A DNA stretch of 64,000 nucleotides from Halorubrum salsamenti (lineage in GTDB: Archaea > Halobacteriota > Halobacteria > Halobacteriales > Haloferacaceae): positions 868,001 through 932,000 of the forward strand of contig NZ_VCNL01000001.1 of NCBI RefSeq assembly GCF_007671685.1, given 5' to 3'. The position numbers and the translations under genes were made by a program. The stretch's first letter is position 1. Every line of letters starts with the position of its first letter. Below the pieces are notes generated by a model. The model made no database searches. It was not told where the DNA came from and was given only the letters and a program-made list of their open reading frames with translations. Positions 1 through 64,000 of this stretch are shown here, one piece after another.

Positions 1-387
1 CGCGTCGTGGTGCGCCTCGCGCCCGATTTCGGCGTCGTTGAGGGCCGTGCGGACGCCGGCGTCGCGCTCGCGAGCGAGCCCCGAGTAGTCCCGGTTCCAG
101 ACGACGCGGTCGGCGTCGAGCGCGTCGGCCAGCTCGGGGAGGACGGTCTCGGGGTCGCCGCGGGCGACGAGCAGGTCGCTGCCGCGCTCGCGGTAGTCGC
201 CCCGCAGCGCCGCGAGCCCGTCGAGCAGGCGGCGGACCCGCACGTCGCTCGCGTGGTCGAGCACGTCCGGGTCGAAGACGAAGACGGGTGCGGCCGGTCC
301 CCGATCGCCCTCGCGCGTCCCCGTCGCGGCCGCGAGCCCGACGTTGTCGGCGACTCTGAGGTCCCGGCGGTGCCAGAACAGCTCCAT
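1..387 (-). CDS. phr: Deoxyribodipyrimidine photolyase, N-terminal part (runs off the window)
   Basis: The minus strand reads from an ATG at 387 into MELFWHRRDLRVADNVGLAA, the typical opening of the DNA photolyase/cryptochrome family, followed by VFVFDPDVL and the strand around VVWNRDYSG. Only about 129 residues of the N-terminal alpha/beta (antenna-binding) domain are present. The FAD-binding helical domain lies beyond the left edge. The family uses blue light to split cyclobutane pyrimidine dimers, which suits a halophile living in strong sunlight. Photolyase rather than a photoreceptor cryptochrome is inferred, because the catalytic domain cannot be seen. Confidence 0.85.
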   Translation of the reverse strand, partial: MELFWHRRDLRVADNVGLAAATGTREGDRGPAAPVFVFDPDVLDHASDVRVRRLLDGLAALRGDYRERGSDLLVARGDPETVLPELADALDADRVVWNRDYSGLARERDAGVRTALNDAEIGREAHHDA

Positions 388-461
388 GGGATCCACAGGG
401 GTGCGAGGACCGTGAAACCACCGACGGCGGTCGGATCACGGACTCCGGAGGTCCGGGCGAC

Positions 462-908
462 TCACAGCTCCGGTCTGCCGGGGACCTCCACCCGATCGAG
501 GAGGAAGTACCCGACGGTGAGCGCGAGGACCAGCACCGAGATCGCGAGCGCCGCGAGGATCGTCTCCTCGCCCGTGCCGTAGTCCTCCAGCCGGAAGCTG
601 ATGGCGCGCCGGGCGACCGCGATAATCGACGCGCTGACGACGATTCGGAGGACGGGCTTCCCCTTGGCGTACGCCAGCAGCGTCCGGTGGACCTCGACGA
701 TGATCAGCAGGAGCAGCACGCTGTCGAGGAGCCCGACGACCTCGTTCGGATCAGTGAACTCGCCGGCGGCGACCAACAGGTACAGCGAGACGAACAGGTC
801 GAACACGCCGATGAGAAACAGGATGAGCAGGAAGTACGCCGCTCCCAACACGAGCCACTCCATCGCCCGGGCCGCGGGATCCGCCGCGTCGTCGAGATCG
901 ATTCCCAT
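462..908 (-). CDS. PsiE-like (phosphate-starvation-inducible E family) membrane protein
   Basis: This 148-residue protein has four hydrophobic segments: about residues 16-45, 55-75, 85-102 and 118-138. The layout and the central LLLIIVEVHRTLLAYAKGK stretch, followed by a conserved Arg-rich turn (VARRAISFRLED), match the PsiE/DUF2495-like integral membrane family. The biochemical role of that family is unknown; the E. coli member responds to phosphate starvation. Its neighbours are a photolyase upstream and a repair helicase downstream, neither of which clarifies its role. The ATG start gives a short acidic N-terminus before the first membrane segment. Confidence 0.7.
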   Translation of the reverse strand: MGIDLDDAADPAARAMEWLVLGAAYFLLILFLIGVFDLFVSLYLLVAAGEFTDPNEVVGLLDSVLLLLIIVEVHRTLLAYAKGKPVLRIVVSASIIAVARRAISFRLEDYGTGEETILAALAISVLVLALTVGYFLLDRVEVPGRPEL

Positions 909-954
909 CGACGGATCGGTCGGTGGCCGGCAGCAAGTGGTTTTGGGTGGGTCG

Positions 955-3357
955 TCAGGGTTCCGCGTCGCGGCCCGTCAGCGCCTCCAGCAGCCGCACC
1001 GCCGGCGGCTTCGCGAGCGGGTCGTTGGCGTTCCCGCAGTGCGGCGACTGGACGCAGGCCGGACAGCCGCCTTCGCAGTCGCAGGAGTCGATCAGCCGCG
1101 CAGTGCGGGCCATCAGCTCCTCGATCCGCTCGTGACCGCGGCGCGTGAGTCCGACGCCGCCGGGGTGGCCGTCGTAGACGAACACCGCGGGCGCGTCGGT
1201 GTGCGGGTGGTACGGTGTCGAGATGCCGCCCACGTCGGCGCGGTCACACAGGAGGTGGAACGGGAACAGCGAGATGATCCCGTGTTCGGCCGCGTGGATC
1301 CCGCCGTTGAAGGCGTGTTCGCCGCCCGGCGCGCTCTCTCCGCCGTCGGTCGCCGTCTCCGAGCCACCGTCCGAGTTCCGACTCCCGAGCGCGCGCATCT
1401 CCGACTCGATATCCTCCGGCACCGGGAAATACAGCGCCTTCGTCCGCAGCGTCGTCTCCGGGAGGTCGAGCGTCGACTCGCCGAGCGATTCGCCGGTCTT
1501 GGCGTCCTTCCGGACGAACCCCGTAATCCGCTCCGTGACGGTCACGTCGGCGAATCTGACGGGTACATCCGGGCGGGCCGACAGCTCGCGCTCGCCGAGA
1601 TCTTCGTTCACGACGATGTCCTTCTCGGTGAGCGGCCGGGTGTAGTAGTCGGCCCACGACGACTGCAGCTCGGCCACGTCGCGGTCGAGGTCGAGCTCCG
1701 TCACCTCGTAGGTCCGGCCCTGCTGGTGGTAGATCGCGCCGGGATGGGCGTCCCGGAGCGCGTCGGCGAAGCCGAGCGAGGCGACCGTCTCGTTTCGCGA
1801 GGCGTCGATCAGATCGACCTCGCGGTCCCCCGCGGTCCGCAGGCTCACCGACTGCTGCGGGCTCGACGAGCCGGCGTGCGTCCACCGGATCCCCTCGGCG
1901 ACCTCACGCCTCTCCAGAGTCCCCTCGTCGGTCAGATCGGCGACGACGCTCGGGAACGGCTCGCCGAAGAACCGCTCGTCGTCGGGCGAGAGCCAGCTCT
2001 CGTCGGCCGCGCAGGCGACGTGGCCGGGGAGCAGTTGACCGTTCTCGGGGTCGCAGATCGCGTCTTCCGGCGGCGCCTCGAAGAAGTCGCTCGGGTTACG
2101 CATCAGGTACTGGTCGAGCTGGTCCTCGCCGCCGACCATCACCACGAGGGCCGGGTCGTCGCCGCGGCCCGCCCGTCCCGCGCGCTGGTACGCCGACATC
2201 CGCGTGCCGGGGTAGCCGTCCAGGATAACGGCGTCGAGCCCGCCCACGTCGACGCCGAGTTCGAGGGCGCTCGTCGACCAGACGCCGCGGAGGTCGCCGG
2301 AGTGGAGGTCCGCCTCGATCTCGCGGCGCCGGTCGTCGGTCAGGGCGGCCTGATACGCGCCGACCGTCCCCGCGAGGTCGCGCTCGCCCCGCTCCCGGAG
2401 GTCGCTCGCGCTGTCCGTCGCGTACTGCTCCGCGGTCTGTCTGGCCCGCGTGAACGCCAAGGTCTGTTCGCCCGCCGTCACCAAATCACAGAAGAGGCGC
2501 TTGCTCTCCGCGTGGCTCGACTTCCGGCGGCCGCTCCCGCGCTCCCGCCAGTCGTCGTCGTACTCCGGGGGGTTCCACAGCACCCAGTCGCGGGGGCCGC
2601 GGCCCGACGCGTCCTCGTCGATCAGGGCGATCCCCTCCGGGTCGCGGCCGGTCACGGTCGCGACGTGTTCGACGGGGTTGTTGATCGTCGCCGAACAGCA
2701 GACGAACTGCGGGCTCGACCCGAACCGCTCGCAAGTCCGCGCGAGCCGGCGCAGCGTCAGCGCGACCTGCGAGCCGAACACGCCGCGGTAGCTGTGGACC
2801 TCGTCGATCACGACGTACTCCAGCGACGAGAAGAACCAGTCCCACAGGCGCCCGGCGTACGGGAGCAGCGCGTAGTGGAGCATGTCCGGGTTCGACAGCA
2901 ACACGGTCGGCTCCCGGTCGCGCACCTCCCGCTTCTCCGACCGCGAGAGCCGCCCGGTGTACGACTCGACGGAGACGCCGCTGCCGAAGCCGAGCCCGTG
3001 AGCGAAGTCGCTCAGGCCCTCCTCCTGATCCGCGATCAGCGCGTTCTGGGGGCCGACGTAGAGGGTCCGGCCCCCGTGGTCCATCGCCGCCTCGAAGGCG
3101 GGGACGGTGTACGCCAGCGACTTCCCGCTCGCGGTCTCGGTGGCGAGCACGGCGTCGTCGCCGTCGCGGACCGCCTCGATCGCCTCGGCCTGGTGGCGGT
3201 AGAGGCGGTCGATCCCCTCCTTCGCGAGCGCGTCGGCCATCCGGGGGGCGAGGTCGATATCGCGGTACGCCGGCTCGCGGGCGGGCAGGCGGCGATGCTC
3301 CGCGATCTGTCCCTCGTAGAACGGTCGGTTCCGCAGCCACTCGATGGCGTCCTCCAC
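955..3357 (-). CDS. DEAD/DEAH-box helicase with C-terminal DUF1998 Zn domain (MrfA/YprA/Hrq1 type)
   Basis: An 800-residue superfamily 2 helicase. Visible motifs are ATETASGKS (motif I), VVIDEVHSY (DEVH, motif II), CCSATINNP (motif III), ELGVDVGGLD and YQRAGRAGRG (motifs V-VI). The C-terminus carries the four-cysteine cluster CDCEGGCPACVQSPHCG of DUF1998. Bacillus MrfA and eukaryotic Hrq1 in this family act on crosslink-type DNA damage, so repair is likely; the exact substrate is inferred. I chose the GTG in front of VEDAIEWLRNRPF because the about 80 residues before it are low-complexity and not helicase-like. An AT-rich patch near 3482-3488 could mean a slightly longer protein. Photolyase lies further downstream on the same strand. 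Confidence 0.85.
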   Translation of the reverse strand: MEDAIEWLRNRPFYEGQIAEHRRLPAREPAYRDIDLAPRMADALAKEGIDRLYRHQAEAIEAVRDGDDAVLATETASGKSLAYTVPAFEAAMDHGGRTLYVGPQNALIADQEEGLSDFAHGLGFGSGVSVESYTGRLSRSEKREVRDREPTVLLSNPDMLHYALLPYAGRLWDWFFSSLEYVVIDEVHSYRGVFGSQVALTLRRLARTCERFGSSPQFVCCSATINNPVEHVATVTGRDPEGIALIDEDASGRGPRDWVLWNPPEYDDDWRERGSGRRKSSHAESKRLFCDLVTAGEQTLAFTRARQTAEQYATDSASDLRERGERDLAGTVGAYQAALTDDRRREIEADLHSGDLRGVWSTSALELGVDVGGLDAVILDGYPGTRMSAYQRAGRAGRGDDPALVVMVGGEDQLDQYLMRNPSDFFEAPPEDAICDPENGQLLPGHVACAADESWLSPDDERFFGEPFPSVVADLTDEGTLERREVAEGIRWTHAGSSSPQQSVSLRTAGDREVDLIDASRNETVASLGFADALRDAHPGAIYHQQGRTYEVTELDLDRDVAELQSSWADYYTRPLTEKDIVVNEDLGERELSARPDVPVRFADVTVTERITGFVRKDAKTGESLGESTLDLPETTLRTKALYFPVPEDIESEMRALGSRNSDGGSETATDGGESAPGGEHAFNGGIHAAEHGIISLFPFHLLCDRADVGGISTPYHPHTDAPAVFVYDGHPGGVGLTRRGHERIEELMARTARLIDSCDCEGGCPACVQSPHCGNANDPLAKPPAVRLLEALTGRDAEP

Positions 3358-3623
3358 GGCTACGGTAGCGTGGAGTCGGCCGGGCGTAATCGTTGCGGTC
3401 GGGGCGGTACGTGTTCGGGAGGATCCCCCGTGCGTCACACGATCTGAATGTCTGGGTCCGTTGAAATCCCCGTCTTCGGATGTATTTTGTGTTAAACGGC
3501 TGGTCGTTGAACGATGGTCTCTTGATCGATATTGGGAGTTGATGTTGCAGTCTGGTGGTGGCGAGACGACGTTTAAACAGCCGCGAGCGAGTTCGCCGAT
3601 CACTTATAAATGAGCGCGGCGCG

Positions 3624-3857
3624 GCGGTGGCGCGCGTCTCCGAGCGCCCAGAGGGCGCGAGTAGCGAGGGACCGAAGGTCCCTCTGACAGCCGGCGGCGA
3701 AGCCGCCGACGAGAGCGCCGTGCGAGGGAGTCGGCCGACCGGAGCGAAGCGACGGGGGCCGACGAGGCTGGGGAAGCGTGAGGCTGCGGTGCGGTTGCGG
3801 GCGGGTGGGACTCGAAGGGGCGCCCGCCTCACGGCTGGGGCTTTGGGGTGTTCACCG
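3624..3857 (+). repeat. Hairpin-rich repeat element, copy A
   Basis: The first of five related elements; it fills the 669-bp gap between the helicase start and the GNAT stop. In order: GCGCGCGTCTC opening with an inner GCGCCC-aga-GGGCGC triloop hairpin; perfect triloop hairpins GAGGGACC-gaa-GGTCCCTC (3666-3684) and CGGCGGC-gaa-GCCGCCG (3692-3708); a GTCGGCC/GGCCGAC stem; GACGAGGCTGGGG; a CGTGAGGC (3777-3784)/GCCTCACG (3826-3833) closing stem; and the 3' block GGCTGGGGCTTTGG...TTCACC. The long loop of copies D and E is missing. The motif tcacttataaat occurs on both sides (3600-3611 and 3900-3911). No coding capacity was seen. The rest of the gap (3358-3623, 3858-4026) holds only AT-rich promoter-like motifs. 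Confidence 0.85.
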
Positions 3858-4026
3858 CGTTGTCGACGGCGATAAATCGCCGCCAGAAACACCGCTCGTT
3901 CACTTATAAATAACCGATGCTCACAGTGGTTCACGTACTCCCGCAATCGCTCACCGCTGTCTCTGTGTCGACCGGGACCGGAACGACCGCGTCTCTTTCT
4001 GGGTGTTTCGACGGAACCGACCGCCC

Positions 4027-4695
4027 CTAGTCGTCGGCGCCGACGACTCGCGCCCCGTCGAATTCGATCGGGATCGGCTCCCGCGGGAGCGGCTCGGCCG
4101 GCCCCTCGCGTGCGAGCGGCGGCCAGCGGACCTCGGTCGCGATCGGGTCGTCGAGGTCGAGCGACATTCGGAGGTCGCCCCTGCGGTCGACGAGTTCGAA
4201 GCCGACCGACCGGTAGACGCTCCGCGCGACCCGATTCCCGCTCTCGACGTGGAGCTCGAGCCCCTCGCGCCCCCCGGCGGCGGCGTCGGCGATGACGTGT
4301 TTACAGAGCTCCGTCCCCACGCCGCGCCCCTGCATCTCGGGATGGACGAAGACGGCGAGTTCGGGGCGGGCCGCGTCGGTCGGCGTGTACATGGCGTGAC
4401 CGAACAGCTCGCCGTCGCGCTCGGCGACGACGTTGCTCCCCTCGGCGAGCATCGACTCGATCCAGTCGGCCCGGCGGCTCCGGGTCACCGGCGGGAGTCC
4501 CTGCGCGCGGTCCGCCGTCCCGAACCCCTCGTACATCTCCGAGAGGGCCGCGGCGTCCTCGCGCATCGCGGGGCGGAGCGTCCACCGAGCCCCCTGCTTG
4601 TCCACGAAGCGCGGACAGCGCGGCGGACAGTGGACCGTCCCCTCGCACTCGCTGCCGTCCCAACCGTCGCAGGCGGCGGTGGCGTCGTGGCTCAT
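4027..4695 (-). CDS. GNAT family N-acetyltransferase with Cys-rich N-terminus
   Basis: A 222-residue protein. Residues about 35-195 form a GNAT domain, with the acetyl-CoA loop signature HPEMQGRGVGTELCKHVI and the closing NRVARSVYRSVGFELV typical of the fold. The N-terminus has four cysteines (C9, C17, C23, C27), two of them in HCPPRCP, suggesting a small metal-binding knot. The tail (about 197-222) is proline- and acid-rich. The ATG at 4695 is preferred because a TATA-like gatataac lies about 28 bases upstream, as expected of a leaderless haloarchaeal gene. The acyl acceptor is unknown. Confidence 0.8.
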   Translation of the reverse strand: MSHDATAACDGWDGSECEGTVHCPPRCPRFVDKQGARWTLRPAMREDAAALSEMYEGFGTADRAQGLPPVTRSRRADWIESMLAEGSNVVAERDGELFGHAMYTPTDAARPELAVFVHPEMQGRGVGTELCKHVIADAAAGGREGLELHVESGNRVARSVYRSVGFELVDRRGDLRMSLDLDDPIATEVRWPPLAREGPAEPLPREPIPIEFDGARVVGADD

Positions 4696-4801
4696 GGGTG
4701 ACGGTCGGTCGCCCACGGGGTTATATCGTGATAGCTGCTCCCACAGCGTGGGAACGGGGCGGGAGGAGGAAGCCACGGGGGGTCTGCATTCGGGTCGGTC
4801 G

Positions 4802-5590
4802 CTACTCTCGAATGAGGACGATGCCGTCGCGGAACACCGAGTGGTTCGGCACCACGTGCTCCTCGCCGTCGGCCTCGATGCGAGTGACGAACAGGTCGAC
4901 CTCCTGCACGATGCCGCGCTCGCCGGCGACACGCACCTCGTCGCCGATCACGTACGGCTGCCGGAGCAGGAGGAACACTCCGGCCGCCGCGCTCGCGACG
5001 AGGTCCTTCGTCGCGAGCGCGGCGAAGAGGACGACCGCGAGCGCGAATGCCCCCAACAGCACGATCAGCGCGAGGGTCTGGACCCCGACCTGTCCGAGCG
5101 CGATCAGGGCGGCGACGTACACGACGCTGTACTTCACGAGCGGCGGCAGCACGCCGAGTTCGGGGAGCTTGATCCCGCGGAGCCGCTCGGCGACGAGCAG
5201 CTCCGCCTTGTCGCCGACGACGATCCCGACGATGAGGACGACGACGGCGACGAAGAGCCGCGGGAGGAACGCGGCGACGCCCGACCAGAACTGTTCGAGG
5301 TAGTTCACTTCGGCGACCGTGAGTGCGACGATGACGGCGACGGCGAGGATGAAGTAGCTCGACAGCTTCGCTAAGATCCGCACCGTCGAGGTGTCGAACT
5401 CGCGGGCGGTGCGCTCGAAGGCGGTCCCCTCGATCACCTCCGGGACCCCGGCGCGCGTCAGCAGGCGGCGGTTGATCACGCCGACGATGTACGCCGCCAC
5501 CAGCCCGAACAGCAGCACGAACAGGGCGAGCCAGATCCGCTCCGGGACCCCCGCGGCGAACTCGGAGAGGGGCGTCGGTACCGCTGACAT
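4802..5590 (-). CDS. Small MscS-type mechanosensitive ion channel
   Basis: A 262-residue membrane protein. Hydrophobic segments lie near residues 18-38, 73-92, 108-126 and 150-205, followed by the MscS core DLVASAAAGVFLLLRQPY and a beta domain (VIGDEVRVAGERGIVQEVDL) ending in VPNHSVFRDGIV. MscS channels release solutes on hypo-osmotic shock. It begins 5 bases after the stop of the diadenylate cyclase gene, so the two are almost certainly one transcript. c-di-AMP controls potassium and osmolyte balance in many microbes, so the pairing suggests an osmotic-response unit. It is shorter than most MscS proteins and lacks an extended cytoplasmic cage. Confidence 0.85.
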   Translation of the reverse strand: MSAVPTPLSEFAAGVPERIWLALFVLLFGLVAAYIVGVINRRLLTRAGVPEVIEGTAFERTAREFDTSTVRILAKLSSYFILAVAVIVALTVAEVNYLEQFWSGVAAFLPRLFVAVVVLIVGIVVGDKAELLVAERLRGIKLPELGVLPPLVKYSVVYVAALIALGQVGVQTLALIVLLGAFALAVVLFAALATKDLVASAAAGVFLLLRQPYVIGDEVRVAGERGIVQEVDLFVTRIEADGEEHVVPNHSVFRDGIVLIRE

Positions 5591-5595
5591 GGGGA

Positions 5596-6405
5596 TCAGT
5601 ACTCCTCCGGATCGATCTCCAAGACGAGTTCTCCCGCCTTAAACGCCCGCACGAGCCCGTCCGACTCGGAGAGCACGATGGACGTCGAGTTGGTGTCGCG
5701 GGTGATCGCGGCGCCGGACATGTGGCGCGCGCCGAGCCCCTTCGGGATGTCGACGCCCTCCGCGCCGGGTTCGAGGTAGCGGTACGCGGAGACTATCTTC
5801 CCGGAGTCGGAGACGACGAACGCGCCGTCGAGCCGCGAGAACTCCTTTAACATCACGTTGACGATGGGGTCGCCGACGTGGACGTGCGACTTCTCGAAGG
5901 GGTTGTACGACAGCGGGCGGGACTTGTTCATCACCTTTCCCGCGTCGCCGACGACGAACAGCGCGCCCACCGGCTTCCCCTTCTGTCCCTTCTGTCCGAG
6001 TTCGATCGCGACCTCGAACACGTCGCGGATCACGCTCGGCTCGGCCCGCGAGTTGACGAAGAGGTCGTAGATCCCGGTGTGGACCGTCTCGTCGACGGTG
6101 ACGCGGATCACCGCGTCCGACCCGCCGTCGAAGACGGACGCGATACAGACGACCTCGTCGCCCTCGGAAACGAGGTCGGCGTCCATCGCCCCCTCGAGCC
6201 CGAACCGGATCCGGTCTTTGACGTTGTCGAACGGAAGCGGGAGCTCGACGAACACCTCGGCGTCGACGTCGTTGTCTGGCGCGACGACGATGACCTCCGT
6301 GTCGCCGTCCTCGAACCGATCGTGGAACGAACTGGTCGGCGAGAACAGCAGCACCGCGTCGGCGTCCTCGACGAGATCGGACAGGTGGTCGGTGAGCGAG
6401 CCCAT
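5596..6405 (-). CDS. dacZ: Diadenylate cyclase DacZ (c-di-AMP synthase)
   Basis: A 269-residue protein whose C-terminal half is a DAC domain. It carries the DGA signature in RLDGAFVVSDSGKI and the second signature GARHMSGAAITRDTNS (the RHR-like motif), both needed to condense two ATP into c-di-AMP. The N-terminal half (about residues 1-110) is the regulatory region typical of archaeal DacZ. In Haloferax volcanii DacZ is essential and its product level is tightly controlled. The ATG at 6405 opens MGSLTDHLSDLVEDAD; the upstream in-frame extension is Arg-rich and non-coding in character. The mechanosensitive channel gene follows at once, supporting a role in salt adaptation. Confidence 0.92.
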   Translation of the reverse strand: MGSLTDHLSDLVEDADAVLLFSPTSSFHDRFEDGDTEVIVVAPDNDVDAEVFVELPLPFDNVKDRIRFGLEGAMDADLVSEGDEVVCIASVFDGGSDAVIRVTVDETVHTGIYDLFVNSRAEPSVIRDVFEVAIELGQKGQKGKPVGALFVVGDAGKVMNKSRPLSYNPFEKSHVHVGDPIVNVMLKEFSRLDGAFVVSDSGKIVSAYRYLEPGAEGVDIPKGLGARHMSGAAITRDTNSTSIVLSESDGLVRAFKAGELVLEIDPEEY

Positions 6406-6576
6406 TGGTTCAGGGTCTCTCGGACGACGTATAGTCGTTGCGTCGGCGTCATGCGAGCGTCTGACACGTCCTTCGAACGCGACCGAACGCGACACGAGAC
6501 GGCTGTTCGGTGAGGGGCCGCTTCCGCGGCGATCGGGACAGAAGACATATGCCGATACCGTCGGGAGCGAAACGAC

Positions 6577-7599
6577 ATGGTTCAGCCCTCCCGAAGACGG
6601 GTTCGGCCCTCCCGAAGACGCGTCCTGTCGTCCATCTGTGCGACCGGTGGCGTCCTCCTCGCCGGCTGTGTAGACGGGCCGGGCGAGTCGAACGACACGG
6701 ACGAAGGCGACGCGACGACGGGAGACGACGGCGAAACGACGCCGTCCGACTCGGCCCAGTCGGTCCCGGAGTTCCCCGAGGACACCGCCTCGGACGCGTG
6801 CCCGCCGTTCGAGAGCGCCGAACGGGTCGTCTGCTACGAGGCGGTCGATCCCGAGGCGCTGCCGATCGTTCTCGTTCCGGAGACCCAGTCGGTCCAGCCG
6901 GACCGACCGGCCGAGTTCACGCTCCGAAACCGGAGCGAACGGCGGTTCGAGACCAACTACTATCACTGGCAGCTGTACAAGCGCGTGGACGGCGACTGGT
7001 ACTACATCGCCCCGGAGTCCTGGCCGGAGCCGCTGACACCGCTGGCGGCCGGCGACGACCACACGTGGACCGTAACGGTAGCGACCGGTCGCGTCGGCGA
7101 CGGCGACTCGGTCGAGCGCGTGGAGGGGACGGAATCGCTCACGCTCGCCGGCCTCGGCGGCGGGCACTACGCGTTCGGGACCGACGGGTGGTTCGCGGCC
7201 GGCTCCTACGAGGATCCCATCGCACTCGCGGCGGGGTTCGAACTGGACGCCGACCCGCTGCGGTTGACGCCGACGGCGGCGATCGCGGAGACCGAGTGGG
7301 ACGGTGAGACGCTCGTCGCCCGGTCGACGCGTGGCGAGCCCGACGGCGAGGACGACCGACCGGACGCGTTCGTCCTCGAACGCACCGACGACACCGAGGC
7401 CGACGCGGAGCGAGTCATCGTCGAGCAGGTCGTTCGGAATGACCAGTTGCGCGACGCCGTCGCGCTGAGCCGGGAACGCGACGCCGACCGGGTCCGACTG
7501 GAGGAGTTCAGCGACTCGATCCCGCCGTTCAGGCTCGACGACGTCCGGACGTACGAGTTCCGGGGCGACCGCTACCGGGTGACGACGAGCGAGGGGTGA
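6577..7599 (+). CDS. Tat-exported lipoprotein with duplicated twin-arginine motif; function unknown
   Basis: A 340-residue protein opening with MVQPSRRRVRPSRRRVLSS, then a hydrophobic stretch ending in the lipobox LLAGC (Cys31). That marks Tat export and lipid anchoring to the outer face of the membrane. The PSRRRV block is present twice because a 21-bp DNA unit is duplicated. An acidic Thr/Asp linker (about 35-60) leads to a beta-rich region containing NYYHWQLYKRVDGDWYYI and LTPLAAGDDHTWTVTV, like immunoglobulin-type extracellular domains. A TATA-like acatatg lies about 30 bases upstream. I do not recognise a characterised homologue. Confidence 0.75.
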   Translation: MVQPSRRRVRPSRRRVLSSICATGGVLLAGCVDGPGESNDTDEGDATTGDDGETTPSDSAQSVPEFPEDTASDACPPFESAERVVCYEAVDPEALPIVLVPETQSVQPDRPAEFTLRNRSERRFETNYYHWQLYKRVDGDWYYIAPESWPEPLTPLAAGDDHTWTVTVATGRVGDGDSVERVEGTESLTLAGLGGGHYAFGTDGWFAAGSYEDPIALAAGFELDADPLRLTPTAAIAETEWDGETLVARSTRGEPDGEDDRPDAFVLERTDDTEADAERVIVEQVVRNDQLRDAVALSRERDADRVRLEEFSDSIPPFRLDDVRTYEFRGDRYRVTTSEG

Positions 7600-7657
7600 T
7601 CCCCGCGAGACGGCTTCCCGCGCGACTTTTACCCGCAAGGAGACTACCCGGACGCAT

Positions 7658-8782
7658 ATGGCGACCCGCGAGGCCCTCTGGGACTACCGCGACGAGTTCG
7701 GCGACGCCTTCGGGCGCACCTACTTCCGGCGGTTCGGCCCGGGCGTGGCCTCCAGTATCGGGATCGGCACCTACCTCGGCGACCCCACCCTCGCCGTCGA
7801 CGACGCCTACCGCGAGGCGATCGGCCTCGCGCTCCGCTCCGGCGTGAACCACGTCGACACCGCCGTCAACTACCGGTGCGGGCGCGCCGAGCGCGTCGTC
7901 GGCGAGGCGCTCCGGAACTCCCCGATCGACCGCGACGCGGTCGTCGTGGCGACGAAGGGCGGGTTCCTCCCGTTCGACGGCGACCGCCCCGACGACCCCG
8001 CCGAATTCGTCCGCGAGCGGTTCGTCGAGCCCGGGATCGTCGCGCCCGACGACCTCGCAAACGGGGCGCACGCGATCGCGCCGGAGTACCTGGAGTGGTC
8101 GCTCGACCGGTCGCTGGACCGGCTCGGGCTCGACGCGGTCGACTGCTACTACGTCCACAACCCGGAGACGCAGCTGGCGACGCGCTCGCGGGACGCGGTG
8201 TACGATCAACTCGAGGCCGCCTTCGAGCTCCTGGAGCGCCGGCGCGCCGCGGGCGACGTCGGGGCCTACGGCGTCGCGACGTGGGACGCGTTCCGCGTCG
8301 CCGAGGGCGACGAGCGGTACCTCTCGCTCGCCGAGGTGCTCTCGCGGGCCGAGGCCGCCGGCGAGGCGGTCGGTCCCGGCGACGACCACGGGTTCGAGGC
8401 GGTCCAACTCCCCTTCAACGTCGCGATGGCGGACGCGTTCACGCGGCGGAACCAGCGCTCGCCCGGCGGCGACTCCGACGGCGACCCCGACGCGGAGCCG
8501 ATCTCCACCCTGGAGTTCGCCCACGAGGCCGGGCTCTCCGTGGTGACGAGCGCGAGCATCGGACAGGGCGAACTCGCCGTCGAGGGCGCGATCCCGGCCG
8601 ACGTCGACGCCACGCTCGCGGGCGAGACCCCGGCCCAGCGCGCGCTCAACTTCGCTCGGAGCGCGCCGGGGGTCACCTCCTCGCTCGTCGGCGCGAGCGA
8701 CGTCGACCACCTCCGCGAGAACGTCGCCGCCGGAACCTTCGACCCCCTCGGCGCGTCGGCGTTCGACGCGGTGTTCGAGTGA
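7658..8782 (+). CDS. Aldo/keto reductase family oxidoreductase
   Basis: A 374-residue (beta/alpha)8 oxidoreductase. The AKR tetrad can be placed: Asp and Tyr in NHVDTAVNYRCGRAE, Lys in VVVATKGGF, and His in CYYVHNPET. The C-terminal NADP-binding part includes GLSVVTSASIGQGEL and a typical end, RSAPGVTSSLVGASDVDHLRENVAA. The substrate is unknown; the family reduces aldehydes and ketones or acts on sugars. The protein is slightly long for the family because of insertions around residues 185-285, one of them a Gly/Asp-rich loop. It sits between lipoprotein genes on the same strand, with 33-60 base gaps, and may share their transcript. Confidence 0.85.
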   Translation: MATREALWDYRDEFGDAFGRTYFRRFGPGVASSIGIGTYLGDPTLAVDDAYREAIGLALRSGVNHVDTAVNYRCGRAERVVGEALRNSPIDRDAVVVATKGGFLPFDGDRPDDPAEFVRERFVEPGIVAPDDLANGAHAIAPEYLEWSLDRSLDRLGLDAVDCYYVHNPETQLATRSRDAVYDQLEAAFELLERRRAAGDVGAYGVATWDAFRVAEGDERYLSLAEVLSRAEAAGEAVGPGDDHGFEAVQLPFNVAMADAFTRRNQRSPGGDSDGDPDAEPISTLEFAHEAGLSVVTSASIGQGELAVEGAIPADVDATLAGETPAQRALNFARSAPGVTSSLVGASDVDHLRENVAAGTFDPLGASAFDAVFE

Positions 8783-8842
8783 GTATCGGGCGACGACCGG
8801 GCCGGCAAAAGACGTTTGTCGGGACCGGCCCAAGCCGGCGTC

Positions 8843-9631
8843 ATGTCCCCCACGCGGCGAGCCCTCCTCCGGAGCGCGTCGCTCGGTGCGCTCGCGCTCG
8901 GCGGCTGTCTCGGCACCGAGACGCGACGTGGCGACGACTCGGGTCCGGCGTCCGAATCGACATCGACCGCTGGCAGAGACGGCGATCCGACCGTGCTGAA
9001 GGTCCGGAACCCCGGCGGCGAGGCGGCCCTCGTCGACCTCGCCGTCGAGAGCGACGGTGATGGCGACGCTGACAGCGAGAACGACGAGACCGGCGACACC
9101 GACCCCGCCCCGATCGGGCGCGAACTCGTGACGAACGCCGACCGGGCGGCCGAGCTGACGGTCGCCCCGGGCGTCGCCGAGGCGGACCGCTCGCGGGTCC
9201 GGTCGTTCCTCGACGACACCGACTACGAGACGGAGACGGTGTTCGTCGCCCGCGCCGGGATCAGGTCGTGTTACCGGTTCCGGATCCGGTCGGTCTCGTG
9301 GGAGCCGGGCCACGTCGAGTACGGGTACTGCCGCGAGCTCCGACCGCCCGACGCGGCCTGCGAGGCCGACGCGCGCGACGCGGTCGGGCTCCTCTTCCGG
9401 CTGCCCGCCGCGCTTCGGTCGCCGCTCTCCGGGTCCGGATCGAGCGGGCACTCCCCCTGCCGGGCCGTCGGGACGGGGTACGACCGGATCGACGCGAACG
9501 CGACCGTCCCGGGGAGCGACGCGGCGCTCGGCGGGACCGGGGACGGCGAGACCGGGGACGGCGAGACCGGCGACGACGGGGCGGCGGACGCCGAAGCGAC
9601 GAGCGGCGAGACCGGGGGTGACGGCTCGTGA
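8843..9631 (+). CDS. Tat lipoprotein, haloarchaeal, function unknown
   Basis: The ATG that opens MSPTRRALLRSASLGALALG was chosen because it places a twin-arginine motif directly before a hydrophobic run ending in LGGC (Cys22), a Tat lipobox. A start nine codons earlier would spoil the signal peptide. The 262-residue product has an acidic, Asp/Glu-rich low-complexity stretch (about 65-90), a folded middle with cysteines in RSCYRFRIRSV, EYGYCREL and AACEAD (possible disulfides outside the cell), and a Gly-Asp-Gly-Glu-Thr repeat tail. Its stop overlaps the next lipoprotein's start by four bases, so the two are translationally coupled. Confidence 0.75.
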   Translation: MSPTRRALLRSASLGALALGGCLGTETRRGDDSGPASESTSTAGRDGDPTVLKVRNPGGEAALVDLAVESDGDGDADSENDETGDTDPAPIGRELVTNADRAAELTVAPGVAEADRSRVRSFLDDTDYETETVFVARAGIRSCYRFRIRSVSWEPGHVEYGYCRELRPPDAACEADARDAVGLLFRLPAALRSPLSGSGSSGHSPCRAVGTGYDRIDANATVPGSDAALGGTGDGETGDGETGDDGAADAEATSGETGGDGS

Positions 9632-10980
9632 CGCGACGCCTCACCCGCCGCGGCGCGCTGGCGGCCGCCGGCGCGCTGGCGTTCGGCGGCTGTCTCGACG
9701 GCGACCGCGACCGCGGCCGAGGGTTCTGGGACGACCCCCCGTCGCTCGACACGAGCGGGGCGTCGAGAGCGATCGGGACGCCCGTTCCCGACCGCCCGCG
9801 GCTCGTCCCCGTCTCGATCGAGACCGAGGTCTCGGCGGCGCTCGCCGACCGCGTCGACCGACTGCTCGGACCGGTCCCCGACCCGCTGACTGCGGAGACG
9901 CTCCCGAACGGGGCGATCCGCGAGCGGATCACGGGGGCGCGCGACGCCGCCCGCGACGCGCTCCCCGCGCCCGGGGAGTCGCTCACGCCGCACCGGCGAG
10001 CGGAGCGCTTTGCGACCGCGCGCGGCCACGCCGCGACCGCGGCCGGCACGTGGGCGGGCGTGACGACCGAGGGCGACCCGGGAGCGGTGACCGCGGATGT
10101 GGGGACCGTCCGGAATCGGGCCGCCGAGACGCTGGAGACTCTCCCCGGGACCGCGTCGGACCCCCTCGCCGGAGCGGGGGTGTACGGCCCGATCGAGCGC
10201 CGGCTCGACACGGCGCGCCGCCGGGACCTCGTCGGCGGGTCCGCGGGCGTCGCGGACAGCGCGAACCCCCTTCGAGCCGGGGAGACCGTCGGCGACATCG
10301 AACGGGTGCAGTCGCACGTCGAGGTCGGTCGGCACCTCCGCGACCGATACCGGGAGTCGCTCGCGGAGCCCCAGGCGGTCGACGCGCCGCTTCGCCGGGC
10401 GGCCGAGCGTCTCGGGGGCGCGATCGGCGACCGGCTTCGGGAGCTTCACGGCGGCGACACCGACCGACTCAGAGGGATTCCCGGGGCGGACGCGTTCCTC
10501 GACGACCGGCCGGTCGCGCGCGACGCGCCCAGCGTCTCGCTCCTGTCTCGCGCGAGCTACCGGACCTTCGAGGACCTCCGGTTCGATCCGGTCCCGATCG
10601 ACGACTGGACCCCGGATCACCCGGCGACGGCGCTCACCCGAACGGCGCTCGCTCGGGTTCGGCTCCGCGCGCTCGACGCCCTCGCTGTACGGATCGAGGG
10701 CGGGGAGACGATGTTTCCGGCGGACACCGCCGATATCGAGGATGCCCGCGACGCCGCGATCCGGTCGGTGGAACTGCTCTCGACGAACCCGAACCCGCTG
10801 GCGCGCTGGCTCGGGGGCCGGTTCCGGTCTCTGTTCGACGAGCGGGACGCCGCGCTGGCGCGGAGCGATCCCCGGGTTCGCGCCGTCGTCGAGGCGTTCG
10901 GGACGTACCGGTGGATCGAACTGGTCACCGAGGAGGCGGCCCCCGTACTGGCGTCGATCAGCGACGCGATCGGGTCGTAG
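9628..10980 (+). CDS. Tat lipoprotein, helical, function unknown
   Basis: The GTG start overlaps the previous stop (GTGA), giving MTRRLTRRGALAAAGALAFG followed by GC: a twin-arginine signal with lipobox FGGC (Cys22). The mature 429-residue part is predicted from composition to be mostly alpha-helical, with many evenly spaced Arg, Leu and Ala (for example ALADRVDRLLGPVPDPL and SLFDERDAALARSDPRVRAVVEAF) and no cysteine after the lipid anchor. It resembles no family I can name. Its tight coupling to the upstream lipoprotein suggests that the two act together on the outer membrane face. Confidence 0.75.
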   Translation: MTRRLTRRGALAAAGALAFGGCLDGDRDRGRGFWDDPPSLDTSGASRAIGTPVPDRPRLVPVSIETEVSAALADRVDRLLGPVPDPLTAETLPNGAIRERITGARDAARDALPAPGESLTPHRRAERFATARGHAATAAGTWAGVTTEGDPGAVTADVGTVRNRAAETLETLPGTASDPLAGAGVYGPIERRLDTARRRDLVGGSAGVADSANPLRAGETVGDIERVQSHVEVGRHLRDRYRESLAEPQAVDAPLRRAAERLGGAIGDRLRELHGGDTDRLRGIPGADAFLDDRPVARDAPSVSLLSRASYRTFEDLRFDPVPIDDWTPDHPATALTRTALARVRLRALDALAVRIEGGETMFPADTADIEDARDAAIRSVELLSTNPNPLARWLGGRFRSLFDERDAALARSDPRVRAVVEAFGTYRWIELVTEEAAPVLASISDAIGS

Positions 10981-11083
10981 ACCTCCCGTACCGGGAGAGA
11001 AGAGGGAACACTCGGGCGAACGAGAAAAGCGGGGGAGCGGTGACGCCGGTTTCGATGACGGTGCGACGAGAGACCGAGAGGCG

Positions 11084-11254
11084 TCAGCGCAGCTCTTTAA
11101 ACGTGGCCTCGCACTCGGGGCAGACGCGGACGGAGAACACCTCGTCCGGGTCGTTCTTCTTTTTAAGGACTTTCTCGCAGTCGGCACAGTTCAGCCGCTC
11201 GTAGGTGTCCTTGAACAGGTCGCCGTCGCGAAGCCCCTTCCGCGTCGATTTCAT
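11084..11254 (-). CDS. 56-residue zinc-ribbon micro-protein (HVO_0758-like)
   Basis: A complete 56-residue protein starting MKSTRKGLRDGDLFKDTYER. Two CxxC knuckles (C23/C26 and C45/C48, in NCADCEK and VCPECEA) flank a basic KKKNDPDEV linker and would hold one zinc ion. Length, spacing and the MKSTRKGLRDG opening match my memory of Haloferax HVO_0758, a small zinc-finger protein of known fold whose role is still unclear. The longer open frame upstream is not supported. It is transcribed away from the MFS gene. Confidence 0.85.
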   Translation of the reverse strand: MKSTRKGLRDGDLFKDTYERLNCADCEKVLKKKNDPDEVFSVRVCPECEATFKELR

Positions 11255-11372
11255 GGCTCGAAGTTGATCGCGTGACCGTATAAAAACCCCGTACGACGCC
11301 GGTCGGACACCTCGGATCGATCGGACGGGTCGCTTTCGCAACCCTTGTCTCCCGCCGCCGACAACGACGCCC

Positions 11373-12557
11373 GTGTCACGGAGTCGGCTGTTCGGGTCGC
11401 TGTGTGCGATCGTCTTCCTCGCCAACTTCGCGCGGGTCGTGTTCGCACCGCTCGTGGGCGAGTTCATCGGCGAGTTCGCGATCGGCGAGGGGACCGCGGG
11501 ACTGATCGTCACGCTCGCGTGGCTCGGCTCGGCGGCCCCGCGGCTCCCGGCGGGCTGGGCGCTCACGCGTTTCTCCCGGCAGTTCGTGGTCCTCGTCTCG
11601 GGGGCGATGCTGACGCTCGGCGCGCTCGGCGTCGCGCTCGCGCCGGGCGTGCCGACGCTGATGCTCGCCACGTTCGCGATCGGCTTGGCGTCCGGCGTCT
11701 ACTTCGTCGCCGCGAACCCGCTCATCGCGGAGCTGTTCCCGACCCGTGTCGGGCGCGTGATGGGCGTCCACGGGATGGCGAGCCAGCTCGCCGCCGTCGC
11801 CGCCGCGCCGGTCGTCACGGTCGCGCTCTGGTACGACTGGCGGTTCGCCTTCTACGGGCTCGCCGCCGCCGCCGCCGCCTCCACCGTCGTCTTCGCCGCT
11901 TTCGCCCGTCGGACGGACCTCCCGAACGCCGGCGCGGGCGACACCGACTTCGTCGCCGGCGTGCTCACGGAGTGGAAACTGATTCTGGCGGGCGTCGTGC
12001 TGATGGGACTCACGAGCTTCGTCTGGCAGGGCCTGTTCAACTTCTACGAGCTGTACATGATCGACAAGGGGCTTCCGCCGTCGACCGCGCGGAACCTGCT
12101 GACGGTGATCTTCGCCGCGGGCGTCCCGGCGTTCCTCGTCTCCGGCGACCTCGCCGACCGGCTCCCGCATATCCCGTACCTGCTCGGGATCGTGTCGACG
12201 TTCCTCGGCGGCGTCGTCCTCGTGGTCGCCTCCTCGGGGGTGGCCGCAGTCGTCGCCGCCAGCGTCGTCGTCGGCTTCACGATCCACATGCTGTTTCCCG
12301 CCGGCGACACCTACCTGCTCGCGTCGCTGCCGGACGAGTCGCGGGCGTCGGCGTACGCCGTCTTCTCCGCCGGGATGATGACGACGCAGGCGGCCGGCTC
12401 GTGGGTCGTCGGCGAGGCGATCGAGGCCGGCGCCGGCTACGACGCGGTGTTCCTCTCGCTCGCGGGGGGACTCGCGCTCGTCGTCGTCGCGTACGCGGTT
12501 CTGGAGCGGCTCGGTCGGGTTCCCGGGGGCGCCGCGGACACGGAGCACGCGGCCTGA
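11373..12557 (+). CDS. MFS transporter
   Basis: A 394-residue protein with about twelve hydrophobic helices. Two six-helix halves are separated by a charged loop near residues 175-195. The loop between helices 2 and 3 (LPAGWALTRFSRQFVVLVSG) and the helix-5 region fit the major facilitator fold of the nitrate/sialate-permease-like haloarchaeal carriers. The start is GTG, giving MSRSRLFGSLCAIVFLANFAR. The substrate cannot be read from the sequence. It stands alone, divergent from the zinc micro-protein, with an about 100-base gap before the next operon. Confidence 0.8.
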   Translation: MSRSRLFGSLCAIVFLANFARVVFAPLVGEFIGEFAIGEGTAGLIVTLAWLGSAAPRLPAGWALTRFSRQFVVLVSGAMLTLGALGVALAPGVPTLMLATFAIGLASGVYFVAANPLIAELFPTRVGRVMGVHGMASQLAAVAAAPVVTVALWYDWRFAFYGLAAAAAASTVVFAAFARRTDLPNAGAGDTDFVAGVLTEWKLILAGVVLMGLTSFVWQGLFNFYELYMIDKGLPPSTARNLLTVIFAAGVPAFLVSGDLADRLPHIPYLLGIVSTFLGGVVLVVASSGVAAVVAASVVVGFTIHMLFPAGDTYLLASLPDESRASAYAVFSAGMMTTQAAGSWVVGEAIEAGAGYDAVFLSLAGGLALVVVAYAVLERLGRVPGGAADTEHAA

Positions 12558-12656
12558 CCGGTCCTCCCCGCGGTTCGATCGACGGCTCCCCGCCGGACCG
12601 GCACGGGAGCACGGGTATCGCACCTATTTAGGGCGTCCCGCCCGTGTAACGGATAG

Positions 12657-13850
12657 ATGGAGTACGTTCAAGAGCGCGTGACCACGCTGCACGCGTTGAC
12701 CGACCACCGGCCGGACGCCCCGACCGGCCGAGCGGCGGTCGTCGTGCCGATGACGGAGCGCGAGTACGGGACGCTCGCGGCCGATCGGGTCCTGACGGCG
12801 CTGGAGACGGTCGATCCCGCCCGCGTCGTCGTTCCCCTCCGCGCCCCCGCCGAGCGCGTCGGGCCCTTCGCCGACTGGCTCGACGGCTTCGACGTGAGCG
12901 TGGAGCCGCTCTGGTGCGGCGGGCCGCGGCTCACGGATCTGCTCGCGGCTCGCGGGCTCGACGGGGACCGCGGGAAGGGCCGAGACGTGTGGCTCGGGCT
13001 CGGCCGCGCCTTGGAGGAGGAGTTCGTCGTCGTCCACGACGCCGACACGAAGACCTACTCGCCCGCCTTCGTCAACCGATTGCTGTTCCCGCTCGCGCGC
13101 GGTCACGACTTCTCGAAGGGGTACTACGCCCGCGTCGAGGACGGGTCGCTGTACGGGCGGCTGTTCCGGCTGTTCTTCAGACCGCTGGTCCGCGCGCTCG
13201 CCGACGCGACCGAGCGCCGCGATCCCGGTGTTCTGGAGTACCTCGACGCGTTCCGCTACGCGCTCGCCGGGGAGTTCGCGGCGACGACCGACCTCGTCTC
13301 GCGGCTCCGCGTCCAGCGCGGCTGGGGGCTGGAGGTCGGGACCCTCGGCGAGGCGTTCGCGCACGCCGGCTTCGCCGAGAGCGCGCAGGTGGATCTGGGG
13401 CGGTACGAGCACGACCACCGCTCCGTCGACGGCCCGACCGGGCTCGCCGACATGAGTCGGGCGGTCGGCGAGGCGACCCTGCGCGCGGTCGAGGGCGCCG
13501 GCGTCGCGGTCGAGTACGACGCGCTCGCCGACCGCTACCGCGAGGCGGCCGGCGGGCTGATCCGCGGCTACGAGACGGACGCCGCGTTCAACGACCTCGA
13601 CTACGACCGCACGGCCGAACGCGATCAGGTCGAGACGTACGCCGACGCGCTCGGCGAGCCGGGACCGGACACCCGCCTGCCGGCGTGGCGCGACGCTCCC
13701 GTCACGCCCGCCGAGGTCGCCGACGCGGCGCGGGCCGACCTCGCGGCCGTGCGGGAGGGAGGCTCGAGACGGGCGAGCCGAAAGCCGGGGGAGGCCGACC
13801 GCGTGCGACCCGCGGACCCGAGCGCCGACGCGGCGCCGGGGGAGGACTGA
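12657..13850 (+). CDS. GT81-like glycosyltransferase (glucosyl-3-phosphoglycerate synthase type)
   Basis: A 397-residue retaining glycosyltransferase-like protein. The nucleotide-sugar site is seen as VVVHDADTKTYSPAFVNRLL (DxD-type), followed by HDFSKGYYARV. The acceptor region (FRYALAGEFAATTDLVSRLR, then GWGLEVGTLGEAF) mirrors the LAGE and GxGVE motifs of GpgS/MpgS. Those enzymes join a sugar to 3-phosphoglycerate on the way to glucosyl- or mannosylglycerate, which are compatible solutes. Whether this haloarchaeal branch keeps that substrate is not known. The C-terminal about 40 residues are charged and low-complexity. The next gene starts 3 bases after its stop, in the same operon. Confidence 0.75.
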   Translation: MEYVQERVTTLHALTDHRPDAPTGRAAVVVPMTEREYGTLAADRVLTALETVDPARVVVPLRAPAERVGPFADWLDGFDVSVEPLWCGGPRLTDLLAARGLDGDRGKGRDVWLGLGRALEEEFVVVHDADTKTYSPAFVNRLLFPLARGHDFSKGYYARVEDGSLYGRLFRLFFRPLVRALADATERRDPGVLEYLDAFRYALAGEFAATTDLVSRLRVQRGWGLEVGTLGEAFAHAGFAESAQVDLGRYEHDHRSVDGPTGLADMSRAVGEATLRAVEGAGVAVEYDALADRYREAAGGLIRGYETDAAFNDLDYDRTAERDQVETYADALGEPGPDTRLPAWRDAPVTPAEVADAARADLAAVREGGSRRASRKPGEADRVRPADPSADAAPGED

Positions 13851-13853
13851 CCG

Positions 13854-14447
13854 ATGGGAGACCGGCCCGACGGGTCCGAGGGCGACGCTCCCAGCGTCGC
13901 CGCCCGCGACGACCTCGCCGGCGTCGTCGACCTGTTCGAGTGGCTCACCCGCGAGGAGCTGTCGGAGGCGCTCTCGGAGCTCGCTTTCAAACGGCGCTCC
14001 GAGGTCGACGACGACGCCATCGCCGCCGCCATCGACGTCGCGGTCGCGGAGTACGCGCTCGTCCCCGCGCCGCCCGCGGCGCTCTCTGAGGCCGGAGCGG
14101 GGGGCGCGCCGGAAGCGGTGGCTGATCCCGCCGGCCTCGACGAGGAGGGTGACACCGACAACGCCGACGCGGTCGCCCTCGCGGTCGGCCCGGCGGCGTT
14201 CCCCTCGCTGCCGGCGGACGCCGAGGACCTCCCGCACATCCTCGACGTTCCCGAGCGCGACGTGGACCGCGAGACGCTCTCCGAGGCGGTGGTAGAGCGG
14301 CTGTCCGAAGACGCGGTGACCGCGATCGGAGCGGGCGACGCGGAGCGGCTGGAGGTCCTCGCCGACGTGACCTACGACATCGAGGCGTGGGCGCCCGTCG
14401 ACGCCGGGGACATCCGCGATCGGATCGTCGACGAACTGGACGGGTAG
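13854..14447 (+). CDS. Haloarchaeal conserved acidic protein, function unknown
   Basis: A 197-residue, very acidic protein. The N-terminal part (about 20-65) holds LFEWLTREELSEALSELAFK, resembling a helical bundle. A Gly/Ala-rich linker follows, and a second conserved-looking block begins at PSLPADAEDLPHILDVPE and ends in an amphipathic helix (IRDRIVDELDG). It lacks membrane segments and metal motifs. It begins 3 bases after the glycosyltransferase gene and probably works with it or simply shares its mRNA. I know this type only as an uncharacterised haloarchaeal family. Confidence 0.65.
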   Translation: MGDRPDGSEGDAPSVAARDDLAGVVDLFEWLTREELSEALSELAFKRRSEVDDDAIAAAIDVAVAEYALVPAPPAALSEAGAGGAPEAVADPAGLDEEGDTDNADAVALAVGPAAFPSLPADAEDLPHILDVPERDVDRETLSEAVVERLSEDAVTAIGAGDAERLEVLADVTYDIEAWAPVDAGDIRDRIVDELDG

Positions 14448-14540
14448 GCGTCGCTGCGGCGAGACGACCGCTCCATCGACGACCGCTGACCCCCCGGGGG
14501 AACATCTTTAATGGAACAGAGAGTGTCATTGACGTTGATT

Positions 14541-15542
14541 ATGAAGAAGCTGATCAACGACCCGGACGACGTCGTCGACGAGATGCTGGACGGGATGACC
14601 GCGGCGTACCCGGACCGGCTCCGACGGCTCCCCGACACGCAGGTGGTCGTGCGCGACGACGCGCCGGTAGACGGGAAGGTCGCGCTCGTGACGGGCGGCG
14701 GGAGCGGCCACGAGCCGACCCACGCGGGCTACATCGGCGACGGCATGCTCGACGGGGCGGCCGCGGGCGACGTGTTCTCCTCGCCGACCGCCGACGAGTT
14801 CGAGGAACTGATCGACGCCTGCGACGCGGGCGACGGCGTCCTCGCGATCATCAAGAACTACGAGGGCGACGTGATGAACTTCGAGACCGCCATCGAGCTC
14901 GCCGAGATGGAGGGCGTCGAGGTCGAGAGCGTCGTGGTGAACGACGACGTGGCCGTCGAGGACTCGCTGTACACCTCCGGGCGCCGCGGCGTCTGCGGGA
15001 CGATCCTCGTCCACAAGGCCGCCGGCGCGAAGGCCGCCGAGGGCGCCGACCTCTCGGAGGTCAAACGCGTCGCGGAGAAGGTGATCGACAACGTCGGCAC
15101 GATGGGCACCGCGCTCACCTCGTGTGTCACTCCCGAGAAGGGCGAACCCACCTTCGATCTGGGCGACGACGAGATCGAACTCGGGATCGGGATCCACGGC
15201 GAACCCGGCACCGAGCGCACCGAGCAGATGCCCGCCGACGAGATCACCGACGCGCTGACGGAGGCCGTCCTCGACGACCTCGACCTCGATTCCGGCCAGG
15301 AGGTGCTCACGGTCGTCAACGGGATGGGCGGGACCCCGCAAATGGAGCTGTTCGTCGTCAACCGCCGGCTGCAGGAGCTGCTCGGCGAGCGCGACCTGGA
15401 GGCGTGGGACGCGTGGGTCGGCGACTACATGACCTCGCTCGACATGGCCGGCGCGTCGATCACCGTCTGCGCCGTCGACGACGAGCTGAAGGAGCTGCTC
15501 GGCGCGCCGGCCGACACCCCCGCGCTCACCCGGACGCGATGA
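14541..15542 (+). CDS. dhaK: Dihydroxyacetone kinase subunit DhaK (PTS type)
   Basis: This 333-residue protein is the substrate-binding subunit of PEP-dependent dihydroxyacetone kinase. The signature GGGSGHEPTHAGYIG, the loop GRRGVCGTILVHK and the GIGIHGEPGTER segment (the His that forms the hemiaminal bond with dihydroxyacetone) are all present. The start at MKKLINDPDDVVDEMLDG matches the family; an upstream in-frame ATG would add ten unlikely residues. A TATA-like ctttaat lies about 35 bases upstream. An ATGA overlap couples it to dhaL, and DhaM follows, so the three form one operon. The product, dihydroxyacetone phosphate, enters glycolysis. Confidence 0.93.
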   Translation: MKKLINDPDDVVDEMLDGMTAAYPDRLRRLPDTQVVVRDDAPVDGKVALVTGGGSGHEPTHAGYIGDGMLDGAAAGDVFSSPTADEFEELIDACDAGDGVLAIIKNYEGDVMNFETAIELAEMEGVEVESVVVNDDVAVEDSLYTSGRRGVCGTILVHKAAGAKAAEGADLSEVKRVAEKVIDNVGTMGTALTSCVTPEKGEPTFDLGDDEIELGIGIHGEPGTERTEQMPADEITDALTEAVLDDLDLDSGQEVLTVVNGMGGTPQMELFVVNRRLQELLGERDLEAWDAWVGDYMTSLDMAGASITVCAVDDELKELLGAPADTPALTRTR

Positions 15543-16309
15543 GCGGAGACGAGCCGATCGAGGCCGCCTCCGACGGCGCCGCCGTCGTCGCGGCCGTCGA
15601 GGCGGTCGCCGAGCGCATCGAAGACGAGCGCGCGCACCTCACCGAACTCGACTCCGCCATCGGCGACGCCGACCACGGCGGGAACATGGCCCGCGGGTGG
15701 GCGGCCGCCGCCGAGGCGGCCCGCGACCTCGACGATCCCGACCCCCAAGCGGTCTGTAAGACGGTCGGGAAAACGCTCATGGCCGAGGTCGGCGGGGCCT
15801 CCGGTCCCCTGTTCGGCGGGTCGCTCGTGTTCGCGAGCGCCGAGCTCGACGGCGGGGTCACCGCCGAGAACGCCGTGGCGTTCGCCGAGACCTACCTGGA
15901 GAAGGTCGAGGACCGCGGCGACGCCCGGGTGGGCGACCAGACGATGGTCGACGCGCTGACCCCGGCGGTCCACACGTTCAAGAAGTCGGTCGAGACGGAC
16001 GGCCTCCCGCCGCTCGAAGCGCTCGCGAAGGCGGTCGACGCGGCCGAGCGCGGCGTCGCGTTCACGGTCCCGATCCGGGCCAAGAAGGGCCGCGCCTCCT
16101 ACCTCGGCTGGCGGTCGGTGGGGCATCAGGACCCCGGTGCGACGAGCACGCTGTACATCCTCGAAGAGCTGCTCGCGGTCGCCGCCGCCGCCCTCGACGC
16201 CGAGACCCCCGACGTCGACGCGACCTCGCCGACGATTCCGGACGAGGCGGCGGAGGGCGGCGCGGGCGACGCGGCGGACGCGCCCGACGCCGGCGAGGGA
16301 GGCGACTGA
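15539..16309 (+). CDS. dhaL: Dihydroxyacetone kinase ADP-binding subunit DhaL
   Basis: This 256-residue protein is the nucleotide-binding subunit that passes phosphate from a tightly bound ADP/ATP to dihydroxyacetone held by DhaK. The metal-binding motif is clear in LDSAIGDADHGGNMARG, with GGASGPLFGGSLVFAS and GDQTMVDALTPAV downstream. It is about 45 residues longer than typical DhaL because of an acidic, Ala/Gly-rich C-terminal tail. Its ATG overlaps the dhaK stop and its own stop overlaps the dhaM start (TGATG), showing strong translational coupling. Confidence 0.93.
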   Translation: MSGDEPIEAASDGAAVVAAVEAVAERIEDERAHLTELDSAIGDADHGGNMARGWAAAAEAARDLDDPDPQAVCKTVGKTLMAEVGGASGPLFGGSLVFASAELDGGVTAENAVAFAETYLEKVEDRGDARVGDQTMVDALTPAVHTFKKSVETDGLPPLEALAKAVDAAERGVAFTVPIRAKKGRASYLGWRSVGHQDPGATSTLYILEELLAVAAAALDAETPDVDATSPTIPDEAAEGGAGDAADAPDAGEGGD

Positions 16310-16689
16310 TGGTCGGCCTCGCCGTCGTCTCACACAGTGAGCGCGCCGCCGAGGGGATCGTCGAGGTCGCCGCCGAGATGGCCGGCGACACCCGCATCGA
16401 GCCCGTCGGCGGCGACGGACGGGGGGGGATCGGCACCGTCCCGGACGCGATCGGAGACGCCATCGACGCCGCCGACGACGGCGACGGGGTCGTCGTCCTC
16501 GTCGACCTGGGGAGCGCGGTGATGAACGCCGACGTCGCCGTCGAGATGAGCGACGCGGAGGCCGTCATCGCCGACGCGCCGGTGCTGGAGGGCGCGGTCA
16601 ACGCGGCCGTCGCCGCCACCGACCCGTCCGCCACGCTCGACTCGGTCCGCGAGCAGGCCGAGGCGGCTCGGGGAATGGAGAAGCTCTAG
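16309..16689 (+). CDS. dhaM: PTS-dependent dihydroxyacetone kinase phosphotransferase subunit DhaM
   Basis: A 126-residue EIIA-mannose-like domain. The active histidine is in LAVVSHSERAAEGIVEVA (His9). The conserved VVVLVDLGSAVMNADVAVEM and VLEGAVNAAVAAT follow. It takes phosphate from HPr and rephosphorylates the ADP on DhaL. Unlike E. coli DhaM it has no fused HPr or EI domain; those functions are supplied by the separate ptsH and ptsI genes that face it, with only 18 bases between the stops of dhaM and ptsI. Confidence 0.93.
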   Translation: MVGLAVVSHSERAAEGIVEVAAEMAGDTRIEPVGGDGRGGIGTVPDAIGDAIDAADDGDGVVVLVDLGSAVMNADVAVEMSDAEAVIADAPVLEGAVNAAVAATDPSATLDSVREQAEAARGMEKL

Positions 16690-16707
16690 CGGGAGGACCG
16701 CGGGCGC

Positions 16708-18435
16708 TCACTCCCCGTCGACGCCGAGTACGTCCCGAACCTCGGTCCGGGTCTCGCGGGCGAGCGCCTCGTCGGCGAGCGCCGTCGCCTCCGCCGAGTC
16801 GATCTCGCTGACCCGGTTTTTCACCGCCGGTACGGTCACCGCGCTCATACTGAGCTCGTCGAGCCCGAGTCCGACGAGCAGCTCCGTGAGCGCCGGATCG
16901 CCGGCCATCTCGCCGCACATTCCGACCCACGCGTCGGTCCCCGCCGCGGCCGACACGGTGCGGTCGATCGCGCGCAACACCGCGGGGTGGAGGGGGTCGT
17001 GATACGCGTCGACCCCGTCGTTCTCGCGGTCGGCCGCCATCACGTACTGAGTGAGGTCGTTCGTCCCGATACTCAGGAAGTCGAGTCGCTCGGCGAGCCG
17101 GTCCGCGAGGAAGACCGCGGCCGGCGTCTCGACCATCGCGCCCAGCTCGGGGACCGCGTGGTCGACGCCCTCTCCGTCGAGGTCGGCGGCGACCGACTCG
17201 ACCGCAGAGATCGCGTCTTCGACCTCCTCGATCCGGGAGACGAGCGGGAACATCACCGCGAGCCCCTCGCCGCCCTCGTGGGCCGCCGCGCGCAACAGCG
17301 CCCGGAGCTGCGTCTCGAACAGGTCGCGGTGCTCGCCGAGCGAGAGCCGGATCCCCCGCCGTCCGAGGAAGGGGTTCGCCTCGTCCGGCAGATCGAGATA
17401 CGGCACCCGCTTGTCGCCGCCGATATCGAGCGTGCGGACGACGACCCGGTCGTCGGGGAACGCCGACAGCGCGGCGGTCACCGCCTCGTACTGGTCCTCC
17501 TCGGTCGGGGGCGTCTCGCGGTCGTAAAAGAGGAACTCCGACCGGAACAGCCCGATTCCGTCGGCGCCGCGCTCGGTCGCGGGGGCGATCTCCGCCTCGC
17601 TCCCGACGTTCGCCGCCACCTCGATCGACCGGCCGTCGGCGGTGGAGACGCGTTCGGTCACCACGGGTGCCGCGGCCGAGCCGACCCCTCCGCGGGTCGC
17701 CGCGTCGGGGTCGACGACGACCCGCCCGTCGGTCCCGTCGACGAGCAGTTCGGCGCCGTCCTCGACCTCGCGAAGCGGCTCACCGACCCCGACGACAGCC
17801 GGGATCGACAGCGACCGCGCGATGATCGCCGCGTGGGCCGTCCGGCCGCCGGAGACGGTCGCGATCCCGGCGACCGCGTCCGGGTCCAGCTCCGCGGTGT
17901 CGCTCGGGGTGAGCCGCTCGGCCAGCAGCACGGTCCCCGCCGGGAGGTCGCCGAGGTCGGCGAGAGCGGCGCCGTCGTCGGCGTCGGTGTCTGTTCGAGT
18001 ATTTAAAAGGGCTCGAAGCAGCCGGTCCCGCACGTCCCGCAGGTCGTCGGCGCGCTCGGCCATCGGTCCGTCCAGCGCCTCGAACTGTTCGATCGCGGCC
18101 GCGAACCGGTCGTGCACGGCGTGTTCGGCCGGCGTCCCGTCCCCGACGGCCGCCTCGATGTCCCCGACGAGCTCCGGGTCGTCGAGGAACTGCTCGTGCG
18201 CCTCGAACACCGCCGCCTCCTCCTCGCCGACGCGCTCGGCCGCCCGGTCGCGGGCGTCCCGGATCGACTCGCGGGCCGCGTCGCGGGCGTCGGCGAACCG
18301 CGCCAGCTCGGCGTCGGCGTCGACGGCGGACGGGTCGGGGCGGTCGGGGAGCGTCAGCCCGGCTTCGGGGCGGTACCAGCGCGCCGCGCCGACGCCCGAC
18401 AGGGGAGTGCTCCCGACGCCGGTGAGCGTCCTCAC
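16708..18435 (-). CDS. ptsI: PTS enzyme I (phosphoenolpyruvate-protein phosphotransferase)
   Basis: The 575-residue EI autophosphorylates from PEP and passes phosphate to HPr. The phospho-histidine is in GGRTAHAAIIARSLSIPAV. The PEP-binding barrel shows LFRSEFLFYDRETPP and LDFLSIGTNDLTQYVMAADR, and the conserved Cys is in GMCGEMAGDP. The GTGT-less ATG start overlaps the ptsH stop by four bases, so the pair is translationally coupled. A short AT-rich inverted repeat (TTCGAG/CTCGAA around 17994-18017) interrupts the otherwise GC-rich gene near residue 140, encoding LLNTRTDTD. No sugar permease component is seen nearby, so its job here appears to be DhaKLM. Confidence 0.93.
   Translation of the reverse strand: MRTLTGVGSTPLSGVGAARWYRPEAGLTLPDRPDPSAVDADAELARFADARDAARESIRDARDRAAERVGEEEAAVFEAHEQFLDDPELVGDIEAAVGDGTPAEHAVHDRFAAAIEQFEALDGPMAERADDLRDVRDRLLRALLNTRTDTDADDGAALADLGDLPAGTVLLAERLTPSDTAELDPDAVAGIATVSGGRTAHAAIIARSLSIPAVVGVGEPLREVEDGAELLVDGTDGRVVVDPDAATRGGVGSAAAPVVTERVSTADGRSIEVAANVGSEAEIAPATERGADGIGLFRSEFLFYDRETPPTEEDQYEAVTAALSAFPDDRVVVRTLDIGGDKRVPYLDLPDEANPFLGRRGIRLSLGEHRDLFETQLRALLRAAAHEGGEGLAVMFPLVSRIEEVEDAISAVESVAADLDGEGVDHAVPELGAMVETPAAVFLADRLAERLDFLSIGTNDLTQYVMAADRENDGVDAYHDPLHPAVLRAIDRTVSAAAGTDAWVGMCGEMAGDPALTELLVGLGLDELSMSAVTVPAVKNRVSEIDSAEATALADEALARETRTEVRDVLGVDGE
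17994..18017. other. AT-rich inverted repeat inside ptsI
   Basis: TTCGAG and CTCGAA are perfect inverted arms around the 12-base AT-rich core TATTTAAAAGGG, inside a gene that is otherwise strongly GC-rich. The core resembles a TATA box on either strand. It could be an internal promoter, a protein-binding site or chance. Confidence 0.35.
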
Positions 18436-18767
18436 GTCGGGTCACCGCCGTCGGCGGCGCTCTCGGCGTCGTCGCTCTCGCTCCTCTCGTCTTCCTCTTC
18501 TTCGACCTCGCTCGTCAGCAGATCGCAGACCGCGTCGAGCGCGTCGGCCGCCTCCGCGCCCTCGGCGACGACGCGGACCGACTCGTCGCGGCCGACGTTC
18601 AGCCCGCTCACCGAGAGCATGCTGTCGGCGCGGACGAGCCCGTCGTCGCCGTCGTCCGCGCGACCGATCGACACGTCGGCGTCGAACCGGGTCGCCGTCT
18701 GTACCAGCTTCGAGGCCGGCCGCGCGTGCAGGCCCGCCTCCGGCACCACCGTCACGGTACGTTCCAT
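18432..18767 (-). CDS. ptsH: PTS phosphocarrier protein HPr
   Basis: A 111-residue HPr. The active His14 lies in PEAGLHARPASKLVQTA, and the second conserved block ADSMLSVSGLNVGRDESV covers the site equivalent to Ser46 in bacteria. The last about 25 residues (EVEEEEDERSESDD onward) are an acidic tail not found in bacterial HPr, probably a halophilic adaptation. It is the first gene of the ptsH-ptsI pair and completes a PEP - EI - HPr - DhaM - DhaL - DhaK relay with the facing operon. Confidence 0.93.
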   Translation of the reverse strand: MERTVTVVPEAGLHARPASKLVQTATRFDADVSIGRADDGDDGLVRADSMLSVSGLNVGRDESVRVVAEGAEAADALDAVCDLLTSEVEEEEDERSESDDAESAADGGDPT

Positions 18768-18869
18768 GGGTCGGATAGGCGCGGAGTGTCCTTATAAGTG
18801 CCTTCGACAGAACGAGATGGCCTCGCTACATGGGGACGGGCCGGGTTTCAGTCGACGGCGTTCGCGGTC

Positions 18870-19670
18870 TCACTCGACGACGCCCACGATCTCCTCCTCG
18901 ATCATCCGCGCGAGGACGACCCGCGACACGTCCGCCCGCTCGTGAACGACCCGAGCGATCTCCCGCGCCGTCGCCTCGTCGTCGGCGTCGTCGACGGCGT
19001 TCACGAGCGGTATCGCGGTCGCATCGTCCGGGATACCTTTTAAACCGCCCCGCTCGTGTGCGAGGACGCGACCGACCAGTTCGGGCGTGATCTCGTCGCC
19101 GACCGCGGCGTCCGTGATCGCCGCGACGCGCTCGGGGCGGTGGACCGTTTCCGCCGTCAGCGGCTCCCCGACCGCGCCGACGCTCGCCACCGGAATCACG
19201 CGGTCCGCGCCCGCCGGGACCTGCGGCTCGCGCTCGTTCGGGGCCTTCAGAAGGCGCGTCCGCGCGCCGTCGGCCTTCACGAGGACCGGCCCGTCGTGCG
19301 CGGCCCCGATCTCGTCGACGACCGCGGGATCGTACCCTCGATACCGGTCGTCGCGTTCGCGCTCCGGCACCAGTCCGAGCGGGAACGCCCCGGCGCCGCC
19401 CGTCGGCTCGGCGTCCCCCTCGGACTCCTCTCCTCCGCTCACCGCGTCCTCTCCTCCGCTCGACGCGATCTCGTCGATCGCGGCTACGGGGTCCTCGGCG
19501 ACGCGCACCGCGGCGACTTCTCGGTCGAAGATGGGGATCCGGACCGTCGCGGTGAGCACCGCCCGGTCGAGCCGTCCGGCGAGCGCGTAGAGGGTGGTCT
19601 TCTTCCCGCCGGCGCCGACGAGACAGGTCGTCCCCCCGGTCGCGTCGAGGGCGTCGACGACATCGTTCAT
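18870..19670 (-). CDS. yqeC: YqeC-like selenium-dependent hydroxylase accessory protein
   Basis: A 266-residue P-loop-like protein: GGTTCLVGAGGKKTTLYALAGRL at the N-terminus is a GKKT-type nucleotide-binding loop. GPVLVKADGARTRLLKAPNEREPQVP and the following GADRVIPVASVGAVG are hallmarks of the YqeC family, which is linked to maturation of molybdenum hydroxylases with a labile selenium. An acidic insertion (about 88-112) is a likely halophilic loop. It is divergent from the AOR-like gene, sharing a 116-base intergenic region. No selenium or Mo-hydroxylase genes are in view, so its client enzyme is unknown. Confidence 0.75.
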   Translation of the reverse strand: MNDVVDALDATGGTTCLVGAGGKKTTLYALAGRLDRAVLTATVRIPIFDREVAAVRVAEDPVAAIDEIASSGGEDAVSGGEESEGDAEPTGGAGAFPLGLVPERERDDRYRGYDPAVVDEIGAAHDGPVLVKADGARTRLLKAPNEREPQVPAGADRVIPVASVGAVGEPLTAETVHRPERVAAITDAAVGDEITPELVGRVLAHERGGLKGIPDDATAIPLVNAVDDADDEATAREIARVVHERADVSRVVLARMIEEEIVGVVE

Positions 19671-19786
19671 GTCCGGATCCGTGGACGGCCGTGGGCGAAA
19701 GCCCGTCGGTCGGGGCGGGAGGTCGGACCGGGGCTGTTTGCCCCCGGCGTGTGGTTTAATCCCGCTCGTCCGCGAGGTGAGTCACG

Positions 19787-21673
19787 ATGACGGTTCCCGA
19801 CCGGATGCTCCGCGTCGACCTCTCCGCGGAGCGCGTGCGCAGCGAGCCGGTCCCCGAGGAGTGGCTCGCGCGCTACGTCGGCGGGAAGGGGCTCGGCGCG
19901 CGGTACCTCTACGAGATGGAACCGAGCGTCGACCCGGCGTCGCCGGCGAACCGGCTCGCGTTCGTCGTCGGCCCCCTGACCGGATACCTCCCCGGTGAGC
20001 CCCGCTACGCGGCGGTGACGAAATCACCCCTCACGGGGACGTTCCTCGACTCCTACGGCGGCGGGTCGTTCGCGTCCCGGCTCGCCGGTTCGCTCGATGA
20101 CCACCTCGGAGTCGTGATCGAGGGGGCGGCCGACGAGCCGGTGGCTCTCTCGATCGACGGCGGGGAGGCGACGATCGAGCCCGCGGGCGACCTCCGCGGG
20201 CTCGACGCGGCCGAGACCGACGCGCGGTTCCCGGACGCGGCCGTCGCCTGCGTCGGCCCGGCCGGCGAGGCGGGGGTCCGATACGCGACGATCGCCTCCG
20301 ACGGCGGCGACCACCACGCGGGTCGGGGCGGTGCCGGCGCGGTGATGGGCGGGAAGGGGCTCAAGGCGGTCGTCGCCCGCGACCCGGCGCCCGAGGTCCC
20401 GGCCGCGCTCCGCGACCTCCGCGAGCGCGACGAGGAGGCGTTCGCCGACAGCGACGCCGGCCGGTGGCTCGCCGCGGGCGACACCTTAGAGACCGTCGGG
20501 TTCGGCGACGAGACCGGCGTACTCCCGACCCGCGGCTGGCAGTCGCGCCGCTTCGACGGCGCCGAGGAGATCGGCGTCGAGCGGGCAAGCGAGCGCGCGA
20601 CCGGGCGCGAGCGCTCCGACGACCCGGTACCGGGCGGGTTCAGGGTGCCGGCGGACGACGGAGACGGTTCACGCGACGACGACTCCGACGACCATGAGGA
20701 CACCGTTCCGCGCGGCGGGACGCCGATCGCGCTCGGCGCGGGGCTCGGGATCGACGACTTCGATGCGGTCGCGGCTCTCGGCGGCGTCTGCGACCGCCTC
20801 GGGATCGACGTGATCTCCGCCGGCAACGCGGTCGCGTGGGCGGTCCGCGCGATCGACGCGGGGCTGATCGACCCCGCCGATCACGGCGTCGACCGCGGGC
20901 TCTCGTTCGGCGACGAGGCGGCCGCGCGCGCGCTGATCGAGGAGATCGCGGCCCGATCGACCCCCCTCGGCGACGCGCTCGCGGACGGGGTGGCGGCCGC
21001 CGCGGAGCGGTTCGGCGGGACCGACCTCGTGCCGACCGTGAAGGGGATGGAGCTGGCCTCCTACGACCCGCGCGGCGCGGCGACGATGGCGCTGGCGTTC
21101 GCGACGGGCGACCGGGGCGGCTGCCACCGACGCGCCCGACCGGTCGAGACCGAGGCGGTGGCCGATCCGGGGTGGAGCCCCGCCGAGCGCGCGGCCGTCG
21201 TCGCCGACGAGCAGGACCGGCGGGCCGCGCTGTGGTGTCTCGTCGGCGACGACTTCCTCGCCGAGAGCTTCGGGTCGGCGGCGGCCGCCGAGTGGTTCGC
21301 GGCCCTCGGCGACGAGCGGGACCCAGACGACCTCCGGCTGCTCGGCGAGCGCGTGTGGACGCTCACGCGCCTGTTCAACCTCCGAGAGGGGTTCGACCGC
21401 GGCGACGACGGGCTCCCGGAAGCGCTGACGCGGGGAACTCGAGGCGCGGGCGAAACGGACGAGGGGCGCGAGGGCGCGACGGGAGTCGACGACGGCCTCG
21501 ATCCCGACGCGTTCGAGGACCTCTTGGACACGTACTACGCATATCGCGGCTGGGACCGGGAGGGCCGGCCGACGCCCCGGCTGCTCGATCGGCTCGGGCT
21601 CGCCGACCTTCCCGACTCGGCGACGCCGGTCGGGTCGGCGGAGGGAGTTCCGAGCGTCGACGGCGACGACTGA
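19787..21673 (+). CDS. Aldehyde:ferredoxin oxidoreductase family protein lacking three Fe-S cysteines
   Basis: A 628-residue AOR-type protein. The N-terminal domain is clear (MLRVDLSAERVRSEPVPEEW, YVGGKGLGARYL, HHAGRGGAGAVMGGKGLKAVV), as are the middle and C-terminal domains (GIDDFDAVAALGGVCDRLGIDVISAGNAVAWA; YDPRGAATMALAFATGDRGGCH). In normal AORs a CxxCxxxC motif precedes the GIDD-type segment. Here that stretch (about residues 275-305) is an acidic loop, VPADDGDGSRDDD, with no cysteine at all. Only the fourth ligand position (around ALWCLVGDD) keeps a Cys. The protein probably binds a pterin-metal cofactor but not the usual [4Fe-4S] cluster. A TATA-like gtttaatc lies about 30 bases upstream. 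Confidence 0.8.
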   Translation: MTVPDRMLRVDLSAERVRSEPVPEEWLARYVGGKGLGARYLYEMEPSVDPASPANRLAFVVGPLTGYLPGEPRYAAVTKSPLTGTFLDSYGGGSFASRLAGSLDDHLGVVIEGAADEPVALSIDGGEATIEPAGDLRGLDAAETDARFPDAAVACVGPAGEAGVRYATIASDGGDHHAGRGGAGAVMGGKGLKAVVARDPAPEVPAALRDLRERDEEAFADSDAGRWLAAGDTLETVGFGDETGVLPTRGWQSRRFDGAEEIGVERASERATGRERSDDPVPGGFRVPADDGDGSRDDDSDDHEDTVPRGGTPIALGAGLGIDDFDAVAALGGVCDRLGIDVISAGNAVAWAVRAIDAGLIDPADHGVDRGLSFGDEAAARALIEEIAARSTPLGDALADGVAAAAERFGGTDLVPTVKGMELASYDPRGAATMALAFATGDRGGCHRRARPVETEAVADPGWSPAERAAVVADEQDRRAALWCLVGDDFLAESFGSAAAAEWFAALGDERDPDDLRLLGERVWTLTRLFNLREGFDRGDDGLPEALTRGTRGAGETDEGREGATGVDDGLDPDAFEDLLDTYYAYRGWDREGRPTPRLLDRLGLADLPDSATPVGSAEGVPSVDGDD

Positions 21674-21690
21674 GCGACGGCGGTACCGAC

Positions 21691-22893
21691 CTACGGCGCC
21701 GCCTGCTTCGTCGAGATCAGCTCGATCACGTCGCGGTGGGAGAGCTCGTGGTCGGCCCCCACCTGTCGGCCGCTCCGACAGTCGGTGCCGTGGAGGAGCC
21801 CCTCGCCGATGTCCGAGTGGATGTGGAACGCGAAGTCCTCGGTCGTCGCCCCCCCGGGGAGGAGGAAGCAGTCGCGGAAGACGCCCTTCTCGTCTTTGCT
21901 CCCGTTCGCGGAGCCGGGGAAGACGGCGATACAGCCGAGCACGTCGAAGACCGCCGATTCGAGCGCGCCCTGCACGCCGGTTCCCTCGTACTCGGCGACG
22001 AACTCGCCGATCTGATCGAGCCCCGCCTCCTGTTCGCCGGAGACGTCGCCGACGACTTCGAAGTCACCGTCGCCGGGAGTGTAATCGACGACGCCGGCGT
22101 CGTCCGCGTTCTTCAGGGCCTTCTCGGCGTGGGCGCTCGCGGGGACGAAGGAGAGGTGGTCGTAGTCGGGGTCGGTCGTGATCTCCTCCCAGTTCGCCTG
22201 GGCCTCGGGGGTGTCCATCTTGTTGGCGGCGACGACCATCGGCTTCGTGCGCTTGCGGATCTCGCGGGCGAGGTCGGCCTTGTCCGTCTCGTCCCACGTC
22301 TCGGGGTCGAGCTCGAGCCCCTCGGCGAGGATCACCCGCTTCATCCGGTCCTTGTCGATGCCGAACGCGGACATCTGGTCGGCGAGCTCCGCCTCGATCG
22401 CGGCGTCCGCGCCGTGATACCGCGTCTCGAACTTCTCGAGACCCTTCTCCAACACGTCGAGGTACCACGCGTCGAGCTCCTCTTCCAGGAAGTCGATGTC
22501 CTCGCGTGGGTCGTGGCCCTCGGTGGTCTCGCCCTCGATGTCGGTCTTGCCCGAGAAGTCGACGACGTGGATCAGCACGTCGGTCTCGTTGAGGTCGGTG
22601 AGGAACTGGTTGCCGAGCCCGCGCCCCTCGTGGGCGCCCGGGACGAGACCGGCGACGTCGACCAGCTTGACCGGGACGAAGCGAGTCCCCTCGCGGCAGA
22701 CGCCGACGCTCGGCGTGCAGGTCTCGTCGAACTCGGGGGCGGCGCAGTCGACGCGGACGTACGCCTCGCCGACGGTCGGGTCGATCGTGGTGAACGGGTA
22801 CGCGCCCTCGGGCACGTCGTTCATGGTCGCGGCGTTGAAGAACGTCGACTTCCCCACGGAGGGCTTGCCGACGAGGCCGATCCGATAACTCAT
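21691..22893 (-). CDS. YchF/Obg-family translation-associated GTPase
   Basis: A 400-residue GTPase. G1 is GLVGKPSVGKSTFFNAAT, G3 is VDVAGLVPGAHEGRGLGNQF, and G4 is VVAANKMDTPE. A coiled-coil-like region (about 150-205) separates G3 from G4. The C-terminal domain (from about 310) has the TGS-like LLPGGATTEDFAFHIHSDIGEGLLHG. The ATG giving MSYRIGLVGKPS was chosen because the about 44 residues upstream are not conserved-looking. Such GTPases bind ribosomes and are nearly universal in archaea. It converges on the AOR gene with a 17-base gap. Confidence 0.88.
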   Translation of the reverse strand: MSYRIGLVGKPSVGKSTFFNAATMNDVPEGAYPFTTIDPTVGEAYVRVDCAAPEFDETCTPSVGVCREGTRFVPVKLVDVAGLVPGAHEGRGLGNQFLTDLNETDVLIHVVDFSGKTDIEGETTEGHDPREDIDFLEEELDAWYLDVLEKGLEKFETRYHGADAAIEAELADQMSAFGIDKDRMKRVILAEGLELDPETWDETDKADLAREIRKRTKPMVVAANKMDTPEAQANWEEITTDPDYDHLSFVPASAHAEKALKNADDAGVVDYTPGDGDFEVVGDVSGEQEAGLDQIGEFVAEYEGTGVQGALESAVFDVLGCIAVFPGSANGSKDEKGVFRDCFLLPGGATTEDFAFHIHSDIGEGLLHGTDCRSGRQVGADHELSHRDVIELISTKQAAP

Positions 22894-22993
22894 TGGCATC
22901 ACTGCGCGATCCACGGTAAAAAGCGATGCGAGACGCGCCGTGGCGTGGGTAGGGGTGACGAAGGAGTTGACGCGGCCCGCGACCGGAGCCGAA

Positions 22994-23251
22994 TCAGGCG
23001 TCGCCGTCGGACTGCCCCGGCTCACCGACCGCCTCGATCGGGAGCACGTTCTGAAGCGCGGCGACGGCGTCCTCGGCGCTCTCGAACCGCTCTTGATCGA
23101 TGTCGGCCACGAGGTCGCCGAGGTCGGCGTCGCCGTCGGCGAACAGCACGGTCGTCCCGGCGCAGGACTCGGCGAGGTCCCCGCGGGCGATCGGGAAGGG
23201 GTAGTCGCCGAACTCGTCTTCGACGCGCGAGAGGTGAATTTCGGATGTCAT
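22994..23251 (-). CDS. Small haloarchaeal protein, probably DUF5789 family
   Basis: An 85-residue acidic protein. The pattern GDYPFPIARGDLAESCAGTTVLFADGDADLGDLV followed by RFESAEDAVAALQNVLP matches my recollection of the DUF5789 family, short proteins common in haloarchaea with no known function. It has one cysteine and no membrane segment. It lies upstream of the GTPase gene on the same strand, separated by 100 bases, and is divergent from the UspA gene. Confidence 0.65.
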   Translation of the reverse strand: MTSEIHLSRVEDEFGDYPFPIARGDLAESCAGTTVLFADGDADLGDLVADIDQERFESAEDAVAALQNVLPIEAVGEPGQSDGDA

Positions 23252-23378
23252 GGGTAGGTATCGGCGCGTGAGGCCTTAAGCGCGCCCCTCGTCCGAATTC
23301 CGACGGATTCGGCCGCGAAAGAACCGGCAAAACGCGCAAAGAGTTATGTGCGGGCGGTTCCGTGGTATATGTGAACGT

Positions 23379-23909
23379 ATGAGTCTATACGATCGGATCC
23401 TCGTCCCGACCGACGGCTCCGCCGAGGGGAAGCGGGCGGTCTCGCACGCCCTCGACCTCGCGTCGGTCCACGGCGCGGGCGTCCACGCGCTGTACGTGGT
23501 CGACACGGCGAGCTACGCGGGGATGCCGATGGAGAGTTCCTGGGAGGGAGTCGGCGACCTCCTGCGAGACGACGCGAACGAGGCGGTCGCGGAGGTCGAG
23601 TCGCTCGCGGCCGAGACCGATCTCGGCGTCGAGACGGCGGTCGCGGAGGGGTCCCCGAGTAAGGAGATCATCCGGTACGCCGAGGGCAACGACTGTGACC
23701 TGATCGTGATGGGGACGCACGGCCGCGGCGGAATCGACCGGCTCCTCCTCGGGAGCGTCGCCGAGAAGGTGGTTCGCGGGTCGAGCGTCCCCGTGTTGAC
23801 GGTGCGGCTGGACGGCGAGATTCCGGAGGGCGGGGCCGTCGAAAGCGAGGCCCCGGCCGAAAGCGAGACGCCGGCCGATGGGGAGCCCGAAGCGACGGGA
23901 CAGAGCTAA
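23379..23909 (+). CDS. UspA family universal stress protein
   Basis: A 176-residue Usp domain protein. The ATP-binding signature is present (MGTHGRGGIDRLLLGSVAEKVVRGSSVPVLTVR), as is the opening LYDRILVPTDGSAEGKRAVSHAL. The ATG at 23379 gives the standard start; the in-frame extension upstream is not Usp-like. A TATA-like gtatatg lies close upstream, around 23364-23371, so the exact transcript start is unclear. The last about 30 residues form an acidic, Glu/Ala/Pro-rich tail (SEAPAESETPADGEPE). Confidence 0.9.
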   Translation: MSLYDRILVPTDGSAEGKRAVSHALDLASVHGAGVHALYVVDTASYAGMPMESSWEGVGDLLRDDANEAVAEVESLAAETDLGVETAVAEGSPSKEIIRYAEGNDCDLIVMGTHGRGGIDRLLLGSVAEKVVRGSSVPVLTVRLDGEIPEGGAVESEAPAESETPADGEPEATGQS

Positions 23910-23945
23910 GCGACAGTCGCGAGACGGGCGTCCCGCGATCGGTCC

Positions 23946-24926
23946 TCACTCGTCGGCGTCGCGCAGGTGCTCGCAGTCGCCGGCGTGGACCCGACGGGTC
24001 CCGTCGTCCGTGTCGATGGCGAGCGCACCCGGCGGTTCCACGTCGACTGCGGTGCCCGTCACCGGGCCGTTCGGGGTGTCGACGCGGACCCGACGGCCGA
24101 GGGTACTCGCTCGCTCGCGCCACGCCGGCAGGACCCGGTCCATCCGATCCGGCGTCCCCGCGAGCGCCGCGAAGCGTTCGAGGAGGGTCGCGACGAACCG
24201 GCGCCTGTCGACGGGTTCGCCGAGTTCCTCCAGTAGGGAGGTCGCGCCCGCCGGAAGCGTCTCGGCGTCGGTGTTGGCGTTGACGCCGATCCCCGCGACG
24301 AGCCACGAGACCCGGTCGGCCTCCCCCTCCATCTCCGTGAGGATCCCGGCGAGCTTGCGGCCGCCGCGGCCGTCGGAGGCGTCGCCGTCGCCGTCGCTTC
24401 CGATCCCGCCCACGAGCACGTCGTTCGGCCACTTGATGTGGGCGTCGACGCCCGCCTCCCGGCAGGCGTCTGCGGTCGCGACCGCGGCGGCGAGGGTGAA
24501 AAGCGGGGCGCGGGCCGGCGGCACGTCGGGCCGGACCACGAGCGAGAGCCAGACGCCGCCGCTGGGCGCGACCCACTCGCGGTCGAGCCGCCCTCTGCCG
24601 CCGGTCTGCTCGTCGGCGACGACCGCGACGCCGTCGGCCCCCTCGGCCGCCAGTTCGCGGGCGCGGTCGTTGGTCGAGGGGAGCCTGTCGCGATACTCGA
24701 TCTCGTAGGGCGCGTCGAGCCCGAACTCGATGCCGGCGGCGGAGTAGCCGGGTCGTTCGGGCGCGGCGTACCCCTCCGAGGTCGACTCGACCGCGAACCC
24801 CTCCTCGCGGAGCGACTCGACGGCCTTCCAGATCGCCGCCCGCGACACGCCGAGTTCTTCGGCGAGCGCGGGACCGGAGACCGGGCCGTCGCCGAGGGCG
24901 TCGAGCAGCGCGCGACGCGTGTCCAT
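23946..24926 (-). CDS. birA: Biotin--[acetyl-CoA-carboxylase] ligase / biotin operon regulator
   Basis: This 326-residue protein has an N-terminal winged-helix domain (RRALLDALGDGPVSGPALAEELGVSRAAIWKAVESLR) and a biotin-protein ligase domain: PSTNDRARELAAEG, GRGRLDREWVAPSGGVWLS and IKWPNDVLVGG. The small SH3-like domain is at the C-terminus. It attaches biotin to carboxylases and, given the helix-turn-helix, may repress biotin genes. A Gly/Asp-rich loop (SDGDGDASDGRGG) is inserted after IKWPNDVL. It is monocistronic and convergent with the UspA gene. Confidence 0.92.
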   Translation of the reverse strand: MDTRRALLDALGDGPVSGPALAEELGVSRAAIWKAVESLREEGFAVESTSEGYAAPERPGYSAAGIEFGLDAPYEIEYRDRLPSTNDRARELAAEGADGVAVVADEQTGGRGRLDREWVAPSGGVWLSLVVRPDVPPARAPLFTLAAAVATADACREAGVDAHIKWPNDVLVGGIGSDGDGDASDGRGGRKLAGILTEMEGEADRVSWLVAGIGVNANTDAETLPAGATSLLEELGEPVDRRRFVATLLERFAALAGTPDRMDRVLPAWRERASTLGRRVRVDTPNGPVTGTAVDVEPPGALAIDTDDGTRRVHAGDCEHLRDADE

Positions 24927-25145
24927 GTGGTCGGGGTCGGCGCGGACGCGCAAAGCCGTTCCGGGTCGGCGCCCGCGCCTCCCTGTCCCAGCCCGAACCG
25001 GGTACGTCGGGTCCATCGGAGACACCGGGTTTCCGGTGAAACGACGAGCGTTACCGAGTCGCACGGGACAGCGGCGGATCCGGCGATCGAGTCTCCGACC
25101 CGGGCTCGGCGCAAGACACAAGGTCTCACGGGCGAACTCTCGGAC

Positions 25146-25718
25146 ATGCAACCCTCCAAGGAGCGGGAGGCGTCCGACGGCGATCCGATGGACGACCTCG
25201 ACGACCTCCTCGACGACGACCTCGCGGGCGGCGAGGGCGACTCCGGTTCGGCCGCGAGCGCCGCGTCGGACGCCGAGGGCGTCTCCGGGACGAGCCAAAG
25301 CGGGGGCGGTTCCGGAGGCGGTCGCGTCGGATTGGACGGCCGCTGGTTCTCCGGAAAGGCGTTCCTCGTCGCGCTCGTCGCCGTCGCGCTCGGGGTGTTC
25401 GCCGGTGGGGCGATTCCCCTCATCGGCGGCACGATCGGCTCCGCCGCCGGCGTGTTCCTCGCGACGTTCCTCGTCGGGCTGGTCTTCTCGGCGCGCAGAT
25501 ACGTGGAAACGGGAATTGCCGGCGCCGCGGCTGGCGCCGGGACTGGCGTGACAAGCGTCCTCGGGATCGGCTTCCTCCCGATAGGGGTCGACTACCTCCA
25601 GCAGTGGGGGCTCCCGCTGCTCGCCGTCGGCGGCGGGCTGGGGCTGGTGCTGGCGCTGCTCGGCCACTACTTCGGACGAGACCTCCGGGCGGGGCTGACG
25701 GAAGATGTCAGCGTCTAA
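25146..25718 (+). CDS. Small multi-pass membrane protein, function unknown
   Basis: A 190-residue protein. The first about 70 residues are acidic and Gly/Ser-rich (MDDLDDLLDDDLAGGEGD), then three to four glycine-rich hydrophobic segments follow from about 73 to 175, containing GGAIPLIGGTIGSAAGVFLA. The spacing is loosely like small DUF456-type proteins, but I cannot assign it. The upstream reading frame is open but Arg-rich, so the ATG beginning MQPSKEREASDG is preferred. It stands alone between birA (divergent) and an EamA gene (convergent, 18-base gap). Confidence 0.65.
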   Translation: MQPSKEREASDGDPMDDLDDLLDDDLAGGEGDSGSAASAASDAEGVSGTSQSGGGSGGGRVGLDGRWFSGKAFLVALVAVALGVFAGGAIPLIGGTIGSAAGVFLATFLVGLVFSARRYVETGIAGAAAGAGTGVTSVLGIGFLPIGVDYLQQWGLPLLAVGGGLGLVLALLGHYFGRDLRAGLTEDVSV

Positions 25719-25736
25719 GAAGCTTGTCTACCGTCG

Positions 25737-26678
25737 TCAGCGCGCTCGGAGAACGTCCTCGATGCCGACGTAGGCGGCGATCTCGTGGCGTTCGAGCACG
25801 AGGAAGCCGGCGAGGATCGCGACGAAGCCGATGATCGCCTCCGCCTCGATCAGGCTGCCGAGCAGGACCCAGCTCCCGACCGCGGCGACGACCGGCTCCG
25901 CGTAGCCGACGAGGTGGAGCTGGGCCGGGCCGACCTCGTCGAGCAGCGCGAAGTAGATCAGGAACGCGACGACGCCCGACAGCAGCGTGAGGTACGACAG
26001 CGAGGCGATCGACGTCGCGTTCCAGACTATCGCCCCGGGCGACTCGCCGAGCAGGGCGGCGCCGCCGAGCAGCATGCCGGCGCCGGAGACCATCGCCCAC
26101 CCCTGCAGCGCGGCGATCGGGAGGTCGGTGCGGAGCGGGCGGAGCAGCACCGCGCCCAGCGAGAAGGCGACCGCGCCGGCGAACGCGAGCCCGACCCCGA
26201 GCAGGGCGGTGCTGCCGAGCCCCGCCTCCGTCGGGTCGGCGATCACGATCACGCCGAGGATCCCGAGCGCGAACCCGCCGATCTCGAAGGGTCCGAGCCG
26301 CTCGTTCGGGAGGAGGACGGCCGCGAACGTAGCGGTCAGCACCGGCGCGAGGCTCACGACCACGGCGGCGACCCCGCCCGAGATGTGGAGTTCGGCGACG
26401 TACAGCAGGCCGTGGTACGCGGCGATCACGAAGGCGCCGGCGACGGCGACGCCGAGCCACTCGTCGCGGCCCCGGGGGACCGACCTCCCGGACGTGACCG
26501 CGGCGAAGCCCAACACGATCGCGCCGGCGACGGCGTAGCGCACGCCGGCGAACAGCAGCGGCGGGAAGTAGTGCAGTCCGGCCTCGATGGCGACGAAGGA
26601 GGTGCCCCACAGGGTCGCGAGGAGGACGAAGGCGGCAACGATCGATTCGGGAGTGGAAATGAAGTTCCGCAGATTCAT
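25737..26678 (-). CDS. EamA/DMT-family transporter
   Basis: A 313-residue protein with ten hydrophobic helices in two EamA repeats: LLATLWGTSFVAIEAGLHYF opens the first, and ALLGVGLAFAGAVAFSLGAVLL starts the second near residue 150. These carriers usually export amino acids or other metabolites. It is divergent from an Lrp/AsnC regulator, a common arrangement for amino-acid exporters. The palindrome ATAGTT-A-AACTAT lies about 30 bases upstream, overlapping where its TATA box should be, so repression by the neighbour is a reasonable inference. Confidence 0.85.
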   Translation of the reverse strand: MNLRNFISTPESIVAAFVLLATLWGTSFVAIEAGLHYFPPLLFAGVRYAVAGAIVLGFAAVTSGRSVPRGRDEWLGVAVAGAFVIAAYHGLLYVAELHISGGVAAVVVSLAPVLTATFAAVLLPNERLGPFEIGGFALGILGVIVIADPTEAGLGSTALLGVGLAFAGAVAFSLGAVLLRPLRTDLPIAALQGWAMVSGAGMLLGGAALLGESPGAIVWNATSIASLSYLTLLSGVVAFLIYFALLDEVGPAQLHLVGYAEPVVAAVGSWVLLGSLIEAEAIIGFVAILAGFLVLERHEIAAYVGIEDVLRAR

Positions 26679-26704
26679 TGACTATCTATCCGAAATTGGA
26701 AGAG

Positions 26705-26717
26705 ATAGTTAAACTAT
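26705..26717. promoter_or_regulatory. Palindromic operator candidate in the EamA/Lrp intergenic region
   Basis: The 13-base perfect palindrome ATAGTT-A-AACTAT sits 27-39 bases upstream of the EamA transporter start. On the minus strand it overlaps a TATA-like agtttaac. The region is AT-rich against a GC-rich background. An Lrp/AsnC gene lies on the other side, so it is a candidate binding site for that regulator. Confidence 0.55.
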
Positions 26718-26828
26718 ACTCTCGATCTCTCGCTGGTCTGGGATGAACAATCAGACATACGAATCAGATGCGATTCGGTCCCCGAAATGAGTGCTAATTT
26801 TGAATTCTGCTTCAACTATATCGGTCGC

Positions 26829-26838
26829 AATATATAAC
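26829..26838 (+). promoter_or_regulatory. TATA box of the Lrp/AsnC gene
   Basis: aatatataac is centred about 28 bases before the ATG of the Lrp/AsnC gene, the spacing expected of a leaderless haloarchaeal promoter. Confidence 0.65.
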
Positions 26839-26861
26839 AGACCATCACGCAAACGGGAGGT

Positions 26862-27344
26862 ATGGACGAGCGCGACGTGCGGCTGTTGAAGGCGATCTCG
26901 GACCTCGGCACCGGGAGCCCCGAGCGGCTCCACGAAGAGACCGACATTCCGGTGTCGACGATCCACTACCGGCTGAACAACCTCCGGGAGGACGGCGTGA
27001 TCGAGAACGACCTGTACGACCTCGACCACGAGGCGCTCGGGCTCGGCGTCACGGTGATCGTCGAGGTGCTCGCGAGCTACGAGGGGCCCTACGAGGAGTT
27101 CGCTGAGGAACTGCTCGCCGTGGAGGGCGTGACGGAGGCGTTCTTCACGATGGGCGAGACCGACTTCGTCGTCCTCGCGCGACTGTCGTCGTCGGACACC
27201 GTCGAGCGCCTCATCAGCGACTTCGAGGCGATCCCGGAGGTCGAGCGCACGAACTCGACGTTCACGATCGCCACCCTGCGCGACGAGCCGCGCGCGCCGG
27301 CGACGTACGACCTCGACACGCTGATCGAGGAGCTGACGGACTGA
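26862..27344 (+). CDS. Lrp/AsnC family transcriptional regulator
   Basis: A 160-residue protein. An N-terminal winged-helix domain (MDERDVRLLKAISDLGTGSPERLHEE, PVSTIHYRLNNLREDGVI) is followed by an AsnC/RAM ligand-sensing domain (LGVTVIVEVLASYEGPYEEFAEEL, VEGVTEAFFTMGETDFVVLAR). It probably senses an amino acid or related metabolite and controls the divergent EamA carrier. The 183-base AT-rich region between them contains a 13-bp palindrome and TATA motifs on both strands. No second regulator-like gene is nearby. Confidence 0.88.
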   Translation: MDERDVRLLKAISDLGTGSPERLHEETDIPVSTIHYRLNNLREDGVIENDLYDLDHEALGLGVTVIVEVLASYEGPYEEFAEELLAVEGVTEAFFTMGETDFVVLARLSSSDTVERLISDFEAIPEVERTNSTFTIATLRDEPRAPATYDLDTLIEELTD

Positions 27345-27420
27345 GGAAGCGTTCTCGCTGGGGCAACGGCGGCATTTTTAAGCATAATTGGGAGAAGGGC
27401 GGTCACTTATTGACAGAGGT

Positions 27421-27786
27421 GCGGTGGCGCGTGCCTCCGAGCGCCCCCAGGGCGCGAGGAGCACGCGCGAGGGAGTCAGTCGCCGGAGCAACGCGGAGGC
27501 GACTGACGAGGCTGGGGAGGTGTGAGGCTGTGCGGTGCGGGCGGGTGGGACTCAGAGGGGCAGTCGCGAGGGCGAAGCACGCTGCAGCAAGCACCGCAGC
27601 GAGCAACGCGAGCGAGGAGCGTGGTTCGAGAGAGCTTTGCTCTCTCGTCATCGCCAGAAATCGGTGATTTCTGGCTAGCAGTCAGAACGCTTTGCGTTCT
27701 GACGACATCACGAAAGGCGCGCAGCGCCTTTCGAACGACAGCAAAGCGCGCGAGTCGTCGCGACTGGGGCTTTGGAGGTCTTCACC
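27421..27786 (+). repeat. Hairpin-rich repeat element, copy B (largest, with a four-hairpin array)
   Basis: This fills the convergent gap between the Lrp and gatE stops. It starts with GCGCGTGC/GCACGCGC (27427-27434 and 27461-27468) around GCGCCC-cca-GGGCGC. The GTCAGTCGCC/GGCGACTGAC stem, GACGAGGCTGGGG and GTGGGACTCAGAGGGGCAG follow, then the outer stem CAGTCGCGA/TCGCGACTG (27561-27569 and 27758-27766). Inside this loop lie four consecutive perfect triloop hairpins: 27627-27647 (ttt), 27653-27675 (ggt), 27681-27703 (ttt) and 27711-27733 (gca). It ends in GCTTTGGAGGTCTTCACC. Open frames across it are not believable proteins. Confidence 0.88.
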
Positions 27787-27832
27787 GTCGAGTCATCGAT
27801 CGCGTATAGACAGCCACACCACACGCCGAGAT

Positions 27833-29716
27833 CTACGACCGCTTGCCGATCTCCTCGCGGAGCACGTCGGAGACGACCTCGCCGTCGGCCTTCCCGCGGA
27901 GCGCGCCCATCGCCTCACCCATCAGGCCGGAGAAGGCGCCCATCCCCTCCTCCTCGATCTGATCGGCGTTGCGCTCGACGACCTCCACCACGGCCTCTCG
28001 GACCTCGTCCTCGCTCACGCCCGAGAGCCCGGCCTCCTCGACCGCCTCGGCCGCCGACAGCTCGGGGTTCTCGGCGAGCGTCGTCAACACTTCCGGAACG
28101 CCCTCCTTCGCGAGGTCGCCGTCCTCGACGAGGTCGAACAGGTCGAGGAACTGCTCGTCGGTCAGGTTCTCGACGGGCGCCCCCTCCCGGCGGATCTCCG
28201 TCGTCGTCGACTCCAGCGTCGACGCGGCGAAGGTGGGGTCGACGCCGCGGTCGACCGCGGTCTCGAACAGGGGGAACCGCTGGCCGAACGCGACCTGCTC
28301 GGCGAGGCCGGCGTCGAGCCCGAACTCGTCGGCGTACCGCTCGGCCTTCTCGTCGAGGAGTTCCGGCCGGTCCACGTCGGAGGGGTCCGGCTCGACCGGC
28401 GGCACGTCCGTCTCGGGGTACATCCGCGCCGCGCCCGGCAGGGGCCGGAGGTACCGCGTCGTCCCGTCGTCGTTCGCGCCGCGGGTCTCCTCGGGGACGC
28501 CCTCGATCGCGGTCTCCGCACGCTCGGCGGCCGCCTCGATCGCGAGGTCGGCGGTCTCCGGGTCGGCCGCGACGATGGCGACCGCGTCGCCCTCGCCGGC
28601 GCCGACCGCGTCGCGGAGGGCGTCGACCTCCGCCTCGGTCACGCCGTACGCCGGCAGCTCGTCGGTGTGGAAGATGCCGCCCGCGCCGTGGCGCTTGGCG
28701 TGGTCGGACAGCTCGGTGCCGAGCCGGCGGTCCGGCTGGATCTCGCGGCCGACGAGCCCGTCGAAGCCGAACAGGGGGACCGCGGTGACCTTCCCGCCCG
28801 CGTCGAGCGCGCCGCGGATGACGCCCGACTCGGTGTCGGCGAAGGTGTCGGTCACGTCAGAGACCTCGCCGACGCTCGCGTCGCGCTCGCGGAGTTCGTC
28901 GCGGATTTCGAGCAGTTCGGCCTGCCGTCCGACCTCGCCGCGGACGATGTCCTCGATGCCCTGCAGGTCCTGTACCCCTTTCACCTCGACGCGGGCGCCG
29001 TCGGCGATGGAGACGTTCACGTCCTGCCGGATCGTGCCGAGCCCGCGCTTGACCGCGCCGGTCGACCGGAGCAGCATCCCGATGCGCGCAGCGGCCTCGC
29101 GAGCGCCCTCGGGGCTCCGAATGTCCGGACCCGTCCCGATCTCGACGAGGGGGACGCCGAGCCGGTCGAGCGAGTAGACGACGCCCTCCTCGGTCTCCTC
29201 GACGCGCTTTGCCGACTCCTCTTCGAGCATGAGGTCCGCGATCGAGACGCGTCCCTCGCTCGTCTCGATCTCGCCCGCCTGTCCGAGCAGGATCGAACGC
29301 TGGAACCCGGAGGTGTTCGAGCCGTCGATGACGAGCTTGCGCATGACGTGCGCCTGATCGACCACGGAGATGTCGAGGAGGTCGGCGATCTGGAGCGCCA
29401 CGGAGAGGGCCTCGCTATCGACGCGGCGCGGCGGCTCGTCGTCCTCCTCGACGAGGCAGGTGGTGTCGTACGCGAGATAGGTGAACTCGCGGTCGACGCG
29501 GCTCTCCTCCATCGCGGCGTCGTCGAGTTCGCCGAGTTCGCTCTTCGTCGGATGGAGGCGGCGGTTGATCTCGCGGTCGGACTCCTCGGGGTCGCGTTCG
29601 ACGGTCGGGGAGTCGCAGAACAGCTTCGTCGCCGTGTCGAGCTGCTGGTGGATCTCCAGCCCGGCGACGAGCCCCAGCTCCTCGTAATCGTACTCGGGGG
29701 TCGCGTCCGTACTCAT
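27833..29716 (-). CDS. gatE: Glutamyl-tRNA(Gln) amidotransferase subunit E
   Basis: This 627-residue archaeal GatE acts with GatD to convert Glu-tRNA(Gln) to Gln-tRNA(Gln). The family opening LGLVAGLEIHQQLDTATKLFC is present, as are the transamidase core (VDGSNTSGFQRSILLGQAGEI; RLGVPLVEIGTGPDIRSPEGA) and the AspRS-like insertion domain (about residues 270-410). The C-terminal YqeY-like tRNA-binding tail ends at GALRGKADGEVVSDVLREEI. A TATA-like cttttagt lies about 27 bases upstream of the ATG, so it is probably leaderless. The gene is flanked on both sides by copies of the hairpin repeat, in the same orientation. Confidence 0.95.
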   Translation of the reverse strand: MSTDATPEYDYEELGLVAGLEIHQQLDTATKLFCDSPTVERDPEESDREINRRLHPTKSELGELDDAAMEESRVDREFTYLAYDTTCLVEEDDEPPRRVDSEALSVALQIADLLDISVVDQAHVMRKLVIDGSNTSGFQRSILLGQAGEIETSEGRVSIADLMLEEESAKRVEETEEGVVYSLDRLGVPLVEIGTGPDIRSPEGAREAAARIGMLLRSTGAVKRGLGTIRQDVNVSIADGARVEVKGVQDLQGIEDIVRGEVGRQAELLEIRDELRERDASVGEVSDVTDTFADTESGVIRGALDAGGKVTAVPLFGFDGLVGREIQPDRRLGTELSDHAKRHGAGGIFHTDELPAYGVTEAEVDALRDAVGAGEGDAVAIVAADPETADLAIEAAAERAETAIEGVPEETRGANDDGTTRYLRPLPGAARMYPETDVPPVEPDPSDVDRPELLDEKAERYADEFGLDAGLAEQVAFGQRFPLFETAVDRGVDPTFAASTLESTTTEIRREGAPVENLTDEQFLDLFDLVEDGDLAKEGVPEVLTTLAENPELSAAEAVEEAGLSGVSEDEVREAVVEVVERNADQIEEEGMGAFSGLMGEAMGALRGKADGEVVSDVLREEIGKRS

Positions 29717-29809
29717 TACGCCTCACTCCGGCGGCGCGGGACTAAAAGGGTGGCAGTTCGCGCGGGCGATGCGGATCGAGACCACTGATGTTGTTTATAA
29801 ATGACGGGA

Positions 29810-29961
29810 CGGTGGCGCGTGCCTGTGAGCGTCCCCGTGGGACGCGAGCAGCACGCGCGAGGGAGTCGCGAGCAGAGAGGGACCTCCGGTCCCTCATGCA
29901 GCCGGCGCGCAGCGCCGGCGACGAAGCGAGCGACAAGGCTGGGGCTTTGGAGGTGTTCACC
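29810..29961 (+). repeat. Hairpin-rich repeat element, copy C (internally deleted)
   Basis: The shortest full copy, upstream of gatE. GCGCGTGC/GCACGCGC (29815-29822 and 29851-29858) encloses GCGTCCC-cgt-GGGACGC, a compensatory variant of the GCGCCC/GGGCGC hairpin. Two perfect triloop hairpins follow: GAGGGACC-tcc-GGTCCCTC (29877-29895) and GCCGGCGC-gca-GCGCCGGC (29901-29919). AAGGCTGGGG then joins directly to CTTTGGAGGTGTTCACC: everything that other copies hold between the two GGCTGGGG repeats is absent. TATA-like motifs (tttataaat, tttataag) lie on each side. Confidence 0.85.
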
Positions 29962-29991
29962 GGCGATCGATAGTCACTATTTATAAGCGAG

Positions 29992-30010
29992 CGGCTGGGG
30001 CTTTGGAAGT
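29992..30010 (+). repeat. Remnant of the hairpin repeat (3' block only)
   Basis: CGGCTGGGGCTTTGGAAGT, the 3' block of the element, stands alone 30 bases after copy C and directly behind its own tttataag box. It appears to be a solo end left by recombination or partial duplication. The rest of the gap up to the tRNA (30011-30134) shows nothing recognisable. Confidence 0.65.
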
Positions 30011-30134
30011 ATCCGTCGCGTTACCGAACAGAATCGAGTACAGTCGTCGCTCGTCGCGTAGCGACCGAAAGGAATTATGCGTGGGTGCTGTCGTAGAGAC
30101 AACACCGTGCATCGTGGGGGTGTACCCCGTGCGA

Positions 30135-30219
30135 TGCGTGGGACCGGATTTGAACCGGCGGACCTCTACAGGACAGCGCCCTCAACGCTGCGCCGTTGGC
30201 CTGGCTTGGCTACCCACGC
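30135..30219 (-). tRNA. tRNA-Leu (anticodon GAG)
   Basis: The minus strand folds into an 85-nt class II tRNA. The acceptor stem is GCGTGGG/CCCACGC with discriminator A. The D arm is GCCAAGCCAGGCCAACGGC. The anticodon arm is CAGCG-TTGAGGG-CGCTG, giving anticodon GAG (complement at 30181-30183). A long variable arm (TCCTGTAGAGG) identifies Leu rather than most other types. The T arm is GCCGG-TTCAAAT-CCGGT. No intron and no encoded CCA is present. An AT-rich ttttaattag box lies about 35 bases upstream, shared with the divergent DUF420 gene. Confidence 0.93.
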
Positions 30220-30394
30220 TCGCGGTGTTCTGTCGCGTCTCCACGTACCCTTCCCCTAATTAAAAGCCCTTCCATTCGGCCGGACCGTGACGGAGGTTGC
30301 CACCGATCGAGAGGACGCACGCGACGAGCCACCCGCCGGGACCGGGTCGTCGAAACCGGCACGCGTTTGGGAGTGGCGTCCCACCGATCGCAAC

Positions 30395-30955
30395 ATGTCC
30401 GAATGGGCCCGCGAGAACGTCCCGTTGCTGACCGCTCTCCTGTCTGCTGCCGCGCTCGCGCTCGTGTTCGGCGCCGTCGGCGGCGCGATTCCGAGCAACG
30501 TGCTTCCCCGCGCGAGCGACGCCGTCCTCGCCGCACTCCCACATCTCAACGCCGCGATCTCCGCCGCCGCGATCACCACCATCCTGCTCGGCTGGCGGGC
30601 GATCTCCCGGGGGAACGTCGGTCGCCACAAGGCGCTCATGCTCTCGTCGTTCGGGCTGTTCGTCGCGTTCCTCGTCAGCTACCTCTACCGGCTGATCCTC
30701 GTCGGGACCGTCGAGTTCCCCGGCCCGGAGACCGTCTACACCTACGTCTACCTCCCGTTCCTCGCGATCCACGTCCTGCTCGCGATCGCCTGCGTCCCGT
30801 TCGTCTTCTACGCACTGCTGCTCGCCGCCACCCGCCCGTACGAGGATCTGTACCACACCCGGCACGCGCAGGTCGGCTCCGTCGCCGCGGCCCTCTGGCT
30901 GATCTCCTTCACGATGGGGATCGGCGTCTACCTCATGCTGCATCACGTCTTCTGA
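30395..30955 (+). CDS. DUF420 membrane protein
   Basis: A 186-residue protein with five hydrophobic helices. The family pattern is visible: AISAAAITTILLGWRAISRGNVGRHKALML and a C-terminal RHAQVGSVAAALWLISFTMGIGVY. Histidines in PHLNAA, RHKALM, AIHVLL and TRHAQVG are the conserved DUF420 positions. Some bacterial members (CtaM) help assemble heme-copper oxidases, so a respiratory role is possible. I chose the ATG before SEWARENVPLL because it matches the family's N-terminus. A GTG 108 bases earlier has a well-placed TATA box and would give a 222-residue product, so that alternative stays open. Confidence 0.75.
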   Translation: MSEWARENVPLLTALLSAAALALVFGAVGGAIPSNVLPRASDAVLAALPHLNAAISAAAITTILLGWRAISRGNVGRHKALMLSSFGLFVAFLVSYLYRLILVGTVEFPGPETVYTYVYLPFLAIHVLLAIACVPFVFYALLLAATRPYEDLYHTRHAQVGSVAAALWLISFTMGIGVYLMLHHVF

Positions 30956-31004
30956 CGCGGAAAGAACACTGACGCGGAAGGCAACAGCCGGTCGACGGCT
31001 CGCG

Positions 31005-31703
31005 CTATTCCTCGTTCGCCATCTTGTGGGCGGCGTAGAACAGCGGGACGAGCAGCGCGCCGGCGAAGCCGAAGCCGAGCGCGAGCGCGCCGATGTCGCT
31101 GGCGGTGAGATCGCGGCCACCGGACCCGCCGTCGGACGCGTTCCCGCCGTCGGTCGCGTTCCCGCCGTCAGTTTGGTTTCCGCCCGACCCGCCGTCGCCC
31201 CCGTCGCCCTCGTCACCGCCGGGCGTCACGAGGTCGTCGTCGACCGATCCGACCGCGACCGCGCCCTTCATCCCGACCGCCTCGTGCGGGGTGCAGGCGT
31301 AGTTGAACGTGTCGCCGTCTTCGGCGTCGGCGAAGGTGTACTCGAAGGTGTACCCCTCCTCGCTGACCGTCTCGCCGCTGTCGAACGTCCCGTCCTCGGC
31401 GACGACGTTGTGGCCGCCCCCCTGGCCGGTCCACTCCCAGACGACCGTCGTCCCGGGATCGATCAGGATCGCCGCCGGCCCGAACTTGAGGCCGTCGACC
31501 GCGCCGACGTCGACCGTGACCTCGTCCTGCCCGGTGTAGTCGTAGGTGCCGTCGTAGTTGTCGACGTCGTCCAGCCAGCCGTCGTACTGGGCCGCTACCC
31601 CGCCGGAGCCGGCAGCGAGGCCCGTCGCGGCGGCGGCCCCCGCGGCGCCGGCCCTGAAGAGTCCGCGGCGACTCATCGTCGTCTCGTCGGCGTCGGATGT
31701 CAT
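31005..31703 (-). CDS. Halocyanin-type blue copper protein with C-terminal membrane anchor
   Basis: A 232-residue protein with a Tat signal (SRRGLFRAGAAGAAAATGLA), a plastocyanin-like domain (about 45-155), a Gly/Asp/Asn-rich linker (about 160-195) and a C-terminal membrane helix (DIGALALGFGFAGALLVPLFYAA). Copper ligands are His in GQGGGHNVV and Cys, His and Met in FNYACTPHEAVGM. Halocyanins carry electrons on the outer membrane face, often to a terminal oxidase; the DUF420 neighbour fits that setting. A strong TATA box (tatttaaat, 31727-31735) lies 28 bases before the ATG, so it is probably leaderless. Confidence 0.92.
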   Translation of the reverse strand: MTSDADETTMSRRGLFRAGAAGAAAATGLAAGSGGVAAQYDGWLDDVDNYDGTYDYTGQDEVTVDVGAVDGLKFGPAAILIDPGTTVVWEWTGQGGGHNVVAEDGTFDSGETVSEEGYTFEYTFADAEDGDTFNYACTPHEAVGMKGAVAVGSVDDDLVTPGGDEGDGGDGGSGGNQTDGGNATDGGNASDGGSGGRDLTASDIGALALGFGFAGALLVPLFYAAHKMANEE

Positions 31704-31726
31704 ACGCGTATCTCCCGGCGTGGGCG

Positions 31727-31735
31727 TATTTAAAT
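31727..31735 (-). promoter_or_regulatory. TATA box of the halocyanin gene
   Basis: tatttaaat (atttaaata on the minus strand) is centred about 28 bases before the halocyanin ATG, in an otherwise GC-rich region. It fits a leaderless promoter. Confidence 0.65.
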
Positions 31736-31772
31736 TCCCGATTCCACCGCCCGGGCCGCGAGAACGCGACGG

Positions 31773-31841
31773 CGGACGGAACGCGGCCGGGACGCGGGAC
31801 GAAACGCGGCCGGGATGCGGGACGAAACGCGATCGAGATAC
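31773..31841. repeat. Three tandem 23-bp repeats between halocyanin and purF
   Basis: Three successive 23-base units follow the pattern GGGACGAAACGCGGCCGGGATGC. The first unit differs at about three positions and the third at about five. A partial fourth (GGGACGAC) runs towards the purF stop. The region lies upstream of halocyanin and downstream of purF, so it could affect either the halocyanin promoter zone or purF transcript ends. Confidence 0.75.
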
Positions 31842-31856
31842 GGGACGACGGCCCGA

Positions 31857-33356
31857 TCAGTCGTCGGCCGGCGTCGCGCCGGGCGCGGTCCCCTCGATAT
31901 CGCGGTCCGCCTCCTCTCCCTCCACGTCGAACGGGTACTCCCCGGTGACGCACCCCAGACAGAGGTCAGCGCGGCTCTCCCCGAGCGCGTCGGCGACCGC
32001 GTCGATCGAGAGGTACGACAGCGAGTCCGCGCCGACCTCCTCCCGGATCTCTTCGGTGGAGGCGTCGGCGGCGATCAGCTCCTCGCGGGTCGCCATGTCG
32101 ATGCCGAAGTAGCAGGGCGCGATAATGGCCGGCGCGCCGATCCGGAGGTGGACCTCCTCCGCGCCCGCCTCGCGGACCAGCTCGACGAGCTGGGTCGAGG
32201 TGGTCCCCCGAACGATCGAGTCGTCGATGATGGTGACCGACTTGCCCTCGACGGTCGACCTGATCGGGTTGAGCTTCAGTCGGACCGCGCGCTCCCGCTC
32301 GTCTTGGGTCGGCATGATGAACGTGCGGCCGACGTAGCGGTTCTTCATCAGCCCCTCGGCGAACTCGATGCCGACGTCGCTCTCGGGGCGTGGTTCTCCG
32401 TCCTCGGTCGTCTCGCCGGCGGCGTCGGCGTAGCCGGAGGCGAACGCCCGCCCCGAGTCCGGAACGGGCATCACCACGTCCGACTCGACGCCGGACTCCT
32501 CCCAGAGCTTCCGGCCGAGCTTCCGGCGCACCTCGTACACGAGGTTCTCGTCGATCACGGAGTCGGGACGGGCGAAGTAGACGTGTTCGAAGAAGCAGTG
32601 GGCGGTCGACTCGCGTTCGACCAGCTGATACGTGTCGTAGCCGCTTCCGTCGGGATCCAGAACGACCAGCTCGCCCGGACGAACGTCGCGGATCAGCTCC
32701 CCGTCGAGGGTGTCGATCGCGGCCGACTCGCTGGCGAGCACGTAGCCGCCGTCGATCTTCCCGAGACACAGCGGGCGGTTCCCGAGGGGGTCTCGCACCC
32801 CGAGCACCGTGTCGTCGTGGGTGATCGCCAGCGAGTAGGAGCCGTGGATGCGGTTCATCGTGTGTTTGACCGCCCGCACGAGGTCCTCTTCGAGGAGGTT
32901 GCGCGCGAGGTCGTGGGCGATCACCTCGGTGTCGCCGTCGGAGGTGAACGCGTGGCCCGCCGCCGCGAGCTCCTCGCGCACCTCGTCGGCGTTGACGAGG
33001 TTCCCGTTGTGCGAGAGCCCGAGCGATCCGGACTTGAACGAGACCGAGAAGGGCTGCGCGCAGCTCTTGTCGAGGCTGCCGGCGGTCGGGTACCGGACGT
33101 GACCGATGCCGGTGCCGCCGGACAGCGACTCCAGGTCGCCCTCGTCGAACGCGTCGCCGACGAGCCCGCGCTCGACGTGGCTGTGCTGTTGGAACCCGTC
33201 GTGCGTGACGATCCCCGCGGACTCCTGTCCCCGGTGTTGGAGCGCGTACAGCGCGTAGTACAGCGGTCGCGCGGCCTCGCGGTCAGCGAGCGAGACGCCG
33301 ACGACGCCGCACTTCTCTCGCGGCTCGTCAGCGGTGTTGTCCCCACCGGCTTGCAT
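31857..33356 (-). CDS. purF: Amidophosphoribosyltransferase (first step of purine synthesis)
   Basis: This 499-residue PurF makes phosphoribosylamine from PRPP and glutamine. The N-terminal nucleophile is C16, in DEPREKCGVVGVSLADREA, so a 15-residue propeptide is probably removed. QHRGQESAGI and LSHNGNLVNADEVR belong to the glutaminase domain, and VTIIDDSIVRGTTSTQLVEL is the PRPP-binding loop. Cysteines in AHCFFEHVYFARPDS, APCYFGIDMA and LCLGCVTGEYP match the four [4Fe-4S] ligands of the Bacillus-type enzyme. It stands alone rather than in a pur operon. Low-GC promoter sequence (cgataaaaacc) lies just upstream. Confidence 0.95.
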   Translation of the reverse strand: MQAGGDNTADEPREKCGVVGVSLADREAARPLYYALYALQHRGQESAGIVTHDGFQQHSHVERGLVGDAFDEGDLESLSGGTGIGHVRYPTAGSLDKSCAQPFSVSFKSGSLGLSHNGNLVNADEVREELAAAGHAFTSDGDTEVIAHDLARNLLEEDLVRAVKHTMNRIHGSYSLAITHDDTVLGVRDPLGNRPLCLGKIDGGYVLASESAAIDTLDGELIRDVRPGELVVLDPDGSGYDTYQLVERESTAHCFFEHVYFARPDSVIDENLVYEVRRKLGRKLWEESGVESDVVMPVPDSGRAFASGYADAAGETTEDGEPRPESDVGIEFAEGLMKNRYVGRTFIMPTQDERERAVRLKLNPIRSTVEGKSVTIIDDSIVRGTTSTQLVELVREAGAEEVHLRIGAPAIIAPCYFGIDMATREELIAADASTEEIREEVGADSLSYLSIDAVADALGESRADLCLGCVTGEYPFDVEGEEADRDIEGTAPGATPADD

Positions 33357-33504
33357 ATACTCGTCGGTGGGGCGTGAGTCGATAAAAACCCTCGTGTTCG
33401 TGGCACAATGGTCCGTTTAAACTGCAGAAGTATGCATAGGTGTGGATCGGACGCGGCTAGTTCCCCGACGCGATAGGGGTCACATCCCTCCCGCGGCGAC
33501 CCTC

Positions 33505-33888
33505 TCAGTCTCCGCCGACGTACTCGTCCAACCGCTCGAAGTACGCCTCCCGCGGCACCTGGTAGGCGGCCCGGTAGTCCACGTCGCCGGCGGCGAACCG
33601 CTCCGCGACGTCGACGGCTGCGGCCGCGCCCGCCTCGCGGCCCTCGTACGTCTCCGAAACCGCCTCGATCTCGGGCTCTAAGAAGAGGACGACGTGCCAC
33701 TCGTCGGTGGCGTACTGGCCCGACCCGGGACGGGAATTGCGCGCGCCGTTCGTCAGGTAGATCGTCGGGAGACACTCGGACGGGAGGTCGTCGCCGCCGA
33801 AGGCGTCCGGGCGGTACACGAGGATCGCCCGGCCGCTCGGCTCCTCGTTCCATACCCGCCAGCCGTCCGGCAGCGCCTCGAAGCTCAT
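33505..33888 (-). CDS. Haloarchaeal DUF5820-like protein
   Basis: A 127-residue protein with the conserved-looking blocks LPDGWRVWNEEPSGRAILVYRPDAF, CLPTIYLTNGARNSRP, YATDEWHVVLFLEPEIE and DYRAAYQVPREAYFERLDEY, which match my memory of the DUF5820 family. The family is widespread in haloarchaea and has no known function. No membrane or metal motif is seen. It sits 79 bases upstream of nothing else on this strand except purF, and directly downstream of rqcH, with which it may be co-transcribed. Confidence 0.7.
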   Translation of the reverse strand: MSFEALPDGWRVWNEEPSGRAILVYRPDAFGGDDLPSECLPTIYLTNGARNSRPGSGQYATDEWHVVLFLEPEIEAVSETYEGREAGAAAAVDVAERFAAGDVDYRAAYQVPREAYFERLDEYVGGD

Positions 33889-33967
33889 GGGCGGAGTCGG
33901 GGACGAAGGCTTGAAAGGGTCGCGCTCCGGGCGGGAGAGGGGTTCGGCCGACTCGGCAGCCGAATTC

Positions 33968-36184
33968 TCAGTCCACGATATCGGAGCCGCCCGAGGGGAG
34001 GAACTCCTGCAGCTGGTCGGCGCTGGCCACCTTCCGCACGAACGACTGGTCGGCGAACCGCTCCTTCAGCTCGCGGTACACCATCATCGCGGCGTCGTTC
34101 TGCGCGTACATCCCCGGCTCCAGCGTGACGCTCGACGCCGCGCGGTCGACGATGGCCGAGGGCGGCCCGCCGATGGCGCGCGTGACCGGCTCGCACTGGA
34201 CGCCGACGGCGATCCGACAGGGAACGTCCTCGAAGTAGGTGCGGTCGCCGCGGATCACGAAGCTCCCCTTCTCGATGTACTCGCCGCTCTCGGGCGTCTT
34301 CGACACCTGATCGGGCTCGACCATGTACGCGTCGCCCGCGCCGCGCCCGTCCTTCCAGTCCGACGAGTAGGAGACGGCGAACTGCGCGGCCTCCCGCAGG
34401 GTCTCCTCCGAGAAGTCGACCGGATCGGCCGACTCCGAGGGCCCCGCGGCTTTTAAGAGCGTCACCGGCCCCCCGTGCGCCTGCGTGTGGAAGAACCGGT
34501 CGTGTTTGCCCATGTACTTTTTCACCAGCTCCTCGTTCTGGTCGGCGTTGCGCCCGCCGATGACGAGGTACCCCGTCGAGGTCCGGAACCAGCGGAACCG
34601 CTCGAACCAGTCGTCCGGGCTCCGAATCGGGATGGAGGAGCGCGAGAGCCAGTCGGTCTCGTACTCCGCTTCGCCGTCGCCGTCTCCTCCCTCACCGTCG
34701 CCGCCGTCCCCGTCACTCCCGTCGTCGGTCGCCTCCTTCGCCTCCCACTCGGCCTTCCGCTCCTTGACCGCCTCCAGCTCTTTCCGGGTCGACTCGATCG
34801 CCTCCATCGCGCCCTCCTTCTTCCCCTCGATCCGCTTGGCCTCCTGATAGAGGCGGTCGGCGTTGACCTCCACGCCCGCGCTCGCGTCGAGCTCGACCCG
34901 GGTCGTTCCCCCGTCGTCGCCCTCGTCGTCGAGCTCGACCGTCACCGTTCCCTCGCCGCCGTCGACGTCGACGACCGCCTCCGCCGCCGGGATCCCGCGC
35001 TCCGCGCCCGCGTCGAGGGTCTCCGAGATCTCGTCCCAAGGCACGTCGTTCTCGCGGGCCTCCCGCACCGTCGAGAGCACCTCGTCGACGAGGTCGTACT
35101 GAGCGTACAGCAGTTCCGCGCGCTCTCGCTCCGCCTCGGCCTGCTCCTCGAACCCGTCGATCGCCCCTTTCTGCTGTTCGATGATCCGCTCCTGTTTGGC
35201 GATCTCCTCCTCGAAGTCGGGGCGAGAGGCGCTCGCGTCCGCGGGGGCCTCGCCGGCCTCGGTATCTTCGCTTTCGAGCCGGTAGAAGTACTCGTCGACG
35301 GCGGCGTTGAAGGAGTCGAAGCCGACGCTCGGGAGCCCCTCGTGTTCGGAGAGCGGGAAGGGGGTGACGTCGACGACGCGAGGGTCACGCTCCTCGTCCG
35401 ACTCGGCCTCCCCGTCTCCGTCCCCTCCGTCGAGTTCCTCCTCGTACACCCGCGGGTCGATGTCGCCGGAGCGGAGCCGCTCGCCGATTCGTTCGAGCGC
35501 CTCGTGGAGCGCGCGAAGGTGATCGTCGGTGGCCTCGTCGACGGGGAGCGTCTTCTCGACGCCCGCGCGAGTGCACACCTCCTCGGCGTAAAGCCCGCCG
35601 AGGTTGAGCTGGGTCGCCAGCGTCCGCACCACGTCGCTGTCGGACTCGCGCATGTGCCTTTTAAATCCGCCGAGGCTGACGTCGAGCGGGTTGAGCCGCG
35701 AGGCCGGGTACTCGTACCGCGAGCCGGGCGCGACGGTTCGGGACTTGAGCCGGACCGTCGACAGAGACCCGACGACCTCGCCGGTCTCGTCGAGCGCGGC
35801 GACGTTCCCCTGCCCGAACAGCTCGGCGACGAGCGTCGTGTTCTGGTCCTCGCGCTCGAACTCGAACGTGAGGATCCGGTCGAACTCGTACTGCTCGACG
35901 CCCGCGAAGTCGGCGCCGGACATGCGGTTGCGCAGCATCTTCGCGAAGTTCGGCGGCCGCCCGGGCGCGTCGGCGACGTGTTCGGCGTCCGCGACGTGAG
36001 CGCGTTTGACGTCGCCCACCTCGATCATGAGCTCGACCCGTCCGCGGTCGAAGTCGCGGAGCTTCAGCCGGAGCAGGTCGTCGTCGTAGAGGTACGCCTT
36101 GTCGACCTTCGCGCCCTCGTACCGATTGAGCTCGGTGACGAGCGCGCCGAGGTCGATGCTCGACAGCTCCCGCTTCTGGTCCAT
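33968..36184 (-). CDS. rqcH: Ribosome rescue protein RqcH (NFACT family)
   Basis: This 738-residue NFACT protein opens MDQKRELSSIDLGALVTELN. Its NFACT-N and helix-hairpin-helix domains span roughly 1-260. Charged coiled-coil regions lie at about 325-375 and 465-515, with the acidic stretch DGSDGDGGDGEGGDGDGE in between and after. The NFACT-R domain is at about 545-700 (WFERFRWFRTSTGYLVIGGRNADQ, FFHTQAHGGPVTLLK). RqcH binds stalled large ribosomal subunits and recruits Ala-tRNA to tag the nascent chain. Length fits archaeal members, allowing for the acidic insertions. Confidence 0.92.
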   Translation of the reverse strand: MDQKRELSSIDLGALVTELNRYEGAKVDKAYLYDDDLLRLKLRDFDRGRVELMIEVGDVKRAHVADAEHVADAPGRPPNFAKMLRNRMSGADFAGVEQYEFDRILTFEFEREDQNTTLVAELFGQGNVAALDETGEVVGSLSTVRLKSRTVAPGSRYEYPASRLNPLDVSLGGFKRHMRESDSDVVRTLATQLNLGGLYAEEVCTRAGVEKTLPVDEATDDHLRALHEALERIGERLRSGDIDPRVYEEELDGGDGDGEAESDEERDPRVVDVTPFPLSEHEGLPSVGFDSFNAAVDEYFYRLESEDTEAGEAPADASASRPDFEEEIAKQERIIEQQKGAIDGFEEQAEAERERAELLYAQYDLVDEVLSTVREARENDVPWDEISETLDAGAERGIPAAEAVVDVDGGEGTVTVELDDEGDDGGTTRVELDASAGVEVNADRLYQEAKRIEGKKEGAMEAIESTRKELEAVKERKAEWEAKEATDDGSDGDGGDGEGGDGDGEAEYETDWLSRSSIPIRSPDDWFERFRWFRTSTGYLVIGGRNADQNEELVKKYMGKHDRFFHTQAHGGPVTLLKAAGPSESADPVDFSEETLREAAQFAVSYSSDWKDGRGAGDAYMVEPDQVSKTPESGEYIEKGSFVIRGDRTYFEDVPCRIAVGVQCEPVTRAIGGPPSAIVDRAASSVTLEPGMYAQNDAAMMVYRELKERFADQSFVRKVASADQLQEFLPSGGSDIVD

Positions 36185-36262
36185 ACTCCAAGGAGACAGC
36201 CGGCCCGGAAAAAGGCGTGTCGTTGTGCGGACGGGCGGCCGAGCGATCGCGCCCGGAGTCGC

Positions 36263-38020
36263 CTACAGCCGCTTCGAGACGTACGGCCCGTCCTGGTGGT
36301 AGCCGAGTTTATTCCGGTAGTACTCGCGGGCGCCGATGCCGGAGATGATCGCCATCTTGCGGTAGCCGGCGTCGCGGGCGAGTTCCTCGGCGCGTTCGAG
36401 GAGCTTCGTCCCGTACCCCCGGTGCTGCCAGTCGCCGTCGCCGCCGATGGCGACCTCGCTGCCGTACACGTGGAGTTCGCGGATCAGCGCGGCGTCCGCC
36501 AGCTCGCGCCGGATCGCGTCGTCCTCGGTACCGGGGGCGCCGGGCTGGCCGGGCGCGAAGGAGGGGAACCGCAGGCGACAGAACCCGACGAGCAGGTCGC
36601 GAACGGGGTCCTCGAAGGAGATGAAGTGTTCCGTCCCGCCGCCGGCCTCGTAGGTGGTCACGTCGAGTTCCACGTCGTCCGGGTCCGGATCGGCGTCGTT
36701 GTGGCCGACCTCGCGGGCGCGGATGTCGCGCTGGGTGATCCCCTTCTCCTCGGCCCGCTGGTCGGCGAGCTGCCGGAGGTTCGACTTCCAGACGCCGCCC
36801 TCGATGAAGTCGGCGGGGATGTCGCGCTGGACGCGCTGGAGCCGCGTGTACTTCGGGATGTGGTCCATCGCCTCCGCGACCACGTCGGCCGCCTCCTCGT
36901 TCGAGAGCGGCTCGAACGAGTCCTGCCGCCACCGGTCGTACACGCGGGTCCCCTCGACGACGAGGGTCGGGTAGATCTTGAGGTAGTCCGGCCGCCAGTC
37001 GGGGTTCTCGAACAGCTGCCGGAAGTCCTCGACACACATCTCCCGCGTCATCCCGGGCTGGCCCGGCATCATGTGGAAGCCGACCTTGAACGCGGCGTCG
37101 CGGAGCCGGCGGTTGGCGTTGCGGGAGGCCTCGTTGCCGTGCCCGCGGTGCATCTCGCGGTTGATCCGCTCGTAGGTGGTCTGGACGCCGACCTCGACTT
37201 TGGTGCCGCCCAGATCGAGCATGCGGTCGATCTGCTCGGGGTCGCACCAGTCCGGCTTCGTCTCGAAGGTAGTGCCGATGTTGCGGATCTCGTTGGTCTC
37301 GTTCTCGGCGATCACGTCCTCGAGGTACTCGAACTCGGTCTCCTCGGGAGCGGGAGCGAACGACTCCTCCTCGGCGGGCTCGGGCTCCTTCTCGAGGTCG
37401 TAGTCGTTCATCGCCTGTAAGGCGCGCTTCACGAACCACTCCTGGTAGTCGTGCGAGCGCGCGGTCATCGTCCCGCCCATCAGGATGAGCTCCACTTTGT
37501 CGACCGGGTGACCGATCTTCCGGAGCTGTTCGAGCCGGAGCGTGACCTGCCCGTACGGGTCGTAGTCGTTCTGCTCGCCCCGTGCCGCGGCGGGCTCGTG
37601 GCCCGTGTACGACTGCGCCGAGGAGAACTCCGAGGCCGGCCCGCCGGGACAGTAGAGGCACTTCCCGTGCGGGCAGAGCTTCGGCGAGGTCATGATCGCC
37701 ACCGGCGAGACGCCGGAGGCGGTCCGGACCGGCTTCCGCTGAACGACCTCGATCACGTCGTCGCGGGCCTCCGTGGGCGCGTGGTCCAGAATCTCGGTGT
37801 TCTTCGGGACTTTCGGGGAGCCGAACTCCGAGCAGGCGTCGAGCTTGGCGGACTCCAGATCGTCGCGGTCGATCTCTCCCGCGAGGATCCGGTCGACGAG
37901 GTGCTCGCAGGTCCGGACGAAGGCCTCGGGCTCGGCGTCGGACTCTCCGGTGCCGGACTCCGCTCCGGCGTCGCCGCCATCGCTCTCGGCGTCCGTGTCA
38001 CCTGCCGCGTCTGTACTCAT
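36263..38020 (-). CDS. elp3: Elp3-type tRNA U34 carboxymethyltransferase (radical SAM + GNAT)
   Basis: This 585-residue Elp3 modifies wobble uridine (cm5U) in tRNA. The radical SAM cluster is [13 protein letters not shown] (CxxxxCxxC). The surrounding core includes [42 protein letters not shown] and [15 protein letters not shown]. The C-terminal acetyltransferase domain shows [20 protein letters not shown]. The ATG at 38020 precedes an acidic, Asp/Ala-rich N-terminus of about 35 residues. An acidic insertion ([20 protein letters not shown]) sits in the SAM domain. The gene is divergent from thiC and lies upstream of rqcH on the same strand. Confidence 0.95.
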
Positions 38021-38101
38021 TACCCTTCGATCGACGGGTTTCGGGGTTAAGCGTGTCGCACCCGCGTCCCGTAGAGCGTCGTCGAACCGTCTACCCCAGA
38101 G

Positions 38102-39590
<1,489 letters not shown>

Positions 39591-39665
39591 TTCGCTCTCG
39601 GACACTCCTCGCGATCGCCGACCGGATCCGCCCGTTTTAGGTCGACCGGACCGTACCACGGGAGC

Positions 39666-41189
39666 GTGCTACGCAAGGACCTCCTGCGCGTCTCCCGCGC
39701 GGGCGGCGGCTACCGCCCGCGCTTCGCGACCCGCGAGCACCGCCCGCTCGCGGCGCGGGTGCTCGGGACCTTCGAGGCGCACGTCGGGGAGCGGCGCGGC
39801 GACCTCGACGACACGCTGGCGGCGCTGGAGGCCGACGCCGGCGACGAGCGCTCCGGCGGCGACTTCAAGCTCGTCCGGGGGCTCGCCGCCTTAGTCGAGC
39901 GCGAGTGCGCCTTCGAGACGCGAGCCCCGGTCCCGCCGCGTCGCGTCCGGCGGGCCGCGTTCGAGGCCGCGGAGGCGGTGGGCGTCGCGAGCGAGTCCGA
40001 GCGCGAGACCGCGGTCGACCGCGCCGCCGACGCGCTCGGGATCGACTCGGGAGACGTCGAGGCGTCGCTGTACGCCGACCGCGACGTCAACGAAGTCCTC
40101 GTGGACGCCGACGTGCGTTGGGACCCCGACGCCCTCCTCGAACAGTACGACCTCTCCCTGGCCCAGACCGCCCTCTTCGACGCCACCGAGGTCCGGGTGC
40201 GGTCGAACGACCCGAAGCGGATCGTCTCCGCCGTCAAGCGCCTGCGTCTGATGTACGAGCTGGAGAAGACCCCCGAGGGACGGGAGCTGGTGGTCACCGG
40301 CCCGGACGCCTTATTCTCGCGCACCCGTCGCTACGGGACCGCGTTCGCGCGACTGCTCCGGACCGTCGCGGAGTCGGCGGACTGGTCGCTAGAGGCGACG
40401 ATCGACGACCGCGGCCGCGAGCGCACCATGCGCCTCTCCGACGGCGACGTGACGGTGCCGGGCGTCGAGCCGGTCGCGGAGCCCGACTTCGACAGCGGGG
40501 TCGAGGCCGACTTCGCCGGGCGGTTCCGCGGGCTCGACCTCGACTGGACCCTCGTGCGCGAGCCGGAGCCGCTCGAGACCGGAACCCGGGTGATGATCCC
40601 GGACTTCGCGTTCGACTACGACCACGCCGACTTCCGGCTGTTCTTCGAGGTGATGGGCTTTTGGACCCCCGAGTACGTCGAGAAGAAGCTCTCCCAGCTC
40701 GCCGACGTGGAGGACGTGGACCTCCTGGTCGCCGTCGACGAGAGCCTCGGCGTCGGCGAGGAGATCGCCGCGCGCGACCACCGCGTGGTGAGCTACTCGG
40801 GGACCGTCCGCGTGAAGGCGATCGTCGACGTGCTCCGCGAGTACGAGGCCGAGTTCGTCGCCGACGCGGCCGCCGAGCTTCCCGCGTCGCTCTCGCCCGA
40901 CGCCGACGCGATCGGGCTCGACGACCTCGCCGCCGACCGGGGAGTCAGCGTCGAGGCGATCGAGGACAAGTCGTTCCCCGACCACGAGCGGATCGGTCGG
41001 ACGCTCGTGCGGCCCGCGGTGTTGGAGGCGGCGGGCGAGGGGATCGAGGCGGGGATGGATCTGGCGGCCGCCGAGGCGGTCCTCGACGACCACGGGATCG
41101 ACGACGCCAGCGCCGCGCTCTCGCGGCTCGGCTACCGAGTCGAGTGGGAGGGGCTCGGCGGCGGGACGGTGCGGGAGAAATCGGAATAG
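39666..41189 (+). CDS. DUF790 family nuclease (Bax1-like)
   Basis: A 507-residue protein matching the DUF790/Bax1 family, whose archaeal members bind the XPB helicase and cut DNA in nucleotide-excision repair. The nuclease-like core is IPDFAFDYDHADFRLFFEVMGFWTPEYVEKK, with an Asp-Glu pair and Lys spaced as in PD-(D/E)XK enzymes. The N-terminal region (MLRKDLLRVSRAGGGYRPRFA) is also typical. The start is GTG. Bax1 genes are commonly next to XPB, but here thiC is upstream and a hairpin repeat downstream, so the partner helicase must lie elsewhere. Confidence 0.85.
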   Translation: MLRKDLLRVSRAGGGYRPRFATREHRPLAARVLGTFEAHVGERRGDLDDTLAALEADAGDERSGGDFKLVRGLAALVERECAFETRAPVPPRRVRRAAFEAAEAVGVASESERETAVDRAADALGIDSGDVEASLYADRDVNEVLVDADVRWDPDALLEQYDLSLAQTALFDATEVRVRSNDPKRIVSAVKRLRLMYELEKTPEGRELVVTGPDALFSRTRRYGTAFARLLRTVAESADWSLEATIDDRGRERTMRLSDGDVTVPGVEPVAEPDFDSGVEADFAGRFRGLDLDWTLVREPEPLETGTRVMIPDFAFDYDHADFRLFFEVMGFWTPEYVEKKLSQLADVEDVDLLVAVDESLGVGEEIAARDHRVVSYSGTVRVKAIVDVLREYEAEFVADAAAELPASLSPDADAIGLDDLAADRGVSVEAIEDKSFPDHERIGRTLVRPAVLEAAGEGIEAGMDLAAAEAVLDDHGIDDASAALSRLGYRVEWEGLGGGTVREKSE

Positions 41190-41205
41190 CGTATTTAAAC
41201 CAGTA

Positions 41206-41463
41206 CGGTGGCGCGTGCCGCCGAGCGCCCAGCGGGCGCGAGGGGCACGCGCGAGGGAGTCAGTCGCCGGAGCGAAGCGGAGGCGACTGACGAGGCTGGG
41301 GAGGTGTGAGGTGCTGTGCGGTCGCGGTCGGGTGAGACTCAAAGGGGCAGCCGCGAGGCGGGCACAGGCGACGTAAGCACCGCAGGGAGTGAGCGGAGCG
41401 AACGACTGAGGAGCGCAACGAGCGTGTGCCCGCCTCGCGGCTGGGGCTTTGGAGGTGGTCACC
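41206..41463 (+). repeat. Hairpin-rich repeat element, copy D
   Basis: This fills the convergent gap between the DUF790 stop and the PUA-like gene stop. It has GCGCGTGC/GCACGCGC (41211-41218 and 41245-41252) around GCGCCC-agc-GGGCGC, then GTCAGTCGCC/GGCGACTGAC, GACGAGGCTGGGGAGGTGTG and GACTCAAAGGGGCAGC. A perfect 19-bp closing stem (41348-41366 and 41425-41443, from CAGCCGCGAG to CTCGCGGCTG) encloses an about 58-base loop. It ends with GGCTGGGGCTTTGGAGGT and TCACC. Flanking AT motifs are tatttaaac (5') and tttataaat (3'). Confidence 0.88.
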
Positions 41464-41543
41464 GTCGATCAGTAGCCACCCGCGTATGGCCGAGCGGGAA
41501 TTAACCATTTATAAATAACAAAACGATTCATCGCCGCGGTCCG

Positions 41544-42089
41544 TCACTCCACGATCGGCAGGTCCGCGCGGCTCCCCTTCGGCACCACCGACCGCAATTC
41601 GTCGTAGAGGTACAGTCCGACGCCGATCGGCTCCTGCTCGCCGGCTATCTCGTGGGTCGCGATCAGGTACCCCCAGTCGCCGTTCCACTCGGGGAGGTCC
41701 TGGTCGTCGCCGGCCATAAAGGTCACAGCGCGCTCGGGATCGAGTTCGATGACGTTCTTCGTCGCGAGATCGCCGAACCGGGTGGCCGCCCGGGTCGTCG
41801 GCTTCCAGTGTTCCTGTCGCGTCCGGAGGAAAGTCATCCCGATCGCCTCCACTTCGCTGGGGTCCGTCGCCTCGCCGTTGAAGATCCAGACCTTCCCCGC
41901 GCCCTTCTCCCAGAAGCTGTACCCCTCGAAGACGCTCGGCTCGATCCCGAACCGCTCCTCCCACCAGTCGATTACCTCCTCGCGGCTCGCTCGCCCCTCG
42001 ACCTCGCGGTCGGCGGGGGTTTCGGGGAGGCGGTCGAACTGCTGGCCGTCGTTGGTGGGAGCGCCGTCGGCGTTCGCATCGTCGCTCAT
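41544..42089 (-). CDS. PUA-like RNA-binding partner of the rRNA methyltransferase
   Basis: A 181-residue protein with the pattern SREEVIDWWEERFGIEPSVFEGYSFWEKGAGKVWIFN, then RQEHWKPTTRAATRFGDLATKNVIEL and a C-terminal GVGLYLYDELRSVVPKGSRAD. This resembles the PUA-like RNA-binding region fused to the C-terminus of bacterial RsmF/YebU. Its ATG overlaps the stop of the upstream RsmF-like gene by four bases, so the two halves are separately encoded but tightly coupled. Its role in presenting RNA to the methylase is inferred from this layout. Confidence 0.75.
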   Translation of the reverse strand: MSDDANADGAPTNDGQQFDRLPETPADREVEGRASREEVIDWWEERFGIEPSVFEGYSFWEKGAGKVWIFNGEATDPSEVEAIGMTFLRTRQEHWKPTTRAATRFGDLATKNVIELDPERAVTFMAGDDQDLPEWNGDWGYLIATHEIAGEQEPIGVGLYLYDELRSVVPKGSRADLPIVE

Positions 42090-43030
42090 GCGCCCACCTC
42101 CTCGTCGTCGGCCGCGGTCTCGTCGCCGCCGACACGAAGCTTCGCACAGAAGAACCCGCCCGTGTCGTTGTGGTGCGGGTAGACGCGGTGCGCGCGCCTC
42201 ACCGACTCGTCGTACGTCTCCCCCTCCCACTCGGTCACGCCGGGGACCGTGTCGAGCGGGAGGTCGAACTCGACGATCTCGCAGTCCTCCGCCTCCAAGA
42301 CGTGGTCGAGCACCGCCTCGTTCTCCTCGGGCGCGAACGTGCAGGTGGAGTAGACGACGGTGCCGCCGGGGCGAGTCGCCTGCACCGCGCGCGCCAGGAT
42401 CCCCTTCTGGATCCCGGCGACCGCGTGGACGTGATCGAGGGTCCACTGGTCGACCACGTCCGGGTTCTTGCGGCAGGTGCCCTCACAGGAGCAGGGGGCG
42501 TCGACGAGGGCCCGGTCGAACTCGTCGAACGCGAGCGGCTTCGTCGAGAAGTTGCGCGCGTCCTGGTTCGTGACGATCGCGTTCGTGATCCCGAGGCGCT
42601 CGGCGTTGTGCCGGAGCGCGGAGAGCCGCCCGAGGTTGTTGTCGTTGGCGACGACCGTCCCCTCGTCGTCCATCGCGTCCGCGATCTGGGTGGTCTTGCT
42701 CCCGGGCGCCGCGCAGGCGTCCCAGACGCGCTCTCCGGGCTGCGGGTCGAGCGCGAGACCGGGCAAGACGGAGACCTCCTCCTGCCCGTGGGTCCAGCCG
42801 TGGACGTACGGCCAGTTCCCGCCGGGGTTGCCGTCCGGGAGTCGAAAGAGACCGTCGTGCCAGTCGACGGGGTCGTAGGCCACGCCCTCGTCGTCGAAGG
42901 CCTCGCGGACGCGGGCCGGCGAGGCCGCCATCTCGTTCACGCGGACGACCGACGGCAGCGGCCGGTCGCAGGCCGCGCGGAACGCCGCGACGTCGTCGAC
43001 GAGCGGCTCGTACCGCTCTAACGGATTCAT
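42086..43030 (-). CDS. RsmB/NOP-family RNA (cytosine-C5) methyltransferase
   Basis: A 314-residue Rossmann methyltransferase. SAM-binding motif I is VWDACAAPGSKTTQIADAM. Motif IV is VDAPCSCEGTCRKNP (PCSC, with the release cysteine), and motif VI is VVYSTCTFAPEENEAVL, with the catalytic Cys in STCTFAPEE. The end AHRVYPHHNDTGGFFCAKLRVG is typical of m5C enzymes. It probably makes 5-methylcytosine in rRNA or tRNA. An acidic tail (about 15 residues) closes the protein, and the PUA-like partner starts inside its stop codon. Confidence 0.9.
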   Translation of the reverse strand: MNPLERYEPLVDDVAAFRAACDRPLPSVVRVNEMAASPARVREAFDDEGVAYDPVDWHDGLFRLPDGNPGGNWPYVHGWTHGQEEVSVLPGLALDPQPGERVWDACAAPGSKTTQIADAMDDEGTVVANDNNLGRLSALRHNAERLGITNAIVTNQDARNFSTKPLAFDEFDRALVDAPCSCEGTCRKNPDVVDQWTLDHVHAVAGIQKGILARAVQATRPGGTVVYSTCTFAPEENEAVLDHVLEAEDCEIVEFDLPLDTVPGVTEWEGETYDESVRRAHRVYPHHNDTGGFFCAKLRVGGDETAADDEEVGA

Positions 43031-43145
43031 GGCGCCTCTTGCGCGCCGGGCGGTTAGTCGGTTTCGGGACGGGGGCGAGCCGGCGCCACGCGCGATCGCC
43101 TCCTCGCGCCCCACCTTTAGGTCGCTGCCCGGTGTACGCGAGCGC

Positions 43146-43886
43146 ATGGCACGCATATCCGTACTCGACGACGAGGTGTCGCTGGACGAGCCGTCGCTGG
43201 TCGAGGGGTTTCCCGGGGTCGGCCTCGTCGGCAAGATCGCGACCGACCACATGATCGAGACCCACGAGATGGTCCACTACGCGAACGTCCACTGCGACGG
43301 GCTCCCGCGGGTGGCCGTCTACCGCGAGGACGACCGGGCGCTGACGACGCCCGTGCGGCTGTACGCCGACGAGGAGCTCGACCTCGTCGCCCTCCGCAGC
43401 GACGTACCGGTGAGCCCCGGCGCCGCGACCGAGGTCGCCGGCTGTCTGGAGAGCTGGTTCGCAGAGACCGTGACGTTCCCGATCTTCCTCTCCGGGCTCG
43501 GCCGCGAGAAGGACGAGGCGCCGCCCGACCTGTACGGCGTCGCGACCGGGAACGGCGGCGACGCGCTCTCGCGCGCGGAGGTCGAAGACCCGCCGGAGTC
43601 GGGGCTCGTCTCCGGCCCGACCGGCGCGATGCTCGCGGAGTCGCTAGAGCACGGCCGCGACGCCGTCGGGCTCATCGTCGAGTCCGACCCGCAGTTCCCC
43701 GACCCGGAGGCGGCGCGGATCCTCATCCGCGACGGCATCGATCCGATCGCCGGGACGGAGACGCCCACCGAGGGGCTCGTCGATCAGGCGGAAGAGATCC
43801 GAAACGCGAAGCAGGCGTTCGCGAAGCGGATGCAGGAGGCGACCGAGGAGAGCTCGCAGGCGGAGCCGCTGAAGATGTTCCAGTGA
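43146..43886 (+). CDS. PAC2 / proteasome assembly chaperone family protein
   Basis: A 246-residue PAC2-fold protein. The family opening PSLVEGFPGVGLVGKIATDHMIE is present, as is PPESGLVSGPTGAMLAESLEHGRDAVGLIVES. The end (ADPLxMFQ-like AEPLKMFQ) resembles the C-terminal HbYX-type motif that docks proteasome chaperones. In eukaryotes PAC2 helps build the 20S particle; archaeal members are common but their role is not proven. The ATG giving MARISVLDDEVSLDE is chosen over earlier in-frame starts. It is divergent from the methylase pair. Confidence 0.85.
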   Translation: MARISVLDDEVSLDEPSLVEGFPGVGLVGKIATDHMIETHEMVHYANVHCDGLPRVAVYREDDRALTTPVRLYADEELDLVALRSDVPVSPGAATEVAGCLESWFAETVTFPIFLSGLGREKDEAPPDLYGVATGNGGDALSRAEVEDPPESGLVSGPTGAMLAESLEHGRDAVGLIVESDPQFPDPEAARILIRDGIDPIAGTETPTEGLVDQAEEIRNAKQAFAKRMQEATEESSQAEPLKMFQ

Positions 43887-43925
43887 GGGGCGGCGGTGTT
43901 CGGCGCCCCCTCCGGGAGCGCCCCT

Positions 43926-45269
43926 TCAGTCCGCTCCTTCCAGCTCGTCGAGGATCGGCCGGTACTTGAGCTGGACCTCGTCCCACTCGCGGTCGGGGTC
44001 GGAGTCGGCGACGAGCCCGACGCCGGCGAAGAGTGTGGCGCGGCGGGGCGTCGTCACCGCGGACCGGATCGCGACCGCGAACGCGCCGTTGCCGGCGGCG
44101 TCGATCCACCCGACCGGCGCGGCGTACCAGCCGCGGTCGAACGGCTCCGTGTCGTGGATCGTTTCGAGCGCGCGGTCCGGCGGGAGACCGCCGACCGCGG
44201 GGGTGGGATGGAGCGCCTCGACGAGGTCGAGGACGTGGCGGTCCGCGTTCAGCTCGGCCGTGATCGGGGTGTGGAGGTGTTGGACCGTGGCGAGCCGCCG
44301 GACGCGGCGCTCGCCCGCCGAGACGGAGGCCGCGAACGGGTCCAGCTGCTCGCGGACGGTATGAGCGACGAGCTCGTGTTCGTGGACGTTCTTGGCGTCG
44401 TCGAGAAGCTCCTGCGCGAGCCACTCGTCCTCGGCCGGCGTCTCCCCGCGACCGGTCGTCCCCGCGAGCGCGTCGGTCTCGACGGTGCGGCCGCGCAGCG
44501 CGACCAGCCGCTCCGGCGTCGCGCCGAAGAAGGCGCTTCCGCTGGCGTCCGGCTCGAAGTAGTAGCGGTGGCAGTCCGGATACTTCTCCGCGAGCCGGTC
44601 CAGCGTCGCCGCCCGCGGGACTTCCGCGGCGAGGTCCGCCTCCAGCGCCTGCGCGAGCACCACCTTCTGCAGATCGCCCCCGCGGATCCGATCGACCGCG
44701 GCCTCGACGCTCTCGCGCCACGCCTCGCGGCTGGTCGTCCGGCGGGTCGCGGCGATCCCGGGCCGCGGCGGTCGGTCCTCTGCCGAGGGTCCCGCGAGCC
44801 CCGCGATCCGATCGCACTCCTCCGCGAGTCGCTCCTCGACCGCGTCGGGGCGGGCGTCGTCGCCGACCGCGTTCACCGTGAGCCACGCGCCGTTGTCCGC
44901 GAACGTGACCTGCACGCGCGGGAGGACGAACCGCGCCTCGGGGAACGGCCCCCACGGGTCGCCGTCGCAGCCGCCCTCGTGGAAGGCGAACCCGCCGAAC
45001 AGCCGGGGACGGGCGGCCTCGGTCCCGGCGTGAACGTCGCCGGAGTCGAACAGGTCGTCGGCGCCGGCCCGGATCTCGGCGAACCGGTCCGGGCCGCTCG
45101 CGGTCAGGGTCGCGGCCGCGCCGCTGGCGAGCACGAGCGCGTCGTCCGGGGCGTTCCACGCCGTTCGGGGCGCCGGGAGGGCGTCGAACGCGGCCGCGAA
45201 CGCGGGTGCATCGATCCCGGTCGTGCGGCTAACGAGGGTCGACGCCGGGGACGAACGCACCCGTTCCAT
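43926..45269 (-). CDS. menF: Isochorismate synthase MenF
   Basis: A 447-residue chorismate-binding enzyme that turns chorismate into isochorismate, the entry step to menaquinone. The chorismate fold shows RIRGGDLQKVVLAQALEA, FFGATPERLVALRGRTVETDALAGT and LHPTPAVGGLPPDRAL. VGWIDAAGNGAFAVAIRSA and FAGVGLVADSDPDREWDEVQLKYRPIL follow. The presence of the isochorismate-type LHPTPAV segment rather than an anthranilate-synthase pattern supports MenF. The first about 130 residues are the variable N-terminal domain. It stands alone here; a menE-like ligase lies about 8 kb away. Confidence 0.92.
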   Translation of the reverse strand: MERVRSSPASTLVSRTTGIDAPAFAAAFDALPAPRTAWNAPDDALVLASGAAATLTASGPDRFAEIRAGADDLFDSGDVHAGTEAARPRLFGGFAFHEGGCDGDPWGPFPEARFVLPRVQVTFADNGAWLTVNAVGDDARPDAVEERLAEECDRIAGLAGPSAEDRPPRPGIAATRRTTSREAWRESVEAAVDRIRGGDLQKVVLAQALEADLAAEVPRAATLDRLAEKYPDCHRYYFEPDASGSAFFGATPERLVALRGRTVETDALAGTTGRGETPAEDEWLAQELLDDAKNVHEHELVAHTVREQLDPFAASVSAGERRVRRLATVQHLHTPITAELNADRHVLDLVEALHPTPAVGGLPPDRALETIHDTEPFDRGWYAAPVGWIDAAGNGAFAVAIRSAVTTPRRATLFAGVGLVADSDPDREWDEVQLKYRPILDELEGAD

Positions 45270-45368
45270 TGATGTCGGGTCAGGTCCGGGGAACCTTTAT
45301 CCTGACTATCGTGGGGACCGACAGGCCGTCGGGACGCCAAGGACGTCGTCGCCGGACCCCGAGGGAGT

Positions 45369-46040
45369 TCAGCTGTACCGCTCCTCGTTCCACGGGTTCG
45401 CGGTGTCGCTGTAGCCGCGCTTCTCCCAGTAGCCGAGTTCCTTCTCCGTGAGGAACTCGACGCCGGAGACCCACTTGGCCCCCTTATACGCGTACTTGTG
45501 TGGCGTGACGACCCGGATCGGACCGCCGTGGTCGGCGGGGAGGTCGCCGCCGTCGAACCCGTACGCGAACAGAACGCCCTCGCGGGCGCACTCCTCCAGC
45601 GAGAGGTTCGTCGTGTAGCCGTCGAGCGCGTGGAACAGGACGTGGTCGGCGTCGTCGCGCACGCCAGCGAGGTCGACGATCGCTCCGAACTCGACCCCGG
45701 TGAACGCGCAGTCGAACTTGCTCCAACCGGTCACGCAGTGGAAGTCCTGCCGCTGGGTCACCGACGGGAGGTCGCGAAACTCGGACAGCGAATACGCGAG
45801 CGAGTTCTCGACCGCCCCCCAGACTTCGAACTCGAACGTCTCCGGGTCCCACGCGGGCGTCCCGCTTTTCGAGAGCACCGGGAAGCGGTCGGTTTCGCGC
45901 TGTCCCGGCGGGAGTCGGTCCTCACCGTACTCGCGGTAGAGGTCCGTGAGGTCCTCGATCGCGGCGGGGTCAGCGGCGTCGGCATCGGCGGCGTCCGCGT
46001 CTGCGCGGGCGTCGGCGTCGGATGCGCCGGCTTCGGTCAT
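45369..46040 (-). CDS. Sulfite-oxidase-like molybdopterin oxidoreductase
   Basis: A 223-residue protein with a single sulfite-oxidase-type molybdopterin domain. WDPETFEFEVWGAVENSL is the opening, and the Mo-ligand cysteine is in QRQDFHCVTGWSKFDCAFTGV. The closing blocks HGGPIRVVTPHKYAYKGAKWVSGVEF follow. No heme domain and no signal peptide are present, so it is a cytoplasmic, single-domain member of the YedY/MsrP-like group. The substrate is unknown. The N-terminus is a 35-residue Ala/Asp-rich stretch (SDADARADADAADADAAD) without predicted structure. Confidence 0.88.
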   Translation of the reverse strand: MTEAGASDADARADADAADADAADPAAIEDLTDLYREYGEDRLPPGQRETDRFPVLSKSGTPAWDPETFEFEVWGAVENSLAYSLSEFRDLPSVTQRQDFHCVTGWSKFDCAFTGVEFGAIVDLAGVRDDADHVLFHALDGYTTNLSLEECAREGVLFAYGFDGGDLPADHGGPIRVVTPHKYAYKGAKWVSGVEFLTEKELGYWEKRGYSDTANPWNEERYS

Positions 46041-46189
46041 GATCCCCCGTACGTCCCGGCGTCACCTATGGATGTCGCTCTCGCGACGGCGGGCGACGAA
46101 CGCAGCCGGAGGAGCGCTTCGAAGACATATTGGATATACATCACGATATGGGGAATATGAAAAGAGATTTTCAAAATATAGAATTAAGA

Positions 46190-46222
46190 TTCTAATAACT
46201 GCCGAAATGGGTTTCTAATAAC
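46190..46222 (+). promoter_or_regulatory. Direct repeats upstream of the RHH gene
   Basis: TTCTAATAAC occurs twice (46190-46199 and 46213-46222), 23 bases apart, about two DNA turns, in an AT-rich region upstream of the small ribbon-helix-helix gene and its TATA box. It is a candidate operator for autoregulation. Confidence 0.45.
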
Positions 46223-46240
46223 CGTATCATCGACGCCATA

Positions 46241-46248
46241 TTTATATA
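46241..46248 (+). promoter_or_regulatory. TATA box of the RHH gene
   Basis: tttatata is centred about 32 bases before the ATG of the RHH gene. It is one of the clearest TATA boxes in the window. Confidence 0.7.
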
Positions 46249-46275
46249 CCCATTCCCATTACTCCCGGGCAGGAA

Positions 46276-46491
46276 ATGCCACAAGTAGAGATAACCGTGC
46301 CGGAGCACTTAGAGATGCAGATCGCTCAGATGGTCGAGCAGGGGGAGTTCCTCAACCGCGAGGAGGCGGTCGAAGAGCTCCTGTCGACGGGCATAAAGGC
46401 GTTCAAGACGAGCGGTCCGCGAGACGACGAAGACTCCAGCGGGTTCGAGGACGAGGGCATGATGGGCCACGAAGACGAGTACGTCTTCTGA
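46276..46491 (+). CDS. Ribbon-helix-helix (CopG/Arc-like) small regulator
   Basis: A 71-residue protein. MPQVEITVPEHLEMQIAQMV followed by GEFLNREEAVEELLSTGIKAF forms a beta strand plus two helices, as in ribbon-helix-helix DNA-binding proteins. The rest is an acidic, Met/Asp-rich tail (RDDEDSSGFEDEGMM). It is a member of a haloarchaeal family of small RHH proteins. Two direct repeats and a strong TATA box lie upstream, fitting autoregulation. No adjacent toxin gene is visible, so it does not look like an antitoxin. Confidence 0.75.
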   Translation: MPQVEITVPEHLEMQIAQMVEQGEFLNREEAVEELLSTGIKAFKTSGPRDDEDSSGFEDEGMMGHEDEYVF

Positions 46492-46539
46492 GGGGACGCT
46501 TCCGCTTCGCCTGGCTTCGATCTCCCCGTCCGACACCGG

Positions 46540-46599
46540 TTCGCCCCGCCGTTTTCCGGTCCGCTTCGCCCCGCCGTTTTCCGGTCCGCTTCGCCCCGC
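46540..46599. repeat. Tandem 25-bp repeats
   Basis: Two perfect 25-base units (TTCGCCCCGCCG then TTTTCCGGTCCGC; 46540-46564 and 46565-46589) are followed by a partial third. Behind them comes a looser run of TCGTCCCCG and TCGTTTCCG words up to about 46670. It lies between the RHH gene and the UPF0058 gene. No coding potential was seen. Confidence 0.8.
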
Positions 46600-46757
46600 G
46601 TTTCGCCCCGGATCGTTTCCACATCGTCCCCGCGTCGTCCCCGAGTCGTTTCCGATTCGTTCCCGCGTCGTTTGGGTGGACGTGAGTCGAAACGCTACAG
46701 AACCGTGCGTATACCCCTCAACAACGCTTAAAGGGTATACGACCCGTATCAACAGGC

Positions 46758-47036
46758 ATGCACAAAGACGAGCTTCTCGAACTCCACGAGCAGATGGTGA
46801 CGATCATGGAGCACTTCCGCAACCACGAGACCGTGGACGGTTCGCTTTTCGATCCGTACGACGAGCTCGACGTCGATCCCTCCCACGTCCACAAATCGAA
46901 GAGCGAACACAAACACGCCGTGTTCGTGCTCGGTAACGCCCTCGCGAACGCGATGAGCGAAGACGAGTTCTCTCCCGCCGGCCGCGTCGGCAAGCGGATG
47001 GAGGAGCTCGCCGACGACGCGGAGAACAAAATCTGA
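46758..47036 (+). CDS. UPF0058 family metal-binding protein
   Basis: This 92-residue protein matches the archaeal UPF0058 family. MHKDELLELHEQMVTIMEHFRNHE and VHKSKSEHKHAVFVLGNALANAM carry a cluster of histidines (H2, H10, H19, H23, and HVHKSKSEHKH) that could hold metal. The function is unknown. The start at MHKDELLELHEQ follows a TATA-like gcttaaagg about 30 bases upstream. It lies upstream of the rhomboid gene, on the same strand, with a 100-base gap. Confidence 0.85.
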   Translation: MHKDELLELHEQMVTIMEHFRNHETVDGSLFDPYDELDVDPSHVHKSKSEHKHAVFVLGNALANAMSEDEFSPAGRVGKRMEELADDAENKI

Positions 47037-47136
47037 GCCGGTAGTGGGCCGAAGCGGCGGACCCGCTCGCGGCTGACGCGACTGCGATCGAAAGTGACCC
47101 GCGAACTCTTAAGCGCTCGGCCGCTCCCTCACCCAC

Positions 47137-49056
47137 ATGGTCGCGGAGGCGCTTTCGTCCGACGCCGCCCACCTCGTCGCCGGCGGCGTCCTCGTCGCCG
47201 TCGCGCTCACGGTCGTTTATACGGCTGACCGACCGAGAGGAGCGTGGACGCGGACGCTTCGCTCCCGGTTCCTTCTCGGCGTCCCGTGGGGGACGCTCGT
47301 CGCGATCGCCGCGGTCGTCGCGGTGTACCTGTTCGTGCAGAGCGGGCTGGAAAACCCGGCCCGTCCCGTCGTGATCCCGTTCCGGTCGTGGTCGTACTTC
47401 TACCCCGAGGGAATGCTCTGGTCGGGGCTCGCGCACTCGGGGCGGGGCCACATCACCGGGAACCTCCTGTCGACGCTCGTCGCCGGCGCGCTGGCCGAGT
47501 ACGCCTACGGGCACTTCCCCGGCGGCCGCGACGCCGACGGCGGGACCGGAACGGTGCGATCGGTGCTGCCGTCGGTCGGCTCGCCGCCATCGATCGAGTC
47601 GCTTTCCGGCGCGGTCGCAGCCATCTCGTTCCCCTCCCGCGCGTCGATCCGAGAGTCGCTCGCGGTCGAATCGCGCGGCCGCAGATCGCTCGCCGCGAAC
47701 CCCTACGTCCGGGCGTTCGTCGTCGTTCCGGGGGCAATGCTGTCGTTCGGCGTCCTGTCGTCGCTGTTCGCACTCGGGCCGGTGATCGGCTTCTCAGGGG
47801 TAGTGTTCGCGCTGTGGGGATTCGCGCTCGTCTTCTACCCGATCAGAACGATCGCCGCGCTCACGGGGGCAACGCTGGTGAACGTGACCTACCGGGCGCT
47901 CCGGAACCCGGTCGTCGTCTCGGAGGCGAGCGGGTCGTACGGCGCGCCGAACTGGGCGAACATCGCGATACAGGGGCACGCGATCGGGCTGATCGCCGGG
48001 ACCCTCGCCGCGGTGTGGCTCGTCCGACGGCGGCGGCGGAGCGCGGAGAGCGCGGGCGGCGCAGAGAACGCGGGCGGTGCGGAGAGAGCGGGCGGCGCGG
48101 AGAGCACGGGGACCGGGCGGATCGACCCGCAGTCGCGGACGACCGCGCTCGTCGCGTTCGGCGCGGTCCTGCTGTTCGGTGCGTCTCGACGGCTCTGGGC
48201 CGTCTACTGGTACCTCGGGAACGAGCAGTACGAGATGTACCGCGCGATCGGGCTCGGCCTGCTAGCGGTCCTCGCGGCGATCGTCGCGCTCGCGGTCGCC
48301 GGCCGCGACGATCCGATCCGTCCAGACTCCGCCGTTCCGGAGCCGGAGACGGTCAGAGAGGGCGTCCGGTCCGTGACGCCCGCTGCCGTCGGTCTCCTGT
48401 TACTCGTTTCGGCGCTGGCGGTCGTGGCCGGGCCGGGGATCGCCCCGAACCTCGTCGCCGTCGACGACGACGACCTCCCGGGCGACCCGATCGAGGTCGA
48501 GGGGTATCAGGTGACGTACGCCGAGAACGTGGAGAACCGGGTGGTGAGCGTCGTCGACGTGGAGGCGTTCGGCCTGTCGACGAGCGTCAACACCTCCGGG
48601 GTGATCGTGGCGAACGCCGACCGGGAGATCTGGACCACGGCGGTCTCGAAGGGGAACCTCGCCTTCTGGGGGTACCGCGCGATCGACGTGGGCGGAACCG
48701 GGTGGCGCGAGACCGTCTGGGTCCAGCGCGTCGGCTGGGTGGCGGCGAACGGCGGGCCGACCTATCGGGTCGACGCGGTGCGCGACGAGACGCGCTCGAC
48801 GCTGTTCACGAGCGATCCGGCGCGGGCGGAGCCCCGGATAGACGGTCGGAACGTCACCGTGGCCGCCGTCGACGGGGGGTTCGAACTGCGGGTCGAAAGC
48901 GACGGAGGGAACGAAACGGCCCCGCTTCCGGCGACGAACGAGTCGGTGACGCTGCGAGGAGTCACGCTCGTCCGAGAGAGCGACGCGGTGTTCGCGGAGC
49001 GCGGGGAGACGCGGGTGCGGATCGCGGAGCGAGAGACGTACGAGGGGCGCCAGTGA
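47137..49056 (+). CDS. Rhomboid-family intramembrane serine protease with C-terminal extension
   Basis: A 639-residue membrane protein. Catalytic Ser220 lies in VIGFSGVVFALWGF, and His281 in IAIQGHAIGLIAG. The upstream HxxxN-type oxyanion helper is seen in GRGHITGNLLSTLVAGALAEY (H105, N109). A soluble loop (about 130-190) is inserted before the Ser helix. A Gly/Glu-rich repeat linker (about 300-325) separates further membrane segments (330-420). The last about 200 residues (from about 430) form a beta-rich domain with Asn-X-Ser/Thr sites, probably outside the cell. Substrates are unknown. Confidence 0.82.
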   Translation: MVAEALSSDAAHLVAGGVLVAVALTVVYTADRPRGAWTRTLRSRFLLGVPWGTLVAIAAVVAVYLFVQSGLENPARPVVIPFRSWSYFYPEGMLWSGLAHSGRGHITGNLLSTLVAGALAEYAYGHFPGGRDADGGTGTVRSVLPSVGSPPSIESLSGAVAAISFPSRASIRESLAVESRGRRSLAANPYVRAFVVVPGAMLSFGVLSSLFALGPVIGFSGVVFALWGFALVFYPIRTIAALTGATLVNVTYRALRNPVVVSEASGSYGAPNWANIAIQGHAIGLIAGTLAAVWLVRRRRRSAESAGGAENAGGAERAGGAESTGTGRIDPQSRTTALVAFGAVLLFGASRRLWAVYWYLGNEQYEMYRAIGLGLLAVLAAIVALAVAGRDDPIRPDSAVPEPETVREGVRSVTPAAVGLLLLVSALAVVAGPGIAPNLVAVDDDDLPGDPIEVEGYQVTYAENVENRVVSVVDVEAFGLSTSVNTSGVIVANADREIWTTAVSKGNLAFWGYRAIDVGGTGWRETVWVQRVGWVAANGGPTYRVDAVRDETRSTLFTSDPARAEPRIDGRNVTVAAVDGGFELRVESDGGNETAPLPATNESVTLRGVTLVRESDAVFAERGETRVRIAERETYEGRQ

Positions 49057-49170
49057 GGTGACGGGGTGCTGTGGAAACCCACTTTTTCAGACAGGTTATC
49101 GACTGAAACAGCCGGTCGATGAAGGGTGCGTATTGACTGATCCAAGTGGAGATCAACTCGTCATTCACAT

Positions 49171-49941
49171 TTACTCTGGGAGACGACATTCAACCACTGT
49201 TCCATCCCGAGGTGATTCGTTTTCCCCGGAGGTTCGCCGAATAACGTACTCTGTGACATAATATTGGACAGGTGTCCAGGGGTAGTCAGCGACAGAACCA
49301 CCGTGTGGATATATAACGAGCAGGACAGGTGTCCCATTGACATCAAAATATGCTCCTGTCCGAGAGTCATTGGGTGAAGCATCTGGTGGAAGGTTTTCAA
49401 TCAATTGTCTGTAGTGATCCGTAGAAGAGGTAATATATTCTTCATAGCCCGTATCTGCGGCTGATTTTAATACTTCTTGGAGTTTCTGGTCTTCAATCTC
49501 ATCTATATCTATTCTGGATGTATCTTTTGGGATGCCATCAGAATCAACTTTGGATGCCTCTAAATCCAGGGTCATTTCAGTGTATACTGATCCACTATAA
49601 CTGACCGTTACGTGAAATCCATCGGCAACCTTCTCTGGATCTTGATTCAACCGCGTACTGAAATCACCAGATTTGAATCGTAATTGAGCATATTTTTCAA
49701 CCTGATATGCTTCTTCGTAAGCTGTAACAAACTCACCCACGGCCTCGTATCGTGTAACGAATCCTCTCACAGAGCGTATATATATATCTCGTGGCCACGG
49801 AACATCAAGGTCAAGAGATGTGGGGCACTGATCCGGTAGTTCGTCTTCACTTGGTGGTTCCGAGTCATCAGAGGTTATACAGCCAGCAAGGCCTACACTG
49901 GTGAGAGTCGCCAGTACCGCACGGCGGGTATGGGAAGTCAC
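49171..49941 (-). CDS. AT-rich Tat lipoprotein of probable foreign origin
   Basis: A 256-residue protein opening MTSHTRRAVLATLTSVGLAG then Cys21: twin arginines and a lipobox, so exported and lipid-anchored. The mature part contains CPTSLDLDVPWPRDIYIRS, VADGFHVTVSYSGSVYTEM and a C-terminal TGAYFDVNGTPVLLVIYPHGG, suggesting a beta-rich extracellular domain. I do not recognise the family. Its codons are much more AT-rich than all neighbours, and the whole 49.06-50.09 kb segment is low in GC, pointing to recent acquisition or relaxed selection. Confidence 0.75.
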   Translation of the reverse strand: MTSHTRRAVLATLTSVGLAGCITSDDSEPPSEDELPDQCPTSLDLDVPWPRDIYIRSVRGFVTRYEAVGEFVTAYEEAYQVEKYAQLRFKSGDFSTRLNQDPEKVADGFHVTVSYSGSVYTEMTLDLEASKVDSDGIPKDTSRIDIDEIEDQKLQEVLKSAADTGYEEYITSSTDHYRQLIENLPPDASPNDSRTGAYFDVNGTPVLLVIYPHGGSVADYPWTPVQYYVTEYVIRRTSGENESPRDGTVVECRLPE

Positions 49942-50141
49942 TAACTGAAGAAACTCAGGAATTGGTAAGTGTCTTGTTCAAAGATTACCAAGAATCCCCG
50001 ACACTGGGTACCATACAACCTACACCGAGTGATTCGTGAGTCCTCTGTACTGACCAAAATCGGGCCGAGGTGGGTCACCAGCCCAGTATTTAAATGAATT
50101 CAACGAGCGAAAACCGCGCCGGCGACCCCGAACGCGCGTCG

Positions 50142-50765
50142 TCAGGCCCACTCGATCCGGTACACTTCGGTGTCGATCTCGCGGGCGGCGTCGGTGTGGT
50201 GGTCGAACTGCGCCTCGATCGCGAAGTCGGCGGCGAACGCGTGGGTGACCTCGCCGCCGTTGTCGGCCGCGAACGCCTCGACGAACTCGCGGCTGCCGGC
50301 GTTGTGGACCGAGTAGGAGACCGCCGCGACGCGGCTCGCGGCCGCGAGGAACCCGCGATCGGCGTTCCGGTTCCCGTCCTGCGCGCCGAACGGCGGGTTC
50401 ATCACGACGGTCACCGGGTCGGGTACGTCGAGCGGGAGCCGCGTCGCGTCGCCCTGGAGCCAGTGGACGGGCGCGCTCGCGGCGACCCGTCGCTCGTTCT
50501 CGGTCGCCGTCGAGAGCGCGCGACGGTCGATTTCGATCCCGAACACACGCGCGGGACCCCGGAGGGCGGCCGCCAGCGCGAGCATCCCCGTCCCGGTGCC
50601 GAGATCGAGGACGGTCCGGCCGTCGATGTCGCCGTGGAGATCCGCGAGGTGGACGACGTGCGCCGCCAGATCGGGGGGTGTCGGGTACTGTTCGAGGGCG
50701 GCGCTGGGGGCTTCGAAGCCGGCGACGACGCCGAGCTTGGTCGCGAGCGAACGCTTCGACGCCAT
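50142..50765 (-). CDS. METTL5-like N6-adenine rRNA/DNA methyltransferase
   Basis: A 207-residue Rossmann methyltransferase. Motif I is TVLDLGTGTGMLALAAALRG, and the catalytic motif VVMNPPFGAQDGNRNADRGF (NPPF) matches N6-adenine methylases. The N-terminus LEQYPTPPDLAAHVVHL is typical of METTL5 and its archaeal relatives, which methylate small-subunit rRNA. The DNA-versus-RNA target is not decided by sequence; RNA is more likely. It follows a small hypothetical gene on the same strand after 3 bases, so the two are in one operon. Confidence 0.88.
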   Translation of the reverse strand: MASKRSLATKLGVVAGFEAPSAALEQYPTPPDLAAHVVHLADLHGDIDGRTVLDLGTGTGMLALAAALRGPARVFGIEIDRRALSTATENERRVAASAPVHWLQGDATRLPLDVPDPVTVVMNPPFGAQDGNRNADRGFLAAASRVAAVSYSVHNAGSREFVEAFAADNGGEVTHAFAADFAIEAQFDHHTDAAREIDTEVYRIEWA

Positions 50766-50768
50766 CCG

Positions 50769-51170
50769 TCAGGCGGCGGCCGATCCGTCGTCGACGCGGA
50801 CGAGTTCGACGCCCTCGCGGCGCGCGCGCTCGGCGAGCGCCGACAGCGCCGGCTCGGCCGCGTCCCGGTCGGCCACCTCGTCGAGCCGGATCTCTATCCG
50901 GCCGGCGCCGAGGAACGACGCGGCGCGGACGAACTCGCGGAGCCGGTCGGCCTCGCGCTGGGTGGCGAGGGTGTCGCCGCCGTCGAACCGGGCCGCGACG
51001 GAGAGGGTCGCGGGCTGGTAGCCGCGGGCGGAGAACTCGGCCTTGAGGTCGCGGAGGTGTTCGGGGGCAGTGCTTTCGAGGTCGGCGGCGTCGACGACGA
51101 TGGGGTCAATTTCGGCCGGGCGACAGCCGCGGAGCGTCGCTTCGATCCCGTCGGACTGCGTCGTGCTCAT
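50769..51170 (-). CDS. Haloarchaeal conserved protein coupled to the METTL5-like gene, function unknown
   Basis: A 133-residue protein with a mixed alpha/beta pattern: EIDPIVVDAADLEST, DLKAEFSARGYQPATLSVAARFD and REFVRAASFLGAGRIEIRL. It lacks cysteine clusters and membrane segments. The layout of alternating short strands and Ala/Arg-rich helices could be a small nucleotide-related domain. It is the first gene of a two-gene unit with the methylase (3-base gap) and may help it. An AT-rich divergent promoter region separates it from tfb. Confidence 0.65.
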   Translation of the reverse strand: MSTTQSDGIEATLRGCRPAEIDPIVVDAADLESTAPEHLRDLKAEFSARGYQPATLSVAARFDGGDTLATQREADRLREFVRAASFLGAGRIEIRLDEVADRDAAEPALSALAERARREGVELVRVDDGSAAA

Positions 51171-51186
51171 ACATCCCTATATGCAT

Positions 51187-51227
51187 TAGTAATACAAAAG
51201 GTTTGTCAAATGTTTAGTAGTAATACA
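51187..51227. promoter_or_regulatory. Direct repeats in the tfb / methylase divergent promoter region
   Basis: TAGTAATACA occurs at 51187-51196 and 51218-51227, 31 bases apart (about three DNA turns), in an AT-rich stretch just before the minus-strand gene start. On the minus strand TGTATTACTA could also serve as a TATA box. It is a candidate regulatory site. Confidence 0.4.
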
Positions 51228-51424
51228 CCACCAGTCACGTTTCGTGTTTATTCTGACGCCACGCCGGACCGAATTCCGCGGTGTGGCGGAAGGAGATTGA
51301 AACTCGAACTCGCCGTACAGGGCCCGAACGGCCGTTTTGATCGCAGTACTGCGGATCGAGGCGACGGGACCGATCCGTGAGCTCGGACAAAGGTTTAAAT
51401 GCGGGAGTAACCAGAAACCTTATA

Positions 51425-52378
51425 ATGGAACGTCCGAGCCGCCAGCGCCAACAGGAGCGGGAGACTGAGCAAGAGTCGGACGAGGAAGCGGTTTCCTGTC
51501 CAGAATGCGATTCGACCGAAATTGTCACCGACGCCGACCAAGAGCTCGTCTGCGAGGACTGCGGCCTGGTGCTGGACGAACGGAACATCGACCGCGGGCC
51601 GGAGTGGCGCGCGTTCAACCACTCGGAGCGGCAGTCGAAGTCGCGCGTCGGCGCCCCCATCACCGAGACGATGCACGACAAGGGGCTGACGACGACGATC
51701 GACTGGAAGGACAAGGACGCGTACGGGCGGTCGCTCTCCTCGGAGAAGCGGTCGCAGATGCACCGGCTGCGCAAGTGGCAGGAGCGGATCCGGACGAAGG
51801 ACGCGGGCGAGCGCAACCTCCAGTTCGCGCTCTCGGAGATCGACCGCATGGCGAGCGCGCTGGGCGTCCCCCGATCGGTACGCGAGGTCGCCTCGGTCAT
51901 CTATCGCCGCGCGCTCAACGAGGACCTGATCCGCGGGCGCTCGATCGAGGGCGTCTCCACCGCCGCCCTCTACGCCGCCTGCCGGCAGGAGGGGATTCCC
52001 CGATCGCTCGACGAGGTCGCCGACGTGTCGCGCGTCCCGCAAAAGGAGATCGGGCGCACGTATCGCTACATCTCCCAAGAGCTCGGATTGGAGCTGAAGC
52101 CCGTCGACCCGAAGCAGTTCGTTCCGCGGTTCGCGTCCTCGCTGGAGCTCAGCGAGGAGGTCCAGTCGAAGGCGACGGAGATCATCGACGTCTCCGCCGA
52201 GCAGGGACTCCTCTCCGGGAAGTCGCCCACGGGGTTCGCCGCCGCCGCCATCTACGCCGCGTCGCTCCTGTGTAACGAGAAGAAGACCCAGCGCGAGGTC
52301 GCCGACGTCGCGCAGGTCACCGAGGTCACCATCCGAAACCGGTATCAAGAGCAGATCGAAGCGATGGGTTTCCGCTAG
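51425..52378 (+). CDS. tfb: Transcription initiation factor IIB (TFB)
   Basis: This 317-residue TFB bridges TBP and RNA polymerase at archaeal promoters. The zinc ribbon is [23 protein letters not shown] (about 25-47). The B-reader/linker follows ([21 protein letters not shown]). Two cyclin-like repeats (about 120-210 and 215-310) end in [15 protein letters not shown], the helix-turn-helix that reads the BRE. The ATG giving [14 protein letters not shown] has a gtttaaat TATA box about 30 bases upstream. Haloarchaea carry several TFBs; which paralogue this is cannot be told here. Confidence 0.95.
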
Positions 52379-52471
52379 GACCGCGATCGGAGCCCCCATC
52401 GGAAGAGCGGCGCGTCTGACGCCCCGCCGTGATCGGGTTTTTAATCGATACCGGCCGTAGCCTGCGACGAG

Positions 52472-52906
52472 ATGTACTCCCAGATTCTCGTGCCGACCGA
52501 CGGTAGTCCGGCGTCGGACGCCGCGATCGAGCACGCGATCGATCTCGCCCGACACTACGACGCCCGCCTTCACGCCCTCTACGTCGTCGACGGCGCGGCG
52601 TACTCGACGCTCGAAGCGGGCGCCGATATCGTCGTCGAAGCGCTCGAATCCGAGGGGAAAGAGGCCACGAACCGCGTCGCCGACGCCGCCACGGAGGCGG
52701 GCGTCGACTGCGAGACGACGATCGCCACGGGCACCGCGTACCAGTCGATCCGCGACTACGCCGACGAGAACGGCATCGACGTGATCGTGATGGGAACCCA
52801 CGGCCGGAAGGGGCTCGACCGCTACCTGCTCGGCAGCGTCACGGAGCGGGTCGTCCGAACCTCCGACGTGCCGGTACTGACGGTGCGTCAGCCCGCCGAT
52901 GAGTAG
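52472..52906 (+). CDS. UspA family universal stress protein
   Basis: A 144-residue Usp domain protein: MYSQILVPTDGSPASDAAIEH at the N-terminus and the ATP-binding loop MGTHGRKGLDRYLLGSVTERVVRTSDVPVLTVR at the C-terminus. It is of standard length and without the acidic tail of the other UspA in the window. It lies between tfb and the menE-like gene, with a TATA-like gtttttaatcg about 30 bases upstream of its own start. Confidence 0.92.
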   Translation: MYSQILVPTDGSPASDAAIEHAIDLARHYDARLHALYVVDGAAYSTLEAGADIVVEALESEGKEATNRVADAATEAGVDCETTIATGTAYQSIRDYADENGIDVIVMGTHGRKGLDRYLLGSVTERVVRTSDVPVLTVRQPADE

Positions 52907-52933
52907 ACGACGCCCGCAGATCCGGTGACGACG

Positions 52934-55012
52934 ATGCGCGACTGGCTCTCACACCGCGTCGTCTCCTCGCCGGACCACACCGCGCTGATCCGGGCCGAGG
53001 ACGGAGAGGCGTGGACCTACACCGACCTCGACCGGCTCGTCTCCGAGACCGCCGGCCGGCTCGTCGCTCACGGCATCGAGGCGGACGACAGGCTGGGCGT
53101 GCTCACGCCGCCGTACGTCGGCACGGTGGGGCTCGTCCACGCCGCGATGCGGATCGGGGCGACGTTGGTCCCGCTGGGGCAGGAACTCACCGAGCGGGAG
53201 CTCGCCGAGCGCGTCGGGCGAGCCGATCTCGATGCAGTTGTGTGCGCGGAGCCGACGGAGGGAGCCGCGCTGGGCGCCGTCGACGAATGCGATGTCGCCG
53301 CCGACGTTCCGGTGCTCTCCGTCGACGATCCTGGAGCAGAGGATGTCACGGCGGTACACGGCGTCGATCCGGAGCCGGTCGATCCGCCGGAGTGGATGGA
53401 CTCGGACGTCCTCTGTATCCTGTTCACCTCGGGGACGACGGGCGATCCCAAACCGGTGCCGCTCACCGCGGGCAACATCTACAGCTCGGCGGTCGCCTCC
53501 GCGTTCCGGCTCGGCGTCGAGCACGGGGACCGGTGGCTCGTGTCGCTATCGCTCCACCACATGGGCGGGCTCGCCCCGGTGTACCGCTCCGTGCTGTACG
53601 GGACGACCCTGGTTCTCCGCGAGGGGTTCGACCCGGGCGGCACCGCCGACGACATCGACACCTACGACGTGACCGGCATCTCGCTGGTCCCGACGATGCT
53701 CCAGCGGATGCTCGACAGGCGGGGAACCCTCTCGGACACGCTCCGCGTGGTGTTGCTCGGCGGGGCGCCGGCCCCGGACGAACTGATCGAGCGCTGTCGC
53801 GACTACTCGGTCCCGGTGTATCCGACTTACGGGATGACCGAGTCGGCCTCCCAGATCACGACCGCGACGCCCCGACAGACGAGGGACCGACTCGGCACCG
53901 TCGGCCGACCCCTGTTCGGTACCGACGTGACGGTCGTCGACGAGGACGGGACACCGGTCGAACCCGGGGAGGCCGGCGAGATCGTCATTGACGGCCCGAC
54001 GGTGACTCCGGGATACATTGACGGCACATCGGAGGGCCCCGATAGCGCGCTCGACCGGTCATCGTTCGGCCCGCACGGTCTCCACACCGGCGACGTGGGT
54101 CGCTTCGACGACGAGGGGTCCCTCTACGTGCTCAACCGGCTCGACGACCGGATCATCACCGGCGGCGAGAACGTCGAACCCGGCGAAGTGGTCGACGTGC
54201 TCCGGGAGTTCCCCGCGATCGATGACGCCGCCGTGGTCGGGATCGATGACGACGTGTGGGGCGAGCGCGTCTCCGCGCTGCTGGCAGTCGGCGACCGGTT
54301 TCGAGACGACGCGACGGTCGGAGACGAGAGCGACGCCGGGGGTGGGGACGAGGCCGGTGCAGCCGATAGCGGTGCACACGACGGAGCGGCGAGCGGCGAT
54401 GCGGCAGACGGCGGAGATGGAGACGACGACGGACCGACCGAGAGCGATGTGCCCCCGCTCGTGGACGAGGAGCGGCTCGTCTCGTTCGCCCGAGATCGGC
54501 TCGCAGGATTCAAGATCCCGAAGTCGGTCGCGTACGCCGACGATCTCCCCCGCACGCTGTCGGGGACCGTCGACCGGGAAGCGGTGCGTCAGATCCTCCG
54601 CGAGCGCGGACACGACCCCCGGAGCGACGCCGATCTGGAGACGGCCGGGTTCGAGCCGGCCGAACCGACCGAACCGGACGAGTCAGATGAACCGACCGAA
54701 CCGGATGAGTCAACCGAAGCGACCGAAGCGACCGAAGCGATCGATTCGGATGAGCCGTCGACAGCGGGATCACCGTCGAACGGCCGAGACGAAAAAGCAG
54801 CCGGGGAATCCACCGACAGCGAAATCACCGACGACGGCGGTGAGAGTGACGCCGGCGGTGAGGGGGATGCCGAAAGCGACGAGACGGCGGCCAAGCGCGA
54901 CGCCGATGGAACGCCGAAGCGCGACGACGGCGACGACGCAACGAACGACGACGGCGACGACACAACGAACGACGACGGCGACGACACAATGAACGACACC
55001 GACAGCGAATAA
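52934..55012 (+). CDS. menE: MenE-like AMP-forming acyl-CoA ligase with acidic insertion and tail
   Basis: A 692-residue adenylate-forming enzyme, most likely o-succinylbenzoate-CoA ligase. AMP motifs are LFTSGTTGDPKPVPLTAGN, PTYGMTESASQ, LHTGDVGRFDDEGSL, LDDRIITGGENVEPGE and the lysine loop LAGFKIPKSVAYADDLPRTLSGTVDR. Two acidic additions are unusual. One lies at about 460-515, between the core and the mobile C-terminal domain. The other is a tail of about 140 residues, including a 24-bp DNA unit repeated three times (54923-54994) that encodes DDGDDTTN-type blocks. I preferred the ATG at 52934 over a GTG 9 bases earlier. Together with menF it supports menaquinone synthesis; the OSB substrate is inferred. 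Confidence 0.78.
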   Translation: MRDWLSHRVVSSPDHTALIRAEDGEAWTYTDLDRLVSETAGRLVAHGIEADDRLGVLTPPYVGTVGLVHAAMRIGATLVPLGQELTERELAERVGRADLDAVVCAEPTEGAALGAVDECDVAADVPVLSVDDPGAEDVTAVHGVDPEPVDPPEWMDSDVLCILFTSGTTGDPKPVPLTAGNIYSSAVASAFRLGVEHGDRWLVSLSLHHMGGLAPVYRSVLYGTTLVLREGFDPGGTADDIDTYDVTGISLVPTMLQRMLDRRGTLSDTLRVVLLGGAPAPDELIERCRDYSVPVYPTYGMTESASQITTATPRQTRDRLGTVGRPLFGTDVTVVDEDGTPVEPGEAGEIVIDGPTVTPGYIDGTSEGPDSALDRSSFGPHGLHTGDVGRFDDEGSLYVLNRLDDRIITGGENVEPGEVVDVLREFPAIDDAAVVGIDDDVWGERVSALLAVGDRFRDDATVGDESDAGGGDEAGAADSGAHDGAASGDAADGGDGDDDGPTESDVPPLVDEERLVSFARDRLAGFKIPKSVAYADDLPRTLSGTVDREAVRQILRERGHDPRSDADLETAGFEPAEPTEPDESDEPTEPDESTEATEATEAIDSDEPSTAGSPSNGRDEKAAGESTDSEITDDGGESDAGGEGDAESDETAAKRDADGTPKRDDGDDATNDDGDDTTNDDGDDTMNDTDSE

Positions 55013-55073
55013 ACGGTCCCGACGTTCTCCGTTGTTCCACGGACGTTTTGGCCACCGAGTTCGCAGTTAAGAC

Positions 55074-56222
55074 ATGGATCTGCTCGACGATAGCGTCGTT
55101 CCGGAGCACGCACGCGACGTGAAGGCCGAAGCCCGTGAGTTCGCCGACGAGTACATCGCACCGAACGCCGAGGCGTACTACGAGTCGGGCGAGTACCCCT
55201 GGGAGATACTCGAGGCGGGGATGGACGCCGGGCTCGTCGCGCAGGACATCGGCGAGGAGTACGGCGGGAAGGGGTACGACCTCGCGCAGGTGCTCGCGAT
55301 CGCAGAGGAGTTCTACCGCGCCGACGCCGGCATCGCGCTCACCCTCCAGCTCGCGAGCTTCGGCTGCGAGATGGTCGAGCAGTACGGCACCGACGAACAG
55401 AAGGAGGAGTACCTCCGCCCGGTGGCGGGGAACGACCAGATTTCGGGGCTGGCCGTCTCCGAACCGGAGACCGGCTCCGACCTCGCGGGGATGACGACGA
55501 AGGCCGAGAAGGTCGAGGGGGGGTACGAACTCACCGGAGAGAAGTACTGGGTCGGCAACGCGGTCGAGGCCGACTGGCTCACCGTCTACGCCAAGACGGG
55601 CGACGGTGAGGACCGCTACTCCAACTACACGCTGTTCATCGTCGAGACCGATTCCGACGGGTACGAAGCGGAGCACATCCCGGAGAAGATGGGGATGCGC
55701 GCCTCCAAGCAGGGCCACATCGTCTTCGAGGACTGCTTCGTCCCCGAGGAGAACGTCGTCGGCAGCGAGGGCGGCGGCTTCTACGTGCTCGCCGACTTCT
55801 TCAACCACGGCCGCGTCGTCGTCGGCGGCCACGGGCTCGGGCTCGCCGCCGCCGCCATCGAGGAGGCGGAGGAGTTCGTCCACGGGCGCAACGCCTTCGG
55901 GCGCACCGTCAACGAGTTCCAGGCGGTTCAACACACCCTCTCGGACATGCGGATCGGCTTCGAGTCGGCGCGGGCGCTCAACTGGCGCGCCTGCGAGAAG
56001 GTCGCGGACAACGAGGACGCCGGCTACTGGGCCGCCTTGGCGAAGACCAAATCGACCGAGGTCGCGACCGACTGCGCCGAGAAGGGGATGAAGCTCCACG
56101 GCGGGCGCTCGATCCTCACCGACCGCCGGATCGCCCGGGTCTACCGCGACGTGCGCATCCCGGTGATCTACGAGGGAGCCAACGACATCCAGCGGAACCT
56201 GATCTACCGGCAGTCGCGGTGA
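55074..56222 (+). CDS. Acyl-CoA dehydrogenase
   Basis: A 382-residue FAD enzyme of the ACAD family. SGLAVSEPETGSDLAGMTTKAE is the FAD/substrate loop. GFYVLADFFNHGRVVVGGHGLG and GRNAFGRTVNEFQAVQHTLSDM belong to the helical C-terminal domain. The catalytic base Glu is in IPVIYEGANDIQRNLIYRQ. It takes two hydrogens from an acyl-CoA. Chain length and whether it serves fatty-acid or amino-acid breakdown cannot be told. It starts 61 bases after the menE-like gene, perhaps in the same transcript. Confidence 0.92.
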   Translation: MDLLDDSVVPEHARDVKAEAREFADEYIAPNAEAYYESGEYPWEILEAGMDAGLVAQDIGEEYGGKGYDLAQVLAIAEEFYRADAGIALTLQLASFGCEMVEQYGTDEQKEEYLRPVAGNDQISGLAVSEPETGSDLAGMTTKAEKVEGGYELTGEKYWVGNAVEADWLTVYAKTGDGEDRYSNYTLFIVETDSDGYEAEHIPEKMGMRASKQGHIVFEDCFVPEENVVGSEGGGFYVLADFFNHGRVVVGGHGLGLAAAAIEEAEEFVHGRNAFGRTVNEFQAVQHTLSDMRIGFESARALNWRACEKVADNEDAGYWAALAKTKSTEVATDCAEKGMKLHGGRSILTDRRIARVYRDVRIPVIYEGANDIQRNLIYRQSR

Positions 56223-56293
56223 GCTGAGAGAGCGTCGGTCCGAGCGATGCGCCTCGACGAAAACGCCAAGACGCCGGGGGGACAGTACCGCGT

Positions 56294-58159
56294 ATGCGAC
56301 TGGAGGACTACTGGGGGATCGGCCCGAAGACGAGCGAGCGGCTCGCGGAGTCGCTCGGGACCGAACGGGCGGTCGAGGCGATCGAAGCGGCCGACGTGCG
56401 GGCGCTCGTCGACGCCGGGCTCCACCGCGGGCGAGCCACCCGGATCCTCCGCCGGGCCAACGGCGAGGCCGGCATGGACGTCCTCGCGACCGGCGACACG
56501 CGCTCGGTGTACGACGACCTCCTCGCGCTGGCGGCGAGCCACGCGCTGACCGCCCACGCCGCCGACCGGATCCGAGTGCTGACGCCGCTCACCGACCGAG
56601 ACGCGGTCGAATCTCGTCTCGACGACGTGGTCGCCGCCCGCGACGCGTGGGCGTCGCTCGACGACGGCGAGCGCGAGCGTGTGACCGAGGCGTTCGACGA
56701 CTACGACGACGCCGACGGCTCGGACCTGGCGGCCGTCGAGACCGCCGTCGCGCTGCGCGAGGTCGGCCTCACGGAGGCCCCCTTCGAGGACATCGGGACG
56801 CTGGACGGGGAGAGCCTGCGCGACGCCGCCGACGCCCTCGCCGACGTGCGAGGCGCGATCGATCCGACGGGCGCCGGCGGCGACGGCGAGATCGAGATCG
56901 CGCGCGGCGCGGACGACGAGTTGGACCGGCGGCGCGACCAGCTCGACGCCGCCGAGGAGCTGGCCAACTCCGCGTTCGACGTACTCGACGCCGTCCGAGA
57001 CGGCTCCCTGCGCGACTTCGAGGCGCTGGAGGCCGCGACGATCGACCACGTCGCGAGCGAGACCGGCGTCGACCCGGCGACCGTGCGATCGGTCGCGCCG
57101 GACGACGCGCTCGACGCCGCCGACTTCGTCTCCGCCACGCTCCGCGATCTGGTGGCGGAGCTAGAGGAGGCGGTCGCGGAGCGCGAGGAGACCGTCGCCG
57201 CCGACATCCGGGAGCGGATCGGCGGGATGCGAGGCGGGAGCGGAGCGGAGGACGGGGGAGACGGTGGCGACGGCGAAGGCGACGAAGAAGGCGGCGCCGG
57301 CACCGTCGCCGGCTCGGTCTCGGCCGTCTCCGACGCCGCGTTCCTGCTGTCGCTCGCGCGGTTCGCGGTCGCGTTCGACCTGACTCGCCCGACCTTCGTC
57401 GACGACGGCGTGGCCGTGCGCAACGCCCGCAACCTCTTCATCGACGGCGAGGTCCAGCCGGTGTCGTACGCGATCGGAACCCACTCGCTGACGGGGGATC
57501 TCGGCGTCGCAAACGCCGAGGCGCCACCGACCGGCGACCGCGTGAGCGTCCTCACGGGCGCGAACTCGGGCGGGAAGACCACCCTGTTGGAGACGGTGTG
57601 TGCGGTGGCGCTTTTGGCGTCGATGGGGCTCCCGGTGCCGGCAGAGGAGGCGGAAGTCGGCGCGTTCGACCGGATCGTGTTCCACCGGCGGCACGCCTCC
57701 TTCAACGCCGGCGTGCTGGAGTCGACGCTGAAGTCGGTGGTCCCGCCGCTGGTCGAAGACGGCCGGACTCTGATGCTCGTCGACGAGTTCGAGGCGATCA
57801 CGGAGCCGGGGCGGGCGGCTGACCTGCTGAACGGGCTCGTGACGCTCACCGTGGATCGGGGCGCGCTCGGGGTGTACGTCACGCACCTCGCAGAGGACCT
57901 GAGCCCGCTTCCCGACGCCGCCCGGATCGACGGGATCTTCGCGGAAGGGCTCACGAACGAGTTGGAGCTGCGCGTCGACTACCAGCCGCGCTTCGGGACG
58001 GTCGGGAAGTCGACGCCGGAGTTCATCGTCTCGCGTCTCGTCGCGAACGCGAAAGACCGCGGCGTCCGCGCCGGGTTCGAACACCTCGCCGGCGCGGTCG
58101 GCGAGGAGGCCGTCCAGCGCACCCTCTCGGACGCGGAGTGGTCGGCGAGCGATGACTGA
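56294..58159 (+). CDS. MutS-like DNA repair ATPase with N-terminal HhH domain
   Basis: A 621-residue protein. A helix-hairpin-helix region at the start (LEDYWGIGPKTSERLAESLGTERAVEAI) should bind DNA. Helical lever-like regions span about 90-350, with an acidic loop DGGDGGDGEGDEEGG. The C-terminal MutS ATPase shows Walker A LTGANSGGKTTLLETVC, Walker B TLMLVDEFEAITEPG and the signature HASFNAGVLESTLKSVV. It lacks the mismatch-recognition domain of MutS1, so it resembles MutS5/MutS2-type archaeal proteins. Its function in recombination or repair is inferred. The next gene overlaps its end by 8 bases. Confidence 0.85.
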   Translation: MRLEDYWGIGPKTSERLAESLGTERAVEAIEAADVRALVDAGLHRGRATRILRRANGEAGMDVLATGDTRSVYDDLLALAASHALTAHAADRIRVLTPLTDRDAVESRLDDVVAARDAWASLDDGERERVTEAFDDYDDADGSDLAAVETAVALREVGLTEAPFEDIGTLDGESLRDAADALADVRGAIDPTGAGGDGEIEIARGADDELDRRRDQLDAAEELANSAFDVLDAVRDGSLRDFEALEAATIDHVASETGVDPATVRSVAPDDALDAADFVSATLRDLVAELEEAVAEREETVAADIRERIGGMRGGSGAEDGGDGGDGEGDEEGGAGTVAGSVSAVSDAAFLLSLARFAVAFDLTRPTFVDDGVAVRNARNLFIDGEVQPVSYAIGTHSLTGDLGVANAEAPPTGDRVSVLTGANSGGKTTLLETVCAVALLASMGLPVPAEEAEVGAFDRIVFHRRHASFNAGVLESTLKSVVPPLVEDGRTLMLVDEFEAITEPGRAADLLNGLVTLTVDRGALGVYVTHLAEDLSPLPDAARIDGIFAEGLTNELELRVDYQPRFGTVGKSTPEFIVSRLVANAKDRGVRAGFEHLAGAVGEEAVQRTLSDAEWSASDD

Positions 58160-58613
58160 CGGTGACCCGCCACCGTCCGGCGCTCCCGACCGGATCCGGT
58201 CGATCGCGGTCCACCGGGGCGACGTGGCGACCGCGCTGGAAGCGGCCCTTCGGAGCGACCGCGAGGTCGTGCTCCGCGTGACGCCGCCCTTCTCGGGGCG
58301 GATGCGCGCCCGACTGCACAGCCTCGGAGCGGGGACGGTCGGAGAGCCGGACGCGGGTGAGGAGAGAAGCTCCGACGACCCCGCCCCGATACACGTCGAC
58401 CCCCGCGACCTCGTCTCGGACGTGCCCCCGTACCCGGAGGTCGACGAGACGATGACCGATCACCCGGACGCCGACGTGGAGACCCGCCGGAAGCGACACA
58501 CCGAGGCCGTCGAGTCGTGGCGAGAGACGGTTCGGGAGTCGGTGGTCGACCGCGTCGAACTCGACATCGGTAACGAGCGGGCCGTCGAAGTCGACGTGGC
58601 CGCACTCGGATGA
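58152..58613 (+). CDS. Small haloarchaeal protein overlapping the MutS-like gene, function unknown
   Basis: A 153-residue protein with a central RSIAVHRGDVATALEAALRSDREVVLRVTPPFSGRMRARLH, then an acidic insertion, then PAPIHVDPRDLVSDVPPYPEVDETM and a charged helix (ESWRETVRESVVDRVEL). It has no cysteine and no membrane helix. The 8-base overlap with the MutS-like gene implies coupled expression, so it may assist that protein. I do not recognise it otherwise. Confidence 0.7.
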   Translation: MTDGDPPPSGAPDRIRSIAVHRGDVATALEAALRSDREVVLRVTPPFSGRMRARLHSLGAGTVGEPDAGEERSSDDPAPIHVDPRDLVSDVPPYPEVDETMTDHPDADVETRRKRHTEAVESWRETVRESVVDRVELDIGNERAVEVDVAALG

Positions 58614-58792
58614 GTGCCCTCCGATCGTTGACAACGGATCTACCGCATTTCCGGCGGAATCCGTCGACTCGCCGTGGTCAGTACGGCAACAGCGCCGAGT
58701 GATAGCGGGAGTGGGTATTGCAGTTCGGTGGTATCGATTTAGTTATTTAAATAGACCTGAGCCACGGCATCGATCGCTTATAAACGAGGGTT

Positions 58793-59059
58793 GCGGTTGG
58801 CGCGCGCCTGCGAGCGGCCGCCCCCGGCGGCCGCGAGTCAGCGCGTGCGAGGGACGCGGTGAGCGCTCGGAGAGCGCGAACCGCGAGGCTGGGGAGGCGT
58901 GAGGTGCGGTTGCGGTGCTGTACGGGTGGGATTCAAAGGGGCAGCCGGCGAGGCGGGCGCAGGTGACGTAAGCACTGCAGGGAGCGAGCAGCACGAGCGA
59001 CCGAAGCGCGCAGCGAGCGTGCGCCCGCCTCGCCGGCTGGGGCTTTGGAAGTCTTCACC
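58793..59059 (+). repeat. Hairpin-rich repeat element, copy E
   Basis: This fills most of the 606-bp convergent gap between the small MutS-linked gene and the GH15 gene. GCGCGCGC/GCGCGTGC encloses GCGGCCGCC-ccc-GGCGGCCGC. CGCGGT/ACCGCG then encloses GCGCTC-gga-GAGCGC. GAGGCTGGGGAGGCGTG and GATTCAAAGGGGCAGC follow. A perfect 20-bp closing stem (58942-58961 and 59020-59039) surrounds a 58-base loop similar to copy D's. It ends GGCTGGGGCTTTGGAAGTCTTCACC. CGATCSCTTATAAAC (S = G or C) lies on both sides (58771-58785 and 59070-59084). The rest of the gap (58614-58770 and 59085-59219) contains only scattered TATA-like motifs. Confidence 0.88.
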
Positions 59060-59219
59060 GCAAAGCCGTCGATCCCTTATAAACAGCCGACAGCAACACC
59101 ACAATCCGACTTATAAACGGCTACTCTCACGACGTACTACACTCACTCCCGCTATCGGTCACGAAGCAGCCATCAGCGGCCGATCGGTTCCACAGAACCG
59201 ATTTAAAAACCCCGCTCAG

Positions 59220-62200
59220 CTACAGCCGGAGCCGCTCGACCGCGGTGCCGGCGCCCGAGAATTCGGCGAGGGTCGCGTCGGCGTCGGTGTCCGCAGCATC
59301 CTCAGTGTTCGCGGCGGCGACGACGATCGTCTTCGCGTCGAGCGCCGGATCGAGGTTGATTTCGTACTCGCCGTCTTCCGGCGTCGCAAGCACGGATCCG
59401 CTCGGGGTGTACACCGCGACGGTGTCTGCGGTCGTCTCGCCGGCGACGACGAGGGCGTCGTCGATGTACTCCGCGGTCGCGTCGAGGGTGGGCGCCGCGG
59501 AGCGAGCGCGCTCGACGTAGCGGTCGCGGACGACGGTCGGCGTCTCGACCGGTTCGCCCGCCTCGACGCCGTGTGCGAGCCGGATGAAGCCGGCCATCGA
59601 CCACGCGAGCGGGGTGGCCCCCCCGGTCCCTTCGCCGAACTCCCAGCCGTAGTCGGTCGGGTGCTCGCGGTCCCACACCTGCTCGGGGAGCATCCGCCCG
59701 GAGTTTCCGAACTCGGCCATCGTCTCCAAGAGGGCGTCGGGCTCCAACGCGTCCTCGTCGGTGCCGCCGAAGGCGTCCGGGCCGTCGGCCCGGGCGCGAA
59801 GCTCGTACTCGCCGCGCTCGCCGGTGAAGATCGGCCAGAGCCGCCCCCGGCCGTCGCCGTCCCCAGCCCACGGGCCGCCGGGGTCGCCGCGCGCGATCTC
59901 GCCGTACGCGTCGCCGACGTACCGGTACCACGCGGGACCGTACGGCGTGTCGACGCGGATCGAGTCGTCGACGACCGAGACGGAGTTGCGGACCGCGTCG
60001 TCGTCGGCGGGCTTCACGCCGAGCCGGACCAGTTCGAGGAAGCCGCCGTCGACGATCTCCCGCTCGTCGTAGGTGGGGCCGTCGTTGGCGATCGTCCGGG
60101 GGCGGCCGGACTCGGGATTCCCGTCGGCCGTGATCCGAACGTAGTAGGGGGTCTCGCCGTGTCGCTCGGTGCCGGCGGTCGTCGCGCACCACTCCTCGAC
60201 GCGGGCCGCCCAGTCGTCCGCGAGCGCGAGCCACGCGAGGGCGTCGGCGCGGAGGGAGTCCGGGGATTCGGCGGGCCCCTCACCGGTGGCGCCGCCCGCC
60301 TCGATCCGGTCGGCCTCGGCGACCGCGAGCGCGGCGCCGCAGACGAGCCCCGCGATCTCGGCGGCGATGCTCGACGGCGAGAAGCCGGCCTCCTCCTCCC
60401 AGCGCTCTTGGGCCGTCTCCGGTCCGTTCGCGGCGATGTAGCCGAGCGAGCGCCGGACCTGATCGTAGGTGTAGTCCGCGTCGGCGGGTGAGACCCCGTG
60501 CTCGTACAGCTGCCACGCCATCACCGACGGGAAGGCGATGTTGTCCATCTGCTCGCCGCCCCATCGCGTGCGCCCGTCGATGTAGGTGTTCTGCGGGAGG
60601 AACCCGTCGTCGTCCTGCTGGGTGTTGTACAGGTACGCGAGCGCGTTCGCGCCGCGCTCGATCTCTCCGACCTCGATCAGGGCGGTGAACACCTGATAGA
60701 GGTCGCGCGACCAGACGAAGTTGTAGCCGTAGCCGCGGTCCTCGGCGGCGTACTCCGTCTCGCCCCACGGCACCGACGGGCTGGCGATCCCCGCGCCGTC
60801 GTGGCGCTTGTCCTCGACGGCCGCGAGCGTCATCAGCGCGAACCGGTACTGGGTCTCCAGGTCCGTATCGCCGGTCACGGAGGCGGGGTAATCCCGGTCG
60901 GCGAGCCACCCGCGCCAGGTCTCGACGTACGATTCGGAGACGTCCGCGAAGCCGCGGGAGACGGCGCCGCGCGCCTCGCCGAGGGCGGCCGCGGTGTCGG
61001 CGTTCTCGGCGAACCCGAGCGCGACCGCGTCCGACACCTCGGTGCCGCTCCCGACCAGCCCGGCGAGCACGACGTTTCCGGTGGCGGTCTCGGTCCCGTC
61101 GCCGCGGTCGCCGTCGGCGAACAGCGCGTCAGCCGCGTCGCCCCCTGCCGCGAGGACGCTCGCCCAGTCGAAGCCGTCGTTGCTGTCCAGCGCGAGCGCG
61201 ACCTCGAAGGAGTCGCCCTCGTCGTCGACGAGCTTCCCCGGATCGCGATCGGCGGCGTCGTCGTTGCGCGCGAGCAGGTGGTACCCGTCCGAGTCGCCGA
61301 CGCGGTCGCCGCGGTCGTTCGTCCCGACGTTCGTGACCGTGGTGTCGACGAGGGCGTACACGTCGTACTCGCGACCCCCCTCGAACGTCACGTCCGCGAG
61401 GATCGCGTCGCCGTCGGTGTCGACCGCGTACTCGACGGTGAGAGTCCAGCTGTGGCCGTGGCCGTCGCCGGTCTCGCGGATCGTCTGCGTGTACGCGAGG
61501 GCGTCGTCGACGGTCGGCTCCGTGGTCCGTTCGACCGTCTCCGTCGCCGTCACGTGGCTCGTCTCGTCGAAGGTGCGAACCGTGTACCCCGTCTCCGGGT
61601 CGGCGACGAGGAAGTCGAACGTCCGGACGTTCATCACGTCGATCCGGGGGAACCGCGCCTCGGTGAGCGCGCCCTCGGTCAGCGTGAACCAGACCGGCAC
61701 GGGGTCGGCGGCCTCGTGGTCGGCGGGCGTGCCGACGCCGAACTTCCGGCCGGTCGTCCAGTGGGGGGCCTCGTCCGGCCCCCGCGGCTCGTCGTGCGGG
61801 ACCGGGAGCGCCCCGTATCTCGCGAGCGTCACCGTCGCGTCGATCCGGAGGGCGTGCGACCACGCGATGGGAGTCGCGCCGTCGAGGTCGCCGTCGTCGA
61901 ACGCCTGCTCGGCGATGAGTCCGGCGTCGTTGACGAACGGCCCGTCGGGCTCGCACAGCGCGTAGAGGTCGCGCGCGGCGCCGAACAGCTCGTGGGCGTC
62001 CCCGTCCCGTTCGCGGACGAGCCCGCCCAGCTCGGCGGCGGCCGTCGACCCCCACAGCGTCGCGATCGACCACACCTTCGCGGCGCCCTGCTCCGCGGTG
62101 CGCCAGTCGTCGCCCGTGAACCTGACGAGCCCCTCCACGTCGGCCGTCTCGCGGCGGAGCTCGGCGATCGTCGTCAACACGTGCGTCGTCACGCGGTCGA

Positions 62201-63944
62201 GGAAGGCGTCGAAGTCGACCTCGGGAGCGGTTCCCCCGGTAGCGACTCGCCCGTCCTCACCGCGTTCGTCGCGCAGCGCCGCGTACTCGGTCGCCGCGCT
62301 CGCGAGCGCGAACGTACTGGCGTCCGGGCGGTCGTCGCGGCTCTCCGCGCTCGCGCGCTGCGGGAACCGCTCCGTGTCCGGGTTCCACCGGTCGTACAGG
62401 CCGATGAAGGCGGCGTCGGCCGCGTCGGCGGCGTCGGCTCGCACGTCGTCGGGCAGAGGGGCGCGCGCCGCGGCGGCGAACGCGCGGAGGTACGTCGCGC
62501 CGGTGTGGGTGAACCGGCCGAGCGCGTTCTCCCAGCAGTTCTGGCAGCGGCGGGGGAGCCCGTCGTCCTCGGTCGTCTCGCGGAGGAACGCGAGGGCGTC
62601 CGCGATGGTGTCGTCGACGCGGTCGCGCCACTCCGGGGGGAGGTCCGTGGTCCGGCGGAGCCGAGCGAGGAAGGCGACGACGGACGCGGGCTGGTCGAGT
62701 TGGTCGTTCGGCCCCGCAGTGCCGTTCGCGCCCTCGATCCGGGCGTTCGCCCAGCCGGGCGCGACCTTGCCGGAGTCGGCCCACACCCGGTGGGGCCACG
62801 AGCCGTCGGCGTCCTGCGTCCGACAGAAGAAGGAGGCGGTCGCGAGCAGCTCCTCGTCGGCGTCCAAGCCGAGCTCGTCGCTCGCGCCGAGCAGCGCCAG
62901 CGACGTCTCCGCCTCGTCGCGGAACCACGTGTATCCGTAGCCGCCGGACGTGGAGTAGAAGGGGTCGAACTCCGGGGCGGCGATCCGCGCGCCGGACTCG
63001 GCGGTGAGCAGGTCGAGCGCACGGAGGTCGCTCGCGACCACCGACCGTCGCGGCACGTCCTCGGGGACGGTCGGGCCGCGGCCCTCGGCCGCCTCGCGGA
63101 GGTCGTCGGCGTCGGGGTACGCGGTCGCGATCCGCGACAGCTCCTCGATGCGGCGCTGGCGATCGGGACCGTCCGTGATCGCGTCCTTGGCGTCGTCGAC
63201 CGTTTCGCGAGTTTCCCGCCTGTCGAGGACGGCGCGGCTCGCGAGCGTGACGCGCTCGGTCCGTCCGTCGCGCTCGAACGGCGCGCGGACGACCACGTCG
63301 GGGGTGAGCCGGGAGTCCTCGCGCTGGTCGATCTCGCCGCGGTGGGGGAACCCCTCGCCGTTCTCGCCGAGCAGCTCGGAGACGGTGCGGAGCCGCTGGC
63401 CGTGCGCGGCCGACAGCCCCGTGGAGGCGGTGAGGAAGTCGTGTTCGGTGCGGTGGTACACCTCGACGACGCTCCCGGCCTCGGGGCCGGCCTCCTCGTG
63501 GACCAGGTTGCCGACGCGGCCCTCGACCATGTCCGGCGAGAACGCGCAGGCCGCGACGAGTTCCGCTCCTGCCGGCGGAGCGCCGCGCAGCTCGACGTGG
63601 GTGAGGTGGGTGTCGCTCACGACAAGGTCGAACTGGTGTATGGTGTAGCGGCCGGCGTCGTACTCCGTCTCGACGAGCGGCGTGTCGCCGTCGTAGTGCT
63701 GGCGAGTCGTCGTCAGATCGTCGAACCACCGGACGCCCCGCCCGGCCGTGATCCCCATGCGGAGCCGGTCGGCGCCGCCGACGCCCGACAGGGAGTACGA
63801 ACAGTCGTGGACGGTCCCGTTCGGTCCGACGTGGACCAGCCGACCGTCGTCGCCCGTGAACGCGCCGGCGGTCGTGGGACGCTCCGCCGGGTAGCGCTCG
63901 CCGCGTCGACGTTCGTGTTCGGTGAGAGCGGTTCGCAGTCGCAT
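59220..63944 (-). CDS. Tandem GH15 glucoamylase/glucodextranase-type hydrolase
   Basis: This 1574-residue protein has two GH15-like (alpha/alpha)6 modules. The first (about 300-690) shows GYGYTWFRDEAETSLALLGA, SWPHRVWADSGKVAPGW and GPNDQLDQPASVVAFLARL. A glucodextranase-like beta domain then begins near residue 745 (HWTTGRKFGVGTPADHEAADP...RFPRIDVMN). The second module (about 1035-1470) shows GYGYNFVWSRDLYQVFTALIE, RTRWGGEQMDNIAFPSVMAWQL and YNTQQDDDGFLPQNT. A C-terminal beta domain ends the protein. No signal peptide is present, so it should act inside the cell on glycogen-like or other alpha-glucans. It is about twice the usual GH15 length. The start MRLRTALTEHERRRGER lies 56 bases from the window's end. 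Confidence 0.82.
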   Translation of the reverse strand: MRLRTALTEHERRRGERYPAERPTTAGAFTGDDGRLVHVGPNGTVHDCSYSLSGVGGADRLRMGITAGRGVRWFDDLTTTRQHYDGDTPLVETEYDAGRYTIHQFDLVVSDTHLTHVELRGAPPAGAELVAACAFSPDMVEGRVGNLVHEEAGPEAGSVVEVYHRTEHDFLTASTGLSAAHGQRLRTVSELLGENGEGFPHRGEIDQREDSRLTPDVVVRAPFERDGRTERVTLASRAVLDRRETRETVDDAKDAITDGPDRQRRIEELSRIATAYPDADDLREAAEGRGPTVPEDVPRRSVVASDLRALDLLTAESGARIAAPEFDPFYSTSGGYGYTWFRDEAETSLALLGASDELGLDADEELLATASFFCRTQDADGSWPHRVWADSGKVAPGWANARIEGANGTAGPNDQLDQPASVVAFLARLRRTTDLPPEWRDRVDDTIADALAFLRETTEDDGLPRRCQNCWENALGRFTHTGATYLRAFAAAARAPLPDDVRADAADAADAAFIGLYDRWNPDTERFPQRASAESRDDRPDASTFALASAATEYAALRDERGEDGRVATGGTAPEVDFDAFLDRVTTHVLTTIAELRRETADVEGLVRFTGDDWRTAEQGAAKVWSIATLWGSTAAAELGGLVRERDGDAHELFGAARDLYALCEPDGPFVNDAGLIAEQAFDDGDLDGATPIAWSHALRIDATVTLARYGALPVPHDEPRGPDEAPHWTTGRKFGVGTPADHEAADPVPVWFTLTEGALTEARFPRIDVMNVRTFDFLVADPETGYTVRTFDETSHVTATETVERTTEPTVDDALAYTQTIRETGDGHGHSWTLTVEYAVDTDGDAILADVTFEGGREYDVYALVDTTVTNVGTNDRGDRVGDSDGYHLLARNDDAADRDPGKLVDDEGDSFEVALALDSNDGFDWASVLAAGGDAADALFADGDRGDGTETATGNVVLAGLVGSGTEVSDAVALGFAENADTAAALGEARGAVSRGFADVSESYVETWRGWLADRDYPASVTGDTDLETQYRFALMTLAAVEDKRHDGAGIASPSVPWGETEYAAEDRGYGYNFVWSRDLYQVFTALIEVGEIERGANALAYLYNTQQDDDGFLPQNTYIDGRTRWGGEQMDNIAFPSVMAWQLYEHGVSPADADYTYDQVRRSLGYIAANGPETAQERWEEEAGFSPSSIAAEIAGLVCGAALAVAEADRIEAGGATGEGPAESPDSLRADALAWLALADDWAARVEEWCATTAGTERHGETPYYVRITADGNPESGRPRTIANDGPTYDEREIVDGGFLELVRLGVKPADDDAVRNSVSVVDDSIRVDTPYGPAWYRYVGDAYGEIARGDPGGPWAGDGDGRGRLWPIFTGERGEYELRARADGPDAFGGTDEDALEPDALLETMAEFGNSGRMLPEQVWDREHPTDYGWEFGEGTGGATPLAWSMAGFIRLAHGVEAGEPVETPTVVRDRYVERARSAAPTLDATAEYIDDALVVAGETTADTVAVYTPSGSVLATPEDGEYEINLDPALDAKTIVVAAANTEDAADTDADATLAEFSGAGTAVERLRL

Positions 63945-64000
63945 GGGATCCCTGCGATTCCCGAAGTGAAAGCCTTGACGAACGAGGCCGTCTGCGATCC

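Follow-up and report, generated by a model that had tools for sequence, protein, structure and literature searches.

Four triloop hairpins near a haloarchaeal gatE gene form two nested foldback pairs within a dispersed RNA-like element

Introduction

Four perfect triloop hairpins with stems of 9–10 bp stand side by side at 27627–27733 of the window, by which we mean the whole 64-kb stretch of Halorubrum DNA that was analysed, and the locus raises the question of what produces such an array and which part of it comes and goes. The original prediction held that the four stems are all unrelated, that only their shape repeats, and that whole hairpins seem to be gained and lost as though through some hairpin-making process, for which template switching and the insertion of small foldback units were named. 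On re-checking in the sequence, positions and loops of the four hairpins were as claimed (Table 1), and the triloop hairpins given for two other copies of the surrounding element, copies A and C, were present as well, at 3666–3684 (loop gaa), 29877–29895 (tcc) and 29901–29919 (gca). Perfect triloop hairpins with stems of at least 9 bp occur six times in the window, compared to a mean of 1.45 and at most 4 across 60 dinucleotide shuffles. Of the six, four lie inside 110 nt, while none of the 60 shuffles placed more than two in such a stretch.

Table 1. Positions of the hairpins, the units formed by them and the host-element copies in the window
Feature	Position	Strand	Description
Host element, copy B	27421..27775	+	head GCGGTGGCGCGTGCC to tail CTGGGGCTTTGG
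P1 helix	27427..27468	+	GCGCGTGC / GCACGCGC, inner GCGCCC / GGGCGC; covaries in alignment A1
P2 hairpin	27475..27507	+	GTCAGTCGCC / GGCGACTGAC
Conserved linker	27508..27527	+	GAGGCTGGGGAGGTGTGAGG
P3 domain	27553..27775	+	CAGAG-GGG-CAGTCGCGA ... TCGCGACTG-GGG-CTTTG; array in apical loop
Alpha unit	27622..27738	+	TGGTTCGA ... TCGAACGA; hairpins 1 and 4 plus linkers, split by beta; between host G and CA
Hairpin 1 (alpha)	27627..27647	+	9 bp, CGAGAGAGC-ttt-GCTCTCTCG
Beta unit	27653..27706 (right end approximate)	+	hairpins 2 and 3, nested in alpha linker TCATC^A; CATC found on either side
Hairpin 2 (first of nested beta)	27653..27675	+	10 bp, GCCAGAAATC-ggt-GATTTCTGGC
Hairpin 3 (second of nested beta)	27681..27703	+	10 bp, GTCAGAACGC-ttt-GCGTTCTGAC
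Hairpin 4 (alpha)	27711..27733	+	10 bp, CGAAAGGCGC-gca-GCGCCTTTCG
Host-element copy, probably copy A	3620..3846	+	hairpin pair starting at 3666
Host-element copy, probably copy C	29809..30006	+	own hairpin pair 29877-29919, tail repeated
Host-element copy	41205..41452	+	without hairpin units
Host-element copy	58793..59048	+	P3 without hairpin units

Results

The stems turned out not to be unrelated. Hairpins 1 and 4 agree in their outer CGARA/TYTCG pairs, as do hairpins 2 and 3 in G(C/T)CAGAA/TTCTG(A/G)C, and this likeness was the first sign of two pairs. From filled and empty copies, the outer unit, alpha, could be delimited to ~57–60 bp with terminal inverted repeats TSGTTCGA/TCGAACSA, while the inner unit, beta, measures ~55 bp and lies inside the central linker of alpha. 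The four hairpins are two nested foldback-pair units and not four independent ones.

Both units are housed in a dispersed structured repeat of ~245 nt, the host element, of which copy B carries the array in the variable apical loop of its P3 domain. Copy B occupies the spacer of two convergent genes whose 3′ ends face it, an Lrp/AsnC-type gene (26862–27344, +) and gatE (27833–29716, −), with the GatE match above and the Lrp-type matches below curated cut-offs. P1 and P3 form palindromes near both ends of the element, whose outer boundaries are not sharply fixed; empty sites were found in syntenic stretches of six relatives, with spacers too diverged to give exact element ends or a target site. 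The tail CTGGGGCTTTGG occurs exactly 82 times in the 3.67-Mb assembly that contains the window, and with one mismatch permitted it gives 127 matches against 57 for a reversed control pattern, so that the inexact matches are partly due to chance. A BLAST search in which 12 candidates were scored per genome matched the host element in 52 of 52 Halorubrum genomes. Allowing at most two mismatches, we found the linker GAGGCTGGGGAGGTGTGAGG in 31 of 146 sampled genomes of the order; it has 93 copies in the genome of the window, 14–179 in each of nine sampled genomes of the genus (this one included) and as many as 130 in another genus. Partial matches occur in 6 of 72,556 plasmid records (Halobaculum 2, Natrinema 2, Halorubrum 1, Halomicrobium 1), and the element found no match in 50,697 phage records.

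Several further features of the host element were observed. The tail often recurs ~54–60 bp onward, mostly with a TATA-like box in between (window 29937–30006; L031, L098, L103, L106), which looks as if terminal-only copies had piled up. An imperfect inverted repeat (GGGAGT...GCAG / ...ACTCCCGC) surrounds the window copies at 3500–3990 and 58720–59135, which suggests that both belong to a larger MITE-like element. The symmetrical GGG/GGG internal loop of P3 is nearly invariant across copies (CAAAG-GGG-CAG / CTG-GGG-CTTTG; e.g. window 41205–41452), and many copies have a TTTATAA-like box ~10–20 bp before the head (L004, L011, L013, L022), possibly a promoter or an insertion-site feature, which is poor in copy B.

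Two catalogues of P3 domains (104 and 177 domains) place the hairpin pairs at few fixed sites. In the larger one, 107 domains lack a recognised unit, 88 of these being 112–124 nt long, and 55 carry alpha, which is not a frequency, since most of the latter loci were retrieved for the very reason that they carry alpha; among the copies of the genome itself selected by their tail, alpha is present in 4 and beta in 3 of 78. Beta was found in 22 of the 177 domains, in all 22 within alpha and never without it. Comparison of filled and empty loci (L129/L378, L161/L132 and others), whose backbones are similar and not identical, shows alpha exactly inserted into an otherwise unchanged site. Apparent target duplications are absent for alpha and read CATC or CA for beta, leaving no uniform transposition signature. 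In L026, L107 and L338 the apical part of P3 is wholly inverted relative to the stem, for which template switching on a larger scale and recombination between the arms are alternatives, and two of the 177 domains carry alpha inside such an inverted apical domain. In two further loci (L275 and L323, from Halorubrum coriense and another genome of the genus) the alpha-bearing segment is tandemly duplicated with N at the junction, which could be an assembly effect.

The host element itself has the marks of a structured RNA. In alignment A1, composed of 42 diverse copies without large P3 units, the helices P1 and P3 covary, with 99.1% of 1955 cells paired and two-sided changes in 26 of 47 pairs; the covariation score of 0.391, reached in 0 of 500 shuffles, compares to 0.144 after shuffling and to at most 0.077 when slid. 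At the 45 pairs predicted alike by the consensus folds of the two strands, G.T was counted 50 times and A.C 4 times, affecting 20 and 4 pairs, respectively, and the consensus fold is more stable in forward (−79.9 kcal/mol) than in reverse sense (−52.4 kcal/mol). When more P3 outer stems were included, the counts were 36 G.T versus 10 A.C, or 23 versus 9 with one column left out. The covariation, together with a tolerance for G.T that does not extend to A.C, indicates an element read as RNA from head to tail, and very probably it acts as such under selection, as far as its pattern of substitution can tell. No description of it was found in Rfam 15 or in the literature searched, and Rfam models have no match anywhere in the window.

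The hairpins of the units behave differently. Hairpin 1 is perfect in 57 of 67 copies and hairpin 4 in 53 of 56, with four stem sequences each. Over the distinct hairpins 1–4, G.T (10) is not in excess of A.C (13), the count for hairpin 1 omitting bacterial loci, and the difference from the backbone gives a Fisher p of 8e-6; the p-values for wobble are naive, as the copies are related, while the sense of the effect is consistent. Loops are GAA/TTC, GGA/TCC or AAA/TTT in 50 of 57 cases for hairpin 1 and 47 of 53 for hairpin 4, and both loop senses are borne by the same stem; likewise, the loops GGT and TTT of hairpins 2 and 3 in the window appear as ACC and AAA in L121. Perfect arms without G.T bias, combined with loops in reverse-complement pairs, are what template switching predicts. 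For such switching within inverted repeats, homogenised arms and inverted spacers, including ttc to gaa, have been reported (PMC8604942), as have the creation and maintenance of RNA hairpins (PMC8794818). The units share with the quasipalindrome mutation outlined there the perfect arms, the loop flips (including ttc<->gaa, with arms above 9 bp) and multi-base compensatory changes; that process is described for yeast coding DNA and RNA genes, while here it would act on dispersed nested units.

These data also bear on a reading that takes the hairpins for expansion arms of a functional RNA, whose perfect pairing selection on that RNA would maintain and whose number would vary because extra arms are tolerated. 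Such arms would suit an element with strongly covarying helices and a G.T excess, and in the predicted fold of copy B the hairpins indeed form separate arms that leave P1–P3 undisturbed. However, selection on RNA predicts neither both loop senses on one stem nor stems free of a G.T excess, and 107 of 177 copies have no recognised hairpin unit. We regard this reading as improbable.

Gain and loss were followed at the gatE locus, where the original prediction had proposed to compare related strains. Of 22 gatE loci from the same genus, five hold the element between both genes in the same orientation, and at the alpha site these five species' copies have 4 (the window), 2 (G009), 0, 0 and 0 hairpins, so the number does differ at the orthologous locus and identical arrays everywhere are not found. 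One hairpin of the G009 copy has a mismatch, and one of the copies counted as zero carries a different hairpin elsewhere. Inverted copies of the element lie beside gatE in 2 of the 22 loci, and the examined interval of the other 15 contains none.

On a tree of 147 P3 backbones from which alpha had been removed, the 44 rows carrying alpha do not form one clade (AU p 1.4e-56), and presence of alpha requires 37 changes compared to a mean of 38.2 after shuffling of the labels; 37 or fewer changes were enough in 74 of 200 shuffles. Since the backbone is short (~115 nt, poorly resolved) and recombination is likely, the tree displays lability and does not count events. We found no two alpha-bearing copies whose backbones are nearly identical (score >0.9) and whose alpha content differs, hence no single event was caught, and near-identical copies likewise yielded no direct replacement of stems. 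In L375 (18151–18404, −), GAGGAGCGTGGTTCG is directly joined to CCTGTGCC, possibly a deletion scar of alpha.

Units also occur outside the host element. Bacterial and archaeal genomes were scanned for GTGGTTCGA-N(9-17)-TCGTCATC, and 80 of at least 119 matching stretches were examined; among the matches listed, stems of at least 7 bp are present at 44 of 50 haloarchaeal sites and at 0 of 32 bacterial ones. The context of the 50 listed haloarchaeal sites is IS605 right-end-like in 12, P3-like in 10, inverted P3-like in 4 and other in 24. The ORF next to L271 encodes TnpB (PF01385, PF07282), and the right end at this locus equals that of the empty tnpB loci L349 and L356 from the genome of the window plus alpha, whose ends match those of alpha in P3 except for one base. 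Alpha is thus found inside palindromes of two hosts, the right-end hairpin of IS605 and the apex of P3, and to judge from these sequences it can sit in IS605 right ends. At L363 (C12:679837 of the same genome), a TnpB element has a beta-like hairpin pair within its right-end palindrome.

A further reading assigns the array to a TnpB guide RNA, for which circular omegaRNAs from haloarchaea including Hrr. lacusprofundi form the background (PMC12558985). Alpha resembles the haloarchaeal omegaRNA/sotRNA families (RF02656, RF02657) in that some TnpB elements contain it in their right-end hairpin; the 12 of 50 listed sites with IS605 right-end-like context and the adjoining TnpB at L271 and L236 point the same way. 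By contrast, tblastn located a TnpB C-terminus within 260 nt of alpha in only 2 of 48 haloarchaeal loci, most tnpB right ends of the genome itself are without alpha, and the element in the window has neither TnpB nor an Rfam match; Rfam models match none of the elements L001, L002, L003, L161 and L107 either, even at E<=1. For the window copy this reading is largely refuted and very improbable. The omegaRNA reading had initially been prompted by the context CCTCGGGGTC...GACCCCGAGG and was rejected; besides the tblastn result, the same-strand ORF search found no TnpB and that of the opposite strand one clear case. The Rfam sot2652 match at L250 (47 bits, gathering 61) lies ~1.1 kb from the alpha unit and lends no support.

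The occurrences in tnpB right ends also bear on a reading in which each unit was inserted only once into an ancestral element, all later variation being due to recombination or gene conversion, with no hairpins made at present. Within the element every type of pair, alpha and beta among them, is confined to one site, a pattern also compatible with a single old insertion that recombination has since redistributed; recombination would likewise give the near-random label changes on the tree, and many host copies per genome are available for it. Alpha in an IS605 right end and the relative of beta at L363 nevertheless make at least two captures of each likely, and recombination between copies does not by itself explain the inverted loops. 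We regard a single insertion as a real possibility that leans towards doubtful.

Discussion

Among known systems, the PATEs and SMRs of Haloquadratum behave most alike, while REP/REPIN sequences are similar in build. The short mobile repeats type A (SMR-A) of Haloquadratum walsbyi (PMC3119063) are, like alpha, small non-coding haloarchaeal units with terminal inverted repeats, and SMR-A, which lacks a clear target duplication, inserts inside PATE/IS605 palindromes much as alpha lies in palindromes. The combined array of alpha and beta (~110 bp) has about the length given there for SMR-A, whereas alpha alone, a pair of triloop hairpins of ~57–60 bp, is unlike SMR-A in that account. Identity with SMR-A (HqIRS42/43/55) was considered, and copy number speaks against it, as a Haloquadratum genome (L221) contains only 8 alpha half-units compared to the 109–128 SMR-A reported. 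PATEs are elements too short to encode a transposase, with palindromes close to their termini but no terminal inverted repeats, and these palindromes resemble those of an IS605 transposon; one is reported from Hrr. lacusprofundi (PMC10544981). The tail of the host element, compared by eye, is unlike the right ends of 20 tnpB loci of the genome itself.

REP, BIME and REPIN sequences of bacteria (PMC3116915, PMC3733652) share with the units short hairpins with 2–3 nt loops, inverted pairs and highly heterogeneous stems and loops, and they carry a GTRG-type tag beside the stem. Alpha might accordingly be an archaeal REPIN moved as single-stranded DNA by a transposase of IS200/IS605 type (Y1), since it comprises two hairpins in inverted order with tetranucleotides next to their outer sides (GTGG beside hairpin 1, GTCG beside hairpin 4), is dispersed in haloarchaea and shares its genome with one Y1 transposase. 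The second tag, however, is GTCG instead of the GTRG of the REPIN type, the Y1 gene lies ~0.9 kb from a tnpB domain on C17 and not beside alpha units, 0 of the 5 alpha matches of this genome being on C17, and no RAYT-like gene is linked to alpha. Archaeal host, nesting of pairs and residence inside a larger element and IS605 ends further separate the units from bacterial REPINs, and a word search for 'Halo' in PMC3733652, a paper on REP/REPIN, found nothing. An archaeal REPIN appears unlikely.

The explanation that we consider probable is one of insertion and loss of foldback pairs combined with upkeep by template switching, acting on nested pairs at the P3 apex of an RNA-like element. At sequence level, the comparison shows that hairpins are present or absent in pairs, that the boundaries of insertion are exact, that units nest and that the same unit ends recur in an unrelated host. 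From these we infer that a pair would rarely be inserted into an existing palindrome, that pairs would spread with the host copies and by recombination among them, and that they would be lost by deletion; in each palindrome, repeated template switching at the DNA level would copy one arm onto the other and flip the loop.

The original idea of a process that makes hairpins and inserts foldback units is largely borne out, with a nested pair within a high-copy structured element as the moving part. The number of hairpins does vary between copies, but what comes and goes is the pair and not the single hairpin. Of the processes named, foldback insertion has left its traces in the defined ends, and template switching in the perfect arms, the missing wobble bias and the inverted loops, while hairpins newly arisen on the spot were not seen at the window locus.

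Conclusions

More generally, and tentatively, haloarchaea may harbour transposase-less double-hairpin units of ~57 bp that insert only into the tips or linkers of existing palindromes, those of the units themselves among them, and so come to sit inside one another like dolls; they would colonise IS605 right ends as well as a high-copy non-coding RNA element, with template switching keeping their hairpins perfect and flipping their loops. In Halorubrum, the host element stands out as an abundant candidate RNA, and the locus separates two forces, namely selection at the RNA level, which leads to strand-biased wobble, and editing of hairpins at the DNA level, which leads to perfect arms, no bias and flipped loops. 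With about a hundred copies per genome in dozens of sequenced species, it offers a natural test bed for the origin, spread and perfection of hairpins and for the homing of small foldback units into palindromes.

Follow-up and report, generated by a model that had tools for sequence, protein, structure and literature searches.

A dispersed, non-coding intergenic element of ~260 nt is present in many copies in the genome of Halorubrum salsamenti, and we hold, with modest confidence, that it is best read as a non-autonomous MITE/PATE-like mobile repeat of haloarchaea whose fold is under selection. Copies A to E in the 64,000-nucleotide stretch analysed here (the window) are all members of this family. 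Allowing up to 3 mismatches, the 20-nt core GAGGYTGGGGARGYGTGAGG had 96 matches in the genome, compared with 7 for the reversed control, and the 3′ motif GGCTGGGGCTTTGGAGGT had 136, compared with 10 for its control. These correspond to ~91 distinct element copies by the core; a BLAST search with copy D as the query returned ~40 scored copies. Subfamilies of near-identical copies, long forms with inverted repeats included, were observed. With at most 1 mismatch, the core was found in all 46 same-genus genomes (13–194 matches in each, 0 for the control), so that copy number differs 15-fold within the genus, and in 69 of 391 genomes of the class, representing 13 of 86 genera. The named matches are mostly from Halorubrum, with others from Haloparvum, Halorussus, Halosimplex, and Halobellus. 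The element, a complex fold carried by all genomes sampled in the genus, has no counterpart in Rfam: no family reached the gathering score, and the best chance match had an E-value of 5.8. A phage origin was rejected after 50,697 phage records yielded 0 matches, and plasmids yielded three, all partial. No description of the element was found in the open-access papers searched.

On one strand, the element is predicted to adopt a closed multi-hairpin fold composed of P1, P2, P3, a G-rich core, and a long rod, P4. Copy D occupies positions 41205–41465 of the plus strand, from the proposed P1 (41205–41210) to its partner strand (41460–41465). Its ends are paired in the minimum-energy structure (fold z = −7.35; −9.70 for the P4 part). 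P1 is kept as a proposed helix only, since its pairing showed little covariation over 118 copies, which were moreover located by a motif anchor. The predicted P2 (41211–41252) consists of an outer helix and an inner hairpin (41225–41230 with 41234–41239); the inner hairpins occur as numerous alleles with loops of mostly 3 nt, and, judging from the letters, tandem G.A pairing is possible between the GAG and CGA flanks in copy D. The predicted P3 hairpin, GTCAGTCGCC/GGCGACTGAC, is located at 41259–41291, and is followed by the conserved G-rich core GAGGCTGGGGAGGTGTGAGG (20 nt, 41292–41311), which was defined by its genome-wide matches relative to the control. In many copies P3 carries GGAGCGAAGCGGA (41269–41281 in the window, for example). 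GCGAAGC is known as a very stable DNA mini-hairpin, which may hint at a role at the level of DNA.

The preliminary description of this DNA had reported that the arms of a long closing stem pair over 19 of 19 bases in copy D and 20 of 20 in copy E. Both counts are correct: 41348–41366 (the P4 5′ arm of D) is the exact reverse complement of 41425–41443 (the 3′ arm), and 58942–58961 is that of 59020–59039. No other perfect inverted repeat in the window with a span of 300 nt or less is as long as these two, and 20 first-order Markov sequences contained none longer than 16 bp. The shorter stems reported with them are also present (GTCAGTCGCC/GGCGACTGAC in B and D, GTCGGCC/GGCCGAC in A, CGCGGT/ACCGCG in E, and GCGTCCC/GGGACGC in C). 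The extent of the closing stem had been underestimated, as pairing continues past a 3 × 3 internal loop, GGG (41345–41347) facing GGG (41444–41446), into a helix formed by CAAAG (41340–41344) and CTTTG (41447–41451). The rod therefore consists of the stem first described and the CAAAG/CTTTG helix, separated by the loop. The conserved 3′ motif GCTGGGGCTTTGGAGGT (41440–41456) contains the second GGG and CTTTG, and the distal part of P4 (41367–41424) is conserved and hairpin-forming.

Differences between the arms of D and E are indeed matched on both sides, but they are not substitutions alone, since one whole base pair has been inserted. Comparison of D with E is not in itself proof of compensation, given that entire hairpins can also be moved by processes acting on DNA, and the differences between D and E, among A, B, and E, and in C are largely those between distinct hairpin alleles rather than point-by-point compensation. 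Compensation between copies was sought in a large alignment of 134 distinct copies, using a null in which substitutions were re-dealt along FastTree branches. Four column pairs were significant at E < 0.05, two in P3 and two in P4; all four lie in predicted helices, as do the six pairs with the best scores. As in structured RNAs, the proposed helices covary significantly, against a tree null that assumes no exchange between copies, though exchange occurs. To fix the P3 register, its first three letters were used; the 3′ arm had no part in this choice, although the two P3 classes were already known at that point. In the CAAAG/CTTTG helix, pair 41341–41450 is A-T in 121 copies, G-C in 18, G.T in 4, and A.C in 4 (Fisher, 9e-16). 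Folding a general alignment to a consensus gave a poor result, since hairpins of variable length misalign.

Pairing is not all that is conserved. The proposal that selection acts on pairing and not on sequence does not stand, given that the 20-nt core and the GGG/GGG loop are constrained in sequence; of 136 copies, 128 have GGG on both sides of the loop, which places some unpaired letters under constraint alongside pairing. This observation bears on a purely DNA-level explanation, in which template switching, fold-back, and gene conversion would keep the arms complementary with no selection on folding. Events of the required kind, which the preliminary description had named as a possible counter-argument, do occur, and they move both arms together. 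Identical P3 hairpins are joined to many different P2 and P4 partners, and orthologues of the D locus carry differing hairpin alleles; hairpins therefore change as whole modules. Four of 149 copies (L150, L184, L202, and L230), including three from the H. salsamenti genome, have the interior of P4 in reverse orientation between its arms, as expected for the flip of a palindrome interior. In one fold-back copy (L300 1954, minus strand; G000:C15, ~251400), the right end is repeated in inverted orientation as the left arm, and GGG/GGG has become CCC/GGG. The predominance of 3-nt loops, insertion of whole base pairs, and tolerance of A.C mismatches in stems also agree with maintenance at the DNA level. 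However, copying of arms would have made the loop pair (GGG/CCC), as happened in L300, while the mismatch is retained in 128 of 136 copies and the helices on both sides of it covary; arm-copying alone would thus be insufficient. In addition, stem intermediates changed on one side only are common among the copies, so the arms are not always corrected in one step. We therefore regard an explanation by DNA processes alone as unlikely. The fold is conserved while the hairpins vary, and the element is probably mobile, with a fold that matters.

The level at which the fold acts is a separate matter; the RNA level implied by the preliminary description was not borne out. On the tree, 61 stem changes on the plus strand led to G.U and 30 led to A.C. 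This excess does not prove RNA folding, since C>T changes were well above G>A changes per site in unpaired columns, a bias in the same direction, and the argument was dropped after this control. The plus strand also folds better than the minus strand, but shuffled sequences behave likewise, making the energy difference compositional. A tRNA yardstick was abandoned, as it offered too few stems. RNA and DNA folds could not be separated on these data.

We consider it rather doubtful that the element is a multicopy structured non-coding RNA, with copies transcribed from their own promoter or by 3′ UTR read-through, a cellular function for the product, and a copy number set by function or dosage. 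The significant covariation, the conserved internal loop, the 61:30 ratio, the strong folding, and the possible tandem G.A motifs would all suit such an RNA. So would a TATA-like box located upstream at a near-fixed distance. In copy D, this box, TATTTAAA, is at 41192–41199 (plus strand), and it is kept at the D locus in several species; in 59 copies of the H. salsamenti genome, a TTATAAA/TTTAAA-like box starts 13–22 nt upstream of GGTGG, mostly 14–17 nt. Yet a box usually 14–17 nt before P1 would place a start ~25 nt downstream of it inside P2. The unpaired-site bias and the compositional strand difference described above weaken the case further, and the 15-fold variation in copy number, the gain or loss of sites, and the inverted P4 interiors also argue against it. 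A second TATA-like box, in the 3′ flank, is usually 41–44 nt from GCTGGGG; copy D has a degenerate box at that distance, and TTTATAAA (41508–41515) at 68 nt. Less probable again, and quite unlikely in our opinion, is a SINE-like mobile RNA of archaea that is transcribed, folds with a G-rich internal loop, and is copied back into the genome up to ~200 times, or a guide or structural RNA of an unrecognised genus-wide mobilising machinery.

In seven genomes (H. salsamenti included), the element lies, always in one orientation, between the two convergent genes that flank copy D; six others, among them the closest relative (94% identity), have a short spacer devoid of it between these genes. Counting against mobility, copies present at orthologous sites in several species suggest that many are old. 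When spacers were classified with a simple codon-composition gene caller, 39 of 86 copies were in convergent spacers and the other 47, which include 9 in divergent spacers, were not, counts that stand without a genome-wide expectation. The preference for convergent and the rarity of divergent spacers fit an element tolerated away from promoters, and, together with presence and absence at the D locus, they fit a mobile and mostly tolerated one. The same convergent enrichment, and the start of copy D a few nt downstream of a stop codon, could point to a terminator or insulator between convergent genes. This function is highly improbable, as 47 of 86 copies are not between convergent genes, several species lack the element at the very same convergent pair, and no T-run is found downstream of P4.

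Among known systems, REP/BIME, ERIC, BOX, and RUP are structured intergenic repeats of bacteria, present as dozens to hundreds of folded copies per genome. The element resembles them in this respect, but is archaeal, longer, multi-domain, and unrelated in sequence, with no mobilising gene identified. The nearest published kinds are the MITEs, PATEs, and SMRs of Haloquadratum (PMC3119063). PATEs of Haloquadratum walsbyi are palindrome-associated transposable elements that are dispersed, are too short for a transposase, and have near-terminal palindromes; their ends are shared with IS605-type transposons, and they lack terminal inverted repeats (PMC3119063). The element is likewise haloarchaeal, non-coding, heterogeneous, high in copy number, dispersed, too short for a transposase, and equipped with near-terminal palindromes that acquire further small inserts. 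It differs from PATEs in folding into several hairpins, with the GGG/GGG loop conserved, and in that no such shared ends were found at TnpB loci. As for terminal inverted repeats, D-type copies show none and the long forms have them. With MITEs, the element shares short, non-coding, dispersed copies and, in the long forms A and E, terminal inverted repeats; unlike MITEs, it has no parent transposon found in the genome and no clear target duplication, and D-type copies are without inverted repeats. SMRs, or small mobile repeats, insert within palindromes (PMC3119063); the hairpin blocks inside P2, P3, and P4 are similar by analogy, the sequences having been left uncompared.

Searches for the source of mobility were negative within their scope. 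No transposase with ends matching those of the element was found, and no parent transposon with long-form termini was detected in the H. salsamenti genome at the sensitivity used. Derivation from IS605/TnpB elements was not supported, as 30 TnpB loci from 11 genomes, with ~1.5 kb on each side, lacked the core, and, apart from one weak end-motif match, also lacked the ends of the element; the test leaves room for more distant IS605 elements. No consistent target-site duplication was found, and the GATC at the ends may be part of the element.

In the mobile-repeat reading that we favour, the family would spread in the form of DNA, using a transposase provided in trans. The folded strand, whether single-stranded DNA or RNA, would be recognised by the mobilising machinery or by a host protein, and such recognition would explain why selection keeps both pairing and specific unpaired bases. 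The variety of hairpins would arise through ordinary mutation, with entire hairpins being swapped between copies or flipped. The element hints at a hitherto unrecognised factor in haloarchaea that mobilises or binds it, and its hairpin variants, thousands in number, form a natural collection with which selection on a fold can be parted from maintenance of palindromes at the DNA level.

The remaining copies in the window, all on the plus strand, illustrate the range of forms. Copy A (3600–3870) is a long form with a degenerate terminal inverted repeat and a deleted P4 interior. Copy E (58790–59070) is also a long form, with the terminal inverted repeat GATAGCGGGAGTG/CACTCCCGCTATC outside the element. 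The long forms (window 3520–3935 and 58695–59160; L017, L182, L198, and others) have the terminal inverted repeat CGATAGCGGGAGTG; their outer arms are of two alternative kinds, found in either order. The inverted repeats that bound them occur only with the element, and are lacking in short forms such as D. That these X and Y arms form a separate repeat targeted by the long form was rejected, as the pattern used revealed no empty X-Y site and the arms occurred only with the element. Additional perfect hairpins are present in some copies, as are ~57-nt 3′-end units repeated in tandem and internal deletions; the deletions are consistent with recombination between the two GGCTGGGG repeats. In copy C (29805–30010), the core and P4 are missing and an extra 3′-end unit is present; the loss resembles, and is consistent with, the product of recombination between two such GGCTGGGG repeats. 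Copy B (27418–27790) has tandem perfect hairpins inserted in distal P4: a ~120-nt block (27625–27745) of four with 3-nt loops, which is also found in L038 and L303 and, being common to several copies, resembles a small mobile repeat. In L250 and L245, downstream of the D-locus orthologue, the ~57-nt 3′-end unit is repeated in tandem, with a TATA-like box in each repeat.
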